Of a stretch of DNA of 64,000 nucleotides, positions 1 to 64,000 are shown in pieces. The notes under the pieces were generated by a model. It did no database searches. It saw only the letters and a list, made by a program, of their open reading frames with translations, and had not been told where the DNA came from. Position 1 is the first letter of the stretch; every line of letters starts with the position of its first letter. Location of the stretch: contig NZ_CP031946.1 in NCBI RefSeq assembly GCF_003443535.1, positions 124,001 to 188,000 of the forward strand. The letters are read 5' to 3'. A program made the translations under genes and the position numbers. The DNA comes from Ruegeria sp. AD91A. GTDB lineage: Bacteria; Pseudomonadota; Alphaproteobacteria; Rhodobacterales; Rhodobacteraceae.

Positions 1-25
1 GGTTCAAGTCCCTCCTCCGCTACCA
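1..25 (+). tRNA. 3' end of a tRNA gene, isotype not determinable
   Basis: The first bases read as a T-loop (TTCAAGT at 3-9), the 3' half of the T-stem, a seven-base acceptor strand (CTCCGCT), discriminator A and an encoded CCA at 23-25. The anticodon lies left of the window, so the amino acid cannot be assigned. Bases 26-214 after it show no gene I can support. Confidence 0.7.
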
Positions 26-214
26 CCCACCTGAAAAAAAGCAATGGATTGTAAACAGGAATGACGTCCTGTGCGGAGCTTGCCCGGCATCTTTTCCACT
101 GTTTGACAGTCCACAACCAAATCGAGGTCAACGCCCGGATAACAGCGTCACGGTATTGATCGACCTGCACGCAGGTACCTTTCCAGGTCGCTGGCCGGTT
201 TCAGCAACTTGTGG

Positions 215-715
215 TCAATTGGAGGGGTAGCCGCGTTTCCGAACCTCTTCGATAGCCGCAGAAAACCCATAAAGTGAGAACGTAAAACTGCGTTTGACGG
301 TTGGAGAAGCCGCAAAGTAATACTCCACCTTTCCGAATTCTGCGTTCAACAATTCTTTCGTCAGCCCGACGTTGACTTGGCAATATTGTGGAGCGCAAAA
401 CTGGTATGCGTACTTTCGACTGAACCTGCCATCAAGTGTCACAACCACTCAATTGTTCAAGTCCGTTGTTGCAGGCAACTGCAAAACGAGCCCGGCTACA
501 ACCTCGCTGTTGTCTATCGGGATACCAATTATGTTCGCGATGTTCTTGCCGTGGTACTTGATGCCTTGGATCGTCGAACACTCTGACTTGGACGTGTCGC
601 AGTAGATGTCCCAAACACCTGCTTTGGCAACTTTCTTCTCCCGTGCTTCCGCCTGGCTGGCGGTATGGAAAATGGATGCGGCAATAAGAAAAATTCTCAG
701 CATCGAAGCCCTCAA
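215..715 (-). pseudogene. IalB-family (invasion-associated locus B) gene interrupted by one in-frame TGA
   Basis: Two reading frames (715-449 and 448-215) are exactly contiguous and in the same frame, separated only by a TGA stop after the residues TDLNN. Joined, they give about 166 codons with an N-terminal signal peptide (about residues 1-24, ending AEA), two cysteine pairs (around YCDTSKSEC and FCAPQYC) and a C-terminal GF.AAI segment. This is the arrangement of the periplasmic IalB family. Family members usually have a glycine where the stop falls, so GGA to TGA is the simplest explanation. The downstream half begins with GTG codons, but I see no convincing ribosome site. A recent pseudogene is most likely. 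TGA readthrough or a sequencing error cannot be excluded. Confidence 0.75.
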
Positions 716-891
716 AAACGGATTAACTGGTCTCTTTCAGTAACGCTGGGGTTGTGTTTCTGCCAGCCTTTAGTGAGGGAAAGATGCCCGGGTTATAAAC
801 CTCGATACAGCCTGAAGGAAAAAACTGAAATCGGGTTCGCGTGCCATGATGTCATCTCCGTTGTTTGGGTTGGCTTGCTAACGCCCTCCCG

Positions 892-1135
892 AGGGGCCGA
901 ACGTGACAAGATTCTACTTAAGGAGAAGATCGAAAATTCCGTCCCTGAGAAGGGTCGGTTTGAGGATTGTATGGAATTCGCCCTGCGATTTCTATCAAGT
1001 CCTTGGAAAATATATAAAAATGGTGGCTTTTCTATGCGCCAAAGCGTCCTTCGGTTGGTGTTTACTGAGCCAATAAATACTGTCAAAACGGTATGTATGG
1101 AGCTCCAGAATTTTCACTCCCTTTCAGATACTTAA
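892..1135 (+). pseudogene. C-terminal remnant of a serine recombinase (resolvase)
   Basis: The last 80 or so codons of an otherwise meaningless frame read ALRFLSSPWKIYKNG, then MRQSVLRLVFTEPI. This matches the C-terminal tail seen in large site-specific serine recombinases of alphaproteobacteria (a FL.nPwk.w motif, then RR.VLKLAF.EPL). The catalytic and recombinase domains are missing, and upstream sequence in all frames gives nothing convincing. It lies directly left of the island end, so it probably records an earlier element at the same tRNA locus. Confidence 0.5.
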
Positions 1136-1161
1136 GGGATATCTCGGGGCAAAAAAGCGAG

Positions 1162-1218
1162 ATGGTGCTGCTGGAGAGAATTGAACTCTCGACCTCTCCC
1201 TTACCAAGGGAGTGCTCT
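1162..1218. repeat. attL: 57-bp direct repeat of the tRNA-Thr 3' part
   Basis: These 57 bp are identical to 45640-45696. They correspond to the 3'-terminal 56 nt of the minus-strand tRNA-Thr plus one base. The match stops abruptly after AGTGCTCT, where the right copy continues into the 5' part of the tRNA. This is the distal attachment-site copy left by tRNA-targeted integration, not a functional tRNA. Confidence 0.93.
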
Positions 1219-1312
1219 GTGTGACGCTAGAGGCACAAGGCAACCAGAACCCTTTGAAACCTTTTACATTATGTTGCGGTGAGTTATGTCTTGTTGTGAT
1301 GAGTGCGCGTAT

Positions 1313-1335
1313 CGGTGGTCGCCATGTGGTCGCCA
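1313..1335. repeat. Putative integrase arm-type site, left
   Basis: This 23-bp sequence contains GTGGTCGCCA twice in tandem (1316-1325 and 1327-1336, separated by one T). An identical 23-bp copy lies at 45572-45594 inside the right end. Its position, about 95 bp inside the core repeat and just upstream of the integrase start, fits a binding site for the integrase N-terminal domain. Confidence 0.6.
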
Positions 1336-1364
1336 GCGGTGGTTACCAACAAGGAAAACAGTTC

Positions 1365-2603
1365 ATGTCCCAAACGGCTCTTAAGATCGTCCAGATTGGC
1401 CCGAAACAAAGCGCGCAGCGCCAGTCCCTGACTGAAGCCAAGGTTCGTAACGCAAAGCCACATGCCCAACGATACGAAATCAATGACAAGGATGTTCCCG
1501 GCCTCGCACTGCGTATTGGGACCGACGCAAAGGTCTACATTCTGCGCTCACGCCTCGGGACCGGTCGCCAAGCCAAGCGCGTCCAGATCAAGATCGGTGA
1601 CACCCGGACGATCACGCTCAAACAAGCGCGCGACCTTGCTCGCTCTCACATCCTCGATTTGCGCAATGGAATCGACCCGCGCGTCCCGCAAACCGGTGCG
1701 ATCCTTACAGCCCGGCTTCTGGATCTTTACGAACAGGACCTGATTGCGCGCCAGATCGTCCGCACCACCGACATGATGCAATCGCTGCGCACGAACCTGT
1801 ACCCGCACCGGACTCGTCCCATTGGCGACCTGTCCCGCCTCGACCTGACCGCGATCATCGACGGCATCGAAAAATCCGGTCGTCCCGGCGCTGCCGACTA
1901 CTTCCGCAAGAACGCCACTGGTTTCTTGAACTTCGCTGCAGACAAGGGACACATCCCTGTCTCGCCTCTCGCAGGCTACCGCAGGCCGCGCCAGACGCGC
2001 GCACAGCGCCTCTCGGACGAACAATGGACCATGACTTCCCCCGAGCAGGTCAAGCGGTTCCTCAAAGCCCTGAACACCTCACCTGATCCGATCTACCAAG
2101 CCTTGATGCGCCTAACGCTTCTGACCGGCCAGCGCCGCAACGAAATCGCGCACATGCGCTGGGCAGAACTCGATAGAAAAACCAGCCTCTGGACTATCCC
2201 CGCCGACCGAACCAAGGCTGCCACCACCCACACGGTCCCTCTCGGTCCATTGTCGCGCGCGTTGCTCAAAGACCTCGCGAAACTGACAGGTGCGAAACCC
2301 GGCAAGACCGACGCGCTCATCTTCCCGAGCGCACGCGCGCCCAACACCGCAATCTCTGGCTGGTCCAAGCGGATCATCCCGGTCCGTAAGGCATACGGCG
2401 ACGACCGCCTGTCCATCCACGGTCTGCGCCGCACCTACCGCACCGGCCTTACCGAACTCGGGGTCGATTTCGACACTGCCGAACGGATGATCGGACACAA
2501 ACGCCCCGGTCTAGCGGGCACATACGACAAATCCACAATCCTCGAACGCAGGCTTGAGGCGCAGAGAATTTGGGAAGATTACATTGCCGCTCTATCGGGA
2601 TAG
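1365..2603 (+). CDS. P4-type tyrosine integrase of the island
   Basis: This 412-residue site-specific recombinase would catalyse integration into and excision from tRNA-Thr. The N-terminal part (about residues 20-110) has the arm-binding fold of P4-like integrases, with the segment VPGLALRIG and the IGDTRTITLKQAR stretch. A SAM-like core-binding domain follows. The catalytic domain shows the first Arg in TGQRRNEI, the HxxR box in HGLRRTYR, GH in MIGHKRPG, and the nucleophile Tyr in the segment LAGTYDKS. I chose ATG 1365 because AAGGA lies 10 bases upstream. The open frame extends back to 1212, but that would run through the attachment site and arm repeats. The gene reads inward from attL. Confidence 0.92.
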   Translation: MSQTALKIVQIGPKQSAQRQSLTEAKVRNAKPHAQRYEINDKDVPGLALRIGTDAKVYILRSRLGTGRQAKRVQIKIGDTRTITLKQARDLARSHILDLRNGIDPRVPQTGAILTARLLDLYEQDLIARQIVRTTDMMQSLRTNLYPHRTRPIGDLSRLDLTAIIDGIEKSGRPGAADYFRKNATGFLNFAADKGHIPVSPLAGYRRPRQTRAQRLSDEQWTMTSPEQVKRFLKALNTSPDPIYQALMRLTLLTGQRRNEIAHMRWAELDRKTSLWTIPADRTKAATTHTVPLGPLSRALLKDLAKLTGAKPGKTDALIFPSARAPNTAISGWSKRIIPVRKAYGDDRLSIHGLRRTYRTGLTELGVDFDTAERMIGHKRPGLAGTYDKSTILERRLEAQRIWEDYIAALSG

Positions 2604-2717
2604 AATAGTTGAGAAGCTGCACAACAAAGGTCAATTTTGACCAAAGCCGCAAATGCGCGTCTCACGCAGCCGTCGGGTTACAATCAATCAACAGCTTAAA
2701 GACGAACTCTTCCGCTC

Positions 2718-3113
2718 TTATCCATTATCGTCGTGTTGAGCCCAGATTTTCTGGGGCAGAGGGTTCTGCTGCAGCATCCGCCAAAGCCGCCAGTCGCCTT
2801 GCTGGGCCGCCTCCCATGCCGCCACTAAGGCCGCCTTTCGCAGGATGCCATTCCTCGTTCCCAGCGTATCCGTCGCCCGCCATTCCGGTGTGTTTACCAG
2901 TTCGCGTGATGGCCGGTTCTCCATGAGCCAGTTGCGCGCAGCGCGCACCTCGCGATTGGGACTGGGCTTGCCCGCGAGCCCTCGCGCCCCGTGCTTGATG
3001 CATTTCGGGGTTCTGAAGGCTGCCCAACCGCGACAGGGCTGGCCGTCCATTCGCGTCGCATTGCAGCGCTTGTGGTTGCCTGAGCCGAAGGGGGCGACCG
3101 GATCCCCGACCAC
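2718..3113 (-). CDS. Small phage-type protein with Cys-rich N-terminus
   Basis: This 131-residue protein begins with a pattern CNA..MDGQPCRGWA...CIKHGARG, i.e. C-x7-C-x(n)-C-x2-HGa. Such a short zinc-finger-like head is common in small phage and satellite proteins next to terminase-like genes. The rest is basic and Trp-rich (RRNW, WRLWRML) with no domain I recognise. The start is GTG at 3113, with only a weak ribosome site. A longer frame on the same strand (2725-3480) overlaps it. I prefer this frame because of its motif. The function is unknown. It is the last gene of the leftward operon and converges on the integrase. Confidence 0.5.
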   Translation of the reverse strand: MVGDPVAPFGSGNHKRCNATRMDGQPCRGWAAFRTPKCIKHGARGLAGKPSPNREVRAARNWLMENRPSRELVNTPEWRATDTLGTRNGILRKAALVAAWEAAQQGDWRLWRMLQQNPLPQKIWAQHDDNG

Positions 3114-3191
3114 TTTCGTTGTACCGCCTCAGTGCCGCTAGTCGGCGCTCTCTGCCCGCAGCGCGGCTCCCTGCATCCATGACGCGCTCTC

Positions 3192-3443
3192 TTACTCTGC
3201 TGCGATGGGCAGCGTTTCTTCCCCACCGATCCTGACCGTCACTTTCACGTCCTGTGTCGTAGTCATATCTACGGCTTTCAGCTTCGGCATGAAGTACGGC
3301 AGCAGGGCGAGGCCCAATTTGATCTTGCGGTCGCCAGTGGCATTCCGCCAGCTTTCGGCCAGATCGATCAGGATGTCTTCTTTGGTCAGCTCCATCTTGG
3401 CGCATATGTGTTTCGAAACCTTTGCTCTCGGAGTGCTGGGCAT
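3192..3443 (-). CDS. Small hypothetical protein, possibly phage or terminase-small-subunit related
   Basis: This 83-residue acidic-basic protein has a predicted helical middle (DILIDLAESWRNATGDRK, then LGLALLPYFMPKLKAV) and a short beta tail VKVTVRIGG. Small proteins with a LALLPYxxxKL-type segment occur beside phage packaging genes, but I cannot assign a function. GGAGA lies 7 bases before ATG 3443, so translation is credible. It sits between the repeat-rich gap (3444-3802) and the Cys-rich gene downstream. Confidence 0.5.
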   Translation of the reverse strand: MPSTPRAKVSKHICAKMELTKEDILIDLAESWRNATGDRKIKLGLALLPYFMPKLKAVDMTTTQDVKVTVRIGGEETLPIAAE

Positions 3444-3485
3444 CTCTTGTTTCTCCAGACTGGGCAGTTTTAGTTATCAATTTGC

Positions 3486-3499
3486 GGTATCATGATACC
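3486..3499. promoter_or_regulatory. 14-bp perfect palindrome upstream of the small leftward genes
   Basis: GGTATCATGATACC is a perfect 14-bp dyad about 43 bp upstream of the ATG at 3443. Its position fits an operator overlapping the promoter for the two small leftward genes. The AlpA-like protein of the element or a host repressor could bind it, but nothing in the sequence says which. Confidence 0.4.
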
Positions 3500-3564
3500 A
3501 CTTTTTGGTTTTGGCGAGAACTGAAGTTTGCATGTCTTTGCAGGTCATTTGGTGCTCGCCACGC

Positions 3565-3790
3565 GCCGACTTGTGAGAGGTGTCAGAGGACTGTTATCAC
3601 ACTCCTCTGACACCTCTCACTAATTGCCACCCGTTGTGAGTGGCGCGCCTGTCCCGCCCCGCCACAGGCGGGCGGGCCGCTCATAGTAGGGGGCACACGA
3701 TTGAAGGCTGATTTCATCACTTTTCACCTCCACTTGTGAGAGTGTGAGAAGAGTTAGAACCTCTCTATATATAGGCAGACTTCTAACTCT
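3565..3790. other. Candidate replication origin: clustered inverted and direct repeats
   Basis: This non-coding stretch holds a perfect 18-bp inverted repeat (3573-3590 and 3603-3620, 12-base spacer). The 11-mer ACTTGTGAGAG occurs twice (3569-3579 and 3732-3742), with a third weaker TTGTGAG copy near 3634. There is a GC-rich hairpin around 3652-3676 and a 9-bp inverted repeat (3751-3759 and 3781-3789) flanking CTATATATA. Repeats plus an AT-rich step next to a primase/ATPase operon resemble satellite-phage origins. It also lies directly downstream of the ATPase stop, so part could act as a terminator. Confidence 0.45.
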
Positions 3791-3802
3791 CATGCATTTC
3801 GG

Positions 3803-5206
3803 CTATTCCTCGTCGTCTTCATGCGGGTCATTCGGGCCGACGACGGAACGGTTAATTCCCGTCCGATTTTCGGAATTGGGCCGCTTTTCATTTACGGTGG
3901 TAATCCACCCCTCGCTCTTCATCTGATTGCTGATTTTGTTTGCTCCGCCCACTGGCATCCCGTGCTTCTTCAGTGCATCTTCGACAATGCTTTTCAGCGT
4001 TGGTTTCTTAGAGCCTGAGAAATCTGCCACCCACTCGGTGATCAGGCGATGCCTGACATCCTCCCAGATGATATCGGCAATTCCGGCTGTCTGCGGCGGC
4101 TTGTATTCCTTGGCAGTGCCCACGATCTCGGTATTCCCGTCCGCGCACAGTACCTCCCGCAGGGTGATCTCGTAGTGGGTGACATTTGACGGGCCAATAT
4201 TGCTTTTGGTCGTGGCCGCCTTGACGATGTTCCGGTGGGGGTCGACGCCCCACTCCTGCAGCTTAGTACGTGAGATTTTGTTCATGCTGATTGCACAGCG
4301 TGCCGTGTCTACGATCTCCGTCCCGTGCTTGATGTCGTGCTGATCCTGATCGCCGCGATTGCTTCCCGACGGTTTGCGGGTGTGAACGCCGCAGACGACG
4401 GCAATGAAGCAATCGACGCAAATCCGTGAGAACATATCATACAGCACGTTGCTGGCCTCATTTGTCATGGGCACGCCATGATAGAGGTTCTTCATGGGGT
4501 CGAGGATCAGCACCTCGATGCCGAGGCCTGTGATGATGTCTTTCAGAGCCTGTTCGGCGTGCGGGTTCACTGCCACGATGCGCGTGTCGGAGTCTTGCGT
4601 TAGGATATTGAGGTCCCTGCCGCCCAGCGCCTGCCTGAATGTGTCGCGTCCCATGGCGACCAGGTTGTCGGTCCGGCTGTGGCCATGCTCATCCATGGAA
4701 GCCCTGACCATCCGGTCAACCATGATTTGCCCGTCCTCCAGATTGACGTAGAGCACCTTATAGCCGTCGAGATTTGCCGTGCAGTGTATGGGTTCACCCA
4801 GTCCCTTGCCGCCGCCTTGAGCAATATCGAGGGCGGCAGTGATCATATACGTCGATTTGCCGACGCCGCCGCCACCGGCGACGAGGGTCATGAACTCCCT
4901 GGCGATCCTGTGCGACATCACCCGCGAGATGGCTCGCTCGGGTACCATGTCGCCGGTGACGGGTTTGAACAGGCTCAGGTCGACATTGAACGGTTCGCCG
5001 CCTTTTTGCGCGTCCGCCGCGACAGAAACATCGTCAAATTCCTCGTCGCTGAAGACATAACACCCGTTTAAGCGCGCGACTGTGTGGCCGAATTCCTTCG
5101 TCTCTTTCTCAAGGACGGCCATGTTCCCTTTGTACTTTTGGACAAGCTGTTTTGCCCGACGTTCGAAGCCAGCTTGATCTTTGCTGTTTCGATTTTTAAC
5201 CCCCAT
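3803..5206 (-). CDS. RepA-like AAA ATPase (replicative helicase type) of the element
   Basis: This 467-residue RecA-fold ATPase has Walker A GGGGVGKST at residues 111-119 and Walker B VLILDP near residue 235. After that come a GVHTRKPSG segment and a C-terminal winged-helix-like region. Hexameric RepA-type helicases of plasmids and satellites have this order. It overlaps the end of the primase gene by 11 bases, so the two are translationally coupled. Together they probably drive origin unwinding and priming of the excised element. The N-terminal 80 residues have no recognised domain. Confidence 0.75.
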   Translation of the reverse strand: MGVKNRNSKDQAGFERRAKQLVQKYKGNMAVLEKETKEFGHTVARLNGCYVFSDEEFDDVSVAADAQKGGEPFNVDLSLFKPVTGDMVPERAISRVMSHRIAREFMTLVAGGGGVGKSTYMITAALDIAQGGGKGLGEPIHCTANLDGYKVLYVNLEDGQIMVDRMVRASMDEHGHSRTDNLVAMGRDTFRQALGGRDLNILTQDSDTRIVAVNPHAEQALKDIITGLGIEVLILDPMKNLYHGVPMTNEASNVLYDMFSRICVDCFIAVVCGVHTRKPSGSNRGDQDQHDIKHGTEIVDTARCAISMNKISRTKLQEWGVDPHRNIVKAATTKSNIGPSNVTHYEITLREVLCADGNTEIVGTAKEYKPPQTAGIADIIWEDVRHRLITEWVADFSGSKKPTLKSIVEDALKKHGMPVGGANKISNQMKSEGWITTVNEKRPNSENRTGINRSVVGPNDPHEDDEE

Positions 5207-6461
5207 TTCTCATGACCTCCCTCATGATGTCCGCTGCGATCCGTGTTGCTCGGCGGCTTTCGTATTGGAAAATTTCCCTGACATCCGTTCCGCTGAAGTG
5301 CCCCATGGCGGTCAGCATCACAAAGGCGGTATCGTCGCGGTTTCCGTTCAGCATGAAGCGTGCAATGCGCTGCAAGGCTTCCCGATCTCCGTCAAAGGCC
5401 CTGTCCATCAGGCCGACCATTTCAATTCGCGGGTGAGGAATGTCCTTGGGGTGCATTTTGCTGTGCCTCGGCGACCATCCCATTTCACGGGCCTTGTAGA
5501 AGAATGACCCGACACCGATTTCGCGCACATTTCTGATGCTACGCCAGAGACGCTCGGGGCTTGATCCGTCCTTACGACCAATTCCGTGCGTGTCCCCCCG
5601 TGCCGACCACTCGTAGAAGGCCTGCTCGATTCTGAGGGCCGTGGCGCGGTCAGCCTCCTGCGCGGCGGCCCAGCAGGCGTGTGCCATGCTCACCCAGTAT
5701 TCTCTGCCCAGCGCCGGGTTGGGTAGTTGTGCCAAGATTTCTGGGATGCTTTCGATGCTGTGGTGATCTTCTGGCAGTGCCAGCGAGAAATTGACGCGCT
5801 GTGTATGCTGCACGCCCACGCGATCCCTGATCACCCTGCGCGTCTCCGGTGCACTGTTGAGGCTGATAGGCGCTCCGGCGACCTGATCAAAAGTGAGCAG
5901 GATAAACCGTGCATTGCTTGCATACAGCCCGGCACCATTGCGCTCCCGTGTGCCAGCGTCAGCTTCCTCGCGGGGCATGAGGACATGCAGCCCCGTGCCC
6001 GAGGCTGACACTTCGGTGTAGCTCTCCGGCTGCTCCATGACGGGTTTCAGCCACTCGGCGGTGATGTCGCCTGTGTCGGGATCGCGGACCTTGTCAAAGT
6101 CGGCGACGACCATGGCCGATCCGGCGCGGGGCAGGTATCCGACACCAAACCTGACAACATGGTCGAAGGGAACGGCGCGGTCTTCATTGGCGCGGTCGAT
6201 CTTGGCATTGATCTCGTCAATCCATTTATTCAGGTCATTGGCCTTCTGCGCGGCCTTGGCCAGATCTAGGAAAGCGGCCTGTTCGCGGTCACAGGGGAAG
6301 CCTGTCGCGGCGTTCACCGGCACCTTCGTCGTGGTCGTTTCGGCCGCCACACACCAGTTCTTTTCGGCTTTTGCGATGTCCCATGCGGCACCTTCAGGCA
6401 AGCGTTTCACGCTTGATTGGTTAACTTGCTCCGCGAGCTTCCCGACTTTGTCTTCGGACAT
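5196..6461 (-). CDS. Primase-polymerase (AEP type) with PriCT-2-like C-terminus
   Basis: This 421-residue protein shows the archaeo-eukaryotic primase signature. The catalytic Asp pair is in ADFDKVRD (D121, D123), the SGTGLH motif is at 154-159, and ARFILLT is near 184-190. Residues about 240-330 (LPNPALGREYWVSMAHACW, then WSARGD..G, then LWRSI) match the PriCT-2 domain that follows such primases in phages and satellites. It would prime, and perhaps copy, element DNA. The gene starts one base after the AlpA-like gene and overlaps the ATPase gene, giving one operon. Confidence 0.8.
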   Translation of the reverse strand: MSEDKVGKLAEQVNQSSVKRLPEGAAWDIAKAEKNWCVAAETTTTKVPVNAATGFPCDREQAAFLDLAKAAQKANDLNKWIDEINAKIDRANEDRAVPFDHVVRFGVGYLPRAGSAMVVADFDKVRDPDTGDITAEWLKPVMEQPESYTEVSASGTGLHVLMPREEADAGTRERNGAGLYASNARFILLTFDQVAGAPISLNSAPETRRVIRDRVGVQHTQRVNFSLALPEDHHSIESIPEILAQLPNPALGREYWVSMAHACWAAAQEADRATALRIEQAFYEWSARGDTHGIGRKDGSSPERLWRSIRNVREIGVGSFFYKAREMGWSPRHSKMHPKDIPHPRIEMVGLMDRAFDGDREALQRIARFMLNGNRDDTAFVMLTAMGHFSGTDVREIFQYESRRATRIAADIMREVMRNGG

Positions 6462-6462
6462 T

Positions 6463-6675
6463 TCAGACTAAGTGATTTTCGATTACGTCTCCGGTTGGAA
6501 GCCCGTCCGCCCAGCGCAGGACATCCGCGCCACGGTACCGGATTTTGCGTTCACCGATGCGGACGTACTGAGGGCCCGTGCGGTTTGCGCGCCAGCGCCG
6601 TACGGAATGGACCGACACTCCGCAAAACGCAGCAACATCGTGGTCGGTGTAAAGGCGATCTGGGATTATTTGCAT
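6463..6675 (-). CDS. AlpA/MerR-like helix-turn-helix protein, probable excisionase or regulator
   Basis: This 70-residue protein is almost entirely a winged HTH: YTDHDVAAFCGVSVHSVRRW, then GPQYVRIGERKIRYRGADVLRW. This is typical of AlpA-type regulators and excisionase-like proteins beside P4-type integrases. I chose ATG 6675 because AGGAGA lies 7 bases upstream; an open frame extends further but has no better start. It leads the primase/ATPase operon, so it may switch the element between integrated and replicating states. Confidence 0.8.
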   Translation of the reverse strand: MQIIPDRLYTDHDVAAFCGVSVHSVRRWRANRTGPQYVRIGERKIRYRGADVLRWADGLPTGDVIENHLV

Positions 6676-7468
6676 TGTCTTCTCCTCTTGGGGGAGCAGA
6701 CAATCACAGCACACTACACCCCCTATGGTTTCAGGGTAGGCGAGGGTGCCGATTGGCCTCTTACAAGCTATGCCTCTTGCATAGAGGAAGCAAATGGTGT
6801 CGTCAACGAACCAAGAGTCACCAGTGGAGGCGTTTTGCGTTGCAGCATGCAAAATAGAGCGTACCCGGGCGCGCTAGTCTCTGAAATTCCTTCCAGAAAT
6901 TGATCCTACTCTCGCGGAAGGGTTCCGATTGGAGGCCGAGGAGTGGGAGCTTTAGAAGGCGGAATTTGGTGACAGTTCTTTCGATGCGGCGATCTTTTAG
7001 GGCAGCGGTCCGCCACATAGCGGACATTGGAATAAGGGCGTCTTATGGCCGCATTGAGCCCAATGCGGACTTTCGAAATGTCATCTTGCTTATGTCGAGA
7101 AGAAGGCAAAAGCAGTTTATAGGGCTACTTCTCGAACGAGCGTGCAATAGCGGCCCAGCCGAGTGCGATGTTTTCTTTTTCCGTGCACAGTATCAACGGC
7201 TGCTATCCGGCGGATTGAAGTGCTGGTTCGTCTCGTCCGCAGGGCAGTTGACCACTCAACCAGAGATCGCTTCTCATTATACCCATACAGCGACGTTCGC
7301 GGTTCGTTTCCGTGCTATCAATCATCCAACGGCTGCGATATCTGGCGCTCGTTCTGTCGCTCTCCGTCGAATGCAAAGCGGACAACGCTGACCTGTTCAG
7401 CGCTTACTTCGTTGCGAGGTTTCTGAAAATGATTGCACAACGCAACAACAGTGCCCGGACCTTGTACT
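6676..7468. other. 793-bp gap between replication module and catabolic cargo
   Basis: Several frames are open here on both strands, but none shows a domain, a good ribosome site or sensible composition. I see the promoter region of the AlpA operon at the left and a small hairpin near 6766-6787 (CTATGCCTCTTGCATAGAG). The rest could be decayed sequence from assembly of the island. No further tRNA-Thr copy is visible in it. Confidence 0.5.
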
Positions 7469-8278
7469 TTACCAATCTGGAAAACGTGTCGTGACGTAGC
7501 TGGGGAGTCGGTCTGTAAACAGCCGTTTCAGCGTGGATCTTAAGACAATGCCCACTGTTGTTTTCGCGGGGCTTCCGTTCTTTGGAGAGTAGCCAATCGC
7601 TTGCCGCGTTTCGGTGATATCCCAGCGCATACCTGGGTTATCTGACATTAGGTTCAGGGCTGCGAAGGAAATATCCTTGGCATCTATTGCGGCGCGCATT
7701 CCGCCAAGAAAGTCCCGATCACTCAACCACATTTCCTGACCCCACCGGCCCATCGCCATGTGTGTGCCGGGTTGGTTGCCGTGAGTCCATTGCGTCCAGC
7801 CGATGCGCAAGCAGATGACCGACAGTCCGTGATGCTCGGCGAAATAGGCCCCTGTCCGTTCACAGAATAACTTTGACATGCCGTAGGCGTTTACTGGCCC
7901 TGGTGGTGTCGCGCTGTTGAGCACCTCATGCGTGAACCTTTTGTCGCCGTGAACCCAGTTGGAGCTGGCAAGAACCACGCGGCTGACGCCCATGGCTGCC
8001 GCATGGTGATAGAGAGAAAGCGTTGCATCCATATTGTGTTTGATCGCGGAGGCCCAAGTGGCGGAGGGCTCTCGGTCACCAGCTAGATGCACGATAACGT
8101 CCACTCCCTTTAGCAAACTGACCCAACTGCTGTCGTCGGACAGGTCTGCGGTGTGAATGTCGGGATGATCAACGGGGCGAATGTCGATGCCAGAAACGGT
8201 GTAGTCGGGGTCGCTTTCTAGCGCGTCAAAAAGTTTGCGGCCGAGATGCCCACCAGCGCCTGTAATCAGGACATGCAT
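7469..8278 (-). CDS. NAD-dependent SDR, uronate-dehydrogenase-like
   Basis: This 269-residue extended short-chain dehydrogenase has the nucleotide motif TGAGGHLGRKL at residues 6-16, DVIVHLAGD, ASSNWVHG, catalytic YGMSK and CLRIGWTQ. This order, with SSN and YG.SK and a C-terminal IGYSPKN, follows uronate dehydrogenases, which oxidise the C1 of hexuronates to aldaro-lactones using NAD. The substrate could equally be another aldose. It overlaps the upstream mutarotase-like gene by 13 bases and ends the leftward ABC operon, so it probably acts on the imported sugar. Confidence 0.7.
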   Translation of the reverse strand: MHVLITGAGGHLGRKLFDALESDPDYTVSGIDIRPVDHPDIHTADLSDDSSWVSLLKGVDVIVHLAGDREPSATWASAIKHNMDATLSLYHHAAAMGVSRVVLASSNWVHGDKRFTHEVLNSATPPGPVNAYGMSKLFCERTGAYFAEHHGLSVICLRIGWTQWTHGNQPGTHMAMGRWGQEMWLSDRDFLGGMRAAIDAKDISFAALNLMSDNPGMRWDITETRQAIGYSPKNGSPAKTTVGIVLRSTLKRLFTDRLPSYVTTRFPDW

Positions 8279-9168
8279 GACAGGAACTCCTTGTTGTTTG
8301 TGAGCCCCAATGGCATTTGGGTTGCATCTTCATCCGTCAAGACGCGGAACGTCTGCCGAAAACTCAGCGTTTCATTTGGTGCAAGCTTGCGTGCCGGGGA
8401 GTGCCACTCCGCTTCGCAATAGGCGTAATCGGCTGAATTAAAGACCTCAAACGGATAGTCGTGTGCAAATTGATCGCCCTTTTGAGGTTCTGGTACCGAG
8501 CACATTAGCAACGGGGCATCAGCGCCGCACCGTATCAATGTACGACCGTTGGGGTTCGGTAGCCCGACCTTGAATTCCTGCTGTCTGTTGCAATCCACGA
8601 CAATGCTTTTGCCGTGCGTAGCTATCATCCCTTCGGAAGAGCCAAAAACAGGATAAAACGCGGGGTCTTCCAACTCGACACCGATCTTGGCAGTGGTGTT
8701 AAGCATCATGACTGACCAAATGCCGGTGAGGCGAGAGGAGGTCCCATGGTTGACCACGATGTGTTCTATTTCCCAGCTTTCCGCCGAGGTCAGCGTGATG
8801 CGGCGCGACACTGACAAGTGCGAGGTCGGGCATACTGCGCTGGTCATGTCGATACGAGTGCTGCTTCTTGAAGTGATCTGGTAAGAGCCGCTGTCCAACA
8901 CGGGAAACGGAGCGCCGTTTACCCAGGATGCATCTGGGGCGATCCACGTCTTCTCTCCGCCCCAGAGCGGAAAACCAAATTGTGGAGAGCGTGTGGGCAG
9001 ATCAGTAAGCCGTGTGTCATCGACATCCGAACCGTCGAGATCTGCGTTCTGAAATAGGAGGGAGCGACCTTGGAAGTTTATATCCCATAGGCGGCCCCCG
9101 ATGCCGGGCAGGAGTGTCAGTTGCAGATCGTTTTGCTGCAGGTGAAGAACGCTCCATCTGTCCGACAT
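8266..9168 (-). CDS. Galactose-mutarotase-fold protein (DUF4380-like)
   Basis: This 300-residue protein has the beta-rich pattern of the mutarotase superfamily: LLPGIGGRLWDINFQGRS at the N-terminus, an FPLWGGEKTW segment near residue 65, and EIEHIVVNHG in the middle. It resembles DUF4380 proteins, whose activity is mostly inferred as aldose 1-epimerase or carbohydrate binding. ATG 9168 follows a strong AGGAGGGGG, so I reject the longer frame reaching 9279. Its place between a sugar-binding protein and a sugar dehydrogenase supports anomer interconversion of the imported sugar. Confidence 0.65.
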   Translation of the reverse strand: MSDRWSVLHLQQNDLQLTLLPGIGGRLWDINFQGRSLLFQNADLDGSDVDDTRLTDLPTRSPQFGFPLWGGEKTWIAPDASWVNGAPFPVLDSGSYQITSRSSTRIDMTSAVCPTSHLSVSRRITLTSAESWEIEHIVVNHGTSSRLTGIWSVMMLNTTAKIGVELEDPAFYPVFGSSEGMIATHGKSIVVDCNRQQEFKVGLPNPNGRTLIRCGADAPLLMCSVPEPQKGDQFAHDYPFEVFNSADYAYCEAEWHSPARKLAPNETLSFRQTFRVLTDEDATQMPLGLTNNKEFLSCMS

Positions 9169-9188
9169 GTACCCCCTCCTATCGGGTT

Positions 9189-9212
9189 CCCGGCGCGATC
9201 GAATGCGCCGGG
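9189..9212 (-). other. Intercistronic stem-loop after the sugar-binding protein gene
   Basis: CCCGGCGC (9189-9196) and GCGCCGGG (9205-9212) form a perfect 8-bp GC-rich stem with an 8-base loop. It lies between the binding-protein stop and the next ribosome site and has no T-tract, so it fits an mRNA-stabilising or partial-attenuation element rather than a full terminator. Confidence 0.65.
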
Positions 9213-9220
9213 ACAATCGC

Positions 9221-10216
9221 TTAGGTGTGTTTGAACTGGACGACGTTTTCGGCCGTAATCGGCATAACCCCGGTCTCAACGCGCTCCGGCAAAGGGTTGA
9301 TGCCAGCCGCCTTCCAATCGGGCAAGACCTTCAGCGCGTCTGTGTTCTGCCAATGCATCATGTGGAAGGCTAGAAAGATCTCAAGATAGGATTTCTGTGC
9401 CACAGCGCCGTGAATTGTGCCGTCTTCGATATAGGGAAGCATATCATCATTTCGGTCCATCGCGACGATCTTTATGTCCTTGCGTCCCGCCTCATTGACG
9501 GCAATTGCAGCGCCTTTGCCGCTGTCGCCGTCCGTGCCGCCAATTCCAACAATATCCGGGTTCGCCTGAATTGCCTGAAGGTAGGCTGTCGGCGCATAGG
9601 AAGGGTCGGCCTTATCGTTGACGACGTCGACCACTTCGATATCCGGGTATTTCTCAGCAAAGATTTGTTTGTACCCCTCGACCCGCTCCAATGTGGAGGG
9701 GGCAGGGAAAGTGCCGAGGATAACCTTGCCTTTCCCGCCAATCGCTTGCGCGAGCATTTCGCCGCCGACACGTCCTGCCTGAACGCCATTGATACCAAGG
9801 AATGTGGACCGGGGGCTGTCGGGAATATCGCCAATACAACATGTGACCGGAATGCCCGCCTCGACCGCACGTTCGACGCCGGGGGCCAGAGTGGCCGGAT
9901 CACCGGGGAAGATAAGGATGCCTGCGGGACGTCTTGCGATCAGTTCATCCAATTGGCGTGCTTGTGCGGCCGTGTCGAAATCCAAGGGGCCCGTGAATGT
10001 GGCCTTGATGCCCATCAGTTCCTCAAGGTCTTCCATTGCATTTCGATAGTCCACCCAGAACGGCACCTGCGTGACGATGGACAGGAACACATACTCCTTG
10101 CCGGCCGCTTGCGCCATGGCTTCTTTGGACAGCATGGGCAGTCCGAACGCTGCGGCCAATCCAGCGGTGGTGCCCGCTGTCAGCAGCCTGCGCCGATTCA
10201 CGTTCAATTCAGTCAT
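9221..10216 (-). CDS. Ribose-type sugar ABC transporter, periplasmic binding protein
   Basis: This 331-residue Peripla_BP_4-type protein starts with a twin-arginine-like leader (NRRRLLTAG, then AQA near residue 37), so it may be exported folded. The mature part has the two-lobe pattern of ribose/galactose binders: LDELIARRPAGILIFPGD, GINGVQAGRVGGE, IQANPDIVGIGGTDGD and IVAMDRNDDMLPYI. It delivers a monosaccharide or sugar acid to the permease and ATPase encoded upstream in the same leftward operon. The exact ligand is not readable. Confidence 0.9.
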   Translation of the reverse strand: MTELNVNRRRLLTAGTTAGLAAAFGLPMLSKEAMAQAAGKEYVFLSIVTQVPFWVDYRNAMEDLEELMGIKATFTGPLDFDTAAQARQLDELIARRPAGILIFPGDPATLAPGVERAVEAGIPVTCCIGDIPDSPRSTFLGINGVQAGRVGGEMLAQAIGGKGKVILGTFPAPSTLERVEGYKQIFAEKYPDIEVVDVVNDKADPSYAPTAYLQAIQANPDIVGIGGTDGDSGKGAAIAVNEAGRKDIKIVAMDRNDDMLPYIEDGTIHGAVAQKSYLEIFLAFHMMHWQNTDALKVLPDWKAAGINPLPERVETGVMPITAENVVQFKHT

Positions 10217-10272
10217 CGTAGTCTCCCTGTTTTGGATCTTTGGTTGTTGTTGAGTTTTGGAAAGCTTCGGGA

Positions 10273-11265
10273 TTAGCCCCGTTTGCTTCGGATCAGCATG
10301 TCCAAGGCGACCGCTGTAACGAGTACACCACCGATGACGATCATCTGCCAGTAGATCGATACAGCCAGCATCGTCATAGTGTTGTTGATCAACGCAACGA
10401 AAACGACGCCGAGGAAAGCACCAAGAATAGTACCTTCGCCGCCGCGTAGAGATGCGCCACCGATGACAGCCGCTGCCAGAACCTGAAGTTCGATACCGTT
10501 TCCTGCCGTGGGCGTGCCGCTCATCAGGCGGGAGGCCAGCAATACACCCGCCAAAGCAGCCAGAATACCGGTCAGTGCGTACAGAATGATACGTACGCGT
10601 GTGACATGGATGCCTGACAACATCGCGGCCTTTTCATTGGCGCCGATGAAATAGACCTGACGGAAAAAGCGCGTATGGCGGACGGCCAGGTCAAACAGAA
10701 CGACGAGCAGAATGGTGAACAAGACGATTACCGGAAAGCCGCCTATGTCAGCTTTGCCGATCCAGGCAAATGATGCCGGCAGGCTTGAGACAGAAAAACC
10801 TTCGGTCAGGACAAGAGCGATGCCTCGCGCGATCGACATCGTGCCGAGGGTCGCGATAAGCGGATTGATCCCGAGGCCGGTCACGAGCAAACCGTTCACT
10901 ACCCCGACAATTCCACCCAACACTAATCCGCATACCACAGCGAGCGGAATTGGCATGCCAGTCAAAAGCAGCATGGCTACGACGGTAGAAGACAAAGCCA
11001 TAACCGATCCAACGGAAAGATCGAACCCGCCGGATGCAAGTAGGATCGCCATACCGATCACGATGATCGCGGTGGGGGCCATGCCCACGGCCACGGCTCG
11101 AAAGTTCGAGAAGCTGAGGAAATAGGGATTAACGTTGGACATCACGATGATGATGGCGGCGATCAGAACGATCAGCGTCAGTTCACGAATATCGACAAAA
11201 GCTTGTAGAACACGGCGCAGCAGCGGACGCTTCATGGGCAAGTTGGCTTGAGCGGTCATGGTCAC
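10273..11265 (-). CDS. Ribose-type sugar ABC transporter permease (RbsC-like)
   Basis: This 330-residue, highly hydrophobic inner-membrane protein has about 8-10 membrane segments. It carries the GGFDLSVGSVMALS motif near residue 80 and the GNGIELQVLAAAVIGGASL segment near 230 that mark the RbsC/BPD_transp_2 family. It overlaps the ATPase stop by four bases (ATGA type), so the two are coupled. It forms the channel for the sugar delivered by the binding protein encoded downstream. Confidence 0.92.
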   Translation of the reverse strand: MTMTAQANLPMKRPLLRRVLQAFVDIRELTLIVLIAAIIIVMSNVNPYFLSFSNFRAVAVGMAPTAIIVIGMAILLASGGFDLSVGSVMALSSTVVAMLLLTGMPIPLAVVCGLVLGGIVGVVNGLLVTGLGINPLIATLGTMSIARGIALVLTEGFSVSSLPASFAWIGKADIGGFPVIVLFTILLVVLFDLAVRHTRFFRQVYFIGANEKAAMLSGIHVTRVRIILYALTGILAALAGVLLASRLMSGTPTAGNGIELQVLAAAVIGGASLRGGEGTILGAFLGVVFVALINNTMTMLAVSIYWQMIVIGGVLVTAVALDMLIRSKRG

Positions 11266-12827
11266 GTCGCGACTCCTGATTGATTGGTTTGGGGTGCGTC
11301 CACAATTGGAATGGAATTTCCAGCGGCCATTTGAAGAAGCGTGGTTTCGGTTGCCTCAGCGGCTGCGATGTCTCCCATGAGGCGACCGTCGTGGACGACA
11401 AGGATGCGGGTCGAGAGAGAGACCAGTTCGGGAAAATCGGATGACACGACGAGGATGGCCATTCCCTCGGCTGCTCGACGCAAAAGTTCCGTGTGGATTT
11501 GGAATTTGGCTCCGACATCGACCCCTTTTGTGGGCTCCTCAATGATCAGAAGAGCTGGCGCGCGTTTGAGCCACTTGGCCAACATAATCTTTTGCTGATT
11601 GCCCCCTGAGAGATCACCAACAAGTTCGTTAATCCCGCTGGTTTTGACACTGAATGCGTCAATGGCTGTTTGGCTGGCTGCTTTGATCGAGCCCGAACGC
11701 ATGAACCCAGCAGACGCATGATCGGAAAGACTGGCCGCGATCAGGTTGTCGCTGAGTGATTGTTCCAGAAAGAGGCCTTCAGTCTTGCGTTCCTCGGGAA
11801 CAAACCCGACCCCAGCACGCATCGCCTGCCGCAAGGACGCAAAGTTAACAGGCTTGCCGTGCAGTCTGATCTCCCCGGTCGCGCCATGCATCAACCCGAC
11901 AATCGATCGAACAATCTCGCTGCGGCGAGCGCCCATCAACCCTGCCATCCCTACAATCTCTCCGGCTTTAATGGAGAAAGAAATGTCTTCGAATTCATTT
12001 GGATGGGTTAATTCTTGGACATGCAAAACCTCTTCGCCGTTAACCTTACCTGACCGCGTGACATCACCGGGGTGAGCGCCGCCGATCATCTCGGCGACGA
12101 CTTGTTCCTGAGAAGTTTCCGAAACCGGTAAAGTGCTGATGTGGCGCCCATCTCGCAAAACGGTAATGCGATCCGAGATCTGGAAAATCTCGGCCATATG
12201 GTGGCTGACATAGACGATGCCAATCCCTTTCTTTGTCAGGGACTTTAGGACTTCGAATAGTGCGTCTACTTCGTCGGGTGCCAATGCCGATGTCGGTTCA
12301 TCCAGCAAAAGGACGCGGGAATTCAACGACAGAGCCTTGGCGATTTCAACAATCTGGCGGGAGCTGATCGGCAAGTTTTCCACGGGTGTTGAGACGTCGA
12401 TATCCAGACCGAATTCCGCCAGCAACGCCTCCGCTCGGCGGCGCAGTTCGGGCCAGTCAACAACGCCGAACCGGGTGGGTACGCGGCCCGCGTAGATGTT
12501 TTCTGCAACAGAGAGCGCGCCAGCGAGGCTGAGCTCTTGGAAAACACAGCCGATGCCCAGGGATTGCGCATGCGACGGGCTTTCGACCCGCTGTTCCTTG
12601 CCGTCGCACAGGATACGCCCAGCAGAAGGTTGGTGAAGTCCATAAAACAGGTCGAGACAGGTGGATTTTCCGGCGCCGTTTTCCCCGCATAGCGCGTGAA
12701 CTTCGCCGGGTCTCAATTCAAAGTCGACGCCATCCAAAACAATGTTCGTGCCGAAGCTTTTGCCAACCCGATCCAGCTGGATCAGTGGCTGTAGCCCCGG
12801 TGAGTCAGGTTTCATTGCTGGCGTCAT
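11262..12827 (-). CDS. Ribose-type sugar ABC transporter, dual ATPase (RbsA-like)
   Basis: This 521-residue protein contains two ABC domains in tandem. The first is canonical (GENGAGKST near residue 48, LLLDEPTSAL near 175). The second has a degenerate Walker A (GLMGARRSE) but a good signature and Walker B (LSGGNQQK, LIIEEPTKGVDVG), as usual for RbsA/MglA proteins. I start at ATG 12827 after GGAGG rather than the upstream ATG at 12857. It is the first gene of the leftward operon ATPase - permease - binding protein - mutarotase-like - SDR, and follows the operator at 12856-12871. Confidence 0.9.
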   Translation of the reverse strand: MTPAMKPDSPGLQPLIQLDRVGKSFGTNIVLDGVDFELRPGEVHALCGENGAGKSTCLDLFYGLHQPSAGRILCDGKEQRVESPSHAQSLGIGCVFQELSLAGALSVAENIYAGRVPTRFGVVDWPELRRRAEALLAEFGLDIDVSTPVENLPISSRQIVEIAKALSLNSRVLLLDEPTSALAPDEVDALFEVLKSLTKKGIGIVYVSHHMAEIFQISDRITVLRDGRHISTLPVSETSQEQVVAEMIGGAHPGDVTRSGKVNGEEVLHVQELTHPNEFEDISFSIKAGEIVGMAGLMGARRSEIVRSIVGLMHGATGEIRLHGKPVNFASLRQAMRAGVGFVPEERKTEGLFLEQSLSDNLIAASLSDHASAGFMRSGSIKAASQTAIDAFSVKTSGINELVGDLSGGNQQKIMLAKWLKRAPALLIIEEPTKGVDVGAKFQIHTELLRRAAEGMAILVVSSDFPELVSLSTRILVVHDGRLMGDIAAAEATETTLLQMAAGNSIPIVDAPQTNQSGVAT

Positions 12828-12855
12828 ACAAGCTTCCTCCCGTCTTTTGATTGGC

Positions 12856-12871
12856 ATCTGATATCTCAGAT
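12856..12871. promoter_or_regulatory. GntR-type operator, copy 1
   Basis: ATCTGATATCTCAGAT is a dyad with 6-bp arms 28 bp upstream of the ABC operon start codon. The identical 16-mer occurs inverted at 28562-28577 before the TRAP operon, next to the second FCD-GntR gene. Neighbouring regulator type, size and symmetry fit a GntR operator. Confidence 0.7.
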
Positions 12872-12902
12872 GTCAACTGAAAAAGAAAAGACCGTGAGGT
12901 GC

Positions 12903-12938
12903 CCAAAAGAAAGGGGCGGCGCCGTTCTGGCCCGCCCC
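12903..12938 (-). terminator. Rho-independent terminator of the first GntR gene
   Basis: On the minus strand a 7-bp GC stem (12938-12932 pairing with 12919-12913) is followed by TTTCTTTT. It lies 25 bp after the GntR stop and before the ABC operator, so the regulator and the transporter are separate transcripts. Confidence 0.7.
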
Positions 12939-12962
12939 CGTCACAACGAAGCTACGTTTTTG

Positions 12963-13634
12963 CTAGGATGCGGTCGCTCCTTCGAGGACGATGGCGGCGC
13001 TTTTGTAGGCTTGTCTGGTGCGGTCAATATGCGCTGTGAGAAGAGATTTGATTTTGGCCATGTCACCTTCGCGAACGGCAATAGCGATTTTCGAATGCTC
13101 GTCGAAGGAGAGCTCAGTATGCTGTGGCAGCTTCGCCAAATGGGTTCGCAATGCGGCAATCTTACCGATGTAGCGTGTATAGCTGGCCGTCAGATAATCG
13201 TTACCGGCATGTTCAAAAATCAACTGATGAAATTTGGTATCCAGTGAAAGGTAGCCCTTTTCATTACCTCGCCTGCGTTCCTTCTCCATGTCCTTCACGA
13301 CACGCTGCATGTCGCTGGCAAGACCTTCCGGGTTCCGCAACAACGCAAGTTCAAAGGCGGCAGTTTCGATAGCCTGTCTGAAATCGCAGATCTGAGTCAC
13401 TTCCGGCTCAGACAGCGAAAAAACGCGTGCGCCTTTTTGAGGCTCGATACTGACCAACCCTTCGTCACGTAATTGAGCGAGTGCTTCGCGTACTGGCGAT
13501 TTTGATACGCCCAGCTCTTCGGAGATTTTTCGCTCCGACAAAACCTGACCCATTTTCAGGGAGCCATCGATAATACTATTCCGCAAATGTTCCAGTGCGA
13601 GTTCACGCAAAGACTTGGGTCTCTCAAGCGCCAT
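12963..13634 (-). CDS. GntR-family regulator, FCD subfamily (1)
   Basis: This 223-residue transcription factor has an N-terminal winged HTH (ISEELGVSKSPVREALAQL, LVSIEPQKGARV) and an all-helical FCD effector domain. The FCD domain includes acidic and His residues (DTKFHQLIFEHAGN, AHIDR) expected to bind a metal and a carboxylate ligand. It is transcribed away from the lactonase/ABC operon across 13635-13740, which contains a long inverted repeat. It probably represses both flanking catabolic operons until a sugar acid binds. Confidence 0.88.
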   Translation of the reverse strand: MALERPKSLRELALEHLRNSIIDGSLKMGQVLSERKISEELGVSKSPVREALAQLRDEGLVSIEPQKGARVFSLSEPEVTQICDFRQAIETAAFELALLRNPEGLASDMQRVVKDMEKERRRGNEKGYLSLDTKFHQLIFEHAGNDYLTASYTRYIGKIAALRTHLAKLPQHTELSFDEHSKIAIAVREGDMAKIKSLLTAHIDRTRQAYKSAAIVLEGATAS

Positions 13635-13672
13635 CTGAGGATATCTCCAAAAAAAGGTGTTGCCAGATGCAA

Positions 13673-13716
13673 GATATCTGATACACCAGATTAGGCAAGC
13701 TGGTATATCAGATATC
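13673..13716. promoter_or_regulatory. Long inverted repeat in the divergent GntR/lactonase promoter
   Basis: GATATCTGATACACCA (13673-13688) and TGGTATATCAGATATC (13701-13716) are inverted copies matching at 15 of 16 positions across a 12-base spacer. The right arm, extended to 13719, contains AGATATCAGA, the same 10-mer found in the sites at 12856 and 28562. This looks like a double operator for cooperative GntR binding. Confidence 0.7.
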
Positions 13717-13740
13717 AGAATGTATTTGGGAGATCAAAAA

Positions 13741-14610
13741 GTGCGCGCAGAGTTGGTCGTCGATTGTAAGAACCAGCACGGGGAAGGGATTTTCTGGAAT
13801 CCCGCCGATGGTCTTGTCTGGTGGACCGATATTGAAGGCTGTGCGCTTTGGTCATTTGATCCTGCAACGTCAGACACCGCCTCTCATGAGATGCCGGAGC
13901 GCGTGTGTTGCTTCGCGCCGCGCGCGTCTGGCGGTCTGATTGTTGCTTATGCGGATCGAGTTGTCTTGTTCGATTCGCCGAATAGCGAGCAAACCCTCGT
14001 AGCACGATTCGAGCCGAACAACCCAGAAACACGGCTGAACGACGGGCGAACCGATCGCCAGGGGCGATTGATTGTCGGAGGCATGAATGAAGTTTCTGGT
14101 AACGCCGACTCGTCGGTCATCTGCGTGGATGAGGATTTGAGTGTACGGACGATTATCGAAGGAGTGTCTTGCGCCAATTCGACTTGCTTTACGTCCGACG
14201 GTGAGACGATGTTCTTCGCCGATACCCCGGATCGGGAAATCGTCGCATTTGATTACGACACCCGCAGTGGAACCGTTTCGAACCCTCGGCAGCACGCTTC
14301 TTTTAATGATGAACCTGGCTTGCCTGATGGGTCCTGTGTTGATGCCGAAGGGGGTGTCTGGAACGCCGAATGGGAAGGCCATCGCATTGTTCGAGTCGCA
14401 CCTGACGGCACGATAGATCGCGTGATCGAGGTGCCTGTCTGGAAGCCCACCTGTTGCGCTTTTGGTGGCCCTGATCTCGACACGCTGTTCATCACGACCT
14501 CAAGGCTGATGAGTGACGAAGCAACTTTAACAAAAGAACCGGAATCCGGCGGCCTCTTTGCTGTGAAACCCGGCGTTCGTGGCGTGATCGACGCGCCATT
14601 CAAAGGATAA
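13741..14610 (+). CDS. SMP-30/gluconolactonase-family sugar lactonase
   Basis: This 289-residue six-bladed beta-propeller has the SMP-30 landmarks: GEGIFWNPADGLVWWTDIEG at the N-terminus (metal-binding Glu), RLNDGRTDRQGRLIVGGM near residue 100, and LPDGSCVDAEGGVWNAEW near 195. These enzymes use a divalent metal to hydrolyse aldono-lactones from sugar dehydrogenases. I take GTG 13741 as start because GGGAG is 8 bases upstream. The in-frame ATGs (13657, 13720) would overlap the operator and lack a ribosome site. First gene of the long rightward operon. Confidence 0.83.
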   Translation: MRAELVVDCKNQHGEGIFWNPADGLVWWTDIEGCALWSFDPATSDTASHEMPERVCCFAPRASGGLIVAYADRVVLFDSPNSEQTLVARFEPNNPETRLNDGRTDRQGRLIVGGMNEVSGNADSSVICVDEDLSVRTIIEGVSCANSTCFTSDGETMFFADTPDREIVAFDYDTRSGTVSNPRQHASFNDEPGLPDGSCVDAEGGVWNAEWEGHRIVRVAPDGTIDRVIEVPVWKPTCCAFGGPDLDTLFITTSRLMSDEATLTKEPESGGLFAVKPGVRGVIDAPFKG

Positions 14611-14636
14611 CCAACGAAATTCTGGAGGAGAAAACT

Positions 14637-15671
14637 ATGTTGAAAACGCTAATGACCACTACGCTTGCCGCAGGGTTCGCCACGCTGGCAACGGTCGCTC
14701 TGGCGGAAAATTATCCAGCGCCGGTTCCACTTGAGGACGGGGCACAAGCGCCGATTGATGCGATAGAACCCAAGAACGAAACGTTCCGGATCGCGTATAT
14801 GCCGCCGGCGACCGAGTTCAACTACTACATCGCCATCGGTGAAGGCATCAAAGCGGTTGCTGCTGAGGCCGGGGTCGAAGTGTTCATGCTTGCGCCCCAG
14901 TCCGGTGCGGACATCAACGGCCAAATGGGCATGATCCAGGATGTGCTGACGCAGGACGTGGATGCGATAATCTTTGGAACACACGATGAATTTGCTGCGG
15001 CACCACTGCTGAAGCAGGCCGTCGACAAGGGCATGGCAGTTCTGATGATCAACTCGGACATTCCGAACTTCCCGACACCCATTCATGGCGTTGTCGGGTA
15101 CTCTCAGCGCAACGGCACGCATGCTATCGCTGACTGGGCCATTGAGACTTATGGCGATAAACCGTTGAAGGTCGGCATTATCGAAGGGCAGCCTGGCTAT
15201 CACTCAACCGAGCGTGTGGGTGGCTTCCTCGATGGTATCGAGGGCAACGAAAACTTCGACGTTGTGGTGTCTATCGACGGTAAATGGAACGTTGAGGGCG
15301 GCAACACTGCTGGTATGGACATCCTGCAGTCGAACCCCGATCTCGACATGATCTTCGCGGCGAACGACTACATGATCATCGGGGCGTCCTTTGCTGCGAA
15401 GGCACTTGGCCGCAATGACATCGTTCTTTTGGGTAACGATGGCGACACGTCCGGCCTTGAAGAAATTGCGGCTGGCAACATCACGGCAACCGTCAACACC
15501 TCACCGTTTTTGATGGGTAAGGCGGCTATGCACGCAACCATTGATGCGCTCAACGGGTCCTATCCCGGCGGCTGGATCGAAACGCCCACATCAATTGAAG
15601 ACAAAGACGGTGCGATCAACGTGCTGCAAGAGCCAGAAAAGCTCTTCCCGCAGCCGTCCAAAGAGTACTGA
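14637..15671 (+). CDS. Second ribose-type ABC transporter, periplasmic binding protein
   Basis: This 344-residue protein has a Sec signal peptide (cut near residue 23 after VALA) and the Peripla_BP_4 fold: FRIAYMPPATEFNYYIAIGE, DVDAIIFGTHDEF, VKGVIEGQPGY-like segment and LLGNDGDTSG. It belongs to the same family as the binding protein at 9221-10216 but is clearly a different sequence, so the two systems likely take related but distinct sugars. GGAGG precedes ATG 14637. Confidence 0.9.
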   Translation: MLKTLMTTTLAAGFATLATVALAENYPAPVPLEDGAQAPIDAIEPKNETFRIAYMPPATEFNYYIAIGEGIKAVAAEAGVEVFMLAPQSGADINGQMGMIQDVLTQDVDAIIFGTHDEFAAAPLLKQAVDKGMAVLMINSDIPNFPTPIHGVVGYSQRNGTHAIADWAIETYGDKPLKVGIIEGQPGYHSTERVGGFLDGIEGNENFDVVVSIDGKWNVEGGNTAGMDILQSNPDLDMIFAANDYMIIGASFAAKALGRNDIVLLGNDGDTSGLEEIAAGNITATVNTSPFLMGKAAMHATIDALNGSYPGGWIETPTSIEDKDGAINVLQEPEKLFPQPSKEY

Positions 15672-15687
15672 GCTTTCTCCCCGCTTC

Positions 15688-15715
15688 CCGGTGGCGCGTG
15701 CGCGTGCTGCCGGGT
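15688..15715 (+). other. Intercistronic stem-loop after the second binding protein
   Basis: CCCGG at 15688-15692 pairs with CCGGG at 15711-15715. The stem extends inward by a few pairs with wobble (TGGC against GCTG) around a GC-rich loop. It separates the binding-protein gene from the ATPase gene, as in the other transport operons here. Confidence 0.5.
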
Positions 15716-15755
15716 CGCAAACCGACCGAGTTTCACTTTTGTCGAGGCAATCGCA

Positions 15756-17279
15756 ATGACACCCGCAACGCCACTTTGGGAGTTTGTCGATATCACCAAG
15801 GCCTATCCTGGGGTACTGGCGAATGACAAGGTCAGTATCCGGCTTATGCCCGGTTCCATTCATGGGCTGCTGGGTGAAAACGGCTGTGGCAAGTCGACTA
15901 TGATCAAGACACTGTCCGGCGTGCAGCAACCCGATAGCGGTCAAATCCTGCACAATGGCAAGCCGGTCACGATCAGCGACCCGCAGGCGGCACGTGAACT
16001 GGGCGTCGCAACAGTTTTTCAGGAATTCTCTATCGTGCCCACCTTGTCGGTTGGCGAAAACATCTTCCTTGGCAATATGCCTCGGTCCCGCTTTGGCGTG
16101 ATCGACTGGGCCAAGGTCCACAACGAAGCCGCGCGCGTTTTGGCGGAAATGGATGTCGATGTTTCTCCCGAAACGATCACCGGCTCGCTATCGGTAGGCG
16201 AGCAACAACTGGTCGAGATCGCGAAAGCCGTCGCGATGGACGCCCGCATGATCATCCTGGATGAGCCAACGGCGGCATTGGGTGAAGATGAAATTGAACG
16301 CCTGCACCAGTTACTGCGCAATATGCGTGAACGCGGAACCGCTATTCTCTATGTGTCGCACAGGCTGGATGAGGTTGAACGGATCGTTGATGAAGTGACG
16401 ATCCTGCGCAACGGCTGTGTTGTGCGTGCAAGTGGCGAGACCAAGATCAACGTCTCTGAAATTGTCAGCGCAATGGTCGGTGAGGACATTGGTGAGCACT
16501 ATCCCAAGGAGCAGAACGCGACCAAGGATGTTGTGCTGGAAGCGGCAGGTCTGGGCACCAATTCGGGCGTGAAAGATGTATCGTTCTCGTTGCACCGGGG
16601 TGAAGTTCTGGGCTTGGGTGGTGTATTGGGCAGTGGCCGCACAGAGATTGCCCGCGCCCTATTCGGGACAGATGAGCTAACCGCCGGGCAGATATCACTG
16701 AACGGCAAACCGGTTCGCTTTCGCCGGGAAATTGATGCGATCCGTGCGGGTTTGGCTCTTGTTCCAGAGAACCGAAAGTTTGACGGGTTGTTCTTCAATT
16801 TCCGCGCAAGCGGGAACGTAACCGCAGCCTCCCTCGGCGGGCTTAGTCGGTTCGGCGTGTTGAATCTCAAGGCGGAAGAGCAAGCCACCCATGACCTGAT
16901 CCGCGATTTGGAAATCTCGACCCAAGCTGAGGAAAAGACGGTCAACTTCTTGTCTGGTGGTAATCAGCAGAAGATCGTGATTGCACGTTGGCTGTTCTCA
17001 GCTTCTGACATCCTGATCCTTGATGAACCGACACAAGGGATCGATATCGGCGCTAAGATCGCTGTTTACAAGCTGATTAACAGGCTCACGCGGGCGGGAA
17101 AATCGATCATTCTGATCAGTTCAGACCATGATGAGTTGCTTGCGATGAGCGATCGAATTGCCGTCGTGCAGCACGGAACGATAGTGCGCACGGTCGATGC
17201 ATCCGACCTTACTCATGACGACCTTGTGCGCGCATCCGCCGACACTCCTCAATCCAAGCCTAAGGAGGCTTTCGCATGA
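15756..17279 (+). CDS. Second ribose-type ABC transporter, dual ATPase (RbsA-like)
   Basis: This 507-residue tandem ABC ATPase has GENGCGKST near residue 46, LSVGEQQL as first signature and ILDEPTAALG as first Walker B. Its second domain has the degenerate loop GVLGSGRTE, then LSGGNQQK and LILDEPTQGIDIG. It powers import of the ligand of the binding protein encoded just upstream, and it overlaps the permease gene by four bases. Confidence 0.92.
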   Translation: MTPATPLWEFVDITKAYPGVLANDKVSIRLMPGSIHGLLGENGCGKSTMIKTLSGVQQPDSGQILHNGKPVTISDPQAARELGVATVFQEFSIVPTLSVGENIFLGNMPRSRFGVIDWAKVHNEAARVLAEMDVDVSPETITGSLSVGEQQLVEIAKAVAMDARMIILDEPTAALGEDEIERLHQLLRNMRERGTAILYVSHRLDEVERIVDEVTILRNGCVVRASGETKINVSEIVSAMVGEDIGEHYPKEQNATKDVVLEAAGLGTNSGVKDVSFSLHRGEVLGLGGVLGSGRTEIARALFGTDELTAGQISLNGKPVRFRREIDAIRAGLALVPENRKFDGLFFNFRASGNVTAASLGGLSRFGVLNLKAEEQATHDLIRDLEISTQAEEKTVNFLSGGNQQKIVIARWLFSASDILILDEPTQGIDIGAKIAVYKLINRLTRAGKSIILISSDHDELLAMSDRIAVVQHGTIVRTVDASDLTHDDLVRASADTPQSKPKEAFA

Positions 17280-18277
17280 AGCGGATCTTTGACACCCAGT
17301 TGATCGGACCATTTGCAGCAATGGTGATCGTCGCATTGATCGTGGCACTTACGACGGAACGCTTCCTGAACCCGGGTAACCTTTCAAACCTGTCCCTACA
17401 GGTAAGCATCGTGGCCTTGATCGCAATCGGGTCTACTATCGTGATCTTCGCTGCGGGCATCGATCTGAGTTCCGGGTCTATGGTGGCGTTGCTGACCATG
17501 ATCCTTGCGCAGATGTTGAAATTTGTTGGCATTCCATTGGTACTGGCATTGCCACTCATTCTTCTCATGGGCGGATTGCTTGGTCTGTTCATTGGGCTGA
17601 TAACAGCCTACGGGCGTATCCCGTCTTTCATCACAACATTGGCAGCGTTGATTGCCTTCAGGGGCCTTGCGCTGACCTTCAACAATGGATCGCCGATCTT
17701 TTCGCTGGATCCGGCGCTGGAGCCAATATTTTACGGCAAGCTGTTCGGCGTTCCGATGCCTTTCTTCTACCTCGTGTTCTTCTACGTCCTTGCCGCGTTC
17801 ACTATGAACTTCACGAAACTCGGCCGTGAGATCTATGCCGTGGGTGGCAACCCAGCCGCTGCCGTTCTGACGGGCATCAACGTACGTAAAGTTCAGACGA
17901 CGACATTTGTCATCGCAGGTTTCATGACTGCGGTTGGTGCGATCCTGATGTCAGCGCGCCTCAACTCTGGTTCACCCAACTATGGCCAGACGCTGGAACT
18001 GCAGGCCATTGCCGCTGCTGTAGTTGGCGGAGCCAGCCTTGCAGGCGGCCGCGGCAACATCCTCGCCACGCTGATGGGGGCGATGACAATCGTTATCGTC
18101 CAGAATGGTTTGAACCTGAACGCTGCGCCATCTTCGGTTCAGAACATCGTGCTGGGCCTGATCATTCTGTTGGCCGTCGGCATAGACATGTGGCGCGCGG
18201 AAATTTCGGGCTTGATGGGTCGAATGTTCGGTCGCCCTTCATCGCAGCAGTCATCTAACGTTAAGAAGGAGGCCTGA
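17276..18277 (+). CDS. Second ribose-type ABC transporter permease (RbsC-like)
   Basis: This 333-residue membrane protein carries the RbsC hallmarks: GIDLSSGSMVALLT near residue 65, a loop GREIYAVGGNPAAAVLTGI near 185, and LELQAIAAAVVGGASLAGG near 240. About 9 hydrophobic segments are visible. AAGGAGG lies before its ATG. It completes the three-gene importer; the SDR gene starts two bases after its stop region. Confidence 0.92.
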   Translation: MKRIFDTQLIGPFAAMVIVALIVALTTERFLNPGNLSNLSLQVSIVALIAIGSTIVIFAAGIDLSSGSMVALLTMILAQMLKFVGIPLVLALPLILLMGGLLGLFIGLITAYGRIPSFITTLAALIAFRGLALTFNNGSPIFSLDPALEPIFYGKLFGVPMPFFYLVFFYVLAAFTMNFTKLGREIYAVGGNPAAAVLTGINVRKVQTTTFVIAGFMTAVGAILMSARLNSGSPNYGQTLELQAIAAAVVGGASLAGGRGNILATLMGAMTIVIVQNGLNLNAAPSSVQNIVLGLIILLAVGIDMWRAEISGLMGRMFGRPSSQQSSNVKKEA

Positions 18278-18278
18278 G

Positions 18279-19067
18279 ATGGATCTGGGGCTCAAAAATA
18301 AGCTGGTTCTGGTGACTGGCTCAGGTTCCGGCATCGGCAAAGCCACTGCCCGGGTCTACCTGGAAGAGGGCGCGCGGGTCATCGTGCATGGCCTGACCGA
18401 GGCGGAAGTGTCCGACTGCGTCGACGACCTATCATCTTTGGGCGACGTTGAGGGCATTGCGGCCGACCTAACCAAGACCCCAGATGCAGAAACACTAGCG
18501 GATTTTGCGCGAGCTCGCGGTGCCGTAGACGTTCTGGTGAATAATGTCGGCATCTTTTCGGTTAAGCCGTTTGAGGATCTCACGGATGACGACTGGATGC
18601 ATTACTTCAACATCAATGTCCTGTCCGCCGTTCGGATGAGCCGAATTTTCCTGCCTGACATGCTTGGCCGGGATAAGGGATCTATCATCAACATGGCCAG
18701 CGAAGCGGCAGTGAAACCACTACCTCAGATGGTGCACTATTCTGTCACTAAAACTGCCATGTTAGGTCTAACACGCGGCATGGCAGAATTGACAAAGGGG
18801 ACAAAAGTCCGGGTTAACTCGATCCTGCCTGGTCCAACCTGGACCGAAGGTGTCGAAGCCTATTTTGACGGCCTCGCCGATCAAAAGGGTGAGCCGCTCG
18901 ACGCGATCGTAGACAATTACTTCAAATCAGATGAGCCCACATCGCTCATACAACGCTTTGTCCAACCAGACGAAGTCGCCCGCATGATCGTCACGATCTC
19001 TGCAAGCACAGCCTCCAATGGTTCTGCGCATCGGATCGAAGGCGGCATCGTTCGCAATATTCTTTAA
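18279..19067 (+). CDS. Short-chain dehydrogenase/reductase (classical SDR)
   Basis: This 262-residue NAD(P)-dependent oxidoreductase has TGSGSGIGKA at residues 14-23, NNVGIF near 88 and catalytic YSVTK near 155. The C-terminus (SASTASNGSAHRIEGG) is typical of 3-oxoacyl-reductase-like sugar dehydrogenases. It probably oxidises or reduces a hydroxyl of the imported sugar or its keto acid. The substrate is not readable. It is the first catabolic gene after the transporter. Confidence 0.85.
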   Translation: MDLGLKNKLVLVTGSGSGIGKATARVYLEEGARVIVHGLTEAEVSDCVDDLSSLGDVEGIAADLTKTPDAETLADFARARGAVDVLVNNVGIFSVKPFEDLTDDDWMHYFNINVLSAVRMSRIFLPDMLGRDKGSIINMASEAAVKPLPQMVHYSVTKTAMLGLTRGMAELTKGTKVRVNSILPGPTWTEGVEAYFDGLADQKGEPLDAIVDNYFKSDEPTSLIQRFVQPDEVARMIVTISASTASNGSAHRIEGGIVRNIL

Positions 19068-19089
19068 CTGCTAACTGGAGGAGCCTGCT

Positions 19090-19584
19090 ATGGCCGCTCT
19101 TACTTTCTCTCACATTGGCATCACAGTTCCCGACCTGGAAAAAGCCGTGGAGTTTTATTCCAAAGCATTCGGCCTGTACGTGCTGATGGAACCAACTGAA
19201 ATCCTGCATGACGAAAGCGCCATCGGTCAGATGTGCGACGATGTGTTTGGGGAAGGTTGGGGAAGCTTCCGTATCGCGCACTTGTCAATGGGCGACGGTG
19301 TTGGCATCGAATTGTTTGAGTTCCCGAAGACCGTCGAAGAAGAACGCCCGTTTGAATATTGGCGGCGTGGCTTGTTTCATTTCTGCGTACAGGACGAGGA
19401 TCTGGAAGGTCGCATCAAGGTTATCGAAGACCTGGGCGGACGCCAGCGCATGAGCCAAGTGCGCAAGTATTACCCAGGTGAAAAGCCTTATCGCATGGTC
19501 TATATGGAAGACCCGTTTGGCAACATCTTCGAGCTCTACAGCCACTCGTACGAATTGACCTATTCGGCGGGTGCTTATGACTGA
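19090..19584 (+). CDS. VOC/glyoxalase-fold metalloenzyme
   Basis: This 164-residue protein has two glyoxalase-type repeats: FSHIGITVPDLEKAVEFYSK (His metal ligand) and GIELFEF in the first, then LFHFCVQDEDLEG and DPFGNIFELYSHSY in the second. VOC proteins include glyoxalase I, epimerases and dioxygenases. With a methylglyoxal synthase gene in the same operon, a lactoylglutathione-lyase-like role is possible, but an isomerase acting on a keto sugar acid fits as well. It overlaps the next gene by eight bases. Confidence 0.75.
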   Translation: MAALTFSHIGITVPDLEKAVEFYSKAFGLYVLMEPTEILHDESAIGQMCDDVFGEGWGSFRIAHLSMGDGVGIELFEFPKTVEEERPFEYWRRGLFHFCVQDEDLEGRIKVIEDLGGRQRMSQVRKYYPGEKPYRMVYMEDPFGNIFELYSHSYELTYSAGAYD

Positions 19585-20608
19585 TCGCGTCGACTTTCCC
19601 CCCAGAACGGACAAACCCAAGGTTGTGATAACCGATTACGACTTTGGTGATGTTGCCGTTGAGACGGAAATCCTGGAAGCCGCAGGAGCCGAGGTGATCG
19701 CGCTTCAGGCCAAGCGCCAGGAAGACCTGTTTGATCTCGCGCCGCATTGCGCAGCGATGATGAACCAATATGCCCGGATCGGGAAGGAAACGATTACGCG
19801 GATGCGGAACTGCGAGGTCATCGCGCGTTATGGCGTAGGCGTAGATATCGTGGATGTCGGCACAGCAACGGAACAAGGCATCCTCGTTACCAACGTGCAA
19901 AACTATTGCACCGAGGAAGTTGCCGATCACGCGATTGCCCTTTGGCTGACCTTGGCGCGCAAGTTGCCCGACTATGATCGGGCCACTCATGCAGGGGTCT
20001 GGCAGTGGCAAAGCGGGCAGCCGGTCTATCGGTTGCGTGGGCGGACGATGGGTGTCGTCTCGCTGGGAAAAATAGGGCAAGCCATCGTAGCGCGGGCGCA
20101 ATCTTTCGGAGTTACGGTCATCGCCTACGATCCGTATTTGCCAAGAGAAGTCGCGGCAAAGATTGGGGTCGAGCTGGTGAGCAAGCCTGAATTGCTGGCA
20201 AGGTCCGACTATATCCTGATGCAGGCGCCGATGACTCCGAACACGCATCACTTTTTGTCGGATGCCGAATTCTCGGTCATGAAACCCGGTGCGATACTCG
20301 TGAACACTGGACGCGGACCAACGGTCGACAACAAAGCCCTGTTCCGGGCGCTGACCGAAGGCCATCTGGCTGCTGCAGGGCTCGACGACCCCGAAGAAGA
20401 GCCAGCCAAGCGCGCCAACTGGACGCCTGATGACAACCCGTTGTTCACACTGCCCAACGTCCTCGTAACACCACATGCCGCCTACTATTCCGAGGAATCA
20501 ATACACGCAGCGCGGGTTACCGCGGCTACGCAAGTGGCCAAGGTCCTGACAGGACAAAATCCCGACTACACAGTCAATGCCGACGCATTGGCCGTATCTA
20601 CCGCATAA
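19577..20608 (+). CDS. D-isomer-specific 2-hydroxyacid dehydrogenase
   Basis: This 343-residue enzyme interconverts a 2-keto acid and a D-2-hydroxy acid with NAD(P)H. It shows the nucleotide-binding segment MGVVSLGKIGQAIVARA near residue 155, the catalytic Arg in NTGRGPTVDN, the Glu in DDPEEEP and the His in TPHAAYYSEES. The family also contains C-terminal-binding-protein-like members, which it resembles. I prefer ATG 19577 over GTG 19571. Its start overlaps the VOC stop, which indicates coupling. Confidence 0.87.
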   Translation: MTDRVDFPPRTDKPKVVITDYDFGDVAVETEILEAAGAEVIALQAKRQEDLFDLAPHCAAMMNQYARIGKETITRMRNCEVIARYGVGVDIVDVGTATEQGILVTNVQNYCTEEVADHAIALWLTLARKLPDYDRATHAGVWQWQSGQPVYRLRGRTMGVVSLGKIGQAIVARAQSFGVTVIAYDPYLPREVAAKIGVELVSKPELLARSDYILMQAPMTPNTHHFLSDAEFSVMKPGAILVNTGRGPTVDNKALFRALTEGHLAAAGLDDPEEEPAKRANWTPDDNPLFTLPNVLVTPHAAYYSEESIHAARVTAATQVAKVLTGQNPDYTVNADALAVSTA

Positions 20609-20620
20609 CAGGAGACAAGA

Positions 20621-21310
20621 ATGCCAGACGTCAGCACGGACCTCAGGGTTTTCAATGATTTTGAAAGAAACCCGGAACTTCTCAAAAAATTCGACAAGGT
20701 GTTGGAGGCGTACTCTGCCGCTGCCATTTTTGCGGATGTGCAGTACCGAACAGGCGTGATGGACAGCGCCATCAAACCCGCCTTCCGCGCCAAGGTGACA
20801 GGCCAGGCCGTGACGGTTCAGCTTTCAAAAGGCGACCTGGTCGACCCATTGCGAGCGCTTGAAATGGGACAACCCGGGGACGTGATCGTTGTGGACGCGG
20901 GTGGAGATCGTCAAACGTCGGTCTGCGGCGGTTTGATGGGTGGTCTGGCCAAGAACCGTGGCATTCGCGGTATGATCGTCGATGGCACTGGGCGCGACAC
21001 AGATGAGTTGGAAGACATCAACTGGCCAATCTGGACGCGCGCGATCACGCCGCGCGGAACGCACACGATGTTCTCGGAACGTAAAGAAGAACTTTCGATT
21101 AATGTGCCCATTGCCTGTGGGGGCGTCGTCGTAAACCCCGGAGATTTCATCGTAGCTGATCTTATGGGCGTCGTTGTGGTTCCACAGGAAATTGCCGAAG
21201 AAACCGTGCGCCTTGCTCAAGAGCAGGCTGACCGTGAAGAGGAAACCCGTAAATGGGTGGCCCAAGGCAAAACCGTTGAGGATCTGCTGAATGAATTCGG
21301 TCGCATCTGA
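20621..21310 (+). CDS. RraA-like protein (HMG/CHA-aldolase family)
   Basis: This 229-residue protein carries the RraA core GGLMGGLAKNRGIRGMIVDG followed by TGRDTDEL, with the Gly-rich loop and the Arg-Asp that bind metal and pyruvate in 4-hydroxy-4-methyl-2-oxoglutarate aldolases. In catabolic operons such proteins are usually pyruvate-releasing aldolases or decarboxylases rather than RNase E regulators. The position next to dgoK and dgoA suggests a second carbon-carbon cleavage or a decarboxylation step. Confidence 0.8.
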   Translation: MPDVSTDLRVFNDFERNPELLKKFDKVLEAYSAAAIFADVQYRTGVMDSAIKPAFRAKVTGQAVTVQLSKGDLVDPLRALEMGQPGDVIVVDAGGDRQTSVCGGLMGGLAKNRGIRGMIVDGTGRDTDELEDINWPIWTRAITPRGTHTMFSERKEELSINVPIACGGVVVNPGDFIVADLMGVVVVPQEIAEETVRLAQEQADREEETRKWVAQGKTVEDLLNEFGRI

Positions 21311-22211
21311 GCCAGCGCTGATCGGCGTAGATTGGGGCACGACATCGTTCCGTGCATTTCTCATCGGTGCGGAGGGCGAGGTGATCGATGGGGTCTCGTC
21401 GCCTGAAGGCATCATGCAGGTTGCGGGGCAAACCTTTGACGCGGTCCTTGATCGTCTCATCGGCCCTTGGGTCTCCAACACTAACCTGCCGATCCTGGCA
21501 TCCGGCATGATAACCAGCCGCAATGGCTGGGTCGAAACGCAATATGCCGAAATGCCGCTGGGTGCTGGCGGTCTGGCGCGGGCGTTGGTCCCCCACGAAG
21601 CGGCCAACGGAGCGCGCATTCACTTTGTGACTGGTGCGTCGACAGAACATGCCGGAGGACCCGACGTAATGCGCGGCGAGGAGACCCAGATTATCGGGGC
21701 ATCTTCGCTCGGTTTAAGCGAAGGTATGTTCGTGATGCCGGGAACGCACAGCAAATGGGTTCAAGTTGCGGATGGGAAGATCGTGGATTTCTCGACCTAC
21801 ATGACAGGTGAGATCTTTTCGGCGCTGAAAGAACACACGATCCTTGGCACCTTGATGAAAGAGGACGCCTTCAGCGAAGACGCCTTCGTGATGGGCGTCA
21901 AGGCGGGCCTCAGTGGTGAGTCGAACCTGCTGCACAGCCTGTTTCACGTTCGGACGCTTCCTCTCATGGGTAAAATCCCAAAGGTTGCCACGGCCGACTA
22001 CTTGTCGGGCTTGTTGATCGGGACCGAGGTTGCTGCCGCGACCGGCGCATTAGAAGACGTCGGCACGATCACTGTTGTTGGACGAAGTGATTTGTCTGAC
22101 CGATACGAAATAGCGCTTCGAACTGCTGGTTTCGACAGCCGTCGCGCGCCTGACGATATTGTCGCGAAAGGGCATTTTCTGATTGCTCGCGCTGCGGGGT
22201 TGGTTGGATGA
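21291..22211 (+). CDS. dgoK: 2-dehydro-3-deoxygalactonokinase
   Basis: This 306-residue kinase phosphorylates 2-keto-3-deoxygalactonate at O6 with ATP. It begins with the ASKHA-type phosphate loop IGVDWGTTSFRAFLI and contains MLPGTHSKWVQ-like (here VMPGTHSKWVQV) and FSTYMTGEIFSAL segments that are typical of DgoK. The length is normal. It overlaps the RraA-like gene by 20 bases and dgoA by four, so the three are co-translated. DgoK and DgoA together form the lower De Ley-Doudoroff pathway. Confidence 0.92.
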   Translation: MNSVASEPALIGVDWGTTSFRAFLIGAEGEVIDGVSSPEGIMQVAGQTFDAVLDRLIGPWVSNTNLPILASGMITSRNGWVETQYAEMPLGAGGLARALVPHEAANGARIHFVTGASTEHAGGPDVMRGEETQIIGASSLGLSEGMFVMPGTHSKWVQVADGKIVDFSTYMTGEIFSALKEHTILGTLMKEDAFSEDAFVMGVKAGLSGESNLLHSLFHVRTLPLMGKIPKVATADYLSGLLIGTEVAAATGALEDVGTITVVGRSDLSDRYEIALRTAGFDSRRAPDDIVAKGHFLIARAAGLVG

Positions 22212-22834
22212 TTGACCTCACCGCAGCTCTTGCCGAGAACCCGCTAATTGCGATTTTGCGGGGGCTGGCACCAGAAAATGCGCGCCCGGTGTCTGATGTA
22301 CTCTTCGATGCCGGGTTTCGGATAATCGAAGTGCCGCTCAACTCACCGGACCCGCTGGAATCGATAGGGCAGATCGCCGTGAAACATGGCGCTCAGACCA
22401 TCGTCGGCGCTGGCACAGTGTTGACTGTGGATCAGGTCGCGGCGGTTGCTGATGCAGGCGGGCGTATCATCGTGTCGCCCAATATGAACCCGGACGTCGG
22501 GCGCGCGGCTGTCGCTCGGGATCTTTATTGGTGTCCAGGAGTCATGACCCCCTCCGAGGCCTTTACGGCGTTGGATATCGGAGCATCGGTCCTCAAATTC
22601 TTTCCGGCGGAAATGGTGTCGCCAGCTGCCATTTCTGCCATGCGCGCCGTATTGCCTGCAGACGCAGTCGTCGCTGCGGTAGGGGGCATAACGCCGGATA
22701 CGATGGCGCCGTATCATGCCGCGGGTGTAGATGGATATGGGCTGGGATCCGCACTGTTCAAACCGAGCTATACATTGGATGATATCGGCAGGCGCGCGCG
22801 CGCCTTCACCAGTGTATTGGAGGAACTTGGATGA
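22208..22834 (+). CDS. dgoA: 2-dehydro-3-deoxy-6-phosphogalactonate aldolase
   Basis: This 208-residue class I aldolase of the KDPG/KDPGal family splits KDPGal into pyruvate and glyceraldehyde 3-phosphate. It shows AILRGLAPENA with the active-site Arg at the N-terminus, GAGTVLTVDQV, and the Schiff-base Lys in LKFFPAEMVSP. The C-terminal AVGGITPDTMAPYHAAGVDG binds phosphate. The start overlaps the dgoK stop and its stop overlaps the next SDR. Confidence 0.92.
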   Translation: MIDLTAALAENPLIAILRGLAPENARPVSDVLFDAGFRIIEVPLNSPDPLESIGQIAVKHGAQTIVGAGTVLTVDQVAAVADAGGRIIVSPNMNPDVGRAAVARDLYWCPGVMTPSEAFTALDIGASVLKFFPAEMVSPAAISAMRAVLPADAVVAAVGGITPDTMAPYHAAGVDGYGLGSALFKPSYTLDDIGRRARAFTSVLEELG

Positions 22835-23532
22835 AACAGGCCTTTGTAACGGGCGGTACGCGAGGGATTGGTGCGGGTGTTGCACGGTCGTTGGCAGACG
22901 CAGGTTGGTCCGTCATTGCCGCATCCGCCTCCCAATCCGAATTGGATGCATTCGAGCCTCGGGACGGGTTAAAGGTGCAGCTCTTGGATGTCACCGACCA
23001 GACGTCCATCAATGATGTATTCGGCGAACTCACGGGTCTCGATGCCTTGGTGAACTGCGCAGGTATTCTTTTGCGTGGCGAAGAATATGACATCGACGTC
23101 TTCGCCAAGGTGCTCGATGTGAATCTGACTGGCACCATGCGCTGCTGTCTTGCCGCGCATCCATTGTTGGCTGAAGCGAGTGGGGCCATCGTCAACACCG
23201 CCTCTATGCTCAGTACCTTTGGTGGGCCTTTGGTTCCGGCGTATTCCGCTTCTAAGGGCGGCGTGGCACAGTTGACCAAGGCGCTCGCAGGTCGCTGGGC
23301 CGAAGACGGTATCCGGGTCAACGCCATCGCGCCGGGTTGGATTGAGACAGAGATGACCCAGGGCCTCCGGGAAGACCCTGAACGTACAGCGGGGATCATG
23401 GCGCGCACGCCAATGAAGCGCTGGGGGAAACCCGAAGAAGTCGGTGCGCTTGTGCAATGGCTTTTGAGTGAAAACGCCAGTTTTGTGACCGGATCGATCT
23501 ATCCGGTCGACGGCGGCTATCTCGCTATGTGA
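22831..23532 (+). CDS. Second short-chain dehydrogenase/reductase of the operon
   Basis: This 233-residue classical SDR has TGGTRGIGAGVA at residues 7-18, NCAGI near 75 and YSASK near 140, then PGWIETEMT. It resembles sugar and aldonate dehydrogenases and 3-ketoacyl reductases. Coupling to dgoA by a four-base overlap indicates the same pathway. It may supply the sugar-to-lactone oxidation ahead of the SMP-30 lactonase. The substrate is inferred only. Confidence 0.85.
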   Translation: MKQAFVTGGTRGIGAGVARSLADAGWSVIAASASQSELDAFEPRDGLKVQLLDVTDQTSINDVFGELTGLDALVNCAGILLRGEEYDIDVFAKVLDVNLTGTMRCCLAAHPLLAEASGAIVNTASMLSTFGGPLVPAYSASKGGVAQLTKALAGRWAEDGIRVNAIAPGWIETEMTQGLREDPERTAGIMARTPMKRWGKPEEVGALVQWLLSENASFVTGSIYPVDGGYLAM

Positions 23533-23541
23533 GGAAAATCT

Positions 23542-24060
23542 ATGAATGACGATGACACCGCCCGAATGCCATATCAATTGCCATTCCCCAAGGATGCGCA
23601 AGACGAGATCGTGATCCCGAATGCCATGAGTGAGGACGACAGACTGTGGGTTCCGCAGGCAGAGAACGTCTGGTTCCGACCGCTCTGCCTGAACCGCTCG
23701 CAAGGTTATTGGATGAACCTTCTCAAAGTACGCAAAGCTGGTGTTCTTTCGCGGCACCGCCATCCACAGCCAGTCCACGGCTTCGTCCTGAAAGGGCGCT
23801 GGCATTATCTGGAACATGATTGGGTTGCGGAAGAAGGGGGATATGTCTTTGAGCCGCCGGGTGAGACTCATACCTTGGTCGTTCCCGACGATGTCGAAGA
23901 GATGGTAACCTATTTCCAGGTCAATGGCGTGATGTGCTATGTTGATCCGTGGGGCGAGGTTACTGGCTACGAAGATGTCTTTACCAAGATTGATCTGTGC
24001 CGAAAACACTTCGCGGAAATCGGTCTTGGAGAAGATTACGTTGAACAGTTCATCCGGTGA
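23542..24060 (+). CDS. Cupin-domain protein (2,4'-dihydroxyacetophenone-dioxygenase-like family)
   Basis: This 172-residue single cupin has metal-ligand pattern [15 protein letters not shown] in motif 1 and [10 protein letters not shown] in motif 2, and the C-terminal [17 protein letters not shown] segment of dihydroxyacetophenone-dioxygenase-like cupins. In a sugar-acid operon an isomerase or a lyase-type role is just as plausible as oxygenation. The last 20 bases of the gene overlap the start of mgsA. Confidence 0.7.
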
Positions 24061-24454
24061 TGCGCCGCGTTTCGCCCTCGTAGCCCATGATGCGCGAAAG
24101 GACGAAATCGTTGAATGGGTGGGTCTGCAATTGGCCCGCCTGTCCAGAGTACAAATCTTTTCGACAGGGACCACCGGCAGCCGCATTAAGCAAGCCTATC
24201 CACAACTGGATGTGACCTGCCTGAAAAGCGGACCACTCGGAGGCGACCAACAGATCGGCGCTATGATCTGCGAAGAGAAACTGGATGCATTGATTTTCTT
24301 TGTCGACCCTCTCTCACCCATGCCACATGACGTCGACGTTAAGGCTCTGACCCGTCTCGCAACGGTATATGATCTGCCAATGGCATGTTCGCGCTCAACT
24401 GCGGATCTGATCGTCAAGGGGCTGATTGACGAGGATGAAAACGCGCCTGCGTGA
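24041..24454 (+). CDS. mgsA: Methylglyoxal synthase
   Basis: This 137-residue protein matches methylglyoxal synthase closely. All expected catalytic residues are visible: His-Asp in ALVAHDARK, Asp in [11 protein letters not shown], and Asp, His and Asp in [18 protein letters not shown]. The enzyme converts dihydroxyacetone phosphate to methylglyoxal and phosphate. The frame is open from 23939. I take TTG 24041 as start, with GGAGAAG 6 bases upstream, because it gives the normal length. Its presence at the end of a dgoKA operon is unusual. It may make a bypass to lactate, or act on a related phospho-sugar. Confidence 0.85.
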
Positions 24455-24478
24455 TACGCCACGCGCCGCAAGCGCCGA

Positions 24479-25624
24479 TCAGCTGGTTCTCAGAAGGTGC
24501 TCTGCCAGACTGCCGAGGTTTTCGCTACCAAGCTGGCTCATGTTGGCCTCAATGTCAGCTTTCAGGATGTGAACGAGATGGTCGATCCCTCGTGCTCCGA
24601 ACGCTGCAACAGCATATTGAAAGGCGCGCCCGACCATGACGAAATCTGCACCTTTCGCCAGGGCACGCATGATGTCCAATCCCCAGGCAACGCCAGAGTC
24701 GTAGATCAGTGGCACATCTATACCGACCGCCTCGCGGATGTTGGGGAGTTGGTCAATCACGGCGGGCCCGGCTTCGAATTGACGCCCGGAGTGGTTTGAG
24801 ACCCAGATGCAATCCACGCCTTCGGCCACCATTTTTTGCGCGTCCTCCGGCCGCAGGACACCCTTGACGATCAGGTGGCCCTCCCATTCCTGCCGCAGTT
24901 CGCGCAGGTAGTCCCAATCTGGAATCCCACGGATCAGAGCGCCTGCATGAGTAAAGCTTTCTCGCCCACGCGCGGGGACGTAATCGTCAAAGAACCGCAT
25001 ACGTGGCATGATGCCCTCGCGCAGATGCGCAAGACACCAGGCGGGTCGTGACGCCATTTCTGTCAGCGTGCGCAGGTCAGCTTTTGGAGGCACGGTCAAG
25101 TTGGCGCGGCGTTGTCGTTCGCGCCGGCTTTCTTCTGGTACGTCCACCGTGATGATCAGCGTATGAAATCCCGCTGCCTTAATCCTCGGCAGCATGGCGC
25201 GACGCAGATCGCCGGAGTTCACCGGGTAATGCTGAAACCATCCGTTTTTTCCAATGTAAGGTGCCACATCCTCCGGTGAAGCAACCGCCACGCTGGACAA
25301 CGAAAACGGAATATTGTGAGCAACCGCAGCCTTTGCAAGCATCCGCTCTGCTCCTGCCCACATCAGGCCGGACATACCTACCGGTGCTATCCCGAATGGC
25401 AGATCGTAAGTTCTACCCATCAATGTAGTCTGTAGGTCGGCCTTTGTTCGGCCGCATAGTACACGCGGCATGAATCCGATGGCGTCAAGTGCGTCCCGGT
25501 TGACCTTCAACCCCAGCTCCCGGCCGGTCGCGCTGTCGAGGTATTCGAAGGCAAACTTCGGAATGCGCTTTTGTGCGGTTTTCCGAAGGTCTTCTATCGA
25601 CGGGTGGGAAAGGTCCAGATCCAT
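24479..25624 (-). CDS. FMN-dependent alpha-hydroxyacid dehydrogenase (lactate dehydrogenase-like)
   Basis: This 381-residue TIM-barrel flavoenzyme oxidises L-2-hydroxy acids such as lactate or glycolate to keto acids. It has the FMN-binding ...LPFGIAPVGMSGLMW, ITVDVPEESRRER and the active-site signature WVSNHSGRQF (His and Arg), then GVAWGLDIMRAL and ADFVMVGRAFQY. It is the last gene of the leftward TRAP operon, 45 bp behind the large permease, so the TRAP ligand may be a hydroxy acid. It converges on mgsA. Confidence 0.88.
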   Translation of the reverse strand: MDLDLSHPSIEDLRKTAQKRIPKFAFEYLDSATGRELGLKVNRDALDAIGFMPRVLCGRTKADLQTTLMGRTYDLPFGIAPVGMSGLMWAGAERMLAKAAVAHNIPFSLSSVAVASPEDVAPYIGKNGWFQHYPVNSGDLRRAMLPRIKAAGFHTLIITVDVPEESRRERQRRANLTVPPKADLRTLTEMASRPAWCLAHLREGIMPRMRFFDDYVPARGRESFTHAGALIRGIPDWDYLRELRQEWEGHLIVKGVLRPEDAQKMVAEGVDCIWVSNHSGRQFEAGPAVIDQLPNIREAVGIDVPLIYDSGVAWGLDIMRALAKGADFVMVGRAFQYAVAAFGARGIDHLVHILKADIEANMSQLGSENLGSLAEHLLRTS

Positions 25625-25669
25625 CCGGGTCCTCTGTTCTTTGTCTAACGTTTGAAGCTCCTCAGTCGG

Positions 25670-26953
25670 TCACCAAAGGGATGGCAGGGCCAAGGAAATT
25701 GCGGGCACATAGGTGATGAACATCAACAAGATCAGCATGCCGACAAAGAATGGCAGGATCGCCCGGCTGAGGCTTTCGATGGAAACCTTCGAAATGGTAC
25801 TGGCCACGAACAGGTTCACACCCAATGGCGGTGTGCAGAACCCAATGGCCAGGTTGACCGTCAAGATGACACCAAAAACGATCGGATCGACACCCAGCGC
25901 GGTTGCAACCGGCAGCAGGATCGGCGTCATGATGATGATCGACGAAATCGTCTCCATGAACATGCCGATCACCAACAACAGCAGATTGATCAGCAACAGA
26001 ATGATGATTGGGTTGTCGGACAGGCTGGTGATCGTTGTTGCGAGCTCTGTCGGGATTCTTGCGAGCGTGATCAACCTGCCAAAGGCGGTCGCCATGATCA
26101 CCAATATCAGAATGGTCCCGCTGGTCTTTGCACTGCCCGCCAAAACCTCTGGCAGGTCCTTGAGGGTGATGTCGCCATAGACGAATATGCCGATGAAAGC
26201 TGCATAGACTACGGCCACGGCACCGGCTTCGGTTGGGGTGAAGATACCGCTGTAGATGCCCCCAAGGATAATTACCGGCACCAATAGCGCCCAGATGGAA
26301 GACCGGAAGCTCTGCCAGACGCCCGGGCCTGAGAACGTAGTCGTCGATTGCTGAACAACCTCGTCCTTTCGCAGCAGAACACGAGCGACCAACATGAACA
26401 TGAGGGCAAAAAGGATGCCAGGAACAACGCCTGCAAGAAACAGTTTGCCGATCGAAACCTCGGCAGTAACACCATAGATGATGAAGGGAATACTTGGCGG
26501 GATCATTACACCGATCATTCCTGAGGATGCTGTCAATGCGCCGCTGAATTTGCGCGTATAGCCGACCTTTCCCATCTCTGGGATCATGTTCGACCCGATG
26601 GCGGCTACGGTCGCAGGAGATGAGCCGGATATGGCTGCAAAAAACACACAGGCGAGCACGTTCACATAAGCCAGCCCACCCCGGATATGACCGATCAGCG
26701 CATTGGCAAATCCAACCAGTCGGCGAGACATTCCGCCGTGTTGCATCAGGTCGCCTGCCAATATGAACAGAGGGACAGCAATTAGAGGAAAGGAGTCCGC
26801 GCCTGTTACCACCGACCGTGCCAGAAGAACCATGGGTGGTGTGCCATCTACAAAGACCATCACGATCATAGTGGCCAAGCCCAGACAGATGCCAATAGGC
26901 ACGCTGAAGAGCAACAGGGCAAAGAGCGTCAAGAAAAGCGTTGTTGCAAGCAT
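25670..26953 (-). CDS. TRAP transporter large permease (DctM-like)
   Basis: This 427-residue membrane protein has about 12 hydrophobic segments and the conserved blocks of DctM proteins: PLFILAGDLMQHGG, VACVFFAAISGSSPATVAAIG and MIPPSIPFIIYG, then FTPTEAGAVAVVYA. It is the sodium-driven transport subunit that takes up the ligand delivered by the binding protein. It follows the small permease gene by 10 bases. Confidence 0.93.
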   Translation of the reverse strand: MLATTLFLTLFALLLFSVPIGICLGLATMIVMVFVDGTPPMVLLARSVVTGADSFPLIAVPLFILAGDLMQHGGMSRRLVGFANALIGHIRGGLAYVNVLACVFFAAISGSSPATVAAIGSNMIPEMGKVGYTRKFSGALTASSGMIGVMIPPSIPFIIYGVTAEVSIGKLFLAGVVPGILFALMFMLVARVLLRKDEVVQQSTTTFSGPGVWQSFRSSIWALLVPVIILGGIYSGIFTPTEAGAVAVVYAAFIGIFVYGDITLKDLPEVLAGSAKTSGTILILVIMATAFGRLITLARIPTELATTITSLSDNPIIILLLINLLLLVIGMFMETISSIIIMTPILLPVATALGVDPIVFGVILTVNLAIGFCTPPLGVNLFVASTISKVSIESLSRAILPFFVGMLILLMFITYVPAISLALPSLW

Positions 26954-26963
26954 GCAGGGTTCC

Positions 26964-27449
26964 TCACGCTTTGGTTCCTGCGATCAGACGCAGGGTTCGG
27001 AACAGATGTTGAGTGACGCGGATCGCGGACAGGCCCGCGCCAATCGGCGCCGAAGCATAAAGGATCGGAATCGGTAGCCCCAAAACGACCGAAGTCTGGC
27101 TGGCGACAAAAGGCTGTCGGATAAGCTTGATGCATTCAATTGTCAGAACGATCAGAAATCCAAGGACAAGAAGCGCGATCACAACATCCGCGTAAAGCCT
27201 TGCGCGCTCGCTTAGGACATCACGCAGGACCGTGATACGCACATGATCGCCTGTGTGGAATGCATAGCTGACACCAAGCCAGACAAACCATACAAACAGC
27301 CAAAGCGTTAGCTCTTCGCCCCATGAAAGAGAGGCATTCAGAATGTAGCGCATGAACACATTGCCAAAGATCAACAAGACAATCGCGGCCAAAAGTGCAC
27401 TGGCTAAGACCTTTTCGGCATTAATATCGATCCATTTGATAACCGACAC
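26964..27449 (-). CDS. TRAP transporter small permease (DctQ-like)
   Basis: This 161-residue protein has four membrane segments and the DctQ pattern: a first helix, then FMRYILNASLSWGEELTLWLFVWFVWLG-type sequence with the conserved EEL, and a basic C-terminus. It partners the large permease encoded just downstream. Confidence 0.9.
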   Translation of the reverse strand: MSVIKWIDINAEKVLASALLAAIVLLIFGNVFMRYILNASLSWGEELTLWLFVWFVWLGVSYAFHTGDHVRITVLRDVLSERARLYADVVIALLVLGFLIVLTIECIKLIRQPFVASQTSVVLGLPIPILYASAPIGAGLSAIRVTQHLFRTLRLIAGTKA

Positions 27450-27473
27450 CGTTCACCTCCCCTTGAACGAAAG

Positions 27474-27504
27474 GGGCACCCGAACCTTAATGGCACGGGT
27501 GCCC
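27474..27504 (-). other. Intercistronic stem-loop between TRAP binding protein and small permease
   Basis: GGGCACCCG (27474-27482) and CGGGTGCCC (27496-27504) are a perfect 9-bp inverted repeat with a 13-base loop and no T-tract. It lies 23 bp after the binding-protein stop and before the small permease start. Confidence 0.65.
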
Positions 27505-27527
27505 GTATTGGCTGAGTAGTCCGAGGG

Positions 27528-28526
27528 TCAGCTTCCGCTCGCTGCGGAAACCGCTGCTACCCAGTCGTCATAGGCTTCGGCGCCAACCTCGTCGCGATAC
27601 TGCAGACGGACGCTTTCGGTTTTGTCTGCAAAGGCTTGTCGCTGCTCGGCAGTCAGTTCCAGAATCTCGACACCAGCAGCACGGATCTGTTCCAGCTGTT
27701 CCGCATCTTCGCTTGCGACCAGTTCCGCCTGATAGTCACGTGCAGCGGCCATCGAGTCCCGCACCAGTTGCTGATGCTCTGCGGACAGCGTGTCAAAGAA
27801 CGGTTTGGAGATGACGGGCATATAGACCGCAAAGACATGGCCCGTGGTCGAAAGGTATTTCTGCACCTCGTAGAAACGCTGTGATGTAATAATCGCCAGG
27901 GGGTTTTCCTGGCCGTCGATCACGCCTTGCTGGAGAGCAGAATAGACCTCACCAAAGTTCATTGGCGTCGGGTTGGCCCCGAGCGTCTCGAAAGTCGCCA
28001 CATGCGCCGGAACCTTCATAGTACGCAGCTTAACACCCTCAAGATCCGCGGGGGTTGCAACCGGACGGACATTGTTGGTCACATTGCGTACACCCAATTC
28101 AAGCCAGCCAAGACCTACCAATCCCTGGTTTTCGACCCGTGCAAGCATGCCATCACCAGCATCACCATCAAGAACATCAAAGGCGATGTCCTTGGAGGAA
28201 TACATGTAGGGCAGTTCAATTACTGCAAAAGCCGGATCCCAGCCCGCGAAGAAAGAGGAAGGAGGAATGGCCATTTCCAGAACGCCGGTTTGAACACCTT
28301 CGATCATTTCGCGATCAGGGCCCATCTGCGACGAAGGGAATATCTGTACGTCGATCTCACCATTCGAGCCAGCTTCGACCAGTTCTTCAAATTTCAGTAG
28401 CGCGCGATGCATATGAAACGCTTCTGCTGCGCCATGCCCAACCTTAATGACTGTTTCAGCGGATGCTGCAAAAGCAAGCCCGGCGGACATGACGACACCA
28501 AGCGCCAATGTTGATTTCTTGAACAA
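27528..28526 (-). CDS. TRAP transporter solute-binding protein (DctP-like)
   Basis: This 332-residue periplasmic protein has a Sec signal peptide ending near residue 23 (FAASAE) and the DctP features: FPSSQMGPDREMIEGVQTG, then LGVRNVTNNVRPV and LRTMKVPAH (the Arg that grips the ligand carboxylate), and GVIDGQENPL. The ligand is therefore expected to be an organic or sugar acid. First gene of the leftward operon binding protein - DctQ - DctM - FMN dehydrogenase, directly behind the operator at 28562-28577. Confidence 0.92.
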   Translation of the reverse strand: MFKKSTLALGVVMSAGLAFAASAETVIKVGHGAAEAFHMHRALLKFEELVEAGSNGEIDVQIFPSSQMGPDREMIEGVQTGVLEMAIPPSSFFAGWDPAFAVIELPYMYSSKDIAFDVLDGDAGDGMLARVENQGLVGLGWLELGVRNVTNNVRPVATPADLEGVKLRTMKVPAHVATFETLGANPTPMNFGEVYSALQQGVIDGQENPLAIITSQRFYEVQKYLSTTGHVFAVYMPVISKPFFDTLSAEHQQLVRDSMAAARDYQAELVASEDAEQLEQIRAAGVEILELTAEQRQAFADKTESVRLQYRDEVGAEAYDDWVAAVSAASGS

Positions 28527-28561
28527 GGTTTCCTCCCATGGATTTATTTTTTCGATCTATT

Positions 28562-28577
28562 ATCTGAGATATCAGAT
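28562..28577. promoter_or_regulatory. GntR-type operator, copy 2
   Basis: ATCTGAGATATCAGAT is the exact reverse complement of the 16-mer at 12856-12871. It lies in the 115-bp divergent gap between the TRAP operon and the second FCD-GntR gene, 36 bp from the TRAP start codon, where it could control both. Confidence 0.75.
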
Positions 28578-28641
28578 ATAATATAGAAATCAAGCTTACT
28601 TGTGCTATTATGTTAGAGAGACGAAATAGGACGAAGTGAAA

Positions 28642-29313
28642 ATGACCGAGGTTTTGCAGATTAAGCGACCGGATTCTTTGAGTAAAACTGCTGAAGAGCA
28701 TATACGAAAAGGCATTATCAATGGCACGTTTCAATTGGGTGAATCGTTGCCGGAAGTGAAGCTGTCAAATGCCATGGGCATCAGCAAAACTCCGATTCGC
28801 GAAGCGCTATCGGCTTTGAATCTTCAGGGGCTCGTTCAGATCTTTCCTCATCGAGGAGCGTTTGTATTCTCTCTTTCTCAAGAGGACGTGGTGCAGCTTT
28901 GCCAGTATCGGCTCATCCTAGAATCTGCAGCTTTGGAGCAGGCGCTTGAAAAGAACCCGTCGGTTCTGATCAATGAGCTGGCTACAATTGTTTCTAAGAT
29001 GTCAGAAGCGCAGGAAGCGGATGAATTCGAGCAGTATTTGGAACTTGACGCCGAGTTTCACGACGCGTTTTTCAGGTCCTGCGGAAACAGTTATCTGCGG
29101 GATGGATATCAAAAAGTCAGTGATATCGTCCAAACTATGCGGACACATCTGTCCAAGCGTTCCAATCGAACGAAGAAATCTTACAAGGAACATCAAGCGA
29201 TCACATCGCTATTGGGCGAGGGTAAAGTAAGAGCAGCAACGAACACCCTCAAACGTCAAATCACTCGCGGTGAGCGTTCTTATTCCGATTTGGTTGGTCT
29301 GAAGCAAGTATAG
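28642..29313 (+). CDS. GntR-family regulator, FCD subfamily (2)
   Basis: This 223-residue regulator has the GntR winged HTH (VKLSNAMGISKTPIREALSAL, LVQIFPHRGAFVF) and a helical FCD domain with DAEFHDAFFRSCGN. It is similar in design to the regulator at 12963-13634. Its recognition helix (SKTPIREAL) differs by little from that one (SKSPVREAL), which fits recognition of the same operator. ATG 28642 is preferred over GTG 28636 by distance from AGGA. Confidence 0.88.
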   Translation: MTEVLQIKRPDSLSKTAEEHIRKGIINGTFQLGESLPEVKLSNAMGISKTPIREALSALNLQGLVQIFPHRGAFVFSLSQEDVVQLCQYRLILESAALEQALEKNPSVLINELATIVSKMSEAQEADEFEQYLELDAEFHDAFFRSCGNSYLRDGYQKVSDIVQTMRTHLSKRSNRTKKSYKEHQAITSLLGEGKVRAATNTLKRQITRGERSYSDLVGLKQV

Positions 29314-29919
29314 TTGTTCTGCCATCTGGGTCTTGTCAGAAGAACTTTGCTTGAGCGGGGCAGGGCGGTTGCGTAGCTTTTGCCCATGATCAGGCCTGCC
29401 TCTTTTAAGTACTTCAAAACCAGTCCCGAGATCATCCGCCTTGCGGTGATGCTGAACATCCGGTTCCCGCTCTCGCTTCGGAATGTGAATGCTCTAAAAG
29501 ATGACTAGGTGGATGCCCTTGCCCAGTTCGCTGAATATATGCGTGGACGCCAAGGAACATATCTCGATTCAGATCCTTACTCCGACCGCCGCCAAGGCAA
29601 TTATCGACCCGAACGACCAAGAAGGGAAAATCGCATGCGGTTCTGACGCCGCGCGAGGGCGCCTTTGAGCGAGCTGTGCGTGGGTATGAAATCTTCGACC
29701 TCAAACGTCTGCGATGAAGCGCAAAGCTGCCATTTTCGCTAATTGCAGCGAAGGTCTGCGCCGAGCCCAAAGTGCAAATTGCTGCACCGTGCATCAATGT
29801 CGGCAGTGCGCAGTAAACCAGCTTTGCGAAATCGTGAGAATAGGCTTTTAGTCACTGTTCGAACCAAGGCTAATTTTCGGTCTGATACTTCGCCAAAAGT
29901 GGGAGCACCACGATGTTTT
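29314..29919. other. 606-bp gap with insertion-sequence debris
   Basis: Apart from the IS6-like fragment at 29386-29508, I see only short frames without motifs. The stretch just after the fragment changes character abruptly and looks like decayed sequence. No inverted terminal repeats could be paired with confidence. Confidence 0.5.
29386..29508 (+). pseudogene. N-terminal fragment of an IS6-family transposase
   Basis: This 40-codon frame reads FKYFKTSPEIIRLAV, then IRFPLSLRNVNAL, and stops. This is the N-terminal HTH region of IS6/IS26-type transposases (F..f..peiI..aV..Y.r..LS.Rdve.l). The catalytic DDE domain is absent, so it is a truncated relic. Confidence 0.6.
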
Positions 29920-30804
29920 CTATATGCGAAGTAGGCGCCAGCTCGGTGTCAATCTGGATTGCTCGCAAAAAGTGCGAGTATCCAGCCCCGAAAACACTCC
30001 ATCTTGCGCGACAAGGACTGTGCGCCAACCCCGTGCTGCTGCACCGAGGATATCGGTGTGAAGAGTGTCACCGCACATCGCGATGCGTTCGGGCGGAATT
30101 CCTGGAAGCGTGGCTTCGACCATTTTAAATACTTCCGGAAATGGCTTGCCAAAGAACCTGATGTCTTGAAGGCCCTCATCTGCCAGCAAATGCCCGTAGT
30201 GACCGGGCTCCAGTGAGAACCCGAAGTCTCGTGGCGCTGCCAGATCTGCATTTGCGATCACCACTGGGCGCGGGTTCGCCAACAAGCTGTCGCAAAGCAT
30301 GGATTGTTGAGATTTTTGCCAGATTTCGGTCGAAAGAAACAAGAAACTGTCAACCTGGTCAAAGTCTGTCTGGTCTGTTTCAAGCCTGATCGTCTCGGAT
30401 AAGATGTCCTTCAGGTCGTCAGACGGCGAGGCGATGCAGCCCCACAGACCGTCGTTCAGGTTTGCCAAGGCTGCGTCGCGGCTGGTTACAATCTCATCTG
30501 CGTCAACTTGCATTCCGAGCTTTTGAAACTTGGCAGTCGCGCCCTGGTGATTATAGCTGGCAGCATTGGAAAGAATGCGAATTTGGTGTCCGGCCTCCCT
30601 GAGCTCTTTCAAACGAGCTGCAGCCCCGGGAATCGGAGTTTCCCCAACATTTAGGACGCCAAATGCATCAAAAACAAAGGCGTCTACTTCGTTGCGAATA
30701 TCCAGAAGTGACTCAATATCCAGAGTGGCCGTGTTGAATGTTGCTTTTGGGAGTCTGGGGCGTATGGACTGATAACGCGAAAATATCGAGTTGGCGTCAA
30801 GCAT
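29920..30804 (-). CDS. HAD-superfamily hydrolase-like protein, subclass IIA (NagD-like)
   Basis: This 294-residue HAD protein has motif I in AFVFDAFGVLNVG near residue 45, motif II ILSNAAS near 78, then GKPFPEVFKMV and motif IV CGDTLHTDILGAAARG in the C-terminal third with an IIA-type cap between. Motif I reads DAF, so the second Asp that acts as general acid in phosphatases is replaced by Phe; some IIA members have Trp there (DxWGV). Catalysis as a phosphatase is therefore uncertain. Divergent from the DeoR/Ugp operon, it may be a glycerol- or sugar-phosphate enzyme of that unit. Confidence 0.75.
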   Translation of the reverse strand: MLDANSIFSRYQSIRPRLPKATFNTATLDIESLLDIRNEVDAFVFDAFGVLNVGETPIPGAAARLKELREAGHQIRILSNAASYNHQGATAKFQKLGMQVDADEIVTSRDAALANLNDGLWGCIASPSDDLKDILSETIRLETDQTDFDQVDSFLFLSTEIWQKSQQSMLCDSLLANPRPVVIANADLAAPRDFGFSLEPGHYGHLLADEGLQDIRFFGKPFPEVFKMVEATLPGIPPERIAMCGDTLHTDILGAAARGWRTVLVAQDGVFSGLDTRTFCEQSRLTPSWRLLRI

Positions 30805-30888
30805 GTGTCCAAATGTCCTTTTTGATGGGCGCCCCCGACAGGTCTGACGCAACCCGGAATGTAACATCAACAAAATAAAATGGAAGAA

Positions 30889-31029
30889 AAAACAACATTT
30901 AGTAGTAAGCCATTACTGGGGAGCTTCAAAATTTCGCGATCAATGCATTGTAAAATATAATTCTTTTAAAAATGACGGCCAAACCACCCCTCAGGGTTTT
31001 GCGTGGTTCTGACTAAAAAATGTTGTTTT
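30889..31029. promoter_or_regulatory. Paired inverted 12-mers in the HAD/DeoR divergent promoter
   Basis: AAAACAACATTT (30889-30900) and AAATGTTGTTTT (31018-31029) are exact inverted copies at opposite ends of the divergent gap. They lie about 85 bp from the HAD start and 45 bp from the DeoR start. A second TTGTTTTTT copy follows the right one. Two separated sites flanking a promoter fit DeoR-type repression by looping. Confidence 0.45.
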
Positions 31030-31073
31030 GTTGTTTTTTGGTGATATGGTTTTGGCAACTTGAAGGGGGAAAA

Positions 31074-31850
31074 ATGGCGTCAAAGAAGATCAGACGGAGG
31101 GATTTTATCCAGCAGATCGTGCAAGAGCGTGGTGGTGTCAGTGTGGGAGCCTTAGCGGAAATGCTAGGAGTCTCGACGCAAACCATCCGCCGCGATCTGG
31201 ACATTTTGTGCGACGGTGAGAACCTGCGACGCGCGCACGGGCGGATCGAGCTCGCTGAAAGCCGTTTGAATACCCCGTTTGATCAGAGAGCCGGAACGAA
31301 CTTACGTGGCAAACGGTCGGTTTCCGAACTTGTTGCGAGCATGATCCCCAATGGGGCGAACGTGTTCCTTTCAATCGGGTCGACTCCGCTCGAAGTGGCC
31401 AAGGCACTGTCCGGCCACCAGGAGTTAACGGTCATCACGAACAACCTGAGTGCCGCGATGGCGCTGAGTAATGAAATCTCAAACCGTATCCTTTTGCCAG
31501 GAGGCGAGCTGCGCCTGCCCGATCGTGATTTTATCGGCGAAGAAGCAACCGATTTCTTTGACAGGTTTCGTGCCGAGTTCGCAATATTTGGCGTTGCCGG
31601 TGTGGCGCATGATGGTGGGTTGTTGGAATTTCATCCAGCTGAGGTTCGGGTGAGAATGAAAATGCAGCAGCACGCAGCCAAATCGATTCTCGTAATAGAC
31701 AGTAGTAAATTTGGTCGCATTGCGCCGGCATTGGGCGGCAACATCTCGGATGTCGACGTAGTCGCGTGCGACCGTCCACCGGCTCCTGAATTTTCCGACC
31801 TCGCAGACAGTTTGGGCGAAGCCATTACTTACTCACAAGGAGAGCGCTGA
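31074..31850 (+). CDS. DeoR/GlpR-family transcriptional regulator
   Basis: This 258-residue regulator has the N-terminal DeoR HTH (RRDFIQQIVQERGGVSVGAL, then VSTQTIRRDLDIL) and the sugar-phosphate-isomerase-like effector domain with FLSIGSTPLEVA, TVITNNLSAA and DFIGEEATDFF. Such proteins usually sense a phosphorylated intermediate, and GlpR senses glycerol 3-phosphate. ATG 31074 follows AAGGGGGA. It precedes the transporter ATPase by two bases and so is the first gene of the Ugp-like operon. Confidence 0.88.
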   Translation: MASKKIRRRDFIQQIVQERGGVSVGALAEMLGVSTQTIRRDLDILCDGENLRRAHGRIELAESRLNTPFDQRAGTNLRGKRSVSELVASMIPNGANVFLSIGSTPLEVAKALSGHQELTVITNNLSAAMALSNEISNRILLPGGELRLPDRDFIGEEATDFFDRFRAEFAIFGVAGVAHDGGLLEFHPAEVRVRMKMQQHAAKSILVIDSSKFGRIAPALGGNISDVDVVACDRPPAPEFSDLADSLGEAITYSQGER

Positions 31851-31852
31851 AT

Positions 31853-32869
31853 ATGGCAGAACCATTTGTTCACGTCGACAATATTGCTAAGCGCTGGAAT
31901 GGGCAGCTTGGCGTCGAGAATATCAATCTTTCGATCCCCCGTGGATCGTTCGTAGCGCTGCTTGGGCCTTCGGGCTGTGGCAAATCAACGACGCTGAGAT
32001 TGCTGTCCGGACTGGAATTGCCGGATGAGGGGCGGATCGTCATTGACGGGCGTGACCTCACTACTTCTGCCCCTGCAGAACGCAATCTGTCGATGGTGTT
32101 CCAGTCTTATGCTTTGTTCCCGCATCTGAGTGTTGCGGAAAACGTTGTCTTTGGCCTCAAGGTGCGAAAAATCGGCGCGGCGGAACGGCGCGAGAAACTG
32201 ACCCGGGCGCTCGAGATCACTGGCTTGCTGGGCTATGAGCAGCGTAAGCCGGGGGAATTGTCGGGTGGTCAGCGCCAGCGTGTGGCGCTTGCACGTGCGA
32301 TCGTGGCAAGCCAGCCGCTGTGCCTGATGGATGAGCCGCTTTCGAACCTTGATGCCAAGCTGCGCGCCTCAGTGCGCAAGGACATCAAAAAACTTCAGGT
32401 CGATTTGGGCATTACCGTAGTTTACGTCACGCATGACCAAACCGAAGCGATGAGCATGGCCGACATGGTCGTGCTGATGAAAGACGGCCATATCCAGCAG
32501 ACAGGGTCCCCGGAAGAGCTTTACTACAAGCCTGCCAATACCTTTGTCGCCGAGTTTGTCGGTGCCCCGCCAATGGCGCTGATCAAGTCTGAAGGCGTGC
32601 CAGGATTTGAGCGCGCAACGACAATTGGCCTTCGCGCCGAAGCGGTGAAGGTGGTGGAATCGGGCAAGGGCAGACTGACTTGTAAAGTATCGGAATGCGA
32701 ATTCCTGGGTTCCGAGACATTCATTGGCCTGTCACATCCTGCTGCCAATGGTCTGACCGTATCCATGCCCGGACTGAAACATATTCCGGCAGGAGAAGAT
32801 CTGGAGATCAGCTTTGCCGATGAAGACCTGCATTTCTTTGACGACATGGGCAAGCGACTGGCCGGGTAG
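31853..32869 (+). CDS. Ugp/MalK-type ABC transporter ATPase
   Basis: This 338-residue ATPase of the MalK/UgpC group has GPSGCGKST near residue 41, LSGGQRQRVALARA near 136, Walker B LMDEPLSNLD and the switch His in VTHDQTEA. A TOBE-like C-terminal domain follows (TIGLRAEAVKV). It energises uptake by the two permeases and binding protein downstream. ATPase-first order differs from the E. coli ugpBAEC order. Confidence 0.92.
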   Translation: MAEPFVHVDNIAKRWNGQLGVENINLSIPRGSFVALLGPSGCGKSTTLRLLSGLELPDEGRIVIDGRDLTTSAPAERNLSMVFQSYALFPHLSVAENVVFGLKVRKIGAAERREKLTRALEITGLLGYEQRKPGELSGGQRQRVALARAIVASQPLCLMDEPLSNLDAKLRASVRKDIKKLQVDLGITVVYVTHDQTEAMSMADMVVLMKDGHIQQTGSPEELYYKPANTFVAEFVGAPPMALIKSEGVPGFERATTIGLRAEAVKVVESGKGRLTCKVSECEFLGSETFIGLSHPAANGLTVSMPGLKHIPAGEDLEISFADEDLHFFDDMGKRLAG

Positions 32870-32925
32870 GTCAAGCAACTGAACTTTGGAAAGACAAGAA
32901 TAACTGTCATCACTGGGAGGAAAAA

Positions 32926-34182
32926 ATGAACGTTATTAAGAAGATAAGTCTGGCCGCCGTCTCGGCCACTGCGCTGACATCGGCGGCGGCGGCTGAGACG
33001 GAACTGACAATGTATTATCCTATCGCGGTTGGCGGTGCGCTGACCGAGGTCGTGGATGGCATCGTTGCCGATTTTGAAGCCGCCAACCCTGACATCAAGG
33101 TCAACGCGATCTATTCAGGCAACTATGACGACACGCGCGTGCGTGCCTTGTCCGCACTTGCATCGGGTGAACCGGCTCAGCTGGCGGTGATGTTCTCAAT
33201 CGATGCCTATGATCTGATCGAGCAGGATCTGATCGTGGCCTACGAAGATATCGACGGGGTTAACCCGGACTGGCTAGAGAGCTTTTATCCAGCATTGATG
33301 GCCAATGGCCGGATCGAGGGCAAAACCTGGGGCATTCCGTTCCAGCGTTCAACTATCGTCGCCTACTACAACAAGGACCAGTTTCGTGCGGCAGGTCTTG
33401 ACCCTGAGGCGCCGCCCAAGACCTGGGACGAGCTGATCAGCATGGGCAAGGCACTGACCAACGACGACACCTATGGCCTGATGATCCCATCGACAGGCTA
33501 TCCCTATTGGATGTTCCAGGCGTTGGCGATCCAGAACGGCAAAGAGGTGATGTCCGATGACGGCCTGACCACCTATTTCGATGACGAAACCGTTGTCGAT
33601 ACGTTGGAATTCTGGCAGTCGCTGTCGCAGGAGCATGGCATCATGCCCACTGGCACCGTTGAATGGGGTACCCTGCGGCAGGCGTTCCTCGAAGGTCAGA
33701 CCTCGATGATGTGGCATTCGACCGGCAACCTTACGGCTGTGAAGAATAACGCCAGTTTTGACTTTGGCGTCGCCGAGCTTCCAGCCAATGTGCGGCTGGG
33801 TTCACCTACCGGTGGCGGCAACTTCTATGTTTTCAAGGAGACATCGGACGAAGAGCGCGCTGCGGCCATGAAGCTGATCGAATTTATGACCTCGCCCGAG
33901 CAAGCGGCAGCGTGGTCCATCGCGACCGGCTATATGGGCGTGTCTCCGGCAGCGTATGAAACCGATGCGCTGAAATCCTACACAGAAGAGTTCCCACCCG
34001 CTCTCGTTGCCCGGAACCAGCTGGAAAACGCGGTTGCTGAGTTCTCGACCTTTGAAACCGCACGCGTGCGTGAGGGTCTCAACAACGCAATTCAGGCGGC
34101 CTTGACCGGCACAAAATCGGCTGAAGACGCGCTAGGGGAAGCCCAGACAGCGGCTGTGCGCCTGCTGCGTGATTACCAATAA
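32926..34182 (+). CDS. UgpB-like extracellular solute-binding protein
   Basis: This 418-residue family-1 binding protein has a signal peptide ending near residue 22 (SAAAAE). It follows UgpB closely in key stretches: DFEAANPDIKVNAIYSGNYDD, VAYYNKDQFRAAGLDPEAPP followed by KTWDEL, SMMWHSTGNL and FMTSPEQAAAWSIATGYMGV. UgpB binds glycerol 3-phosphate and glycerophosphodiesters. A related polyol or sugar ligand cannot be excluded. GGGAGG precedes the ATG. Confidence 0.87.
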   Translation: MNVIKKISLAAVSATALTSAAAAETELTMYYPIAVGGALTEVVDGIVADFEAANPDIKVNAIYSGNYDDTRVRALSALASGEPAQLAVMFSIDAYDLIEQDLIVAYEDIDGVNPDWLESFYPALMANGRIEGKTWGIPFQRSTIVAYYNKDQFRAAGLDPEAPPKTWDELISMGKALTNDDTYGLMIPSTGYPYWMFQALAIQNGKEVMSDDGLTTYFDDETVVDTLEFWQSLSQEHGIMPTGTVEWGTLRQAFLEGQTSMMWHSTGNLTAVKNNASFDFGVAELPANVRLGSPTGGGNFYVFKETSDEERAAAMKLIEFMTSPEQAAAWSIATGYMGVSPAAYETDALKSYTEEFPPALVARNQLENAVAEFSTFETARVREGLNNAIQAALTGTKSAEDALGEAQTAAVRLLRDYQ

Positions 34183-34195
34183 CCTCAACTCCCTG

Positions 34196-34219
34196 GCGTC
34201 GGGCAGAGATGCCCGGCGC
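34196..34219 (+). other. Intercistronic stem-loop after the UgpB-like gene
   Basis: GCGTCGGGC (34196-34204) pairs with GCCCGGCGC (34211-34219), 9 bp with one T-G wobble and a 6-base loop. It lies 14 bp after the binding-protein stop and ahead of the permease start at 34242. Confidence 0.65.
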
Positions 34220-34241
34220 ACCCAACCTTGAGGGTCGCTAT

Positions 34242-35135
34242 ATGGCAGAGCATGTGAATATCGAGCGTCGTCGACAGGCCATCTACGGTTGGATCCTGTT
34301 GTCACCAGCGGCAATTCTACTGACGACCTTTGCGTTTTATCCTTCGCTTGCGACCTTGTGGTCGAGCTTGTTCAGCCGAGAAACCAGAAGACGCCCCAGC
34401 GAATTTGTCGGCGGCGAGAACTATGCCGACCTGTTCGCCGACCCAACCTTTTGGAAAGTTGTCGTGAACAACTTGATCTATGCGGGTGCGACCATCCCTA
34501 TTTCTATTGCAATTGCGCTTTCGATGGCGCTTTGGGCGAACTCCAAGATCCCGGCTCGCGGGTTTGTACGCACCGCCTATTTCACGCCTACGGTCCTGCC
34601 AATGATCGCCGCGGCTAACCTTTGGCTGTTTTTTTATACTCCCGGATTGGGTGTGCTCGACCAGATTGGCGGTCTGTTTGGCCTTCCCTCAATCAACTGG
34701 CTGGGACAGCCTGAAACTGCGCTGTGGGCTGTAATTATCGTGACGATCTGGAAAGAGGCTGGGTTTTTCATGATCTTCTATCTGGCGGCCTTGCAGACGA
34801 TCCCTGAGGACCTCAAGGAAGCTGCCGACATTGAAGGCGCCAGCCGCTGGACCTACACGCGCCGGATCGTGCTGCCGTTGTTGATGCCAACGACGCTATT
34901 TATCATGGTCAATGCGTTGATCAACTCTGTGAAATTGATCGATCATTTGTTCATCCTGACCAAGGGCGGGCCCAACGACGCCTCCAAGCTTATCCTTTAT
35001 TACATCTGGGAAATGGCCTTTGCCTTCTTTGATGCGCCCCACGCAGCGGCAATGACCATCCTGGTGCTTGTCGTGCTTGGCGTGGTTGCCGGCGTCAAAT
35101 TCACCATTCTCGACAAGCGGACCCATTACCAATGA
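34242..35135 (+). CDS. UgpA-like ABC transporter permease
   Basis: This 297-residue membrane protein of the binding-protein-dependent (MalF/UgpA) type has six segments. It carries the ATPase-contact loop EAADIEGASRWTYTRRIVLPLL near residue 205. I start at ATG 34242 rather than ATG 34209 because the latter lies inside the stem-loop. Its stop overlaps the next permease by four bases. Confidence 0.9.
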   Translation: MAEHVNIERRRQAIYGWILLSPAAILLTTFAFYPSLATLWSSLFSRETRRRPSEFVGGENYADLFADPTFWKVVVNNLIYAGATIPISIAIALSMALWANSKIPARGFVRTAYFTPTVLPMIAAANLWLFFYTPGLGVLDQIGGLFGLPSINWLGQPETALWAVIIVTIWKEAGFFMIFYLAALQTIPEDLKEAADIEGASRWTYTRRIVLPLLMPTTLFIMVNALINSVKLIDHLFILTKGGPNDASKLILYYIWEMAFAFFDAPHAAAMTILVLVVLGVVAGVKFTILDKRTHYQ

Positions 35136-35941
35136 GCGGATTTTCCAGGCATATCGAGTCCTTTGGCGCACTGTTGTTGGCCGTGATCTGGATTTCCCCG
35201 CTGGTCTTTGCCTTTTGGGCGGCTTTCCACAGTACCTCTGACGCGGTCAACTTTAACATCACGTCACCATGGACTCTCGACAATTTCCGCACCGCTTGGG
35301 AGGGGGCGCCGTGGCTACGCTATTTCCTCAACACCTTCCTTTTAGTGACGGTGATCCTTATTGGTCAGTTCTTTGTCACGACGCTGGCAGGATTTGCCTT
35401 TGCCCAGGTCCAGTTTCCGGGTCGGGATTTCGTGTTCATCCTCGTGCTGATGCAACTTTTCATCCTGCCCGAAGTGTTGATCGTGGAAAACTATGCAATG
35501 GTGTCACGCCTCGGATTGTTTGACACGATTATTGGCGTCGGAATGCCCTATATGGCCTCTGCCTTTGGCATTTTCCTAATGCGGCAGGCGTTTAAGGGCG
35601 TTCCTATAGAACTGCATGAGGCAGCGCGCGTCGAAGGCTGCGGCTGGTTCGGAATTCTTTGGCGAGTCTATGTGCCCTTAGCGCGTCCGACATATCTTGC
35701 TTATGCGTTGGTGTCGGTATCGACCCACTGGAACAACTTCCTCTGGCCGCTCATCGTGACCAACTCGCCCGACACACGACCGCTGACGGTCGGCTTGTCG
35801 ATCTTTGGCGCACCGGAAAATGGTGTGGATATAAGCGTCATTTCGGCGGCAACGATGATGTCCGTTGCGCCCTTGTTGATCGCGTTCCTCGTGTTCCAGC
35901 GTCAATTCGTTCAGGCCTTCCTGCGCGCGGGGATCAAATAG
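35132..35941 (+). CDS. UgpE-like ABC transporter permease
   Basis: This 269-residue MalG/UgpE-type permease has six membrane segments and the EAA loop ELHEAARVEGCGWFGILWRV near residue 160. It pairs with the upstream permease. The phosphoesterase gene starts two bases after its stop. Confidence 0.9.
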   Translation: MSGFSRHIESFGALLLAVIWISPLVFAFWAAFHSTSDAVNFNITSPWTLDNFRTAWEGAPWLRYFLNTFLLVTVILIGQFFVTTLAGFAFAQVQFPGRDFVFILVLMQLFILPEVLIVENYAMVSRLGLFDTIIGVGMPYMASAFGIFLMRQAFKGVPIELHEAARVEGCGWFGILWRVYVPLARPTYLAYALVSVSTHWNNFLWPLIVTNSPDTRPLTVGLSIFGAPENGVDISVISAATMMSVAPLLIAFLVFQRQFVQAFLRAGIK

Positions 35942-35943
35942 TC

Positions 35944-36738
35944 GTGGCGACATTTCTTCATCTAAGTGACTTGCACGCGGTATCGCGCGGCGATTTATGT
36001 TCAGGCGTGCTTGATACCCGCGCGATCCTGATTGGGGTCATCGACCGATTGATTGAAAAAGGTGAAGCTCTTGGCCCGCTCGACGCGGTTCTTGTCACTG
36101 GTGACGTCAGCGAAGATGGCAGCCCGGACAGTTACGATTTCGCGCGCGCGCAACTGGAGCGGTTTGACCTGCCGATTTATGTTGTTCCTGGAAACCATGA
36201 TGTGCGCAAGCCAATGCAAAAGGCCTTTTCGGGTTTGGACATCATGCCGGCGGACGGGCTTATCGATTGGGCGGACACGGTGGGCGATACCCGTGTTATC
36301 GGGCTTGATACGCTCGTTGAAGGACAGGGTGGTGGCAGGCTGCGCGTGGAGAGTCTTGATCTTTTGGAGCGGGAGCTTTCTGGTTCTGACGGGCCGGTTG
36401 TCGTTATGTTACATCATCCGCCGTTTAGCACCGGAATTGATTTCATGGATGTTATCGGATTGGAGAACCAATCCGATCTGGCAGAAATTCTTGCAGCGCA
36501 CTCTGGAGAGATCACGGTGTTGGCTGGGCATGTCCACGGCGTTCACATTGGTCGCGTTGGCGGTCACGTTGCCATGACAGCGCCGGGCCTTTGCAGCGGT
36601 TTTGCACTGGACCGACGCGCGGTGGCTCCGGTAGGTTTTTTTTCTGGACCTACGGGCTGCGCAGTTCTCGAGACCGGAAAGAGCGGTATATGGAGCGCTG
36701 TTTCGCTAGACGCTGCCGAAGGACCGTATTCATTCTGA
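35944..36738 (+). CDS. Calcineurin-type metallophosphoesterase (GpdQ/CpdA-like)
   Basis: This 264-residue class III phosphodiesterase shows every metal-binding box: DLH in FLHLSDLHAV, GD in VLVTGDVSEDG, GNHD in VVPGNHDVR, HH in VMLHHPPFS and GHVHG in VLAGHVHGVH. GpdQ-type members hydrolyse glycerophosphodiesters, and CpdA-type members hydrolyse cyclic nucleotides. I take GTG 35944 as start, because the longer open frame lies inside the permease gene. Direct linkage to a Ugp-like importer favours cleavage of imported glycerophosphodiesters in the cytoplasm. Confidence 0.83.
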   Translation: MATFLHLSDLHAVSRGDLCSGVLDTRAILIGVIDRLIEKGEALGPLDAVLVTGDVSEDGSPDSYDFARAQLERFDLPIYVVPGNHDVRKPMQKAFSGLDIMPADGLIDWADTVGDTRVIGLDTLVEGQGGGRLRVESLDLLERELSGSDGPVVVMLHHPPFSTGIDFMDVIGLENQSDLAEILAAHSGEITVLAGHVHGVHIGRVGGHVAMTAPGLCSGFALDRRAVAPVGFFSGPTGCAVLETGKSGIWSAVSLDAAEGPYSF

Positions 36739-36771
36739 AGTGGCCGGATTGGCCCGGAAACCAAAGACTCG

Positions 36772-38436
36772 GTGATGATGGATAGCTCACCCATAATTAT
36801 TGTTTTGAATTTGGCTGCTGCTGCGGCACTTCTGATCTGGGCTGTTCGCCTTGTGCGCACCGGTTTTGAGAGAGCCTTTGGAAGCCAGCTGCGGCTTTGG
36901 TTGCGTCGGTCGACGGGAAACCGTTTTGCCGCAACGGCAACCGGCACGCTGACCGCGATCCTGCTGCAAAGCTCCACTGCCGTCGCAATGCTGCTTGCCG
37001 GGTTCATGGCCGCGGGTTCGGTCGGCGGCACCGCCGGGTTGGCCATTATTCTGGGGGCGGACCTTGGCTCTGCCATCGTAGCCCAGATCATGAATTCCCG
37101 GATTGCTTTGCTGACGCCCTTGCTACTTTTGATCGGGGTGGTGATTTTCCTGCGCAGTTCCCGGCGCAGCGTGCGCCAAGTTGGTCGGATCCTGATTGGG
37201 TTGGCCCTGATTTTTCTATCGCTTGACCTTATTCGCGATGCCAGCGCGCCGCTGGCAAACAGCGAGGCCGCTTCGGGGGCCTTGATTTACCTGTCTGCTG
37301 ATCCGTTGACGGCATTTTTGCTGGCGGCGTTTTTTGCCTGGCTGGTACATTCCAGCGTTGCAGCGATATTGTTGTTTGCAACTCTTGCGGCTCAGGGCGT
37401 TCTGCCCCTGTCGGCGGCCTTTGCCATGGTTCTTGGCGCCAATCTAGGCGGTGCCTTTATTGCGTTTGTTCTGACCTTGCAGGCCGATGTCTCGGTGCGG
37501 CGGGTCGTGTCTAGCAACTTGTTCCTGCGTGGCGGTGGGGCGGGGCTGGTGCTGTTTTTGCTCCATCGACTTGACGGTGTTGACCTTGTTCCCGGGGGCA
37601 GCCCCGTACAGCAGGTTTTGAACCTGCATCTTCTGTTCAACCTTGCGCTTCTTGTTGTCTGTATTCCGTTTCTTGGCCCGATAATGCGTTTGGCGGAGAG
37701 TATTTTCGCTGATGATAATAAAAACAGCGCCAAGACCAACGGACGCACGGCCCTGGATCCTTCGGTTCAGAACCAGCCGTCGCGCGCCTTTGCCTGTGCG
37801 CATCGTGAGTTGGTCGAAATGGGCAATAGGATCGAGATCATGATGCGGGAATCAATGTCACTTTTTGACAATTACGATGATGCCATTGCTCAAAAACTGA
37901 AGATGGAAAAGGTCGAAATTGACCGAATGTCGCTCGACCTGCGGGTTTATTTGTCTGGTGTCAAAAGCGACAATCCGAAAGAGGACACCGGTACGCGGGC
38001 ATTTGATCTGTCCGGCGTGGCGGTGAACCTTGAGGCCGGGGCAGATACAATTGCACGGAAAATGGTCGAATTGGCCAAGCGCAAGAGTGCGGAAAACGTG
38101 AGCTTTTCGGAAGAGGGCTGGCGGGAACTGACCGATTTCTATGACCGTGTGTTGCGCAACGTTCAGTACGGAATCGCTGTACTGATGACTGAGGATGCCG
38201 GGGCTGCACGGGAGCTGGTGCAGCAAAAGGAAATGATCCGCGAAATCGAGAGAAAGCTGGAGCGCGCGCACCTTACCCGGCTGCGTGCTGGAGTGTCCGA
38301 AACCATCGAAACCAGTGCAATTCACCTTGATCTGTTGCGCGCCCTGAAAATGTTAAACACGGCATTCGCGATGATCGCCTATCCGCTTTTGAAAGAAAGT
38401 GGACAGTTGTTGGAAAGCCGATTGGCAAATGAATAG
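36772..38436 (+). CDS. Na+/phosphate cotransporter family protein with PhoU-like tail
   Basis: This 554-residue membrane protein carries the NptA/PhoU family's paired repeats, here LLQSSTAVAMLLAGFMAAG near residue 62 and a second LVHSSVAAILLFATLAAQG near 185, each with the conserved (Q/H)SS. About 9-10 membrane segments are followed by a helical PhoU-like domain from about residue 345. Members move phosphate with sodium. After phosphodiester and phosphomonoester cleavage it could import or export the phosphate released. Confidence 0.85.
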   Translation: MMMDSSPIIIVLNLAAAAALLIWAVRLVRTGFERAFGSQLRLWLRRSTGNRFAATATGTLTAILLQSSTAVAMLLAGFMAAGSVGGTAGLAIILGADLGSAIVAQIMNSRIALLTPLLLLIGVVIFLRSSRRSVRQVGRILIGLALIFLSLDLIRDASAPLANSEAASGALIYLSADPLTAFLLAAFFAWLVHSSVAAILLFATLAAQGVLPLSAAFAMVLGANLGGAFIAFVLTLQADVSVRRVVSSNLFLRGGGAGLVLFLLHRLDGVDLVPGGSPVQQVLNLHLLFNLALLVVCIPFLGPIMRLAESIFADDNKNSAKTNGRTALDPSVQNQPSRAFACAHRELVEMGNRIEIMMRESMSLFDNYDDAIAQKLKMEKVEIDRMSLDLRVYLSGVKSDNPKEDTGTRAFDLSGVAVNLEAGADTIARKMVELAKRKSAENVSFSEEGWRELTDFYDRVLRNVQYGIAVLMTEDAGAARELVQQKEMIREIERKLERAHLTRLRAGVSETIETSAIHLDLLRALKMLNTAFAMIAYPLLKESGQLLESRLANE

Positions 38437-38963
38437 ACGGTTTCATAGAGTGATGAAGATACAGTCTTTTCATCGATTGTGGTATTCGCAATCGCCCTAT
38501 TGGATATTTCCGAACTGCTTGGCGGCAAAAAACCTATGTCTGCTGTGGGCTGGCCAACCGCCATTGTTTGCTATTATGCCGATGGCGGCTTCGTCCGCAT
38601 AGCGGTCGCTCGAAATATTCAGGCGAACGTCGGCATTGAGCCCATAGGCGACATAGGTGATGAGCGTAGTATTTGTCGTTTGGGCGGAACAGGAAGTTTG
38701 CTGTATTCGCAAAAGATCGACGGGCCGGAAAATACACGAACTTTTATCAATAGGCCTGTCCGGAACCTGCCAGCTGCGGTCTGGCAAAAAAAGTGCCGAG
38801 TGATGCTGTCAACCGGCTTTTGGTTCCGGATGGGAAGATCTGCAAACCTGAAGGAAAAGACACTGGCCGCACCTCGCAAACCTGGCATGGCATCGGGACA
38901 ACATTTTTTTCAAAGTGGCCGCCGAAGGTTCCGCTCCTTGGGAATAATTATTAACTTGCGAAT
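38437..38963. other. 527-bp gap before the giant helicase gene
   Basis: A 162-codon frame on plus and a 96-codon frame on minus overlap here, but neither has a motif, a ribosome site or alphaproteobacterial codon use. The last 60 bases are AT-rich and would hold the helicase promoter. I see no recognisable gene or mobile element. Confidence 0.5.
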
Positions 38964-41900
38964 ATGAAAAACTTAATTTCCCGCGGCATATCGAAGGCCC
39001 TTGGCCGTGGCAGACCACAGCCACTCGAAAACTCAGAGGCTATTCCGGAGGAAATTAAGAGTACTCAAATGCCACGGGAACAATCCGAAATCTCGTCGCG
39101 CTGTCTGTCGATTGATTTGGAAGTTGATCCCAAGGAAGCCAAGTTGTTTGCCTTTGCAGCCGTGCCGGAAGGCGATGGAGAGGGGATTATTCATCGGAAA
39201 GGTGATCCGAAGGCCGCGCTTGAAAAGCTCGACTTGTTTTGCGCCGGTTTCGCACATGTCATTGGTCACAACATTCTGCGCCATGACCTGCCGCATCTCA
39301 TGGCGGTCTCGCCGCGCTTCGCAAAGCTCGCGGACGGACCGATTGACACGCTGTGGCTCAACCCCTTGGCGTTCCCGCGCAATCCCTACCATCATTTGGT
39401 CAAGCACTACCGCGATGGGCGGCTTCAAAGTGGTCACGTCAACGATCCCGAGCTCGACGCGCGTCTTGTGTTCGAGGTTCTTCACAACCAGATCGACGCC
39501 TTCGTCTCGCTGAACACGTTGTCGCCAGAAACGATGATCGCCTATCACTGGCTGTGCTGCCGAGGTCCCAGTAGCGTCGGATTTGATCGGTTGTTCAGCG
39601 ACGTGCGCGGGGCGCCCATCCCGACGGAAGCGGAGGCGCACGAGGCCATTCAGGCGTTGCTAAAAGACGTGGCCTGTGGCAGGCAAGTGGACGCTCTGCT
39701 CGAGCGGCTCTCGGACACTGGACTGGGTTGGCCGATGGCATATGCGCTCGCTTGGATTTCGGTCGCTGGTGGGGATTCTGTCATGCCGCCTTGGGTGCGG
39801 GCGCAGTTCCGTGATGCAGCGCGGCTTGTCAAAGACCTGAGAGATACAAATTGTCGTGATCCGAACTGTGCCTATTGCGCAGAGCACAATGAGCCCACCC
39901 GTGCACTCGAACGTTGGTTCGGCTTTCCAAGTTTCCGCCCGGAACCAGTCGACGAAAACGGACGCCCGCTTCAAGAAAAGATTGTGGCGACGGCCATGGA
40001 AGGCGACAATTTGTTGGGTATCCTGCCGACGGGCACTGGTAAATCCATCTGTTACCAGATCCCCGCGTTGTCTCGGTTCGACAAGACCGGGGCCTTGACC
40101 GTCGTAATATCGCCGCTTGTAGCACTGATGGCAGACCAGGTTCAGGGCTTGGTACGGGCCGGAATTTCCTCAGCGGTTACGATTAACGGGTTATTGTCTT
40201 TGCCCGAGCGTCAGGATGCGCTCGACAAGGTGCGGCTTGGGGATGCTGCGATCCTTTTGATTTCGCCCGAACAACTGCGCAGCACAACAGTTCGGTCTGT
40301 TCTGGCACAGCGCGAGGTGGGACTTTGGGTACTGGACGAGGCGCACTGCGTGTCTAAATGGGGACACGATTTCCGACCCGACTATCGCTACGTTTCGCGG
40401 TTTATCAAGGAAAGCTCAGGCGACGAACCGGCTCCGGTGCTTTGCTTGACCGCGACAGCGAAGCCGGACGTCGTGCAGGACATCCGCAGTCATTTCAAAG
40501 AGCGGTTGGGGTCCGAGCTGGTGTTGATCGACGGAGGCGCATCACGGTCGAACCTGAGTTTCCAGGTGCTGCCAACGCAGCGGGCAACCAAGATGGCCGA
40601 TATCCTCGACACGATCGAGGTCAAGCTTCCGCGTGAGGGCGTGTCGGGAGCGGTCGTCTATTGTGCGACCCAAAACGCTACCGAGCGCGTGGCGGAGTTC
40701 TTAAAACAACAGGGCATCGCCGCTGAACGGTATCACGCAGGCCTCAGCCCCGATGACAAACGTGAGATTCAGGAGGACTTCCGCGTCGGCAATCTCCGCG
40801 TGATCGCAGCCACCAACGCCTTTGGGATGGGGGTCGACAAGCCGGACATCCGTCTGGTGGTTCACGGGGACGTGCCTGGGTCGTTGGAAAACTACCTGCA
40901 AGAGGCGGGTCGCGCCGGGCGGGACCGCGAGCCCGCAAACTGCATCCTGTTGTTCAATACCGAAGACGTTGATCGTCAGTTCAGCCTCAGCGCGCGTTCT
41001 CGACTCGCGCGGCACGAAATCGGCGCGATCCTGAAGGCGCTTCGACGCCTTGATGCTCGGACTGGAAAAGGCGGCGAAATTGTCGCAACACCCGGTGAGA
41101 TCGTTCATGAGGAGAAAGAGCGAGACTTCCAGCGGGACAGCAACACCGACGATACGCGGGTGAAGACGGCCGTCGCCTGGTTGGAAGAAGCACACCTTCT
41201 GAACCGCGAAGAAAACCGGGTGCAGGTGTTTCCCGCCTCGCTCCGAATAAGGAGCATGCGGGAGGTCCGTGAAATCCTGGCATCCGCCGAGATTACCGAG
41301 CGGCGGCGCAAGGATCTGGCCGTAATCGTGCAGCATATCATCAACGCGCCGCAGGAAGAGGGCATCACCACGGACGAGCTCTGCGGCGTCAGCGGGCTTA
41401 CGATGTCGAGCCTACGTAAAGCCTTGGCGGATCTCGAGGCCCTGGGGATCGCAAAGGACGACACAAACATCACCATCTTCGTGCATGTAGGCGTCGAGAA
41501 TGCCTCGTCGAAGCGCTTCGAAGCGGCATCCCGGTTGGAAGCTGACCTGATTGCAGTCCTTAGGGAGCAAGCGCCAGACGCGGACATCAATGAGGCTGCG
41601 CCCTGCCATCTGGCCTCAGTGGCGCAGGCCTTGCGGGAGCGGGGACACGCCTCCGTACGGCCCGATATTGTCGAGGGTTTGCTCCGTGGGATGGCGCAGG
41701 ATGGCCGCGACATGGACGGCGGAAAAGGCAACATTGGCCTGCGCAAGGTGTCCAAAGGCAGTGTCATGGTGCGAATCCAAAGATCATGGGGGGTAATCGA
41801 ACAGACCGCTCAACTTCGCAGGCAGGCCGCAGAGCGTTTGGTTTCACACTTGATAAACAAGGCTCAGGCAGGTCTGCGTCGGAAAGACGTTCCTGTCGAG

Positions 41901-44180
41901 ACCACGCTTGGCGACCTTCTTGCAGCGATCAACAGCGATGCGCTGTTGCGAGCATCTGTCAATGATCCAGCAAAACTTATGGACCGGGCGCTTCTTTGGC
42001 TGCACGAACAGCAGGTGATGACTCTGGGCAAGGGATTGTCCGTGTTCCGATCCGCCATGACGCTGCACATCAATCCGAAAGGCGGCGCTTTTACCACCCA
42101 ACATTTCGCGCCGCTCGAAGACCATTACACCGAACAGACCGTCCAGACCCACGTGATGGCGGCTTACGCGAGCAAGGGCATCGACGATATCGATCAGGCC
42201 CAGCAGCTCGCGCATGACTATTTCGAAATGGAGCAGTCCGACTTCATGAAAGCTTGGATGCCGGGGAAGATTTCAGAGTTCCGACGGCAGGCAACGCCTC
42301 AGTCTTACGCCGAGATCGTCGACAATCTGGGGAATGCGACACAAGAGCAGATCGTGCGTGACGACCGCGAACAGACCAATGTCCTTGTGCTCGCAGGGCC
42401 GGGATCGGGCAAGACACGCGTGTTGGTCCATCGCATCGCCTATCTGGTTAGGATCAAGCGCGAAGATCCAAACGGTATACTGGTGCTCGCCTACAATCGT
42501 CACGCGGCCGCCGAGATTCGGGAACGCTTGCGTATGCTGATTGGCGAAGATGCTCGCTTCGTCACAGTCTTAACCATCCATGCCTTAGCCATGCGGTTGG
42601 TTGGCGCGAGTTTCGCCGGACGGGTAGCGGCCGACGAACCTGATTTCGAGACGCTTCTGATTGATGCGGCACGTCTCTTGCGTGGCGACGGGTTGGACAA
42701 AATCGAGGCCGAAGCCTTGCGAGAGACTTTGATCCAGGGGTTCCGCTGGATTCTCGTAGACGAATATCAGGACGTGGGACCAGAGGAATACGCCTTGATC
42801 GCGGCGGTGGCCGGTCGCAGTATCGACGACCCCGATCAACGGATTAGCCTGTTCGCGGTCGGCGATGACGACCAAAATATCTACGCGTTTGCCGGCGCAT
42901 CGGTGCGCCACATCCGGCAATTCGAACAGGATTATTCAGCCAAGCCGGTCTTTCTGACTGACAATTACCGCTCGTCGAAAAACGTCATCAGCGCAGCGAA
43001 CGCCGTGATCGAAGGATCTCGGGAACGTATGAAAACAGGGCATGGGATTACCGTCGACAAATCGCGGCAAAAGGACCCCGCAGGGAGTATCATGGAAAGC
43101 CTCGATCCGGTTGCGCAGGGACGGGTCCAAATCCTTGGCTGCCCGGCCGGAAATGACGCTCAGGCCCTTGCGGCTGTCAACGAGATGATCCGCCTGTCAA
43201 AACTGATCCCGGATTGGAGCTGGAAGGGCGCGGCAATCATTTCTCGTGATTGGCGCAAGCTTCTGTCGGTCCGTGATTTTGCCGAGGCGCATGGAATTCC
43301 AGTCGAAATGGCGAACGAAAACTTACCAAGTGTTTGGCGCACCCGTGAGATGCGGAGGTTCATCGACGGCCTACGCGAGAGGCACGCAGCCTTGGTCAGT
43401 TTGAGCGACCTTACCGAAACCCTGAACACGATACCCTCAAGCCGTTGGACTGACCGTATCGGCGAGGGACTTGGCCAACTTGCGCGTGAAGTTGATGGCA
43501 AAGCGCTCCCGAGCCCTGACGTGATGGAATGGTTTGCTGAATGGTCGAAAGACTCATGGGGCGAGCAGCGTGGCCTCAAGTTGTTGACGGCGCATCGCGC
43601 GAAAGGCCTCGAATTCGACGATGTCGTGATCCTGGATGGTGGTTGGGAACGGCCCTCGCGAAACGAAGATCAGGACGCGCCGAGGCGTTTGTTCTATGTC
43701 GCCATGACACGTACGCGGCGCAATTTGATCGTCATGAGTAACGACAATCACGAATACCTTCCCACCGAGTCGCCTTCCGTCGTCAAGCGGCACGTGGTGC
43801 CCGACTTGGCGACAGTCCCTGGCCCGCGCCGGTTCTTTCAATCGCCAGAAATGAAGATGGTCGACTTGTCGTTCGCAGGGCGCCAAGGTGATCGGCACAT
43901 TGTTCATGACGCGATCGCTGAAGCGCAGGTTGGCGCGCCAATCAAGCTCGCCAGTGTTGGAGATCGCTGGCAGATCGAGGATATTCAAGGGCGGGTCCTC
44001 GGGCGGATGGCAAAAGCATTTACGCCCCCGATTGGCACGAAATTTGTCACCGGCGAGATCGCGGCCATCATACACTGGCGTAAGGAAGATGCCGATGAGC
44101 GTTTTCATCACCTGATGAAACGCGCCAATTGGGAAGTCGTGGTGCCTGAACTGGTATTCGAAGAGGTCAAAAGCGGCTGA
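38964..44180 (+). CDS. Giant DEDD-exonuclease-like / RecQ / UvrD fusion helicase
   Basis: This 1738-residue protein joins three DNA-processing units. Residues about 45-170 resemble a DEDD exonuclease (SIDLEVD near 49, GHNILRHDLPHL near 100, DPELDARL near 162). A Cys cluster (CRDPNCAYC) near 297-305 looks zinc-binding. A RecQ helicase spans about 325-660 (GTGKSICYQIP near 357, DEAHCVSKWGHDFRPDY near 457, GMGVDKPDIR near 621, QEAGRAGRD near 648), followed by winged-helix-like segments. A UvrD/Rep helicase spans about 1130-1600 (GPGSGKTRVL near 1144, DEYQDVG near 1265, GDDDQNIYAFAGA near 1300, LTAHRAKGLEFDD near 1540, VAMTRTRRN near 1578). A short C-terminal beta-rich tail ends it. The ATG has only a weak ribosome site. 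Context suggests island-borne DNA repair or anti-phage activity. Confidence 0.9.
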   Translation: MKNLISRGISKALGRGRPQPLENSEAIPEEIKSTQMPREQSEISSRCLSIDLEVDPKEAKLFAFAAVPEGDGEGIIHRKGDPKAALEKLDLFCAGFAHVIGHNILRHDLPHLMAVSPRFAKLADGPIDTLWLNPLAFPRNPYHHLVKHYRDGRLQSGHVNDPELDARLVFEVLHNQIDAFVSLNTLSPETMIAYHWLCCRGPSSVGFDRLFSDVRGAPIPTEAEAHEAIQALLKDVACGRQVDALLERLSDTGLGWPMAYALAWISVAGGDSVMPPWVRAQFRDAARLVKDLRDTNCRDPNCAYCAEHNEPTRALERWFGFPSFRPEPVDENGRPLQEKIVATAMEGDNLLGILPTGTGKSICYQIPALSRFDKTGALTVVISPLVALMADQVQGLVRAGISSAVTINGLLSLPERQDALDKVRLGDAAILLISPEQLRSTTVRSVLAQREVGLWVLDEAHCVSKWGHDFRPDYRYVSRFIKESSGDEPAPVLCLTATAKPDVVQDIRSHFKERLGSELVLIDGGASRSNLSFQVLPTQRATKMADILDTIEVKLPREGVSGAVVYCATQNATERVAEFLKQQGIAAERYHAGLSPDDKREIQEDFRVGNLRVIAATNAFGMGVDKPDIRLVVHGDVPGSLENYLQEAGRAGRDREPANCILLFNTEDVDRQFSLSARSRLARHEIGAILKALRRLDARTGKGGEIVATPGEIVHEEKERDFQRDSNTDDTRVKTAVAWLEEAHLLNREENRVQVFPASLRIRSMREVREILASAEITERRRKDLAVIVQHIINAPQEEGITTDELCGVSGLTMSSLRKALADLEALGIAKDDTNITIFVHVGVENASSKRFEAASRLEADLIAVLREQAPDADINEAAPCHLASVAQALRERGHASVRPDIVEGLLRGMAQDGRDMDGGKGNIGLRKVSKGSVMVRIQRSWGVIEQTAQLRRQAAERLVSHLINKAQAGLRRKDVPVETTLGDLLAAINSDALLRASVNDPAKLMDRALLWLHEQQVMTLGKGLSVFRSAMTLHINPKGGAFTTQHFAPLEDHYTEQTVQTHVMAAYASKGIDDIDQAQQLAHDYFEMEQSDFMKAWMPGKISEFRRQATPQSYAEIVDNLGNATQEQIVRDDREQTNVLVLAGPGSGKTRVLVHRIAYLVRIKREDPNGILVLAYNRHAAAEIRERLRMLIGEDARFVTVLTIHALAMRLVGASFAGRVAADEPDFETLLIDAARLLRGDGLDKIEAEALRETLIQGFRWILVDEYQDVGPEEYALIAAVAGRSIDDPDQRISLFAVGDDDQNIYAFAGASVRHIRQFEQDYSAKPVFLTDNYRSSKNVISAANAVIEGSRERMKTGHGITVDKSRQKDPAGSIMESLDPVAQGRVQILGCPAGNDAQALAAVNEMIRLSKLIPDWSWKGAAIISRDWRKLLSVRDFAEAHGIPVEMANENLPSVWRTREMRRFIDGLRERHAALVSLSDLTETLNTIPSSRWTDRIGEGLGQLAREVDGKALPSPDVMEWFAEWSKDSWGEQRGLKLLTAHRAKGLEFDDVVILDGGWERPSRNEDQDAPRRLFYVAMTRTRRNLIVMSNDNHEYLPTESPSVVKRHVVPDLATVPGPRRFFQSPEMKMVDLSFAGRQGDRHIVHDAIAEAQVGAPIKLASVGDRWQIEDIQGRVLGRMAKAFTPPIGTKFVTGEIAAIIHWRKEDADERFHHLMKRANWEVVVPELVFEEVKSG

Positions 44181-44461
44181 AAGGGTCATCAGAAAGCTTC
44201 AGGGCGGCAAGTAAGTCGGTCAAGCCGTCGTTCGCTGCACTTGCAATATAGGACTGCTCGTGGTCGTAATTACACATTCCAACAAACTGATTTATCGGCA
44301 ACTTTGTCCCGCATCTCGTACATAGGGACCGGTTTGACAAGCGTCAGTTTCCGCCGGAAGCGGTGCTTCGAGATCGAAACCACAGTTGGGCACCCGTCAA
44401 TGGCCGCTTGGCGTTGGAGACCTCCCTACCGCGATCAGTTCAGGGAATGCGTCGATACGTG

Positions 44462-45274
44462 CTAAGCCGGCTCAATCTCGGCCAACTTCTCAATCAGCTT
44501 ACGGTTCAACTCATCCCCATGCGCCCCGAAATGAATTTCTCGATGAACTGTCGGGCAGATTGCTGCCACGTAACGGGGATCGTCAGGCCCATCATCCGAT
44601 AGCCGCCGGGTATGATGCACCTCAAGATAAGGTCGTCCCGATGGCGTTTGGAATGGCGCTGGTTCTCCGGTTAGTTCACATCTCCCGTTGGCTCGTGCCA
44701 AGACGTAGTCACGAACCGTGGCTGACCTCTTTCGATAAGCGACTCGCGCCTCCCGCCAGTTCTTAGCCCGCTGAGGCTTAGCTGCTTTCTGTGCCGCACT
44801 ACGAAGCCTTTCAATCGGTAATTCTGCCTCGGCTTCATCAGGCTCATCGCGAACGGTCTGCACGTCCGCCGAAGCTCTGACGAGATGAAAGCGGATGCAT
44901 TCACGGTTGTTTCCGTCAGTGTCTAGACCTTTGAATGTGTCCCACGATTGGCACGCAAATCGCCCAATGAAACGAACAGGAAGCCCTTTCCCTAGGGCCT
45001 CGAATAGTAGTAGGCCCCTTCCGTTGATGTCATGGTCTCGGATGTGGGCGTTCCCAGCCTTGAACTGCATATCACCCTTTTGACCCTCACCGGTATAGAG
45101 GAAGACGCCCTCGTGCTGCCAACCATCTTCATAGCCGTGCTGTTCGCCACTCTTGCCGGTGAAGATGAATACAAATTGGCTGTCCTTTGGCGTCGAGATG
45201 CCGCCCTGTCGCTGCCCGCCGAAGACGTCGTGAATGTCTTTAGCGCGCGAGTATTCCACTCCTTCAATAAACAT
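44462..45274 (-). CDS. McrA-like HNH endonuclease with N-terminal SRA-like domain
   Basis: This 270-residue protein has an N-terminal domain with FGGQRQGGISTP, HGYEDGWQHEGVFLYTGEGQ and a GNAHIRDH block. These follow the SRA-like domain of ScoMcrA-type nucleases that read modified cytosine. The C-terminal HNH domain shows CELTGEPAPF (one Cys), LEVHHTRRLSDDG, and ICPTVHREIHFG; the second Cys of the usual CxxC pairs is replaced by T or V, so structural zinc may be absent. ATG 45274 follows AGGTGGGG. It converges on the giant helicase gene. A modification-dependent (type IV) restriction enzyme is the best guess. Confidence 0.75.
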   Translation of the reverse strand: MFIEGVEYSRAKDIHDVFGGQRQGGISTPKDSQFVFIFTGKSGEQHGYEDGWQHEGVFLYTGEGQKGDMQFKAGNAHIRDHDINGRGLLLFEALGKGLPVRFIGRFACQSWDTFKGLDTDGNNRECIRFHLVRASADVQTVRDEPDEAEAELPIERLRSAAQKAAKPQRAKNWREARVAYRKRSATVRDYVLARANGRCELTGEPAPFQTPSGRPYLEVHHTRRLSDDGPDDPRYVAAICPTVHREIHFGAHGDELNRKLIEKLAEIEPA

Positions 45275-45303
45275 GTCGCCCCCCACCTGGATCACTATCC
45301 GGT

Positions 45304-45343
45304 TTAGACAAGATCACACCCCACTTAGACAAGATCACACCCC
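45304..45343. repeat. Two tandem copies of a 19-bp sequence
   Basis: TTAGACAAGATCACACCCC occurs at 45304-45322 and again at 45325-45343, a 21-bp period, about 30 bp upstream of the HNH gene start. It could be a regulatory repeat for that gene or part of the island end. Confidence 0.75.
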
Positions 45344-45571
45344 GCGAAAGCCCCGTGTTTGTCGATCTCCAAATTGCAGCCTGCTATGGGCCCTCCCTTA
45401 GAGAGGGTGGCCCTTGCGAAAAAAACTTGCTCCAGACAATATTGGTGCCTCGCAGGTATCCACGTGACCGGCTGAGAGGGTGCCAGGGGGTGGGGTCACC
45501 AGATAGATGCAGCCCGTACCTGAATTGCCGCCTCTAGCGACTAAGTCGCCAACGGTTTGCTAAAACAAGTG

Positions 45572-45594
45572 CGGTGGTCGCCATGTGGTCGCCA
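45572..45594. repeat. Putative integrase arm-type site, right
   Basis: These 23 bp are identical to 1313-1335 and again contain GTGGTCGCCA twice. They lie 45 bp inside the right core repeat. A partial third copy (AGTCGCCAA) is at 45544-45552. The 365-bp gap 45275-45640 otherwise shows only the tandem repeat and no gene. Confidence 0.6.
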
Positions 45595-45639
45595 ACCCCT
45601 TGTGGGGCCAAGTCAAAAACCTCGTAAGGCGCTGATTTT

Positions 45640-45715
<76 letters not shown>

Positions 45716-45798
45716 GCTGTGGGCGGGTGATTAGACTCAAACGAAACGCGGCGCAAGGGTGTCTGGACGGTTTTTTTCGCCTCCTGTAGAGAAAGATC

Positions 45799-45954
45799 AT
45801 GACGGAAAAAAATTCACCCAAAAAACAAGGCAAATCCGGGGATGCGCGCGAAGAGCGGCTGAAAGCGGCGTTGAAGGCCAATATGGCGCGGCGCAAGGCG
45901 CAAGCCAAGGCGCGGGCGGCCTCCGGGGACAAACCTGACAAGGACGAGGGATAA
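45799..45954 (+). CDS. Small basic conserved protein upstream of murA
   Basis: This 51-residue, Lys/Arg/Ala-rich protein reads EERLKAALKANMARRKAQAK in its core and is predicted to be one charged helix. It ends 6 bases before murA. I recognise no function. Its place beside murA and the good codon pattern support a real small gene. Confidence 0.6.
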   Translation: MTEKNSPKKQGKSGDAREERLKAALKANMARRKAQAKARAASGDKPDKDEG

Positions 45955-45960
45955 GAGCAG

Positions 45961-47229
45961 ATGGATTCGATTCTGGTGACGGGCAACGGCCCGCTGAACG
46001 GTCAAATACCGATTGCGGGGGCCAAGAACGCGTGTCTGACACTGATGCCTGCGACTTTGCTGAGCGAAGAACCGCTGACGCTGACCAACGCGCCACGCCT
46101 CAGCGACATCAAGACCATGACGGCTCTGCTGCAATCGCTGGGGGCCGAGGTGTCGTCGCTGCAGGATGGTCAGGTGATCGCGATGTCGAGCCACAACCTG
46201 ACCAGCCAAACGGCAGATTATGACATCGTGCGCAAGATGCGTGCTTCGAATCTGGTGCTGGGTCCTTTGCTTGCGCGATTTGGACAAGCGGTCGTTTCTC
46301 TGCCCGGTGGCTGCGCGATCGGAGCCCGTCCGATGGACCTGCACATGGAGGGGCTTGAAGCGCTGGGTGCCGAGATCGAGCTGAAGGACGGTTATCTACA
46401 CGCCAGGGCTCCGGGTGGGCTGAAAGGCGCGGTGCATGAGATGCGCTTTGCCTCAGTCGGGGCCACTGAAAACATCGTCATGGCGGCAACGCTGGCCAAG
46501 GGCACCACGGTTCTGAAGAACGCGGCGCGCGAGCCCGAGATTGTCGATCTGGTCGAATGCCTGCGAAAGATGGGTGCACAGATTTCAGGTGAGGGCAGCT
46601 CGACCATAGAAATTCATGGCGTCGACCGGCTGCACGGTGCCACACATCAGGTTGTCACCGACCGGATTGAACTGGGCACCTATATGCTGGCCCCGGCGAT
46701 TTGCGGCGGCGAGGTCGAGCTGCTGGGCGGGCGCATGTCGCTGGTCGACTCCTTTGCCGCCAAACTCGACGCGGCGGGTGTCAGTGTCACCGAAACCCAA
46801 AACGGCTTGAAAGTGGCCCGCAAGAATGGCCGCGTGCAAGCCGTGGATGTGGTTACGGAACCTTTCCCGGGTTTCCCGACCGACCTGCAGGCGCAGATGA
46901 TGGCGCTGATGTGCACCGCCGAAGGAGTTTCGGTTTTGGAAGAACGTATTTTCGAAAACCGTTTCATGCATGCCCCGGAACTTGTGCGCATGGGCGCGAA
47001 TATCGAAGTGCATGGCGGCACCGCCACCGTCACGGGTGTCGAAACGCTGAAAGGCGCCCGGGTGATGGCGACAGATCTGCGGGCTTCGGTGTCGCTGATC
47101 CTTGCCGGATTGGCGGCTGAAGGCGAGACAACGGTAAGCCGGGTCTATCATTTGGACCGCGGATATGAGCATGTGGTGCGCAAGCTGGAAGGCGTGGGTG
47201 CAAAAATCGAACGGATCAAGGGCGAATGA
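45961..47229 (+). CDS. murA: UDP-N-acetylglucosamine 1-carboxyvinyltransferase
   Basis: This 422-residue cytoplasmic enzyme transfers enolpyruvate from PEP to UDP-GlcNAc, the first committed step of peptidoglycan synthesis. It begins with [19 protein letters not shown], has [18 protein letters not shown] near residue 90 and the catalytic Cys in [14 protein letters not shown] near 115, and ends with the usual [12 protein letters not shown]. Length is normal. It overlaps the DUF2948 gene by four bases. Confidence 0.97.
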
Positions 47230-47702
47230 CGGACGCAAGTTTTGAAGACGGGCGCGAAGCCCCGCTGAATCTGTGGGCCGAGGATGCAGATGACCTGAAG
47301 GTGATCTCGACCCTAGCCCAGGACGCGGTTTTTCCTGTGACCGAGATGAAATGGCAACCGTCGAAGCGCCGCTTCGGCTTGTTGCTGAATCGCTTTCGCT
47401 GGGAAGACAAGGATGCCGCCGCCCGTCGTGACCGCCCGTTTGAACGGGTGCAGTCGGTTCTGGTCTTCGATTCCGTTCTGTCCGTGGCCAGTCAGGGCAT
47501 TGATCGCGGCGAGAAGGACATGGTCATGTCCCTGCTGTCCGTCGAATTCGAACCCGGCGAGGATGGCGCGGGCCAGGTCTTGCTGACACTGGCGGGTGAT
47601 GGCGCGATCCGCCTGACGGTCGAGGCGTTGGAAGCCACGCTAAAAGACGTCACGCGCCCGTATCAGGCCCCATCCGGCCGGGCCCCGCAACACCCCGAAT
47701 AG
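47226..47702 (+). CDS. DUF2948-family protein
   Basis: This 158-residue cytoplasmic protein has [20 protein letters not shown] and [13 protein letters not shown], then EGALRLTVE-like (here [14 protein letters not shown]) and a Pro-rich tail. This is the DUF2948 pattern found next to murA and hisD in Rhodobacterales. The function is unknown. It starts inside the murA stop codon. Confidence 0.85.
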
Positions 47703-48224
47703 ATGCAAAACAAGCGTGGCATTTCTCAGGCGTTTTTGAAGGTGCACGATGGCATCGTATTGCGCCCGGCCACGGTATTCGATGTGTTTGACGTAAGCCG
47801 CGTGCTGATCCGGTCGATCACTCAGCTTTGCGTGGCCGATCACAACAACGATCCCGACTATCTAAAACAGTGGACCGCGAACAAAGACCCGGCGACCATC
47901 CGGGGCTGGTTCAAGCCGGGATCCCAGATCTGGCTGGCCGAGCGTGAAGGGCAGGTGGCTGCGGTCGGAGGATTGTTCGAAACCGGCAAGATCACCTTGC
48001 TCTATGTTGACCCGGATCACGTGGGCAGCGGGGTGGGGGCCGCACTGCTCAACCGGCTGGAGCGGCAACTGGTCGCGTGCGGCTGTTCCGAGGCGCATCT
48101 TGATGGCACCCGGACTGCGCGCGAGTTCTATCTGCGCCACGGCTGGCAGGTCACGGGGCAATGCAGTGACCGTCAGGACCTGTCCTGCTTTGCCATGCGC
48201 AAATCGCTGCACCCCGCGGGCTGA
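47703..48224 (+). CDS. GNAT-family N-acetyltransferase
   Basis: This 173-residue acetyltransferase has the acetyl-CoA segment LLYVDPDHVGSGVGAALLNRLE near residue 100 and a C-terminal AREFYLRHGWQVTG. The substrate is unknown. The ATG follows the previous stop directly, which indicates coupling. Confidence 0.85.
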   Translation: MQNKRGISQAFLKVHDGIVLRPATVFDVFDVSRVLIRSITQLCVADHNNDPDYLKQWTANKDPATIRGWFKPGSQIWLAEREGQVAAVGGLFETGKITLLYVDPDHVGSGVGAALLNRLERQLVACGCSEAHLDGTRTAREFYLRHGWQVTGQCSDRQDLSCFAMRKSLHPAG

Positions 48225-48285
48225 GGGTTGAGGCCGCGCCCCGTGGGCGATATGTCCCGTGGCGCAACGCCCGGAGTGCCAGACC

Positions 48286-49587
48286 ATGCCCGTTTTCCTC
48301 GACGCCACATCGCCCGATTTCGAAGCCGCCTTCCAGACCCTTCTGTCTGCCAAGCGCGAAGACAGTCCGGATGTGGATGCAGTTGTGGCGCAGATCATCG
48401 ACGATGTACGCAACCGGGGCGACGCGGCAGTCATCGAACTGACCGCGAAATTCGACCGGCTGGAGCTGACGCCCGAAACGCTGGCCTTCAGCGCGCAGGA
48501 GATTTCAGATGCGGTGGCGCAAGTCGGGTCCGAAAACCGCGCGGCGCTGGAGCTGGCCGCCGGCCGGATCCGGGCCTATCACGAACGGCAGATGCCCGAG
48601 GATCACCAATGGACTGACGCGGCGGGCGCAACGCTGGGCTGGCGCTGGTCTGCGGTCTCTGCTGCGGGGTTGTATGTGCCCGGCGGGCTGGCCTCTTACC
48701 CGTCCTCGGTTTTGATGAATGCCATTCCGGCCAAGGTGGCGGGCGTGGACCGGCTAGCCATCGTGGTGCCCACGCCGGACGGGAAGGTGAATCCGCTGGT
48801 GCTGCTGGCGGCACAATTGTCGGGCGTGGACGAAGTGTATCGCATCGGCGGAGCGCAGGCCGTGGCGGCGCTGGCCTATGGCACCGACACCATCGCACCG
48901 GTCGACAAGATCACCGGCCCGGGCAATGCCTTTGTGGCGGCAGCCAAGCGGCGCGTCTTTGGCAAGGTCGGCATCGACATGATTGCGGGCCCCTCGGAAA
49001 TCCTGGTCATTGCCGACAAGGACAATGACCCGGACTGGATCGCACTGGACCTGCTCAGCCAGGCCGAACATGATGAAAGCGCGCAATCGATCCTGATCAC
49101 CGACGACGCCGCATTTGGCCACAGCGTTGCCAAGGCTGTCGAAAAGCGCCTCGAAACCCTGCAACGCCGCGTCATCGCCGGGGCCAGCTGGCGCGACTTT
49201 GGCGCCATCATCACAGTACGCGATCTGGACGAGGCCGCGGCGCTTTCCAACCGTATCGCCCCGGAGCATCTGGAGCTTTGCGTCGCGGACCCGGTCGCGC
49301 TGAGCGAAAAGACCATCCACGCCGGGGCAATCTTTCTGGGCCAATACACCCCCGAAGCCATCGGTGATTATGTCGGCGGCCCCAACCACGTGCTTCCAAC
49401 GGCCCGTTCTGCCCGGTTCTCGTCCGGGCTCAGCGTGATGGATTTCCTCAAACGCACGACACTCAGCCAAATGACCCCCAAAGCCCTGCGCGCGATCGGT
49501 CCCGCCGCTGAACAGCTGGCGCAATCGGAAAGCCTCGAGGCGCACGGCCTTTCGGTCACGGCGCGCCTGAACCGCCTGAATGGCTGA
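48286..49587 (+). CDS. hisD: Histidinol dehydrogenase
   Basis: This 433-residue zinc enzyme oxidises L-histidinol to L-histidine with two NAD. Clear blocks are YVPGGLASYPSSVLMNAIPA, KITGPGNAFVAAAKR, DMIAGPSEILVIAD, EHDESAQSILITDD and APEHLEL. ATG 48286 with GGAG upstream gives the usual length. The frame extends to 48259 without a better start. Confidence 0.97.
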   Translation: MPVFLDATSPDFEAAFQTLLSAKREDSPDVDAVVAQIIDDVRNRGDAAVIELTAKFDRLELTPETLAFSAQEISDAVAQVGSENRAALELAAGRIRAYHERQMPEDHQWTDAAGATLGWRWSAVSAAGLYVPGGLASYPSSVLMNAIPAKVAGVDRLAIVVPTPDGKVNPLVLLAAQLSGVDEVYRIGGAQAVAALAYGTDTIAPVDKITGPGNAFVAAAKRRVFGKVGIDMIAGPSEILVIADKDNDPDWIALDLLSQAEHDESAQSILITDDAAFGHSVAKAVEKRLETLQRRVIAGASWRDFGAIITVRDLDEAAALSNRIAPEHLELCVADPVALSEKTIHAGAIFLGQYTPEAIGDYVGGPNHVLPTARSARFSSGLSVMDFLKRTTLSQMTPKALRAIGPAAEQLAQSESLEAHGLSVTARLNRLNG

Positions 49588-49685
49588 AATGGCGCAAAGA
49601 CAGGGCATGTATGGCGCTTCTCTGCGTTGCCGATGGAATGCCGTTGTTATAGGTCTGTGCTGACACAAGGATAGTTGCCGTAAAG

Positions 49686-50165
49686 ATGACCCGTATTTCG
49701 CATATCGAACTGGATGACCGAAACCTGCCGCCTCCGACCCCCGAGATCGAGCAGGAACGCAAGGTTGCCATCTATGATCTGCTGGAAGATAACAGCTTTT
49801 CGCTGCCCAAACGGGATGACCGTGTCGCACCTGATGGGCCTTACCACGTGCAGCTGTCGATCCGCGACAAACGGCTGGTCTTTGATATCGAGACGGAAGA
49901 GGCCGAAAAAGCCGCTGAATTTCACCTGTCGCTTGGCCCGTTCCGGCAGGTGGTCAAGGATTATTTCCAGATCTGTGAAAGCTATTTCGACGCGGTCAAG
50001 ACCCTGCCGCCGAGCCAGATCGAGACCATCGACATGGCCCGCCGCGGCATCCACAACGAAGGCAGCCGCGTTCTACAAGAACGGCTGGAGGGAAAAGCAG
50101 AAGTGGATACTGATACGGCCCGACGCCTGTTCACGCTGATCTGCGTGCTACATTTCGGGGGCTGA
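49686..50165 (+). CDS. UPF0262-family protein
   Basis: This 159-residue protein follows the UPF0262 family of alphaproteobacteria throughout: ERKVAIYDLLEDNSF, GPYHVQLSIRDKRLVFDIE and MARRGIHNEGSRVLQERL. The function is unknown. It sits between hisD and the phosphatase gene, its usual place. Confidence 0.9.
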   Translation: MTRISHIELDDRNLPPPTPEIEQERKVAIYDLLEDNSFSLPKRDDRVAPDGPYHVQLSIRDKRLVFDIETEEAEKAAEFHLSLGPFRQVVKDYFQICESYFDAVKTLPPSQIETIDMARRGIHNEGSRVLQERLEGKAEVDTDTARRLFTLICVLHFGG

Positions 50166-50168
50166 CGG

Positions 50169-50621
50169 GTGAAGCCTCTGCCGCAGTCGGTCCTGTTCTG
50201 TTGCGACCATAACTCGGTTCGATCTCCGATGGCCGAGGGGCTGATGAAGAAGTTTTACGGCACGGGCACCTATGTCCAGTCCGCTGGCGTGCACAACGAT
50301 CTGGAAATCGACGGGTTCTGTATCGCGGCATGCCACGAAGTGGGTGTCGAACTGTCCCGCCACCGCTCGCGCTCCTTTGACGAGATGCAGGAATGGGGCG
50401 ACGATCTCAGCTCGTTTGACCTGATCGTGGCGCTGTCACCCGCCAGTCAGCGTCAGGCGCTGGAACTGACCCGGGTTTTTCACCTCGATGTCGATTATTG
50501 GCCAATAATGGACCCTACCGGGATGGGCGAGACCCGCGAACAAAAGCTACATCACTACCGACAGACCCGCGATCAGATCATCAAACATCTGAAAGATCGC
50601 TGGGGCGAACCTACGGAGTGA
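50169..50621 (+). CDS. Low-molecular-weight protein tyrosine phosphatase
   Basis: This 150-residue phosphatase has the phosphate loop C-x5-R in LFCCDHNSVRSPMAEGL at residues 9-25 and the general-acid Asp in WPIMDPTGMG near residue 115. The loop differs from the common CxGNICRS form, but the nucleophile and Arg are kept. The start is GTG at 50169. Confidence 0.87.
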   Translation: MKPLPQSVLFCCDHNSVRSPMAEGLMKKFYGTGTYVQSAGVHNDLEIDGFCIAACHEVGVELSRHRSRSFDEMQEWGDDLSSFDLIVALSPASQRQALELTRVFHLDVDYWPIMDPTGMGETREQKLHHYRQTRDQIIKHLKDRWGEPTE

Positions 50622-50623
50622 CC

Positions 50624-51022
50624 ATGAACCAGACCGTTAAAACCTATTTCGAAGCCTTCAATGCCGGTGACGTGGATGCCATGCTGGCCTGCCTGTCCGA
50701 TGACGTGGCCCATCACGTGAACGAAGGCCAGATCCGCACTGGCAAGGAAAAGTTCGCCGCGTTCTGCGCCCATATGAACCGCTGCTACAAAGAGAACCTG
50801 ACCGACATCATTGTGTTCGAAGCGCAGGGCGGCACCCGCGCGGCGGCTGAGTTTATTGTCAACGGGACTTATCTGGTAACGGACGAAGGCCTGCCTGACG
50901 CGCATGGTCAGACTTACCGCCTGCCTGCCGGGTCGTTCTTTGACCTCAAAGACGGCAAGATCACCCGCGTCACCACGTTCTACAATCTTGCCGACTGGAC
51001 CAATCAGGTCTCGAATGGCTAA
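50624..51022 (+). CDS. SnoaL/NTF2-like protein
   Basis: This 132-residue single-domain protein has the NTF2-like cone: TYFEAFNAGDVDAMLACLSDD, then FCAHMNRCYKENL and a C-terminal FFDLKDGKITRVTTFYNLADW. Such proteins are isomerases, dehydratases or binding proteins; no substrate can be given. It starts two bases after the phosphatase stop and overlaps the next gene. Confidence 0.83.
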   Translation: MNQTVKTYFEAFNAGDVDAMLACLSDDVAHHVNEGQIRTGKEKFAAFCAHMNRCYKENLTDIIVFEAQGGTRAAAEFIVNGTYLVTDEGLPDAHGQTYRLPAGSFFDLKDGKITRVTTFYNLADWTNQVSNG

Positions 51023-51608
51023 GGTCACCGTCGTCCGCCCCCTGACAGGTGAGGCGCTGGAGCCCGCTCTGGATGACGTTGCCCGCCTGCGGATCAAGGT
51101 GTTTCATGACTGGCCGTATCTCTATGACGGCGACCTCGAATATGAGCGGAAATACCTGCAATCCTACCGCGACAGCGACAAGGCCATTGTGGTCGGCGCC
51201 TTCGACAAGGACAGCCTGATCGGTGCGTCAACCGGCGCGCCCCTGATCGACCACGCCGAAGATTTCGCTGCGGCCTTCGAGGGCAGAGGCCTTGATCTGA
51301 ACGACATATTCTATTGCGCGGAATCGGTGCTGTTGCCCGAGTACAGGGGGCAGGGTGTCGGTCACAGGTTCTTCGACGAACGCGAGGCCCACGCCCGCAC
51401 GCTGGGCTTCACCAAATGCGCCTTCTGCGGTGTGCAACGCCCCGCCGATCACCCGATGCGGCCCAACAATTACCGCCCGCTGGACTCTTTCTGGCGCGCA
51501 CGAGGATATGCGCCTTTGCCCGGCGCGATCGCGCAGTTTTCGTGGAAAGACATCGGGGAAGAGGGTGAGACGCTGAAGCCGTTGCAGTTCTGGATCCGGG
51601 ATCTCTGA
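51015..51608 (+). CDS. GNAT-family acetyltransferase
   Basis: This 197-residue protein has the acetyl-CoA loop VLLPEYRGQGVGHRFFDEREAH at about 105-125 and a C-terminal WRARGYAPLPG. The N-terminus (RLRIKVFHDWPYLYDGDLEYE) is typical of one Rhodobacterales subgroup. The start overlaps the NTF2-like stop by eight bases. Substrate unknown. Confidence 0.83.
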   Translation: MAKVTVVRPLTGEALEPALDDVARLRIKVFHDWPYLYDGDLEYERKYLQSYRDSDKAIVVGAFDKDSLIGASTGAPLIDHAEDFAAAFEGRGLDLNDIFYCAESVLLPEYRGQGVGHRFFDEREAHARTLGFTKCAFCGVQRPADHPMRPNNYRPLDSFWRARGYAPLPGAIAQFSWKDIGEEGETLKPLQFWIRDL

Positions 51609-51671
51609 ACGCCAAGCGCAGAAAAAAACCTCGAATCGTGGTATTGATAGGTTTTCTGTGGGGGAAGTGCA

Positions 51672-51941
51672 ATGAAACGCTATGTTATCGAACGCGATCT
51701 TCCGGGTGTCGGTTCCATGTCCGGTGAGGAACTGTGCGGCGCATCTGCGAAGTCGAACGAAGCGCTGGCTCAAATACCCGGCGTGCAGTGGGAGCATTCC
51801 TATGTTGCCGGTGACAAGACCTTTTGCATCTATCTGGCCGAGAGTGAGGACGCGATCCACAAGCACGCCGAGCTCAGCGGGTTTCCGGCCAACACGATCA
51901 CCGAAGTTACCACGATCATCGATCCGACGACCGCAGGGTAA
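51672..51941 (+). CDS. DUF4242 (nickel-binding-like) small protein
   Basis: This 89-residue ferredoxin-like-fold protein begins MKRYVIERDLPGVG and continues WEHSYVAGDKTFCIYLAESED and IHKHAELSGFPANTITEV. It fits DUF4242, where one characterised member binds nickel through His residues of this region. The role here is unknown. Confidence 0.83.
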   Translation: MKRYVIERDLPGVGSMSGEELCGASAKSNEALAQIPGVQWEHSYVAGDKTFCIYLAESEDAIHKHAELSGFPANTITEVTTIIDPTTAG

Positions 51942-52008
51942 TTGGGCTGTACTCCGGTCTGTGTCCCCGACTAAGGTCATGCGAATTTGATCGCACGGGG
52001 ACGCTGCC

Positions 52009-52884
52009 ATGAAAGTCGCAACCGCCGCTTATAACCTCGACTGGCTCGACAGCTGGGCACAATACGAAGATAAGCTGAACCGCTGGGTGTCCCAGGCCGC
52101 AGGGCAGGGGGCCGAATTGCTGGTCTTTCCTGAATACGGCGCGATGGAGCTCTCGACCCTGGACGGCGCCGAGGTTGCCGGTGATCTGGAGCGTTCGATC
52201 CGGGCCGTCTCAGACCGGATGGAAGATGTACAAAACCTGCACACCCGCCTCGCCAGGGCGTACAAAACCTACATTCTGGGCGCATCTGCTCCGGTTGTGG
52301 ATGGTCCCGGTCGTCCGGTGAACCGCGCCGCATTCTACGCACCGGATGGCAGTTGCGATCATCAGGACAAACAGATCATGACCCGGTTCGAACGCGAGCA
52401 ATGGGCCATTGCACCCGGCGGTCCGCTGAAACTCTTTGACACAGCGCTGGGCAAAATCGGTGTTTTGATCTGTTATGACAGCGAGTTTCCCCTGCTGGGC
52501 CGCGCGCTGAGTGAGGCAGACCTGATCCTTGTCCCGTCCTGTACCGAAGCGCTTTCGGGCTACTGGCGCGTGCGGATAGGCGCGATGTCAAGAGCGTTGG
52601 AAAATCAATGCGTTACAGTTATGGCTTCGCTGGTCGGAAACAACGAGTGGTCCGAGGCGGTGGATATGAACACCGGGGCCGGAGGCGTCTTTGGCCCACC
52701 CGACAAAGGGTTCCCGGCCACCGGTGTCCTGGCCGAAGGCACGCTGAACCAACCCGGCTGGACCTATGCGGATGTCGACCTGTCAGCCATCGCTGAGGTT
52801 CGCGCCGACGGCCACGTGCTGAACCGAACCCATTGGCAAGAACAGGCCCCCCGAGTCGAATCGGTCACAATATCCGCCCTTTAG
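52009..52884 (+). CDS. Carbon-nitrogen hydrolase (nitrilase superfamily)
   Basis: This 291-residue amidase-like enzyme shows the Glu-Lys-Cys triad: Glu in LLVFPEYGAMEL, Lys in QDKQIMTRFERE and Cys in GVLICYDSEFP. The C-terminal half keeps the usual VPSCTEALSGYWRVRIGA segment. It probably hydrolyses a small amide; the substrate is unknown. A free-standing gene just before infA. Confidence 0.88.
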   Translation: MKVATAAYNLDWLDSWAQYEDKLNRWVSQAAGQGAELLVFPEYGAMELSTLDGAEVAGDLERSIRAVSDRMEDVQNLHTRLARAYKTYILGASAPVVDGPGRPVNRAAFYAPDGSCDHQDKQIMTRFEREQWAIAPGGPLKLFDTALGKIGVLICYDSEFPLLGRALSEADLILVPSCTEALSGYWRVRIGAMSRALENQCVTVMASLVGNNEWSEAVDMNTGAGGVFGPPDKGFPATGVLAEGTLNQPGWTYADVDLSAIAEVRADGHVLNRTHWQEQAPRVESVTISAL

Positions 52885-52975
52885 GCGATTCCGCCCTTGA
52901 AATAAGGCCAGAATAGGCTCATTTAAGCGCACATCCCCGCAGATTCTGCGGGTGCAACGTAATGATGGAGACAAC

Positions 52976-53194
52976 ATGGCCAAGGAAGATACGCTCGAAT
53001 TTCCCGGTGTCGTGAAGGAACTCCTGCCTAATGCGACGTTTCGGGTCGAGCTGGAAAACGGCCATGAGATCATCGCACATACAGCAGGCAAGATGCGCAA
53101 GAACCGCATCCGTGTTCTGGCCGGCGACAAGGTTCAGGTCGAGATGACCCCATATGATCTGACCAAGGGTCGGATCAACTACCGCTTCAAGTAA
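52976..53194 (+). CDS. infA: Translation initiation factor IF-1
   Basis: This 72-residue OB-fold protein binds the ribosomal A site during initiation. It reads [20 protein letters not shown] with [20 protein letters not shown] and a C-terminal [13 protein letters not shown], which is the normal form and length. ATG 52976 is preceded by GGAGA; the longer frame from 52952 is not needed. Confidence 0.97.
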
Positions 53195-53205
53195 CGCCTG
53201 CCGCA

Positions 53206-53784
53206 ATGGCGTTTATTCTCGGATCGGGCAGCCCAAGACGGCTGGACCTGCTGGCTCAGCTTGGCGTGCAGCCCGACGCCATCCGCCCACCTGACATCGA
53301 TGAAACGCCCTTGAAGGGCGAGCTTCCGATTCCGTATTGCAACCGCATCACGCGTCAAAAAGTGCAGGCGGTTCAGTCGGATAGAGACGACGTTACCCTC
53401 TGTGCAGATACCACCGTGGCCTTGGGGCGCCGGATACTGGGAAAACCCGAGGACGCGGGACAGGCGGCGGAATTTCTGCATTCCCTGTCTGGTCGCCGTC
53501 ACCGCGTGATCACTTCGGTTGCGGTCCGGCGCGGAGACCGTGTGCTACAGCGTGATGTCGTCTCACAGGTCAAGGTCAAACGCCTGTCGGATGTCGAGAT
53601 AAACGCCTATCTGGCGACCGGAGACTGGCGCGGCAAGGCAGGCGCCTATGCCATTCAGGGTCCCGCAGGGGCTTTCATTCCATGGATTTCGGGGTCGTTT
53701 ACCGGCATCGTCGGTCTGCCCCTGTCCGAGACCGCGGCCTTGCTGCAAGGCATCGGCTATCCACTGTATCGCGAGGCATCATGA
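53206..53784 (+). CDS. Maf-family nucleotide pyrophosphatase
   Basis: This 192-residue protein has the Maf signature [17 protein letters not shown] at the N-terminus, [19 protein letters not shown] near 65 and [27 protein letters not shown] (shown here in parts) in the last third. Maf proteins hydrolyse non-canonical or modified nucleoside triphosphates. It lies between infA and the RNase E/G-like gene and overlaps the latter by four bases. Confidence 0.92.
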
Positions 53785-54803
53785 AAGGTCGCACCATTGT
53801 TCTGGACCACATCCAAGGCCGCGAAGCGGCTGCGCTGATGGTCGACGGCAAGCTGGATGACTTCCTGATCGCCGCAGATGCACCCGCGCCCGGCACGATC
53901 TACAGCGCCCGCGCTGATCGCCCGGTCAAGGGGCAGGGAGGAATGTTCCTGACAACGCCCGACGGTCCGGCTTTCCTGCGACAAGTCAAGGGTCTGGCCC
54001 CTGGCGTCTTGCTGTTGGTGCAGGTCAGCGGGTTTGCTGAGCCCGGCAAAGCCATCCCGGTGAGCAATCGCATCCTTTTTAAAAGTCGCTATGCCATTGT
54101 CACGCCGGATGCCCCGGGCCTGAACATTTCGCGCAGTATCAAGGACGAGGACATACGTGACAAATTGCTTGAAATCGCCCATGAACACATGGGTGATAGC
54201 GCCTATGGTCTGATCCTCCGTTCCTGTTGTGCAGGAGCAGATGCCGAGGATATCTCGGAAGATATCTCAGCCATGTTGGCGCAGGCCGAGCAGGTGATGA
54301 GTGACGATGGGTCCGAGCCAGAACTGCTCAGCGAAGGTGACAGCCCTCATATCCTTGCCTGGCGCGACTGGACTGACCCGGCCGAAGTCGTGACCCAGAC
54401 GGGCGGTTTCGAAACCCACGGCGTTTTGGATGCACTGGATACGGTACGCGGAACGTCCGAGCCTTTGCCGAGCGGAGGGCACCTTTACATCGAACCCACG
54501 CGCGCACTGGTCGCCGTGGATGTGAACACCGGAGCGGACACGTCAATGGCCGCGGGCACCAAAGCCAATTTTGCCTGCGCCAAGATGCTGCCCCGGGCTT
54601 TGCGCGTGCGTGGGCTGGCGGGGCAGATTACGCTGGACCTCGCTCCCATGCCAAAGAAGGATCGCCGCGGGTTTGAATCCGCTTTACGTGCCGCGTTTAG
54701 ATCAGACCCGGACGAGACGATTCTTGTCGGTTGGACTCCACTGGGCCATTTTGAGTTGCAGCGAAAACGTGGCCGCGTTCCCGTGATGGAGATTCTGAAA
54801 TGA
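53781..54803 (+). CDS. Ribonuclease E/G-like protein, short form
   Basis: This 340-residue protein resembles the catalytic core of RNase E/G: an RNase-H-like centre with the metal-binding Asp in [10 protein letters not shown] and a second Asp in [14 protein letters not shown]. The N-terminal part ([18 protein letters not shown]) matches the start of the family. It is clearly shorter than RNase G (about 490 residues) and lacks the zinc-link. Rhodobacterales often encode this short form before yacG. ATG 53781 overlaps the maf stop. Confidence 0.83.
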
Positions 54804-54982
54804 GCTGCCCGATTTGTGGAGGGGAGACCGCGCAGAAATTTCGCCCGTTCTGTTCCAGACGGTGTGCAGATATTGATTTGGCCAAGTGGCTGAACGGTTC
54901 TTATTCGGTTCCATCGCAGCGCGAAGAGGACCTGGAAGCCGAGGTTGACACGCCGGACTCCACGCCCGGGCGACCGCATTGA
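54800..54982 (+). CDS. yacG: DNA gyrase inhibitor YacG (zinc-binding)
   Basis: This 60-residue protein has four Cys in CPICGGE and FCSRRCADIDLAKWL, the YacG zinc knuckle, followed by an acidic tail. It binds GyrB and inhibits gyrase in E. coli. It overlaps the RNase-like gene by four bases. Confidence 0.92.
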   Translation: MSCPICGGETAQKFRPFCSRRCADIDLAKWLNGSYSVPSQREEDLEAEVDTPDSTPGRPH

Positions 54983-55061
54983 AAAAATGTGAAAAAGCCT
55001 CTGGACACCGCTGGTAGCAAGTCATAGAAGGCCCCCACCCAACGACAAACGTCGTTCCCGT

Positions 55062-55136
55062 GCCCGGGTAGCTCAGGGGTAGAGCAGTGGATTGAAAATC
55101 CTCGTGTCGGTGGTTCGATTCCGCCCCCGGGCACCA
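55062..55136 (+). tRNA. tRNA-Phe (anticodon GAA)
   Basis: A complete 75-nt cloverleaf: acceptor GCCCGGG/CCCGGGC, anticodon loop TTGAAAA (GAA), T-loop TTCGATT, encoded CCA. The second pair of the anticodon stem (28-42) is a T-T mismatch, which would be a U-U pair in the RNA. Confidence 0.95.
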
Positions 55137-55201
55137 TTAAATTACTGAAATATTTTGTAAATTCCGAACGTTAAGAGTTCAAAATTTCAGCCGTAAAAGT
55201 T

Positions 55202-55567
55202 ATGCACTGTTATGCGCTCCTAATTCGGCTCCGACTTGTCCAAAGATTCAAAAAAAACCAAATCTCCAAGCAAAAACCTCTGCGTCGAGGGCTGGCTATC
55301 CTACAGTATGATCGTAGCCCCTATTGGCACGTTCGCCTTTGGGATCCAATGAAGGGCGGATATGTACTGCGGTCCACAAAGGAAAAATCACGGATCGAGG
55401 CCATGGAAGTGGCTTAAGAGTTTGCCGACACGTACCGCAGCATAGCCAACAGCGACCACGCCAAGAAGAAAGCCACCAGCTTTGAACACTATGCCAAAAA
55501 GCTGATAGGGGTGCAAAAGGGCAAGTCCAAATGGTCGGGTATCCCACCTTGTATCCCACAGCCGGAG
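55202..55567 (+). pseudogene. N-terminal remnant of a tyrosine integrase next to tRNA-Phe
   Basis: The frame reads LAILQYDRSPYWHVRLWDPM, then LRSTKEKSRIEAMEVA, a TAA stop, and in the same frame EFADTYRSIANSDHAKKKAT and SFEHYAKKLIG before running out near tRNA-Gln. This is the N-terminal arm and start of the core-binding domain of an alphaproteobacterial phage-type integrase. The catalytic domain is missing. It is a relic of an element that used tRNA-Phe or tRNA-Gln as its site. Confidence 0.7.
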
Positions 55568-55632
55568 GACTGGGATACACGACGGGAGGAAGGGGAGGTT
55601 TTCCCTTATTTTTCTGGCTTTTCTGAAAAATA

Positions 55633-55707
55633 TGGCTGGGGTGGTAGGATTCGAACCTACGATACACGGTACCAAAAACCGCTGCCTTACCACTTGGCTA
55701 CACCCCA
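55633..55707 (-). tRNA. tRNA-Gln (anticodon TTG)
   Basis: The minus strand reads a full 75-nt tRNA starting TGGGGTG, with anticodon stem GCGGT/ACCGT around TTTTGGT (anticodon TTG), T-loop TTCGAAT and GCCA end. The T1-A72 pair and discriminator G are typical of tRNA-Gln. Confidence 0.95.
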
Positions 55708-55797
55708 ACGGTGAGCGGCTATCTACGATTGTTGCTGGCAGGGATCAAGAGCGTTTTGTCAAAAAAACTCACGTTGGACAGATTTTTTTCAGGGCGG

Positions 55798-56787
55798 TCA
55801 TTTGGTGTCGATCAACACAGCTCCGGTACGGTTTCCGTCCTGCACCATTGCATGAGCGGACGCGCATTCTTCCAGTGCAAAAACCTTTTGAACAGGGCAG
55901 GTCAAAGCGCCATCAGCCAAGGCCCTGTGAAGGGTCTTCACGGCAAGGGTACGCAGATCCGACGGAAGAAGATAAATCAAAATGGTCTCAAGCGTCATGG
56001 CTTTGAACATCATCGGTCCGAACGGAAACACGGGGGTCATGTCTTGGGCAGAGCCATAGGCGTTGATGCGGCCGTTCTCGGCGATGACCACGGCGTTTGT
56101 TTGAATGTTTCGACCGAATTCGACGTCGACGATTCGACCGATTGCTTGCCCGCCATTTGCTTCGAGAATCTCGGTCGAAAGATCTTTGCTGGCGTAATCA
56201 AGTACGATATCTGCCCCGGCTGCCTTGACCCTGTCAAAGTTGCGAGGGCTGGCGGTCGCAATCACACGCGCGCCTGCCCATTTGGCAAGTTGAACAGCCA
56301 GAAAGCCGACGGTGCCCGCGCCACCGTGTATCAAGATCGTACGCCCTTCGGGGCAGCCGCCTGAAAACACCGCATGGCTGGCGGTGAGACCGGGGATGCC
56401 CAGAATCGCACCGGTCTGTAACGACACTGTATCCGGCAGAGCGACGGCCTGCGCATCGGGAAGAGTGATGTGGCTGGCGGCAGTGCCAAACGGGCGTTGC
56501 CATTGCCCGTTCCAGATCCACACGCGTTGACCGATCCGAGATGCGGATACTCCATCGCCTACGGCCGAGATCACACCGGCGCCGTCACTGTGCGGGATGA
56601 TCAGGGGGAACGGCGGCTCTGTCACGCCCGGTCTGGTCCCAGCGCGGGCTTTGACGTCGGAAGGGTTCACTCCGGAAAAGGACAGCTCTACCGTGACCTC
56701 GCCCGGACCCGGCCGGACCGGAGGGAGGTCCTGTATCCGCAGGACATCAGCCGGGTCTCCGAAGGTGGAATATGTAACTGCGCGCAT
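55798..56787 (-). CDS. Quinone-oxidoreductase-like medium-chain dehydrogenase
   Basis: This 329-residue MDR protein has FSGVNPSDVKARAG near residue 35, IPHSDGAGVISAVGDGV near 65 and the NADP-binding IHGGAGTVGFLAVQLAKWAGA near 150. It lacks the structural-zinc Cys cluster, as do NADPH:quinone reductases. It probably reduces quinones or activated carbonyls. Single gene on the minus strand. Confidence 0.9.
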   Translation of the reverse strand: MRAVTYSTFGDPADVLRIQDLPPVRPGPGEVTVELSFSGVNPSDVKARAGTRPGVTEPPFPLIIPHSDGAGVISAVGDGVSASRIGQRVWIWNGQWQRPFGTAASHITLPDAQAVALPDTVSLQTGAILGIPGLTASHAVFSGGCPEGRTILIHGGAGTVGFLAVQLAKWAGARVIATASPRNFDRVKAAGADIVLDYASKDLSTEILEANGGQAIGRIVDVEFGRNIQTNAVVIAENGRINAYGSAQDMTPVFPFGPMMFKAMTLETILIYLLPSDLRTLAVKTLHRALADGALTCPVQKVFALEECASAHAMVQDGNRTGAVLIDTK

Positions 56788-56882
56788 GATCGTCTCCGTT
56801 TTGGTCGAGTTTCACAGCATATCGGCGGGAAACTCAAACACCTTGTCACGAGTCCGCGATGAGGGGGAGTTCAGCCCAGTGG

Positions 56883-57404
56883 TTATTCGCGAATCTCGGA
56901 CGGGTCGACACCCCAAAGGTTCGATTTCAATGTCCAACCCCGATACCCGCCGGCGGTGATCCGGCACCAGTCCAGCGAACAGGTTCCCAGCCGGGCCACT
57001 ACCCCGGATTCGAAATGCGCATTCACGGGCGAGGTCGGATCAGGTCGGGCATAGACAGGTAGCATTTCGGCTTCAACCAGCACTGTCCGAACGCCCGACA
57101 GCAAAGCGTAGTGAACCCAGCCTCCAGCGCCGTCGCGGTCCTGAACCCTTCGCCAATTGCCGTATTCGGCAGTAACCTGCAGCGGCATGCCGCGTCGTTT
57201 GAACACCCAGTCGATTCGGTGTGTCAAAGAAGGTCCGCGTCGAACGTTGCCTTCGGCCGCTTTCATCGAGACATAACGGGGTAGGGGCAGGTTGGTGACT
57301 GATCCACGTTTCACGTCGGCATGAGCAGCCCACGCGCCGAGCATGACCAGAAATACGGATAATCCCGCCAGACAACGGCGTTTTACCGGTCGAATACCAC
57401 TCAC
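56883..57404 (-). CDS. Secreted SH3-domain protein
   Basis: This 173-residue protein has a signal peptide (hydrophobic LAGLSVFLVMLGAWAAHA) and two bacterial SH3-like halves: VSMKAAEGNVRRGPSLTHRI with WRRVQDRDGAGGWVH, then AEMLPVYARPDPTS and WCRITAGGYRGWTL. Such proteins act in the periplasm, likely at the cell wall. I choose GTG 57404; the open frame continues to 57524 but would add a non-signal extension. Confidence 0.78.
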   Translation of the reverse strand: MSGIRPVKRRCLAGLSVFLVMLGAWAAHADVKRGSVTNLPLPRYVSMKAAEGNVRRGPSLTHRIDWVFKRRGMPLQVTAEYGNWRRVQDRDGAGGWVHYALLSGVRTVLVEAEMLPVYARPDPTSPVNAHFESGVVARLGTCSLDWCRITAGGYRGWTLKSNLWGVDPSEIRE

Positions 57405-57542
57405 TGACTGCCTGCTCTTATGCCTGTTGATCCGGTTCCGAAAAAAGGTCGACTCAATGCCAAAGGGGTTCTTGTGCCCCGCCTTTTCCTGCGCCACGAT
57501 GCCATGGCGCGCGTCCGTTTGCAAAGCAGTGGGAGGGCCGAG

Positions 57543-58529
57543 GTGCCAAGAGAACGTTTGAGTGTTGTCGTTACGCGACGGTTGCCCGAAGCGGTCGAAA
57601 CACGTTTGAGCGAGTTATTTGACGTGCGCTTGCGCGACGATGACACTCCGATGACGCGCGAGGAACTGGTGGCCGCAGTGCAAGACGCCGATGTGCTGGT
57701 GCCTACGGTAACTGATGCGATTGATAGCGGTCTACTGGGGCAGGCGGGCGAAAAGCTGAAGCTCATTGCCAATTACGGGGCTGGTGTCGACAATATTGAT
57801 GTATCCACAGCGCGTCAGCGCGGTATTCTGGTGTCGAACACGCCGGGTGTGCTGACTGATGACACCGCCGACATGACGATGGCCCTGATCCTGGCAGTTA
57901 CCAGACGCATTCCCGAAGGTCTGAGTGTGATGCAGCAAGGAGATTGGTCCGGCTGGGCACCCACCGCTTTTCTGGGAGGTCGTATCGGAGGTCGCCGTCT
58001 GGGTATTCTGGGCATGGGACGGATCGGGCAGGCAGTAGCGCGGCGTGCAAACGCGTTTGGAATGCAGGTCCACTATCACAACCGTCGCAGGCTGCGCCCA
58101 GAGACTGAGCAGGAGCTGGAGGCAACCTATTGGGAAAGCCTGGATCAGATGGTCGCGCGGATGGACGTGATCTCGGTCAATTGCCCCTCAACGCCGTCGA
58201 CTTTCCATCTGATGAACGCACGTCGTCTGAAACTGATGAAACCCTCGGCAGTGATCGTAAACACGTCACGTGGCGAAGTCGTGGATGAAAATGCCCTGAC
58301 CCGGATGATTCGTGCAGGTGAAATTGCGGGGGCGGGGCTGGATGTCTACGAACAGGGCACTGACGTGAACCCGCGCCTGCGGCAGCTGCCCAATGTGGTT
58401 CTGTTGCCTCATATGGGATCGGCAACGCTGGAGGGCCGGGTAGAGATGGGCGAGAAGGTCATTATCAACATCAAGACTTTCGAAGACGGCCACCGCCCGC
58501 CGGATCAGGTTGTGCCGGCGATGCTGTAG
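57543..58529 (+). CDS. D-2-hydroxyacid dehydrogenase (glyoxylate/hydroxypyruvate-reductase-like)
   Basis: This 328-residue NAD(P)-dependent reductase has LKLIANYGAGVDNIDV, the Rossmann loop LGILGMGRIGQAVARRA, catalytic Arg in VNTSRGEVVDE, Glu in DVYEQGTDVNP and His in LLPHMGSAT. It likely reduces glyoxylate or hydroxypyruvate. GTG 57543 with GGGAGG upstream gives the usual 328 residues; the frame back to 57420 would overlap the SH3 gene's start region. Confidence 0.87.
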   Translation: MPRERLSVVVTRRLPEAVETRLSELFDVRLRDDDTPMTREELVAAVQDADVLVPTVTDAIDSGLLGQAGEKLKLIANYGAGVDNIDVSTARQRGILVSNTPGVLTDDTADMTMALILAVTRRIPEGLSVMQQGDWSGWAPTAFLGGRIGGRRLGILGMGRIGQAVARRANAFGMQVHYHNRRRLRPETEQELEATYWESLDQMVARMDVISVNCPSTPSTFHLMNARRLKLMKPSAVIVNTSRGEVVDENALTRMIRAGEIAGAGLDVYEQGTDVNPRLRQLPNVVLLPHMGSATLEGRVEMGEKVIINIKTFEDGHRPPDQVVPAML

Positions 58530-58549
58530 CACTCCGGAAAGGAGCAGGA

Positions 58550-58939
58550 ATGGACGTTTATGAAGGAGGATGCCGATGTGGAAATCTGCGCATCAAAGCT
58601 TCAGGTCGTCCTCTCAGGGTCGGGATTTGTCACTGTCTGGATTGTCGGAAGCATCATGGCGCTTTGTTCTATGCGGCGGCCGTTTTCCCGGATGACAGAA
58701 TTGAGGTTTCCGGCGAAGCGCGCGGCTATGTTGACAGGTTCTTTTGCCCTGGCTGCGGCTCTCCGGTCTTTGCGCGCAGCGGAGCTGAAGTGGAAGTGCA
58801 TCTTGGGTGCCTTGATGCGCCAGACCAGTTGACGCCAACTTATGAAAGCTGGGTCACCCGGCGTGAAGCGTGGTTGCCTGATTTCTGTGGAATGACCCGC
58901 TTTGACCAGGGTCGATTGGCAGACGGCTTAAAGGCTTAA
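58550..58939 (+). CDS. Gfa/CENP-V-family zinc protein
   Basis: This 129-residue protein has the Cys pattern of the family: GGCRCGNLRI, CHCLDCRKHHG and FFCPGCGSPVFA. Relatives bind two zinc ions and were described as glutathione-dependent formaldehyde-activating enzymes, though most have no proven activity. It follows the dehydrogenase by 20 bases. Confidence 0.87.
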   Translation: MDVYEGGCRCGNLRIKASGRPLRVGICHCLDCRKHHGALFYAAAVFPDDRIEVSGEARGYVDRFFCPGCGSPVFARSGAEVEVHLGCLDAPDQLTPTYESWVTRREAWLPDFCGMTRFDQGRLADGLKA

Positions 58940-59050
58940 CTCATGTGGCGGAAGTCTGCCGTGTGTTCATGCCCGTGCAGCTTATCCTTGTTCAGAGTGT
59001 GTTCGGCGTACAGTTTTGATAATTAAGAATGTATTGGAGGATTTGATCAG

Positions 59051-60841
59051 ATGAGACTTGTTTCAGTTCTACTGCTTTCTGCATTGGGTTGTGCAACTCA
59101 GGGGTTCGCTCAGGAAGCGGCCGATGCCGTTGCGCCGGAAACGGCCACGGAAGGGCAGGTGCAGGCCATGACAGAAGAGGTCATCGCCGCGCTCGAGGCC
59201 AAGCTGGATGGTGTTCCGGTCACGTCTGAGACCTGGATGATTGCCGCAGCCAACCCGCTGGCCGTGGAAGCCGGAGCCAGAGTATTGCGCGCAGGTGGGT
59301 CCGCCGCAGACGCAATGGTAGCGGTGCAGGTCGTGCTGGGCCTGGTCGAGCCTCAATCCTCGGGCTTGGGCGGTGGTGCGTTTTTGGTCTGGTACGACGC
59401 AGCGACCGGGCAGATGACAACCCTGGACGGGCGTGAAACCGCACCGCTTGCGGCCGCCACACCGACCCTGTTTCAAGACGAAAACGGAGAGCCGCTGAAG
59501 TTCTTCGACGCAGTTGTTGGTGGGCTGTCCGTGGGTACTCCGGGCACACCTGCTTTGCTGGAAGAGGCGCATCGCCGCTGGGGCCGTTCTGCGTGGCCGG
59601 GATTGTTTGCCGATGGAATCCGGTTGGCGGACGAAGGGTTCCTGGTGTCCCCACGTCTGGCCAGCCTTGTCGAAAACGATGCCGAGCGCCTGTCGCACTT
59701 CCCGGAAACCGCTGAATACTTCCTGCCGGGAGGCGAACCGTTGCAGCAGGGGCAGCGCCAGATGAACCCGGCTTATGCCGAAACACTGCGTGTGTTGGCC
59801 AGTGACGGGGCAGCTGGATTCTACGGTGGTGAGATTGCAGCAGATATCGTGCGCACGGTTCGCAACGCTCCCGGCAATCCCGGTGTTCTGTCCGGTGCGG
59901 ATCTTGCGCTGTATCAGGTGATCGAACGCGAGCCGGTTTGCGCAGAATACCGTGCCTATGAAGTCTGCGGCATGGGCCCGCCGTCGTCGGGTGCGCTGAC
60001 CCTGGGGCAAATTCTGGGGATGCTGAACAGCTATGATCTAGCGGCCATGGGCTCGGAAAGCGCCGAGGCGTGGCGGCTGATCGGAGACGCTTCGCGTCTC
60101 GCCTTTGCGGACCGGGGCCGCTACATGGCCGACAGCGATTTCGTACCCATGCCGACCAGCGGGCTGGTCGATCCGGCGTACCTGTCGCAACGTGCTGAAT
60201 TGCTGGACTCCGAAGGCGCTTTGGCAGAGGTCGGACCGGGGCAACCAGAATTCGATCACGCGCTAAACTGGGCGGATGATGTATCGCTGGAATTGCCCTC
60301 GACCTCGCATATCTCGATCGTGGACGGCTATGGCAACGTGCTGTCGATGACCACGACCATCGAGAACGGCTTTGGTTCACGCCTGATGACAAACGGGTTC
60401 CTTCTGAACAACGAACTGACGGATTTTTCGTTCAAGACCCACAGTAACGGCGTGCCGATTGCCAACCGGCTGGAGCCCGGAAAACGTCCGCGTTCGTCCA
60501 TGAGCCCGACCATCGTGATGCAGGATGGCGCGCCGGTTTTGGCTATTGGTTCTCCGGGTGGCAGTCGGATCATCGGCTATGTGGCCAAGTCGATCATCGC
60601 CTGGGCCGACTGGGGAATGGATGTGCAACAAGCCGTGTCACTGCCGCATCTGGTCAATCGTTTCGGGACTTACGACGTCGAGGCCGGGACCTCTGCAGAA
60701 GGCTTTTCTGACGGGCTGACCGAGCTTGGCTTCGAGGTAAATCCGCGTGACCTGACATCTGGCCTTCACGCCATCGAAATTGGCGGCGGGCTGAGCGGTG
60801 GTGCCGACCCGCGCCGCGAAGGTATTGCGCTGGGCGAATAG
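59051..60841 (+). CDS. ggt: Gamma-glutamyltransferase (periplasmic)
   Basis: This 596-residue N-terminal-nucleophile enzyme has a signal peptide (LLLSALGCATQGFAQ) and the family blocks AGGSAADAMVAVQVVLGLVE, SSGLGGGAFLVWYD and LDGRETAP. The self-cleavage/nucleophile Thr is in LPSTSHISIVDGYGN near residue 420, and GSPGGSRIIGYV follows. It hydrolyses or transfers gamma-glutamyl groups from glutathione. ATG 59051 follows GGAGG. Confidence 0.93.
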   Translation: MRLVSVLLLSALGCATQGFAQEAADAVAPETATEGQVQAMTEEVIAALEAKLDGVPVTSETWMIAAANPLAVEAGARVLRAGGSAADAMVAVQVVLGLVEPQSSGLGGGAFLVWYDAATGQMTTLDGRETAPLAAATPTLFQDENGEPLKFFDAVVGGLSVGTPGTPALLEEAHRRWGRSAWPGLFADGIRLADEGFLVSPRLASLVENDAERLSHFPETAEYFLPGGEPLQQGQRQMNPAYAETLRVLASDGAAGFYGGEIAADIVRTVRNAPGNPGVLSGADLALYQVIEREPVCAEYRAYEVCGMGPPSSGALTLGQILGMLNSYDLAAMGSESAEAWRLIGDASRLAFADRGRYMADSDFVPMPTSGLVDPAYLSQRAELLDSEGALAEVGPGQPEFDHALNWADDVSLELPSTSHISIVDGYGNVLSMTTTIENGFGSRLMTNGFLLNNELTDFSFKTHSNGVPIANRLEPGKRPRSSMSPTIVMQDGAPVLAIGSPGGSRIIGYVAKSIIAWADWGMDVQQAVSLPHLVNRFGTYDVEAGTSAEGFSDGLTELGFEVNPRDLTSGLHAIEIGGGLSGGADPRREGIALGE

Positions 60842-60934
60842 GCCCTCGGTATTTGTGGGGATTGCCCGCACTTAGTGGGCCAATTAGTCATAGACTGAAA
60901 GGCCCGCGATGTGTTGGGGCAAGGGAGGATGACG

Positions 60935-62344
60935 ATGGTGCAGGCGACCGCTTTGCCTCGGAATGAAACAGGTATCGAAACCGTCATAGGCGTTCTGAAA
61001 CAACGCTTTGGCGACAGGTTGCAAACTGGTGCCGCAATCCGGGAACAGCACGGGCACACCACGACCTGGATTGAAAACCAGAGCCCGGATGCTGTGGTTT
61101 TCCCGCATACAACGCAGGAGGTTTCGGAAATCGTCAAAACCTGTGCCGCGCACAGGGTACCGGTGATCCCCTTCGGCACTGGAACGTCGCTGGAAGGGCA
61201 TGTGAATGCGCCAGCGGGGGGAATTTCGGTCGATCTGATGCAGATGGACAAGGTGCTGGCGGTCCACGCCGAAGATCTGGATTGCGTCGTGCAGCCCGGC
61301 GTCACGCGTGAGGCGCTGAACACCCATTTGCGGGACCAGGGTCTGTTCTTTCCGATTGACCCGGGGGCGAATGCCTCGCTGGGCGGTATGGCCGCGACCC
61401 GCGCTTCGGGCACCAATGCGGTGCGGTATGGAACGATGAGGGACAACATTCTCAGCCTTGAGGCGGTCATGCCGGACGGCCAGATCATCCGTACCGGTCA
61501 CAGGGCCAAGAAGTCATCGGCCGGGTATGATCTGGCACGTCTTTTGATTGGGGCGGAAGGTACGTTGGGGATCATCACCGAGTTGACTCTGCGGTTGCAG
61601 GGCATCCCCGAAGCGATCAGCTCGGCCAGGTGTTCTTTTCCATCGGTCGATGCAGCGTGTCGTGCTGTGATGATGACCATTCAGTATGGCATTCCGGTCG
61701 CCCGAATAGAGTTGCTGGATGAAATGTCGGTTCAGGCGGCAAACGCCTATTCCGGGCTATGCCTGCCGGAAACGCCGTTGTTGCTGCTTGAATTCCATGG
61801 CTCTGAAAGCGGTGCAGCGGAACAGGCTGAAACCTTTGGTCAGATCGTCGAGGAGTTCGGCGGCACTGACTTTGCTGCGACCTCGACCACCGAAGAGCGG
61901 AACAAGCTTTGGCAGGCCCGGCATGATATGTATTGGGCGTGCCTGCAACTGCGCCCCGGCGCGCGTGGCATTTCCACAGATGTCTGCGTGCCGATCTCGC
62001 GTCTGGCGGAATGTGTGACCAGCACCCAACAGAAGGCATCCGATCTTGGTTTGCTCGCGCCAATGGTCGGGCATGTGGGGGATGGGAACTTCCACTCGCT
62101 TCTACTGATCGACATGGAAAATACCGAAGAAGTTGTCAAAGCCGAAGAGTTTGTCGGCTGGTTGAATGATCTGGCAATTTCAATGGAAGGCACCTGTACA
62201 GGTGAACACGGCATCGGTCAGGGCAAAATGCCTTACCTCATCAAGGAACTGGGTGCTGCCACGCAGTATATGGCGGCGATCAAGGCCGCTCTGGACCCCG
62301 AAAATATCATGAATCCCGGCAAGGTTTTGTCCGACCAATCGTAA
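60935..62344 (+). CDS. FAD-linked oxidase, D-lactate/glycolate dehydrogenase-like
   Basis: This 469-residue flavoprotein has the FAD-binding-4 blocks VPVIPFGTGTSLEGHVNAP, PIDPGANASLGGMAATRASG (in parts) and AEGTLGIITELTLRLQG, and the C-terminal GHVGDGNFHSLL and CTGEHGIGQGK of the GlcD/DLD group. It oxidises a D-2-hydroxy acid. ATG 60935, 6 bases after GGGAGG, is preferred over ATG 60929. Confidence 0.9.
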   Translation: MVQATALPRNETGIETVIGVLKQRFGDRLQTGAAIREQHGHTTTWIENQSPDAVVFPHTTQEVSEIVKTCAAHRVPVIPFGTGTSLEGHVNAPAGGISVDLMQMDKVLAVHAEDLDCVVQPGVTREALNTHLRDQGLFFPIDPGANASLGGMAATRASGTNAVRYGTMRDNILSLEAVMPDGQIIRTGHRAKKSSAGYDLARLLIGAEGTLGIITELTLRLQGIPEAISSARCSFPSVDAACRAVMMTIQYGIPVARIELLDEMSVQAANAYSGLCLPETPLLLLEFHGSESGAAEQAETFGQIVEEFGGTDFAATSTTEERNKLWQARHDMYWACLQLRPGARGISTDVCVPISRLAECVTSTQQKASDLGLLAPMVGHVGDGNFHSLLLIDMENTEEVVKAEEFVGWLNDLAISMEGTCTGEHGIGQGKMPYLIKELGAATQYMAAIKAALDPENIMNPGKVLSDQS

Positions 62345-62430
62345 TGATTTTCGCGTTCTGGCCCGCATTGCGCCTTCAAATCGTCCACATGTTTTGGTTT
62401 CACAGACTTGATTGAGAACAGGTGGTCGAC

Positions 62431-62709
62431 ATGAGTGCAAAATATCTGGCAGGGTTTGCAGCAGTCTGTGGGGTGGTCGTTGCTGGGCTGGATTATTCTC
62501 AGCAAGCCAAGGCATCCGAGACTGGGCTGGGTATCAAAGGTTATCTTGCATCGGTATCCTCGCGTGTCGGAATCTCGGACAGTTGGTTCGAAGCAGAAGC
62601 TCAACCTGTACAGCCAGAGGAACCTGCGGCTAAGACGCCGTCAGAGGACACTCGGAAGCTCGTCTGCACCACGATCGGGACAAGCAAGCGCTGTCGCTCC
62701 AGCGGTTGA
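62431..62709 (+). CDS. Small exported or membrane-anchored hypothetical protein
   Basis: This 92-residue protein has an N-terminal hydrophobic stretch (YLAGFAAVCGVVVAGL), a middle with KGYLASVSSRVGIS, and a Pro/Glu-rich C-terminus ending with a Cys pair (LVCTTIGTSKRCRS). I recognise no family. ATG 62431 follows an AGG; GTG 62422 is also possible. Confidence 0.6.
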   Translation: MSAKYLAGFAAVCGVVVAGLDYSQQAKASETGLGIKGYLASVSSRVGISDSWFEAEAQPVQPEEPAAKTPSEDTRKLVCTTIGTSKRCRSSG

Positions 62710-62851
62710 GATCAGGGGTTTCATGCCTGATCTTCGATCCGCTTTCGATGTTCGGGTCGTTTTTTTCATATCACTGGTCGGATGAATGTCGCGCGATCCC
62801 CCTCAAGTGCGCCATATGGTGTCAACTGATTTCAAGGGGAGACGCCCGGTT

Positions 62852-64000
62852 ATGAAAACCCAAGTCAAAGCATTGGTCGTTGGCGGCGGCGCCGTTGGGA
62901 CCTCGATTGCCTATCATCTGGCCAAAGCGGGCTGGGATGATGTGATGTTGATCGAACGGGACGAGTTGACGTCCGGGTCCACCTGGCACGCGGCTGGCCT
63001 GCTGCCACTGTTCAACATGTCCTATGCGACAACTCACATCCACAAGTACTCGGTCGACTTCTACAAGACGCTGGAAGAAGAAACCGGGCTGAATGCGGGT
63101 TTTGCCGTTGTCGGCAACCTGCGCATGGCACAGACGCAAGAGCGCATGGATGAGTATATGCTCTACGCCTCGACAGCGGAGACCTGCGATGTCGCGTACG
63201 AATGGCTGACCCCCGACCAGATCAAGGAGCGTTGGCCCCTGATCGAGACATCGGATCTGAAGGGTGCGATCTATCACACCGAGGACGGCTACATTAACCC
63301 GGCTGACGTGACTCAGGCGATGGCCAAGGGGGCCCGTCAGCGTGGTGTAGAGATCGTGCGCAAGATGCAGGCGGATGCCTTCCACTGGAATGGCACCCAT
63401 TGGGAAGTCACCTGCACCAAGATGGTGGAAAAAGGCGGCAATCTTGTCGAGAGCGATGAGAAGGTCGTGATTACTGCCGAGCATGTCGTCACTGCATCGG
63501 GCAACCACGCACAGCGCACCGCCAAGATGCTGGGCATCAAGATGTCGGCGATCCCGGTCGAGCATACGTTCATCGTCATGGACAAAGACCCGGAATTGGT
63601 CAAATGGCGTGAAGCGGGCAACCCCGAACACCCCGTTGTGCGCGATGCGGACAACGAATCCTATGCGCGTGAAGAGCGCGGTGGCTGGATTCTGGGTATC
63701 TATGAACACGGCGCCCCCGCGCGGTTTGAACACGGTGTGCCGGACAGCTTCCGCGCAGACCTGTTCCCGCTGGATCTGGATCGGATTGCGGATCAGTACA
63801 TGGCCATGGCCGAGCGTGTGCCGTCCTGCGCCGAATCCGGCCTGAAGGACGATTTCAACGGCCCGATCTGCTATACGCCTGACGGCAACCCGCTGGTTGG
63901 TCCTGCGCCGGGTCTGCGCAATATGTGGTTGGCAGAAGGTTTCAGCTTCGGTATCACCGCCGCCGGCGGCACCGGCTATTATCTGGCGCAGTTGATGGTC
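62852..64000 (+). CDS. Dimethylglycine/sarcosine dehydrogenase-like flavoprotein (5' part)
   Basis: From ATG 62852, with AAGGGGAGA upstream, the frame stays open to the window end (383 codons). It shows the dinucleotide motif LVVGGGAVGTSIAYHLAKAG, then ERDELTSGSTWHAAGLLP with the His that carries covalent FAD in this family. Further on are YTPDGNPLVGPAPGLRNMWL and AEGFSFGITAAGGTGYYLA. A folate-binding GcvT-type half is expected beyond the window. It would demethylate dimethylglycine or sarcosine, common substrates of marine roseobacters. Confidence 0.88.
   Translation, partial: MKTQVKALVVGGGAVGTSIAYHLAKAGWDDVMLIERDELTSGSTWHAAGLLPLFNMSYATTHIHKYSVDFYKTLEEETGLNAGFAVVGNLRMAQTQERMDEYMLYASTAETCDVAYEWLTPDQIKERWPLIETSDLKGAIYHTEDGYINPADVTQAMAKGARQRGVEIVRKMQADAFHWNGTHWEVTCTKMVEKGGNLVESDEKVVITAEHVVTASGNHAQRTAKMLGIKMSAIPVEHTFIVMDKDPELVKWREAGNPEHPVVRDADNESYAREERGGWILGIYEHGAPARFEHGVPDSFRADLFPLDLDRIADQYMAMAERVPSCAESGLKDDFNGPICYTPDGNPLVGPAPGLRNMWLAEGFSFGITAAGGTGYYLAQLMV

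Follow-up and report, generated by a model that had tools for sequence, protein, structure and literature searches.

A horizontally mobile fusion of exonuclease-like, RecQ-type and UvrD-like domains in Ruegeria, a candidate for defence against foreign DNA

Near the end of an integrative island in Ruegeria sp. AD91A lies a gene that appears to join a DEDD-exonuclease-like domain, a RecQ helicase and a UvrD helicase in a single chain, and the questions it raises are whether this is a genuine protein and, if so, what it does to DNA. The original prediction, made from the letters of the window (the whole stretch of 64,000 nucleotides that was analysed), had proposed a 1738-residue fusion with two intact motors behind a nuclease-like domain and a Cys cluster, and had suggested anti-phage defence or element-encoded recombination. 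The features of the gene are given here by window position, with the evidence in brackets where several lines were combined.

38964..44180, + strand: fusion gene, 1738 aa (ORF, Pfam, RecQ subfamily model, alignment)
39093..39530, + strand: DEDD exonuclease-like domain, about aa 44-189 (alignments, profile match to 8zef, hhalign, model)
39531..39890, + strand: helical part with four conserved Cys, about aa 190-309 (alignment, model)
39903..40979, + strand: RecQ-type SF2 helicase core, aa 314-672
40980..42299, + strand: linker, aa 673-1112, with helices and strands in the model
42315..43769, + strand: UvrD-like SF1 helicase, about aa 1118-1602
43815..44177, + strand: C-terminal strand-rich domain, about aa 1618-1738

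The frame is open from an ATG at 38964 to the stop ending at 44180, and its Pfam matches (DEAD 334-506, Helicase_C 561-654, UvrD-helicase from 1124 and UvrD_C to about 1592) together with the RecQ subfamily model TIGR00614 and a profile match to the exonuclease structure 8zef bear out the predicted fusion. Upstream of aa 334 there was no Pfam match among those listed (E up to 10), and the C-terminal domain was without a Pfam match at E up to 1. In fold searches with two whole models, the best matches listed were helicase chains (for the 1069-residue model, the best 50 were RecQ and other helicase chains), the DEDD and C-terminal domains having entered these searches as parts of the whole models.

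Both motors carry their family motifs without being the housekeeping enzymes of those families. The RecQ core (Walker A 355-361, DEAH 458-461, motif VI 646-653) scores 300.5 bits against TIGR00614 (cut-off 219.8) and 351.6 bits against the canonical RecQ equivalog TIGR01389 (cut-off 640.2), where it covers model positions 5-336 of 591. The canonical four-Cys zinc subdomain is absent after the core (Cys 660 is the sole Cys between 655 and 806), and RQC and HRDC domains are absent among the Pfam matches listed. The UvrD-like motor (Walker A 1145-1151, DEYQD 1266-1270, GDDDQNIY 1300-1307) has both the N- and the C-terminal UvrD Pfam domains, which places it with the UvrD/Rep/PcrA (SF1A) helicases; it falls far below the housekeeping equivalogs for uvrD/pcrA (161-170 bits against cut-offs of 911-1144) and rep (123.5 against 951). 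RecQ and UvrD families both translocate 3'-5', so the 'opposite' motor roles entertained in the original prediction are unlikely.

We then asked whether this architecture is conserved. From 101 loci we kept 83 for alignment (ORF of at least 1550 aa, DDDQNIY present, no X), spanning several phyla at 27-87% identity; entries at 93-95% identity are named as from Ruegeria. Both motors keep their Walker A lysines and their Walker B acids in 83/83 of these rows, which were chosen to hold DDDQNIY, and can be taken as intact. The distance matrices of the nuclease part, the RecQ core, the linker and the UvrD part correlate pairwise at r 0.959-0.984 (maximum 0.27 in 200 permutations), those of the C-terminal domain with the other parts at r 0.82-0.84, and the domain order is unchanged in relatives from Bacteroidota, Clostridia and Cyanobacteria that share 27-31% identity. 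Full-length homologues and matching domain distances rule out a chance read-through of adjacent genes, and with the relatives spread across phyla and the Walker residues of both motors invariant, the fusion is not a chance one; the co-divergence of the main domains (r 0.96-0.98) argues that the exonuclease-RecQ-UvrD architecture is one old fusion. The Cys cluster also holds up, Cys 238, 297, 302 and 305 each being kept in 82/83 homologues (a cyanobacterial relative is without the group); they are a possible metal or Fe-S site.

The N-terminal domain has the motif residues of a DEDD-like exonuclease (D51, E53, H102-N103, D108 and N160-x-P162-x-x-D165). A profile built from 15 N-terminal regions of the fusion family (A2) found as its best-scoring solved relative the 3'-5' exonuclease DinG 8zef (E 2.9e-6), that is, S. 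aureus ExoDinG, a demonstrated 3'-5' exonuclease according to its report (PMC12345164). Against a set of 12 PF00929 (RNase_T) proteins, the same profile gave an hhalign probability of 92.4 (E 5e-7), with the HN..D motif, the IDTL stretch and the last Asp all in register. The domain therefore has both the four acids (D, E, D, D) and the homology to known members expected of DEDD 3'-5' exonucleases, and among the 83 homologues the acids are nearly invariant (D51 83/83, E53 82/83, D108 83/83, D165 82/83). What it lacks is the catalytic His of the DEDDh subgroup: the corresponding position, five residues before the last Asp, holds Asn160 in 77/83, Ser in 4, Lys in 1 and Ala in 1. Judged from these alignments, the domain is DEDD-like and not plain DEDDh, with putative nuclease activity.

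Because Asn replaces the usual His, the nuclease could be weak or dead, and the domain might instead be a sensor of 3' ends, any defence then coming from the motors as they unwind or block replication intermediates. The substitution itself fits such a role, as do the low confidence of the domain model next to motif III (pLDDT <50 at model residues 105-115, aa 148-158) and two natural variants, Gly for E53 in one homologue (L069) and Cys for D165 in another (L031). Against this, a lost nuclease function would be expected to relax the acids, and all four metal-binding acids are kept in 82-83 of 83 homologues down to 27% identity; moreover, H143 and K147, invariant across the 83, might take over the role of the His. 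We consider a sensor without nuclease activity improbable.

The setting of the gene is mobile, as predicted. A 44.5-kb integrative island occupies window positions 1162-45696, bounded by exact 57-bp direct repeats at a tRNA-Thr gene and carrying an integrase; its cargo, read by eye, is mainly transport and (sugar) catabolism genes, and the fusion sits at its tRNA end with a restriction-like gene.

1162..1218, no strand: left 57-bp direct repeat (attL), exact copy of attR
1212..2603, + strand: island tyrosine integrase (PF00589 78.8 bits, Arm-DNA-bind_3, scanned from 1293)
44462..45295, - strand: SRA-HNH type IV restriction-like gene, 277 aa (PADLOC mREase_IV 1.2e-14)
45640..45696, no strand: right 57-bp direct repeat (attR), overlapping tRNA-Thr
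45641..45715, - strand: tRNA-Thr (GGT), the island insertion site

The mechanically called start of the integrase ORF overlaps attL, and the true start may lie further in. The restriction-like nuclease that had been claimed as a neighbour is there, in that the 277-aa protein matches mREase_IV, its Pfam matches to SAD_SRA and HNH both lying below their cut-offs. Its relative at L249 has 112 further residues at the start; the gene here is possibly truncated, since the tRNA lies about 350 bp upstream. As a partner of the fusion it was rejected: its family adjoins the fusion in 3/63 loci.

Within the genus, the fusion gene itself appears to move. Six further same-genus copies elsewhere share a block of DNA with the window, given here at its longest extent.

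38630..44314, + strand: shared DNA block at its longest, six further same-genus copies elsewhere (91.8-93.5% identity)

This block of about 5.6 kb consists of the fusion gene flanked by about 300 bp on its upstream side and by 50-130 bp on its downstream side. The core blocks of three of the genomes (G732, G036 and G729) are only 78-82% identical to the window, and in two of them (G732 and G036) fusion DNA is 92% identical against 79% for murA-hisD DNA; the sharing of so short a block at 91.8-93.5% over a core at 78-82% points to recent horizontal transfer of the lone fusion gene within the genus. The seven genus copies at about 95% protein identity (the window's included) lie near tRNA genes for Thr, Phe (two), Gln (two), Met and Trp, at 3 kb or less in 6/7, the Trp case being 6.7 kb away. 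By genome, the sites are tRNA-Thr 45641 in this window, tRNA-Phe in G732 and G036, and tRNA-Gln in G005 and G729; the window's own tRNA-Phe (55062) and tRNA-Gln (55633) are free of the fusion. Since these are the same Phe and Gln tRNA genes, a chromosome stretch of about 10 kb contains three tRNAs that each have the fusion beside them in one genome or another of the genus. A recurrent insertion hotspot is also seen at tRNA-Phe in four genomes (L178, L184, L217 and L228), where 287-329 bp separate the tRNA from fusion copies of 62-95% identity.

Such clustering at tRNA genes, together with the presence of the gene on plasmid records, would suit a selfish helper of mobile elements, one that helps islands and plasmids to integrate or persist, or one element to exclude another. 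The link to tRNA genes is nevertheless limited to the clade at about 95% identity. Beyond it, a tRNA lies within 3 kb in 3/56 windows against 3/30 controls, and targeting across the family is unsupported, with a tRNA in 14/63 fusion windows and in 9/30 control windows. The clade copies, moreover, share only the 5.6-kb block, no neighbour family is constant across the loci, and excluding rival elements would itself be a form of defence. We give a purely selfish role very little credence.

We next considered how widely the gene occurs. The N-terminal domain was found in 12/54 genomes of the genus, 51/296 of the family, 10/289 of the class and 17/397 of the phylum (own genome counted in each; some matches are remnants), a patchy presence that rules out a core housekeeping gene at these four levels. 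Mainly core chromosomal homologues had been named beforehand as evidence against the defence idea; they were not what we found in the groups examined, even within the genus. The survey of homologue neighbourhoods proposed at the same time showed them to be accessory, horizontally moving and often beside defence genes. Plasmids carry the gene too. Among 72,556 plasmid records there are 21 with a match at E<=1e-100, which in 19 cases spans more than 80% of the query, and where the records are annotated the product is called no more than 'RecQ family ATP-dependent DNA helicase' or 'ATP-dependent DNA helicase RecQ'. Phage cargo was rejected, no full-length match having been found at E<=1e-60 in 50,697 phage records; 15 IMG/VR loci match, in 11 cases along most of the query, and these may be proviral or mobile pieces.

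Twelve short or cut matches in the family were inspected individually. Frame changes were found in two genomes (G109 and G118) and at one place in a third (G302); G302, G072, G079 and G161 hold remnants, and the match in G162 stops at aa 1466. Among the matches cut at contig ends, L292, L293 and L296 run into one and L295 ends near one. Frame-disrupted or remnant copies in several family genomes (L286-L291 and L297) fit the turnover of an accessory gene. One locus (L189, 13310-13573, in G015) retains a remnant of a second, 71% identical copy beside the intact gene.

To characterize the neighbourhood, we ran PADLOC at E<=1e-20 on 232 ORFs flanking 62 loci (the closest two on either side) and on 232 control ORFs (up to four on either side) from 30 windows that lie some 150-700 kb away in 16 of the same genomes. 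The test set matched 66 and 78 models and the control set 37 and 5 (models, not proteins). Among the matches listed, about 18-21/232 test proteins were of defence type against 7/232 in the control (Fisher p 0.04-0.01), a tally that is rough on both sides, being read from the best 25 of 66, 78 and 37 models; the seven PbeA matches of the test set, being unspecific, do not enter the tally, and a PbeC match is counted in the control 7. The test-set matches listed include mREase_IV (five), PD-Lambda-4_A, MTase_I, MTase_II, MTase_III, AbiD, AbiP2, DrmD (two), LmuA, LmuC, PDC-M09 and PDC-S01. Since the controls represent the chromosome bulk of 16 genomes, the comparison does not separate a general enrichment of islands from an enrichment of defence genes. 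At 5/63 loci (L223, L230, L231, L233 and L235) the fusion has beside it a protein that combines PLD-like, ResIII helicase and DUF3427 domains in about 1000 aa and matches mREase_IV.

A second set, without a control of its own, comprised 108 of 165 neighbour ORFs beside 22 loci, mostly of other classes and phyla (excluded were the final 15 and another 42 that came from viral contigs); its PADLOC matches were PDC-M21 (two), SoFic (two), Specificity_I (type I subunits), PDC-M04 and IetA. In 4/6 plasmid regions, defence-related genes lie nearby, namely type I-D CRISPR (Thiothrix), type I restriction (Allochromatium), HipA (Rhizobium) and VapC (Sulfitobacter); in the Bacteroides and Calothrix regions (2/6), no defence gene was recognised by name. 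On the Thiothrix plasmid (L038) the fusion stands about 4 kb before the type I-D CRISPR operon, near a small 3'-5' exonuclease gene, and on the Allochromatium plasmid (L039) a small exonuclease gene lies about 8.5 kb from the fusion. Metabolic genes of an ordinary kind are numerous among the neighbours. Even the most frequent neighbour family, that of a LysR regulator, occurs at 6/63 loci, so that none is constant, and no obligate operon partner was found.

An accessory enzyme of DNA repair or recombination, carried on islands and plasmids, with a WRN-like layout and processing forks and 3' ends for host or element without a defence role, is a rival reading. All 37 genus genomes examined, however, carry a separate RecQ-like ORF of 685-701 aa, so the fusion is not their only RecQ, and there is no exact GTTC-N7-GTTC box near the fusion gene; SOS control through that box was accordingly rejected (4 sites in the window against 2.2 expected). 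The remnant and frame-disrupted copies and the defence-rich surroundings fit a defence gene better, and we think a pure repair role unlikely.

We therefore favour a reading that builds on what is directly supported (the domains, the intact motifs, one old fusion, the mobility and the defence-rich surroundings): with a rough probability of 0.55, the fusion is a single-gene, horizontally spreading helicase-nuclease, most likely destroying or blocking foreign DNA (phage, perhaps plasmid). Counting against defence are Asn160, the metabolic neighbours, the two plasmid regions free of recognised defence genes and an island devoted mainly to transport and catabolism. Its nuclease activity, polarity, trigger and defensive effect are putative. 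A chain whose three activities run with a single polarity would be apt for entering DNA at 3' tails or forks, unwinding it, removing proteins and trimming 3' ends. Under our model, the protein would load on single-stranded 3' tails, forks or ends, for example intermediates of phage replication or recombination; its two motors, RecQ core and UvrD-like, would unwind the duplex and strip bound proteins; and the DEDD domain would trim the resulting 3' ends, so that replication and end-joining fail. A trigger, for instance a phage single-strand-binding protein or an excess of single-stranded DNA, would keep the protein quiet in healthy cells; no self/non-self feature was seen for the system. A bolder version, which we put forward tentatively, is a one-chain analogue of RecBCD or AdnAB, in which SF1 and SF2 motors are coupled with a four-Cys module (perhaps Fe-S) and a nuclease of DEDD type. 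It would be a new class of stand-alone immunity, present in several phyla, that is licensed by 3' ends or phage ssDNA complexes.

If it is defensive, the fusion is a frequent accessory system (51/296 family genomes) and a tractable case of two motors on one DNA. No description of an exonuclease-RecQ-UvrD protein was found by title and start of abstract in the literature searched, whose scope left out most subscription papers; 'RecQ-UvrD' and like phrases are absent from the full texts searched, and RecQ, UvrD, exonuclease and helicase are all absent from the DefensePredictor main text. Among known systems, the layout is close to that of the human RecQ helicase WRN, in which a 3'-5' exonuclease also precedes RecQ. 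WRN has a DEDDy exonuclease of RNase D type, RQC and HRDC domains and no UvrD part, and it serves eukaryotic repair; here a repair-like enzyme is placed in a mobile setting. Gabija is encoded by two genes and has an OLD-type nuclease. It (GajA with GajB) differs from the fusion, which is one chain without a constant partner, and membership was rejected for want of a constant neighbour (at most 6/63, counted by neighbour family and not by gene name); GajB structures (8sm3, 8iud) are among the fold matches of the fusion model. PADLOC matches of the RecQ core to DpdF (2.2e-114) and PsyrT (5.5e-94) are partial, covering aa 308-697 only, and identity with DpdF was dismissed at 199.3 bits against an NCBIfam equivalog cut-off of 550.

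Published accounts supply working models for the activity. In Gabija, a UvrD-like helicase acts with a nuclease against phage (PMC12904381), and Nhi, likened here by description only, is a single-gene nuclease-helicase defence tied to phage SSB (PMC12904381, PMC10732053). ExoDinG likewise sets an N-terminal DEDD-type exonuclease domain before an SF2 helicase, but as described in its report its helicase is XPD/DinG-like and 5'-3', its exonuclease is DEDDh, and it has no RecQ or UvrD (PMC12345164). Helicase and nuclease modules recur in bacterial immunity that targets DNA, and the best-studied single-gene case, Hna, is the nearest in manner of working. Hna is one gene of 845 aa, a DinG-like SF2 helicase with a C-terminal PD-(D/E)XK nuclease, whose 3'-5' ssDNA exonuclease is restrained by ATP and released by phage SSB, leading to abortive infection, according to its report (PMC13381803). 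Like Hna so described, the fusion is one horizontally spread gene with a helicase-type motor and a nuclease-like part in a single chain; unlike Hna, it is 1738 aa long, with an N-terminal DEDD domain and RecQ and UvrD parts in place of another nuclease fold, another order and a DinG-like motor (PMC13381803). The architecture thus excludes membership, and the fusion is best read as a helicase-nuclease undescribed in the literature searched, probably directed against phage or other elements, one that would work like Hna while unrelated to it in architecture. Hna uses one motor type; the fusion ties SF2 and SF1 motors to a nuclease-like domain, and all three sets of active-site residues have been kept over large distances.
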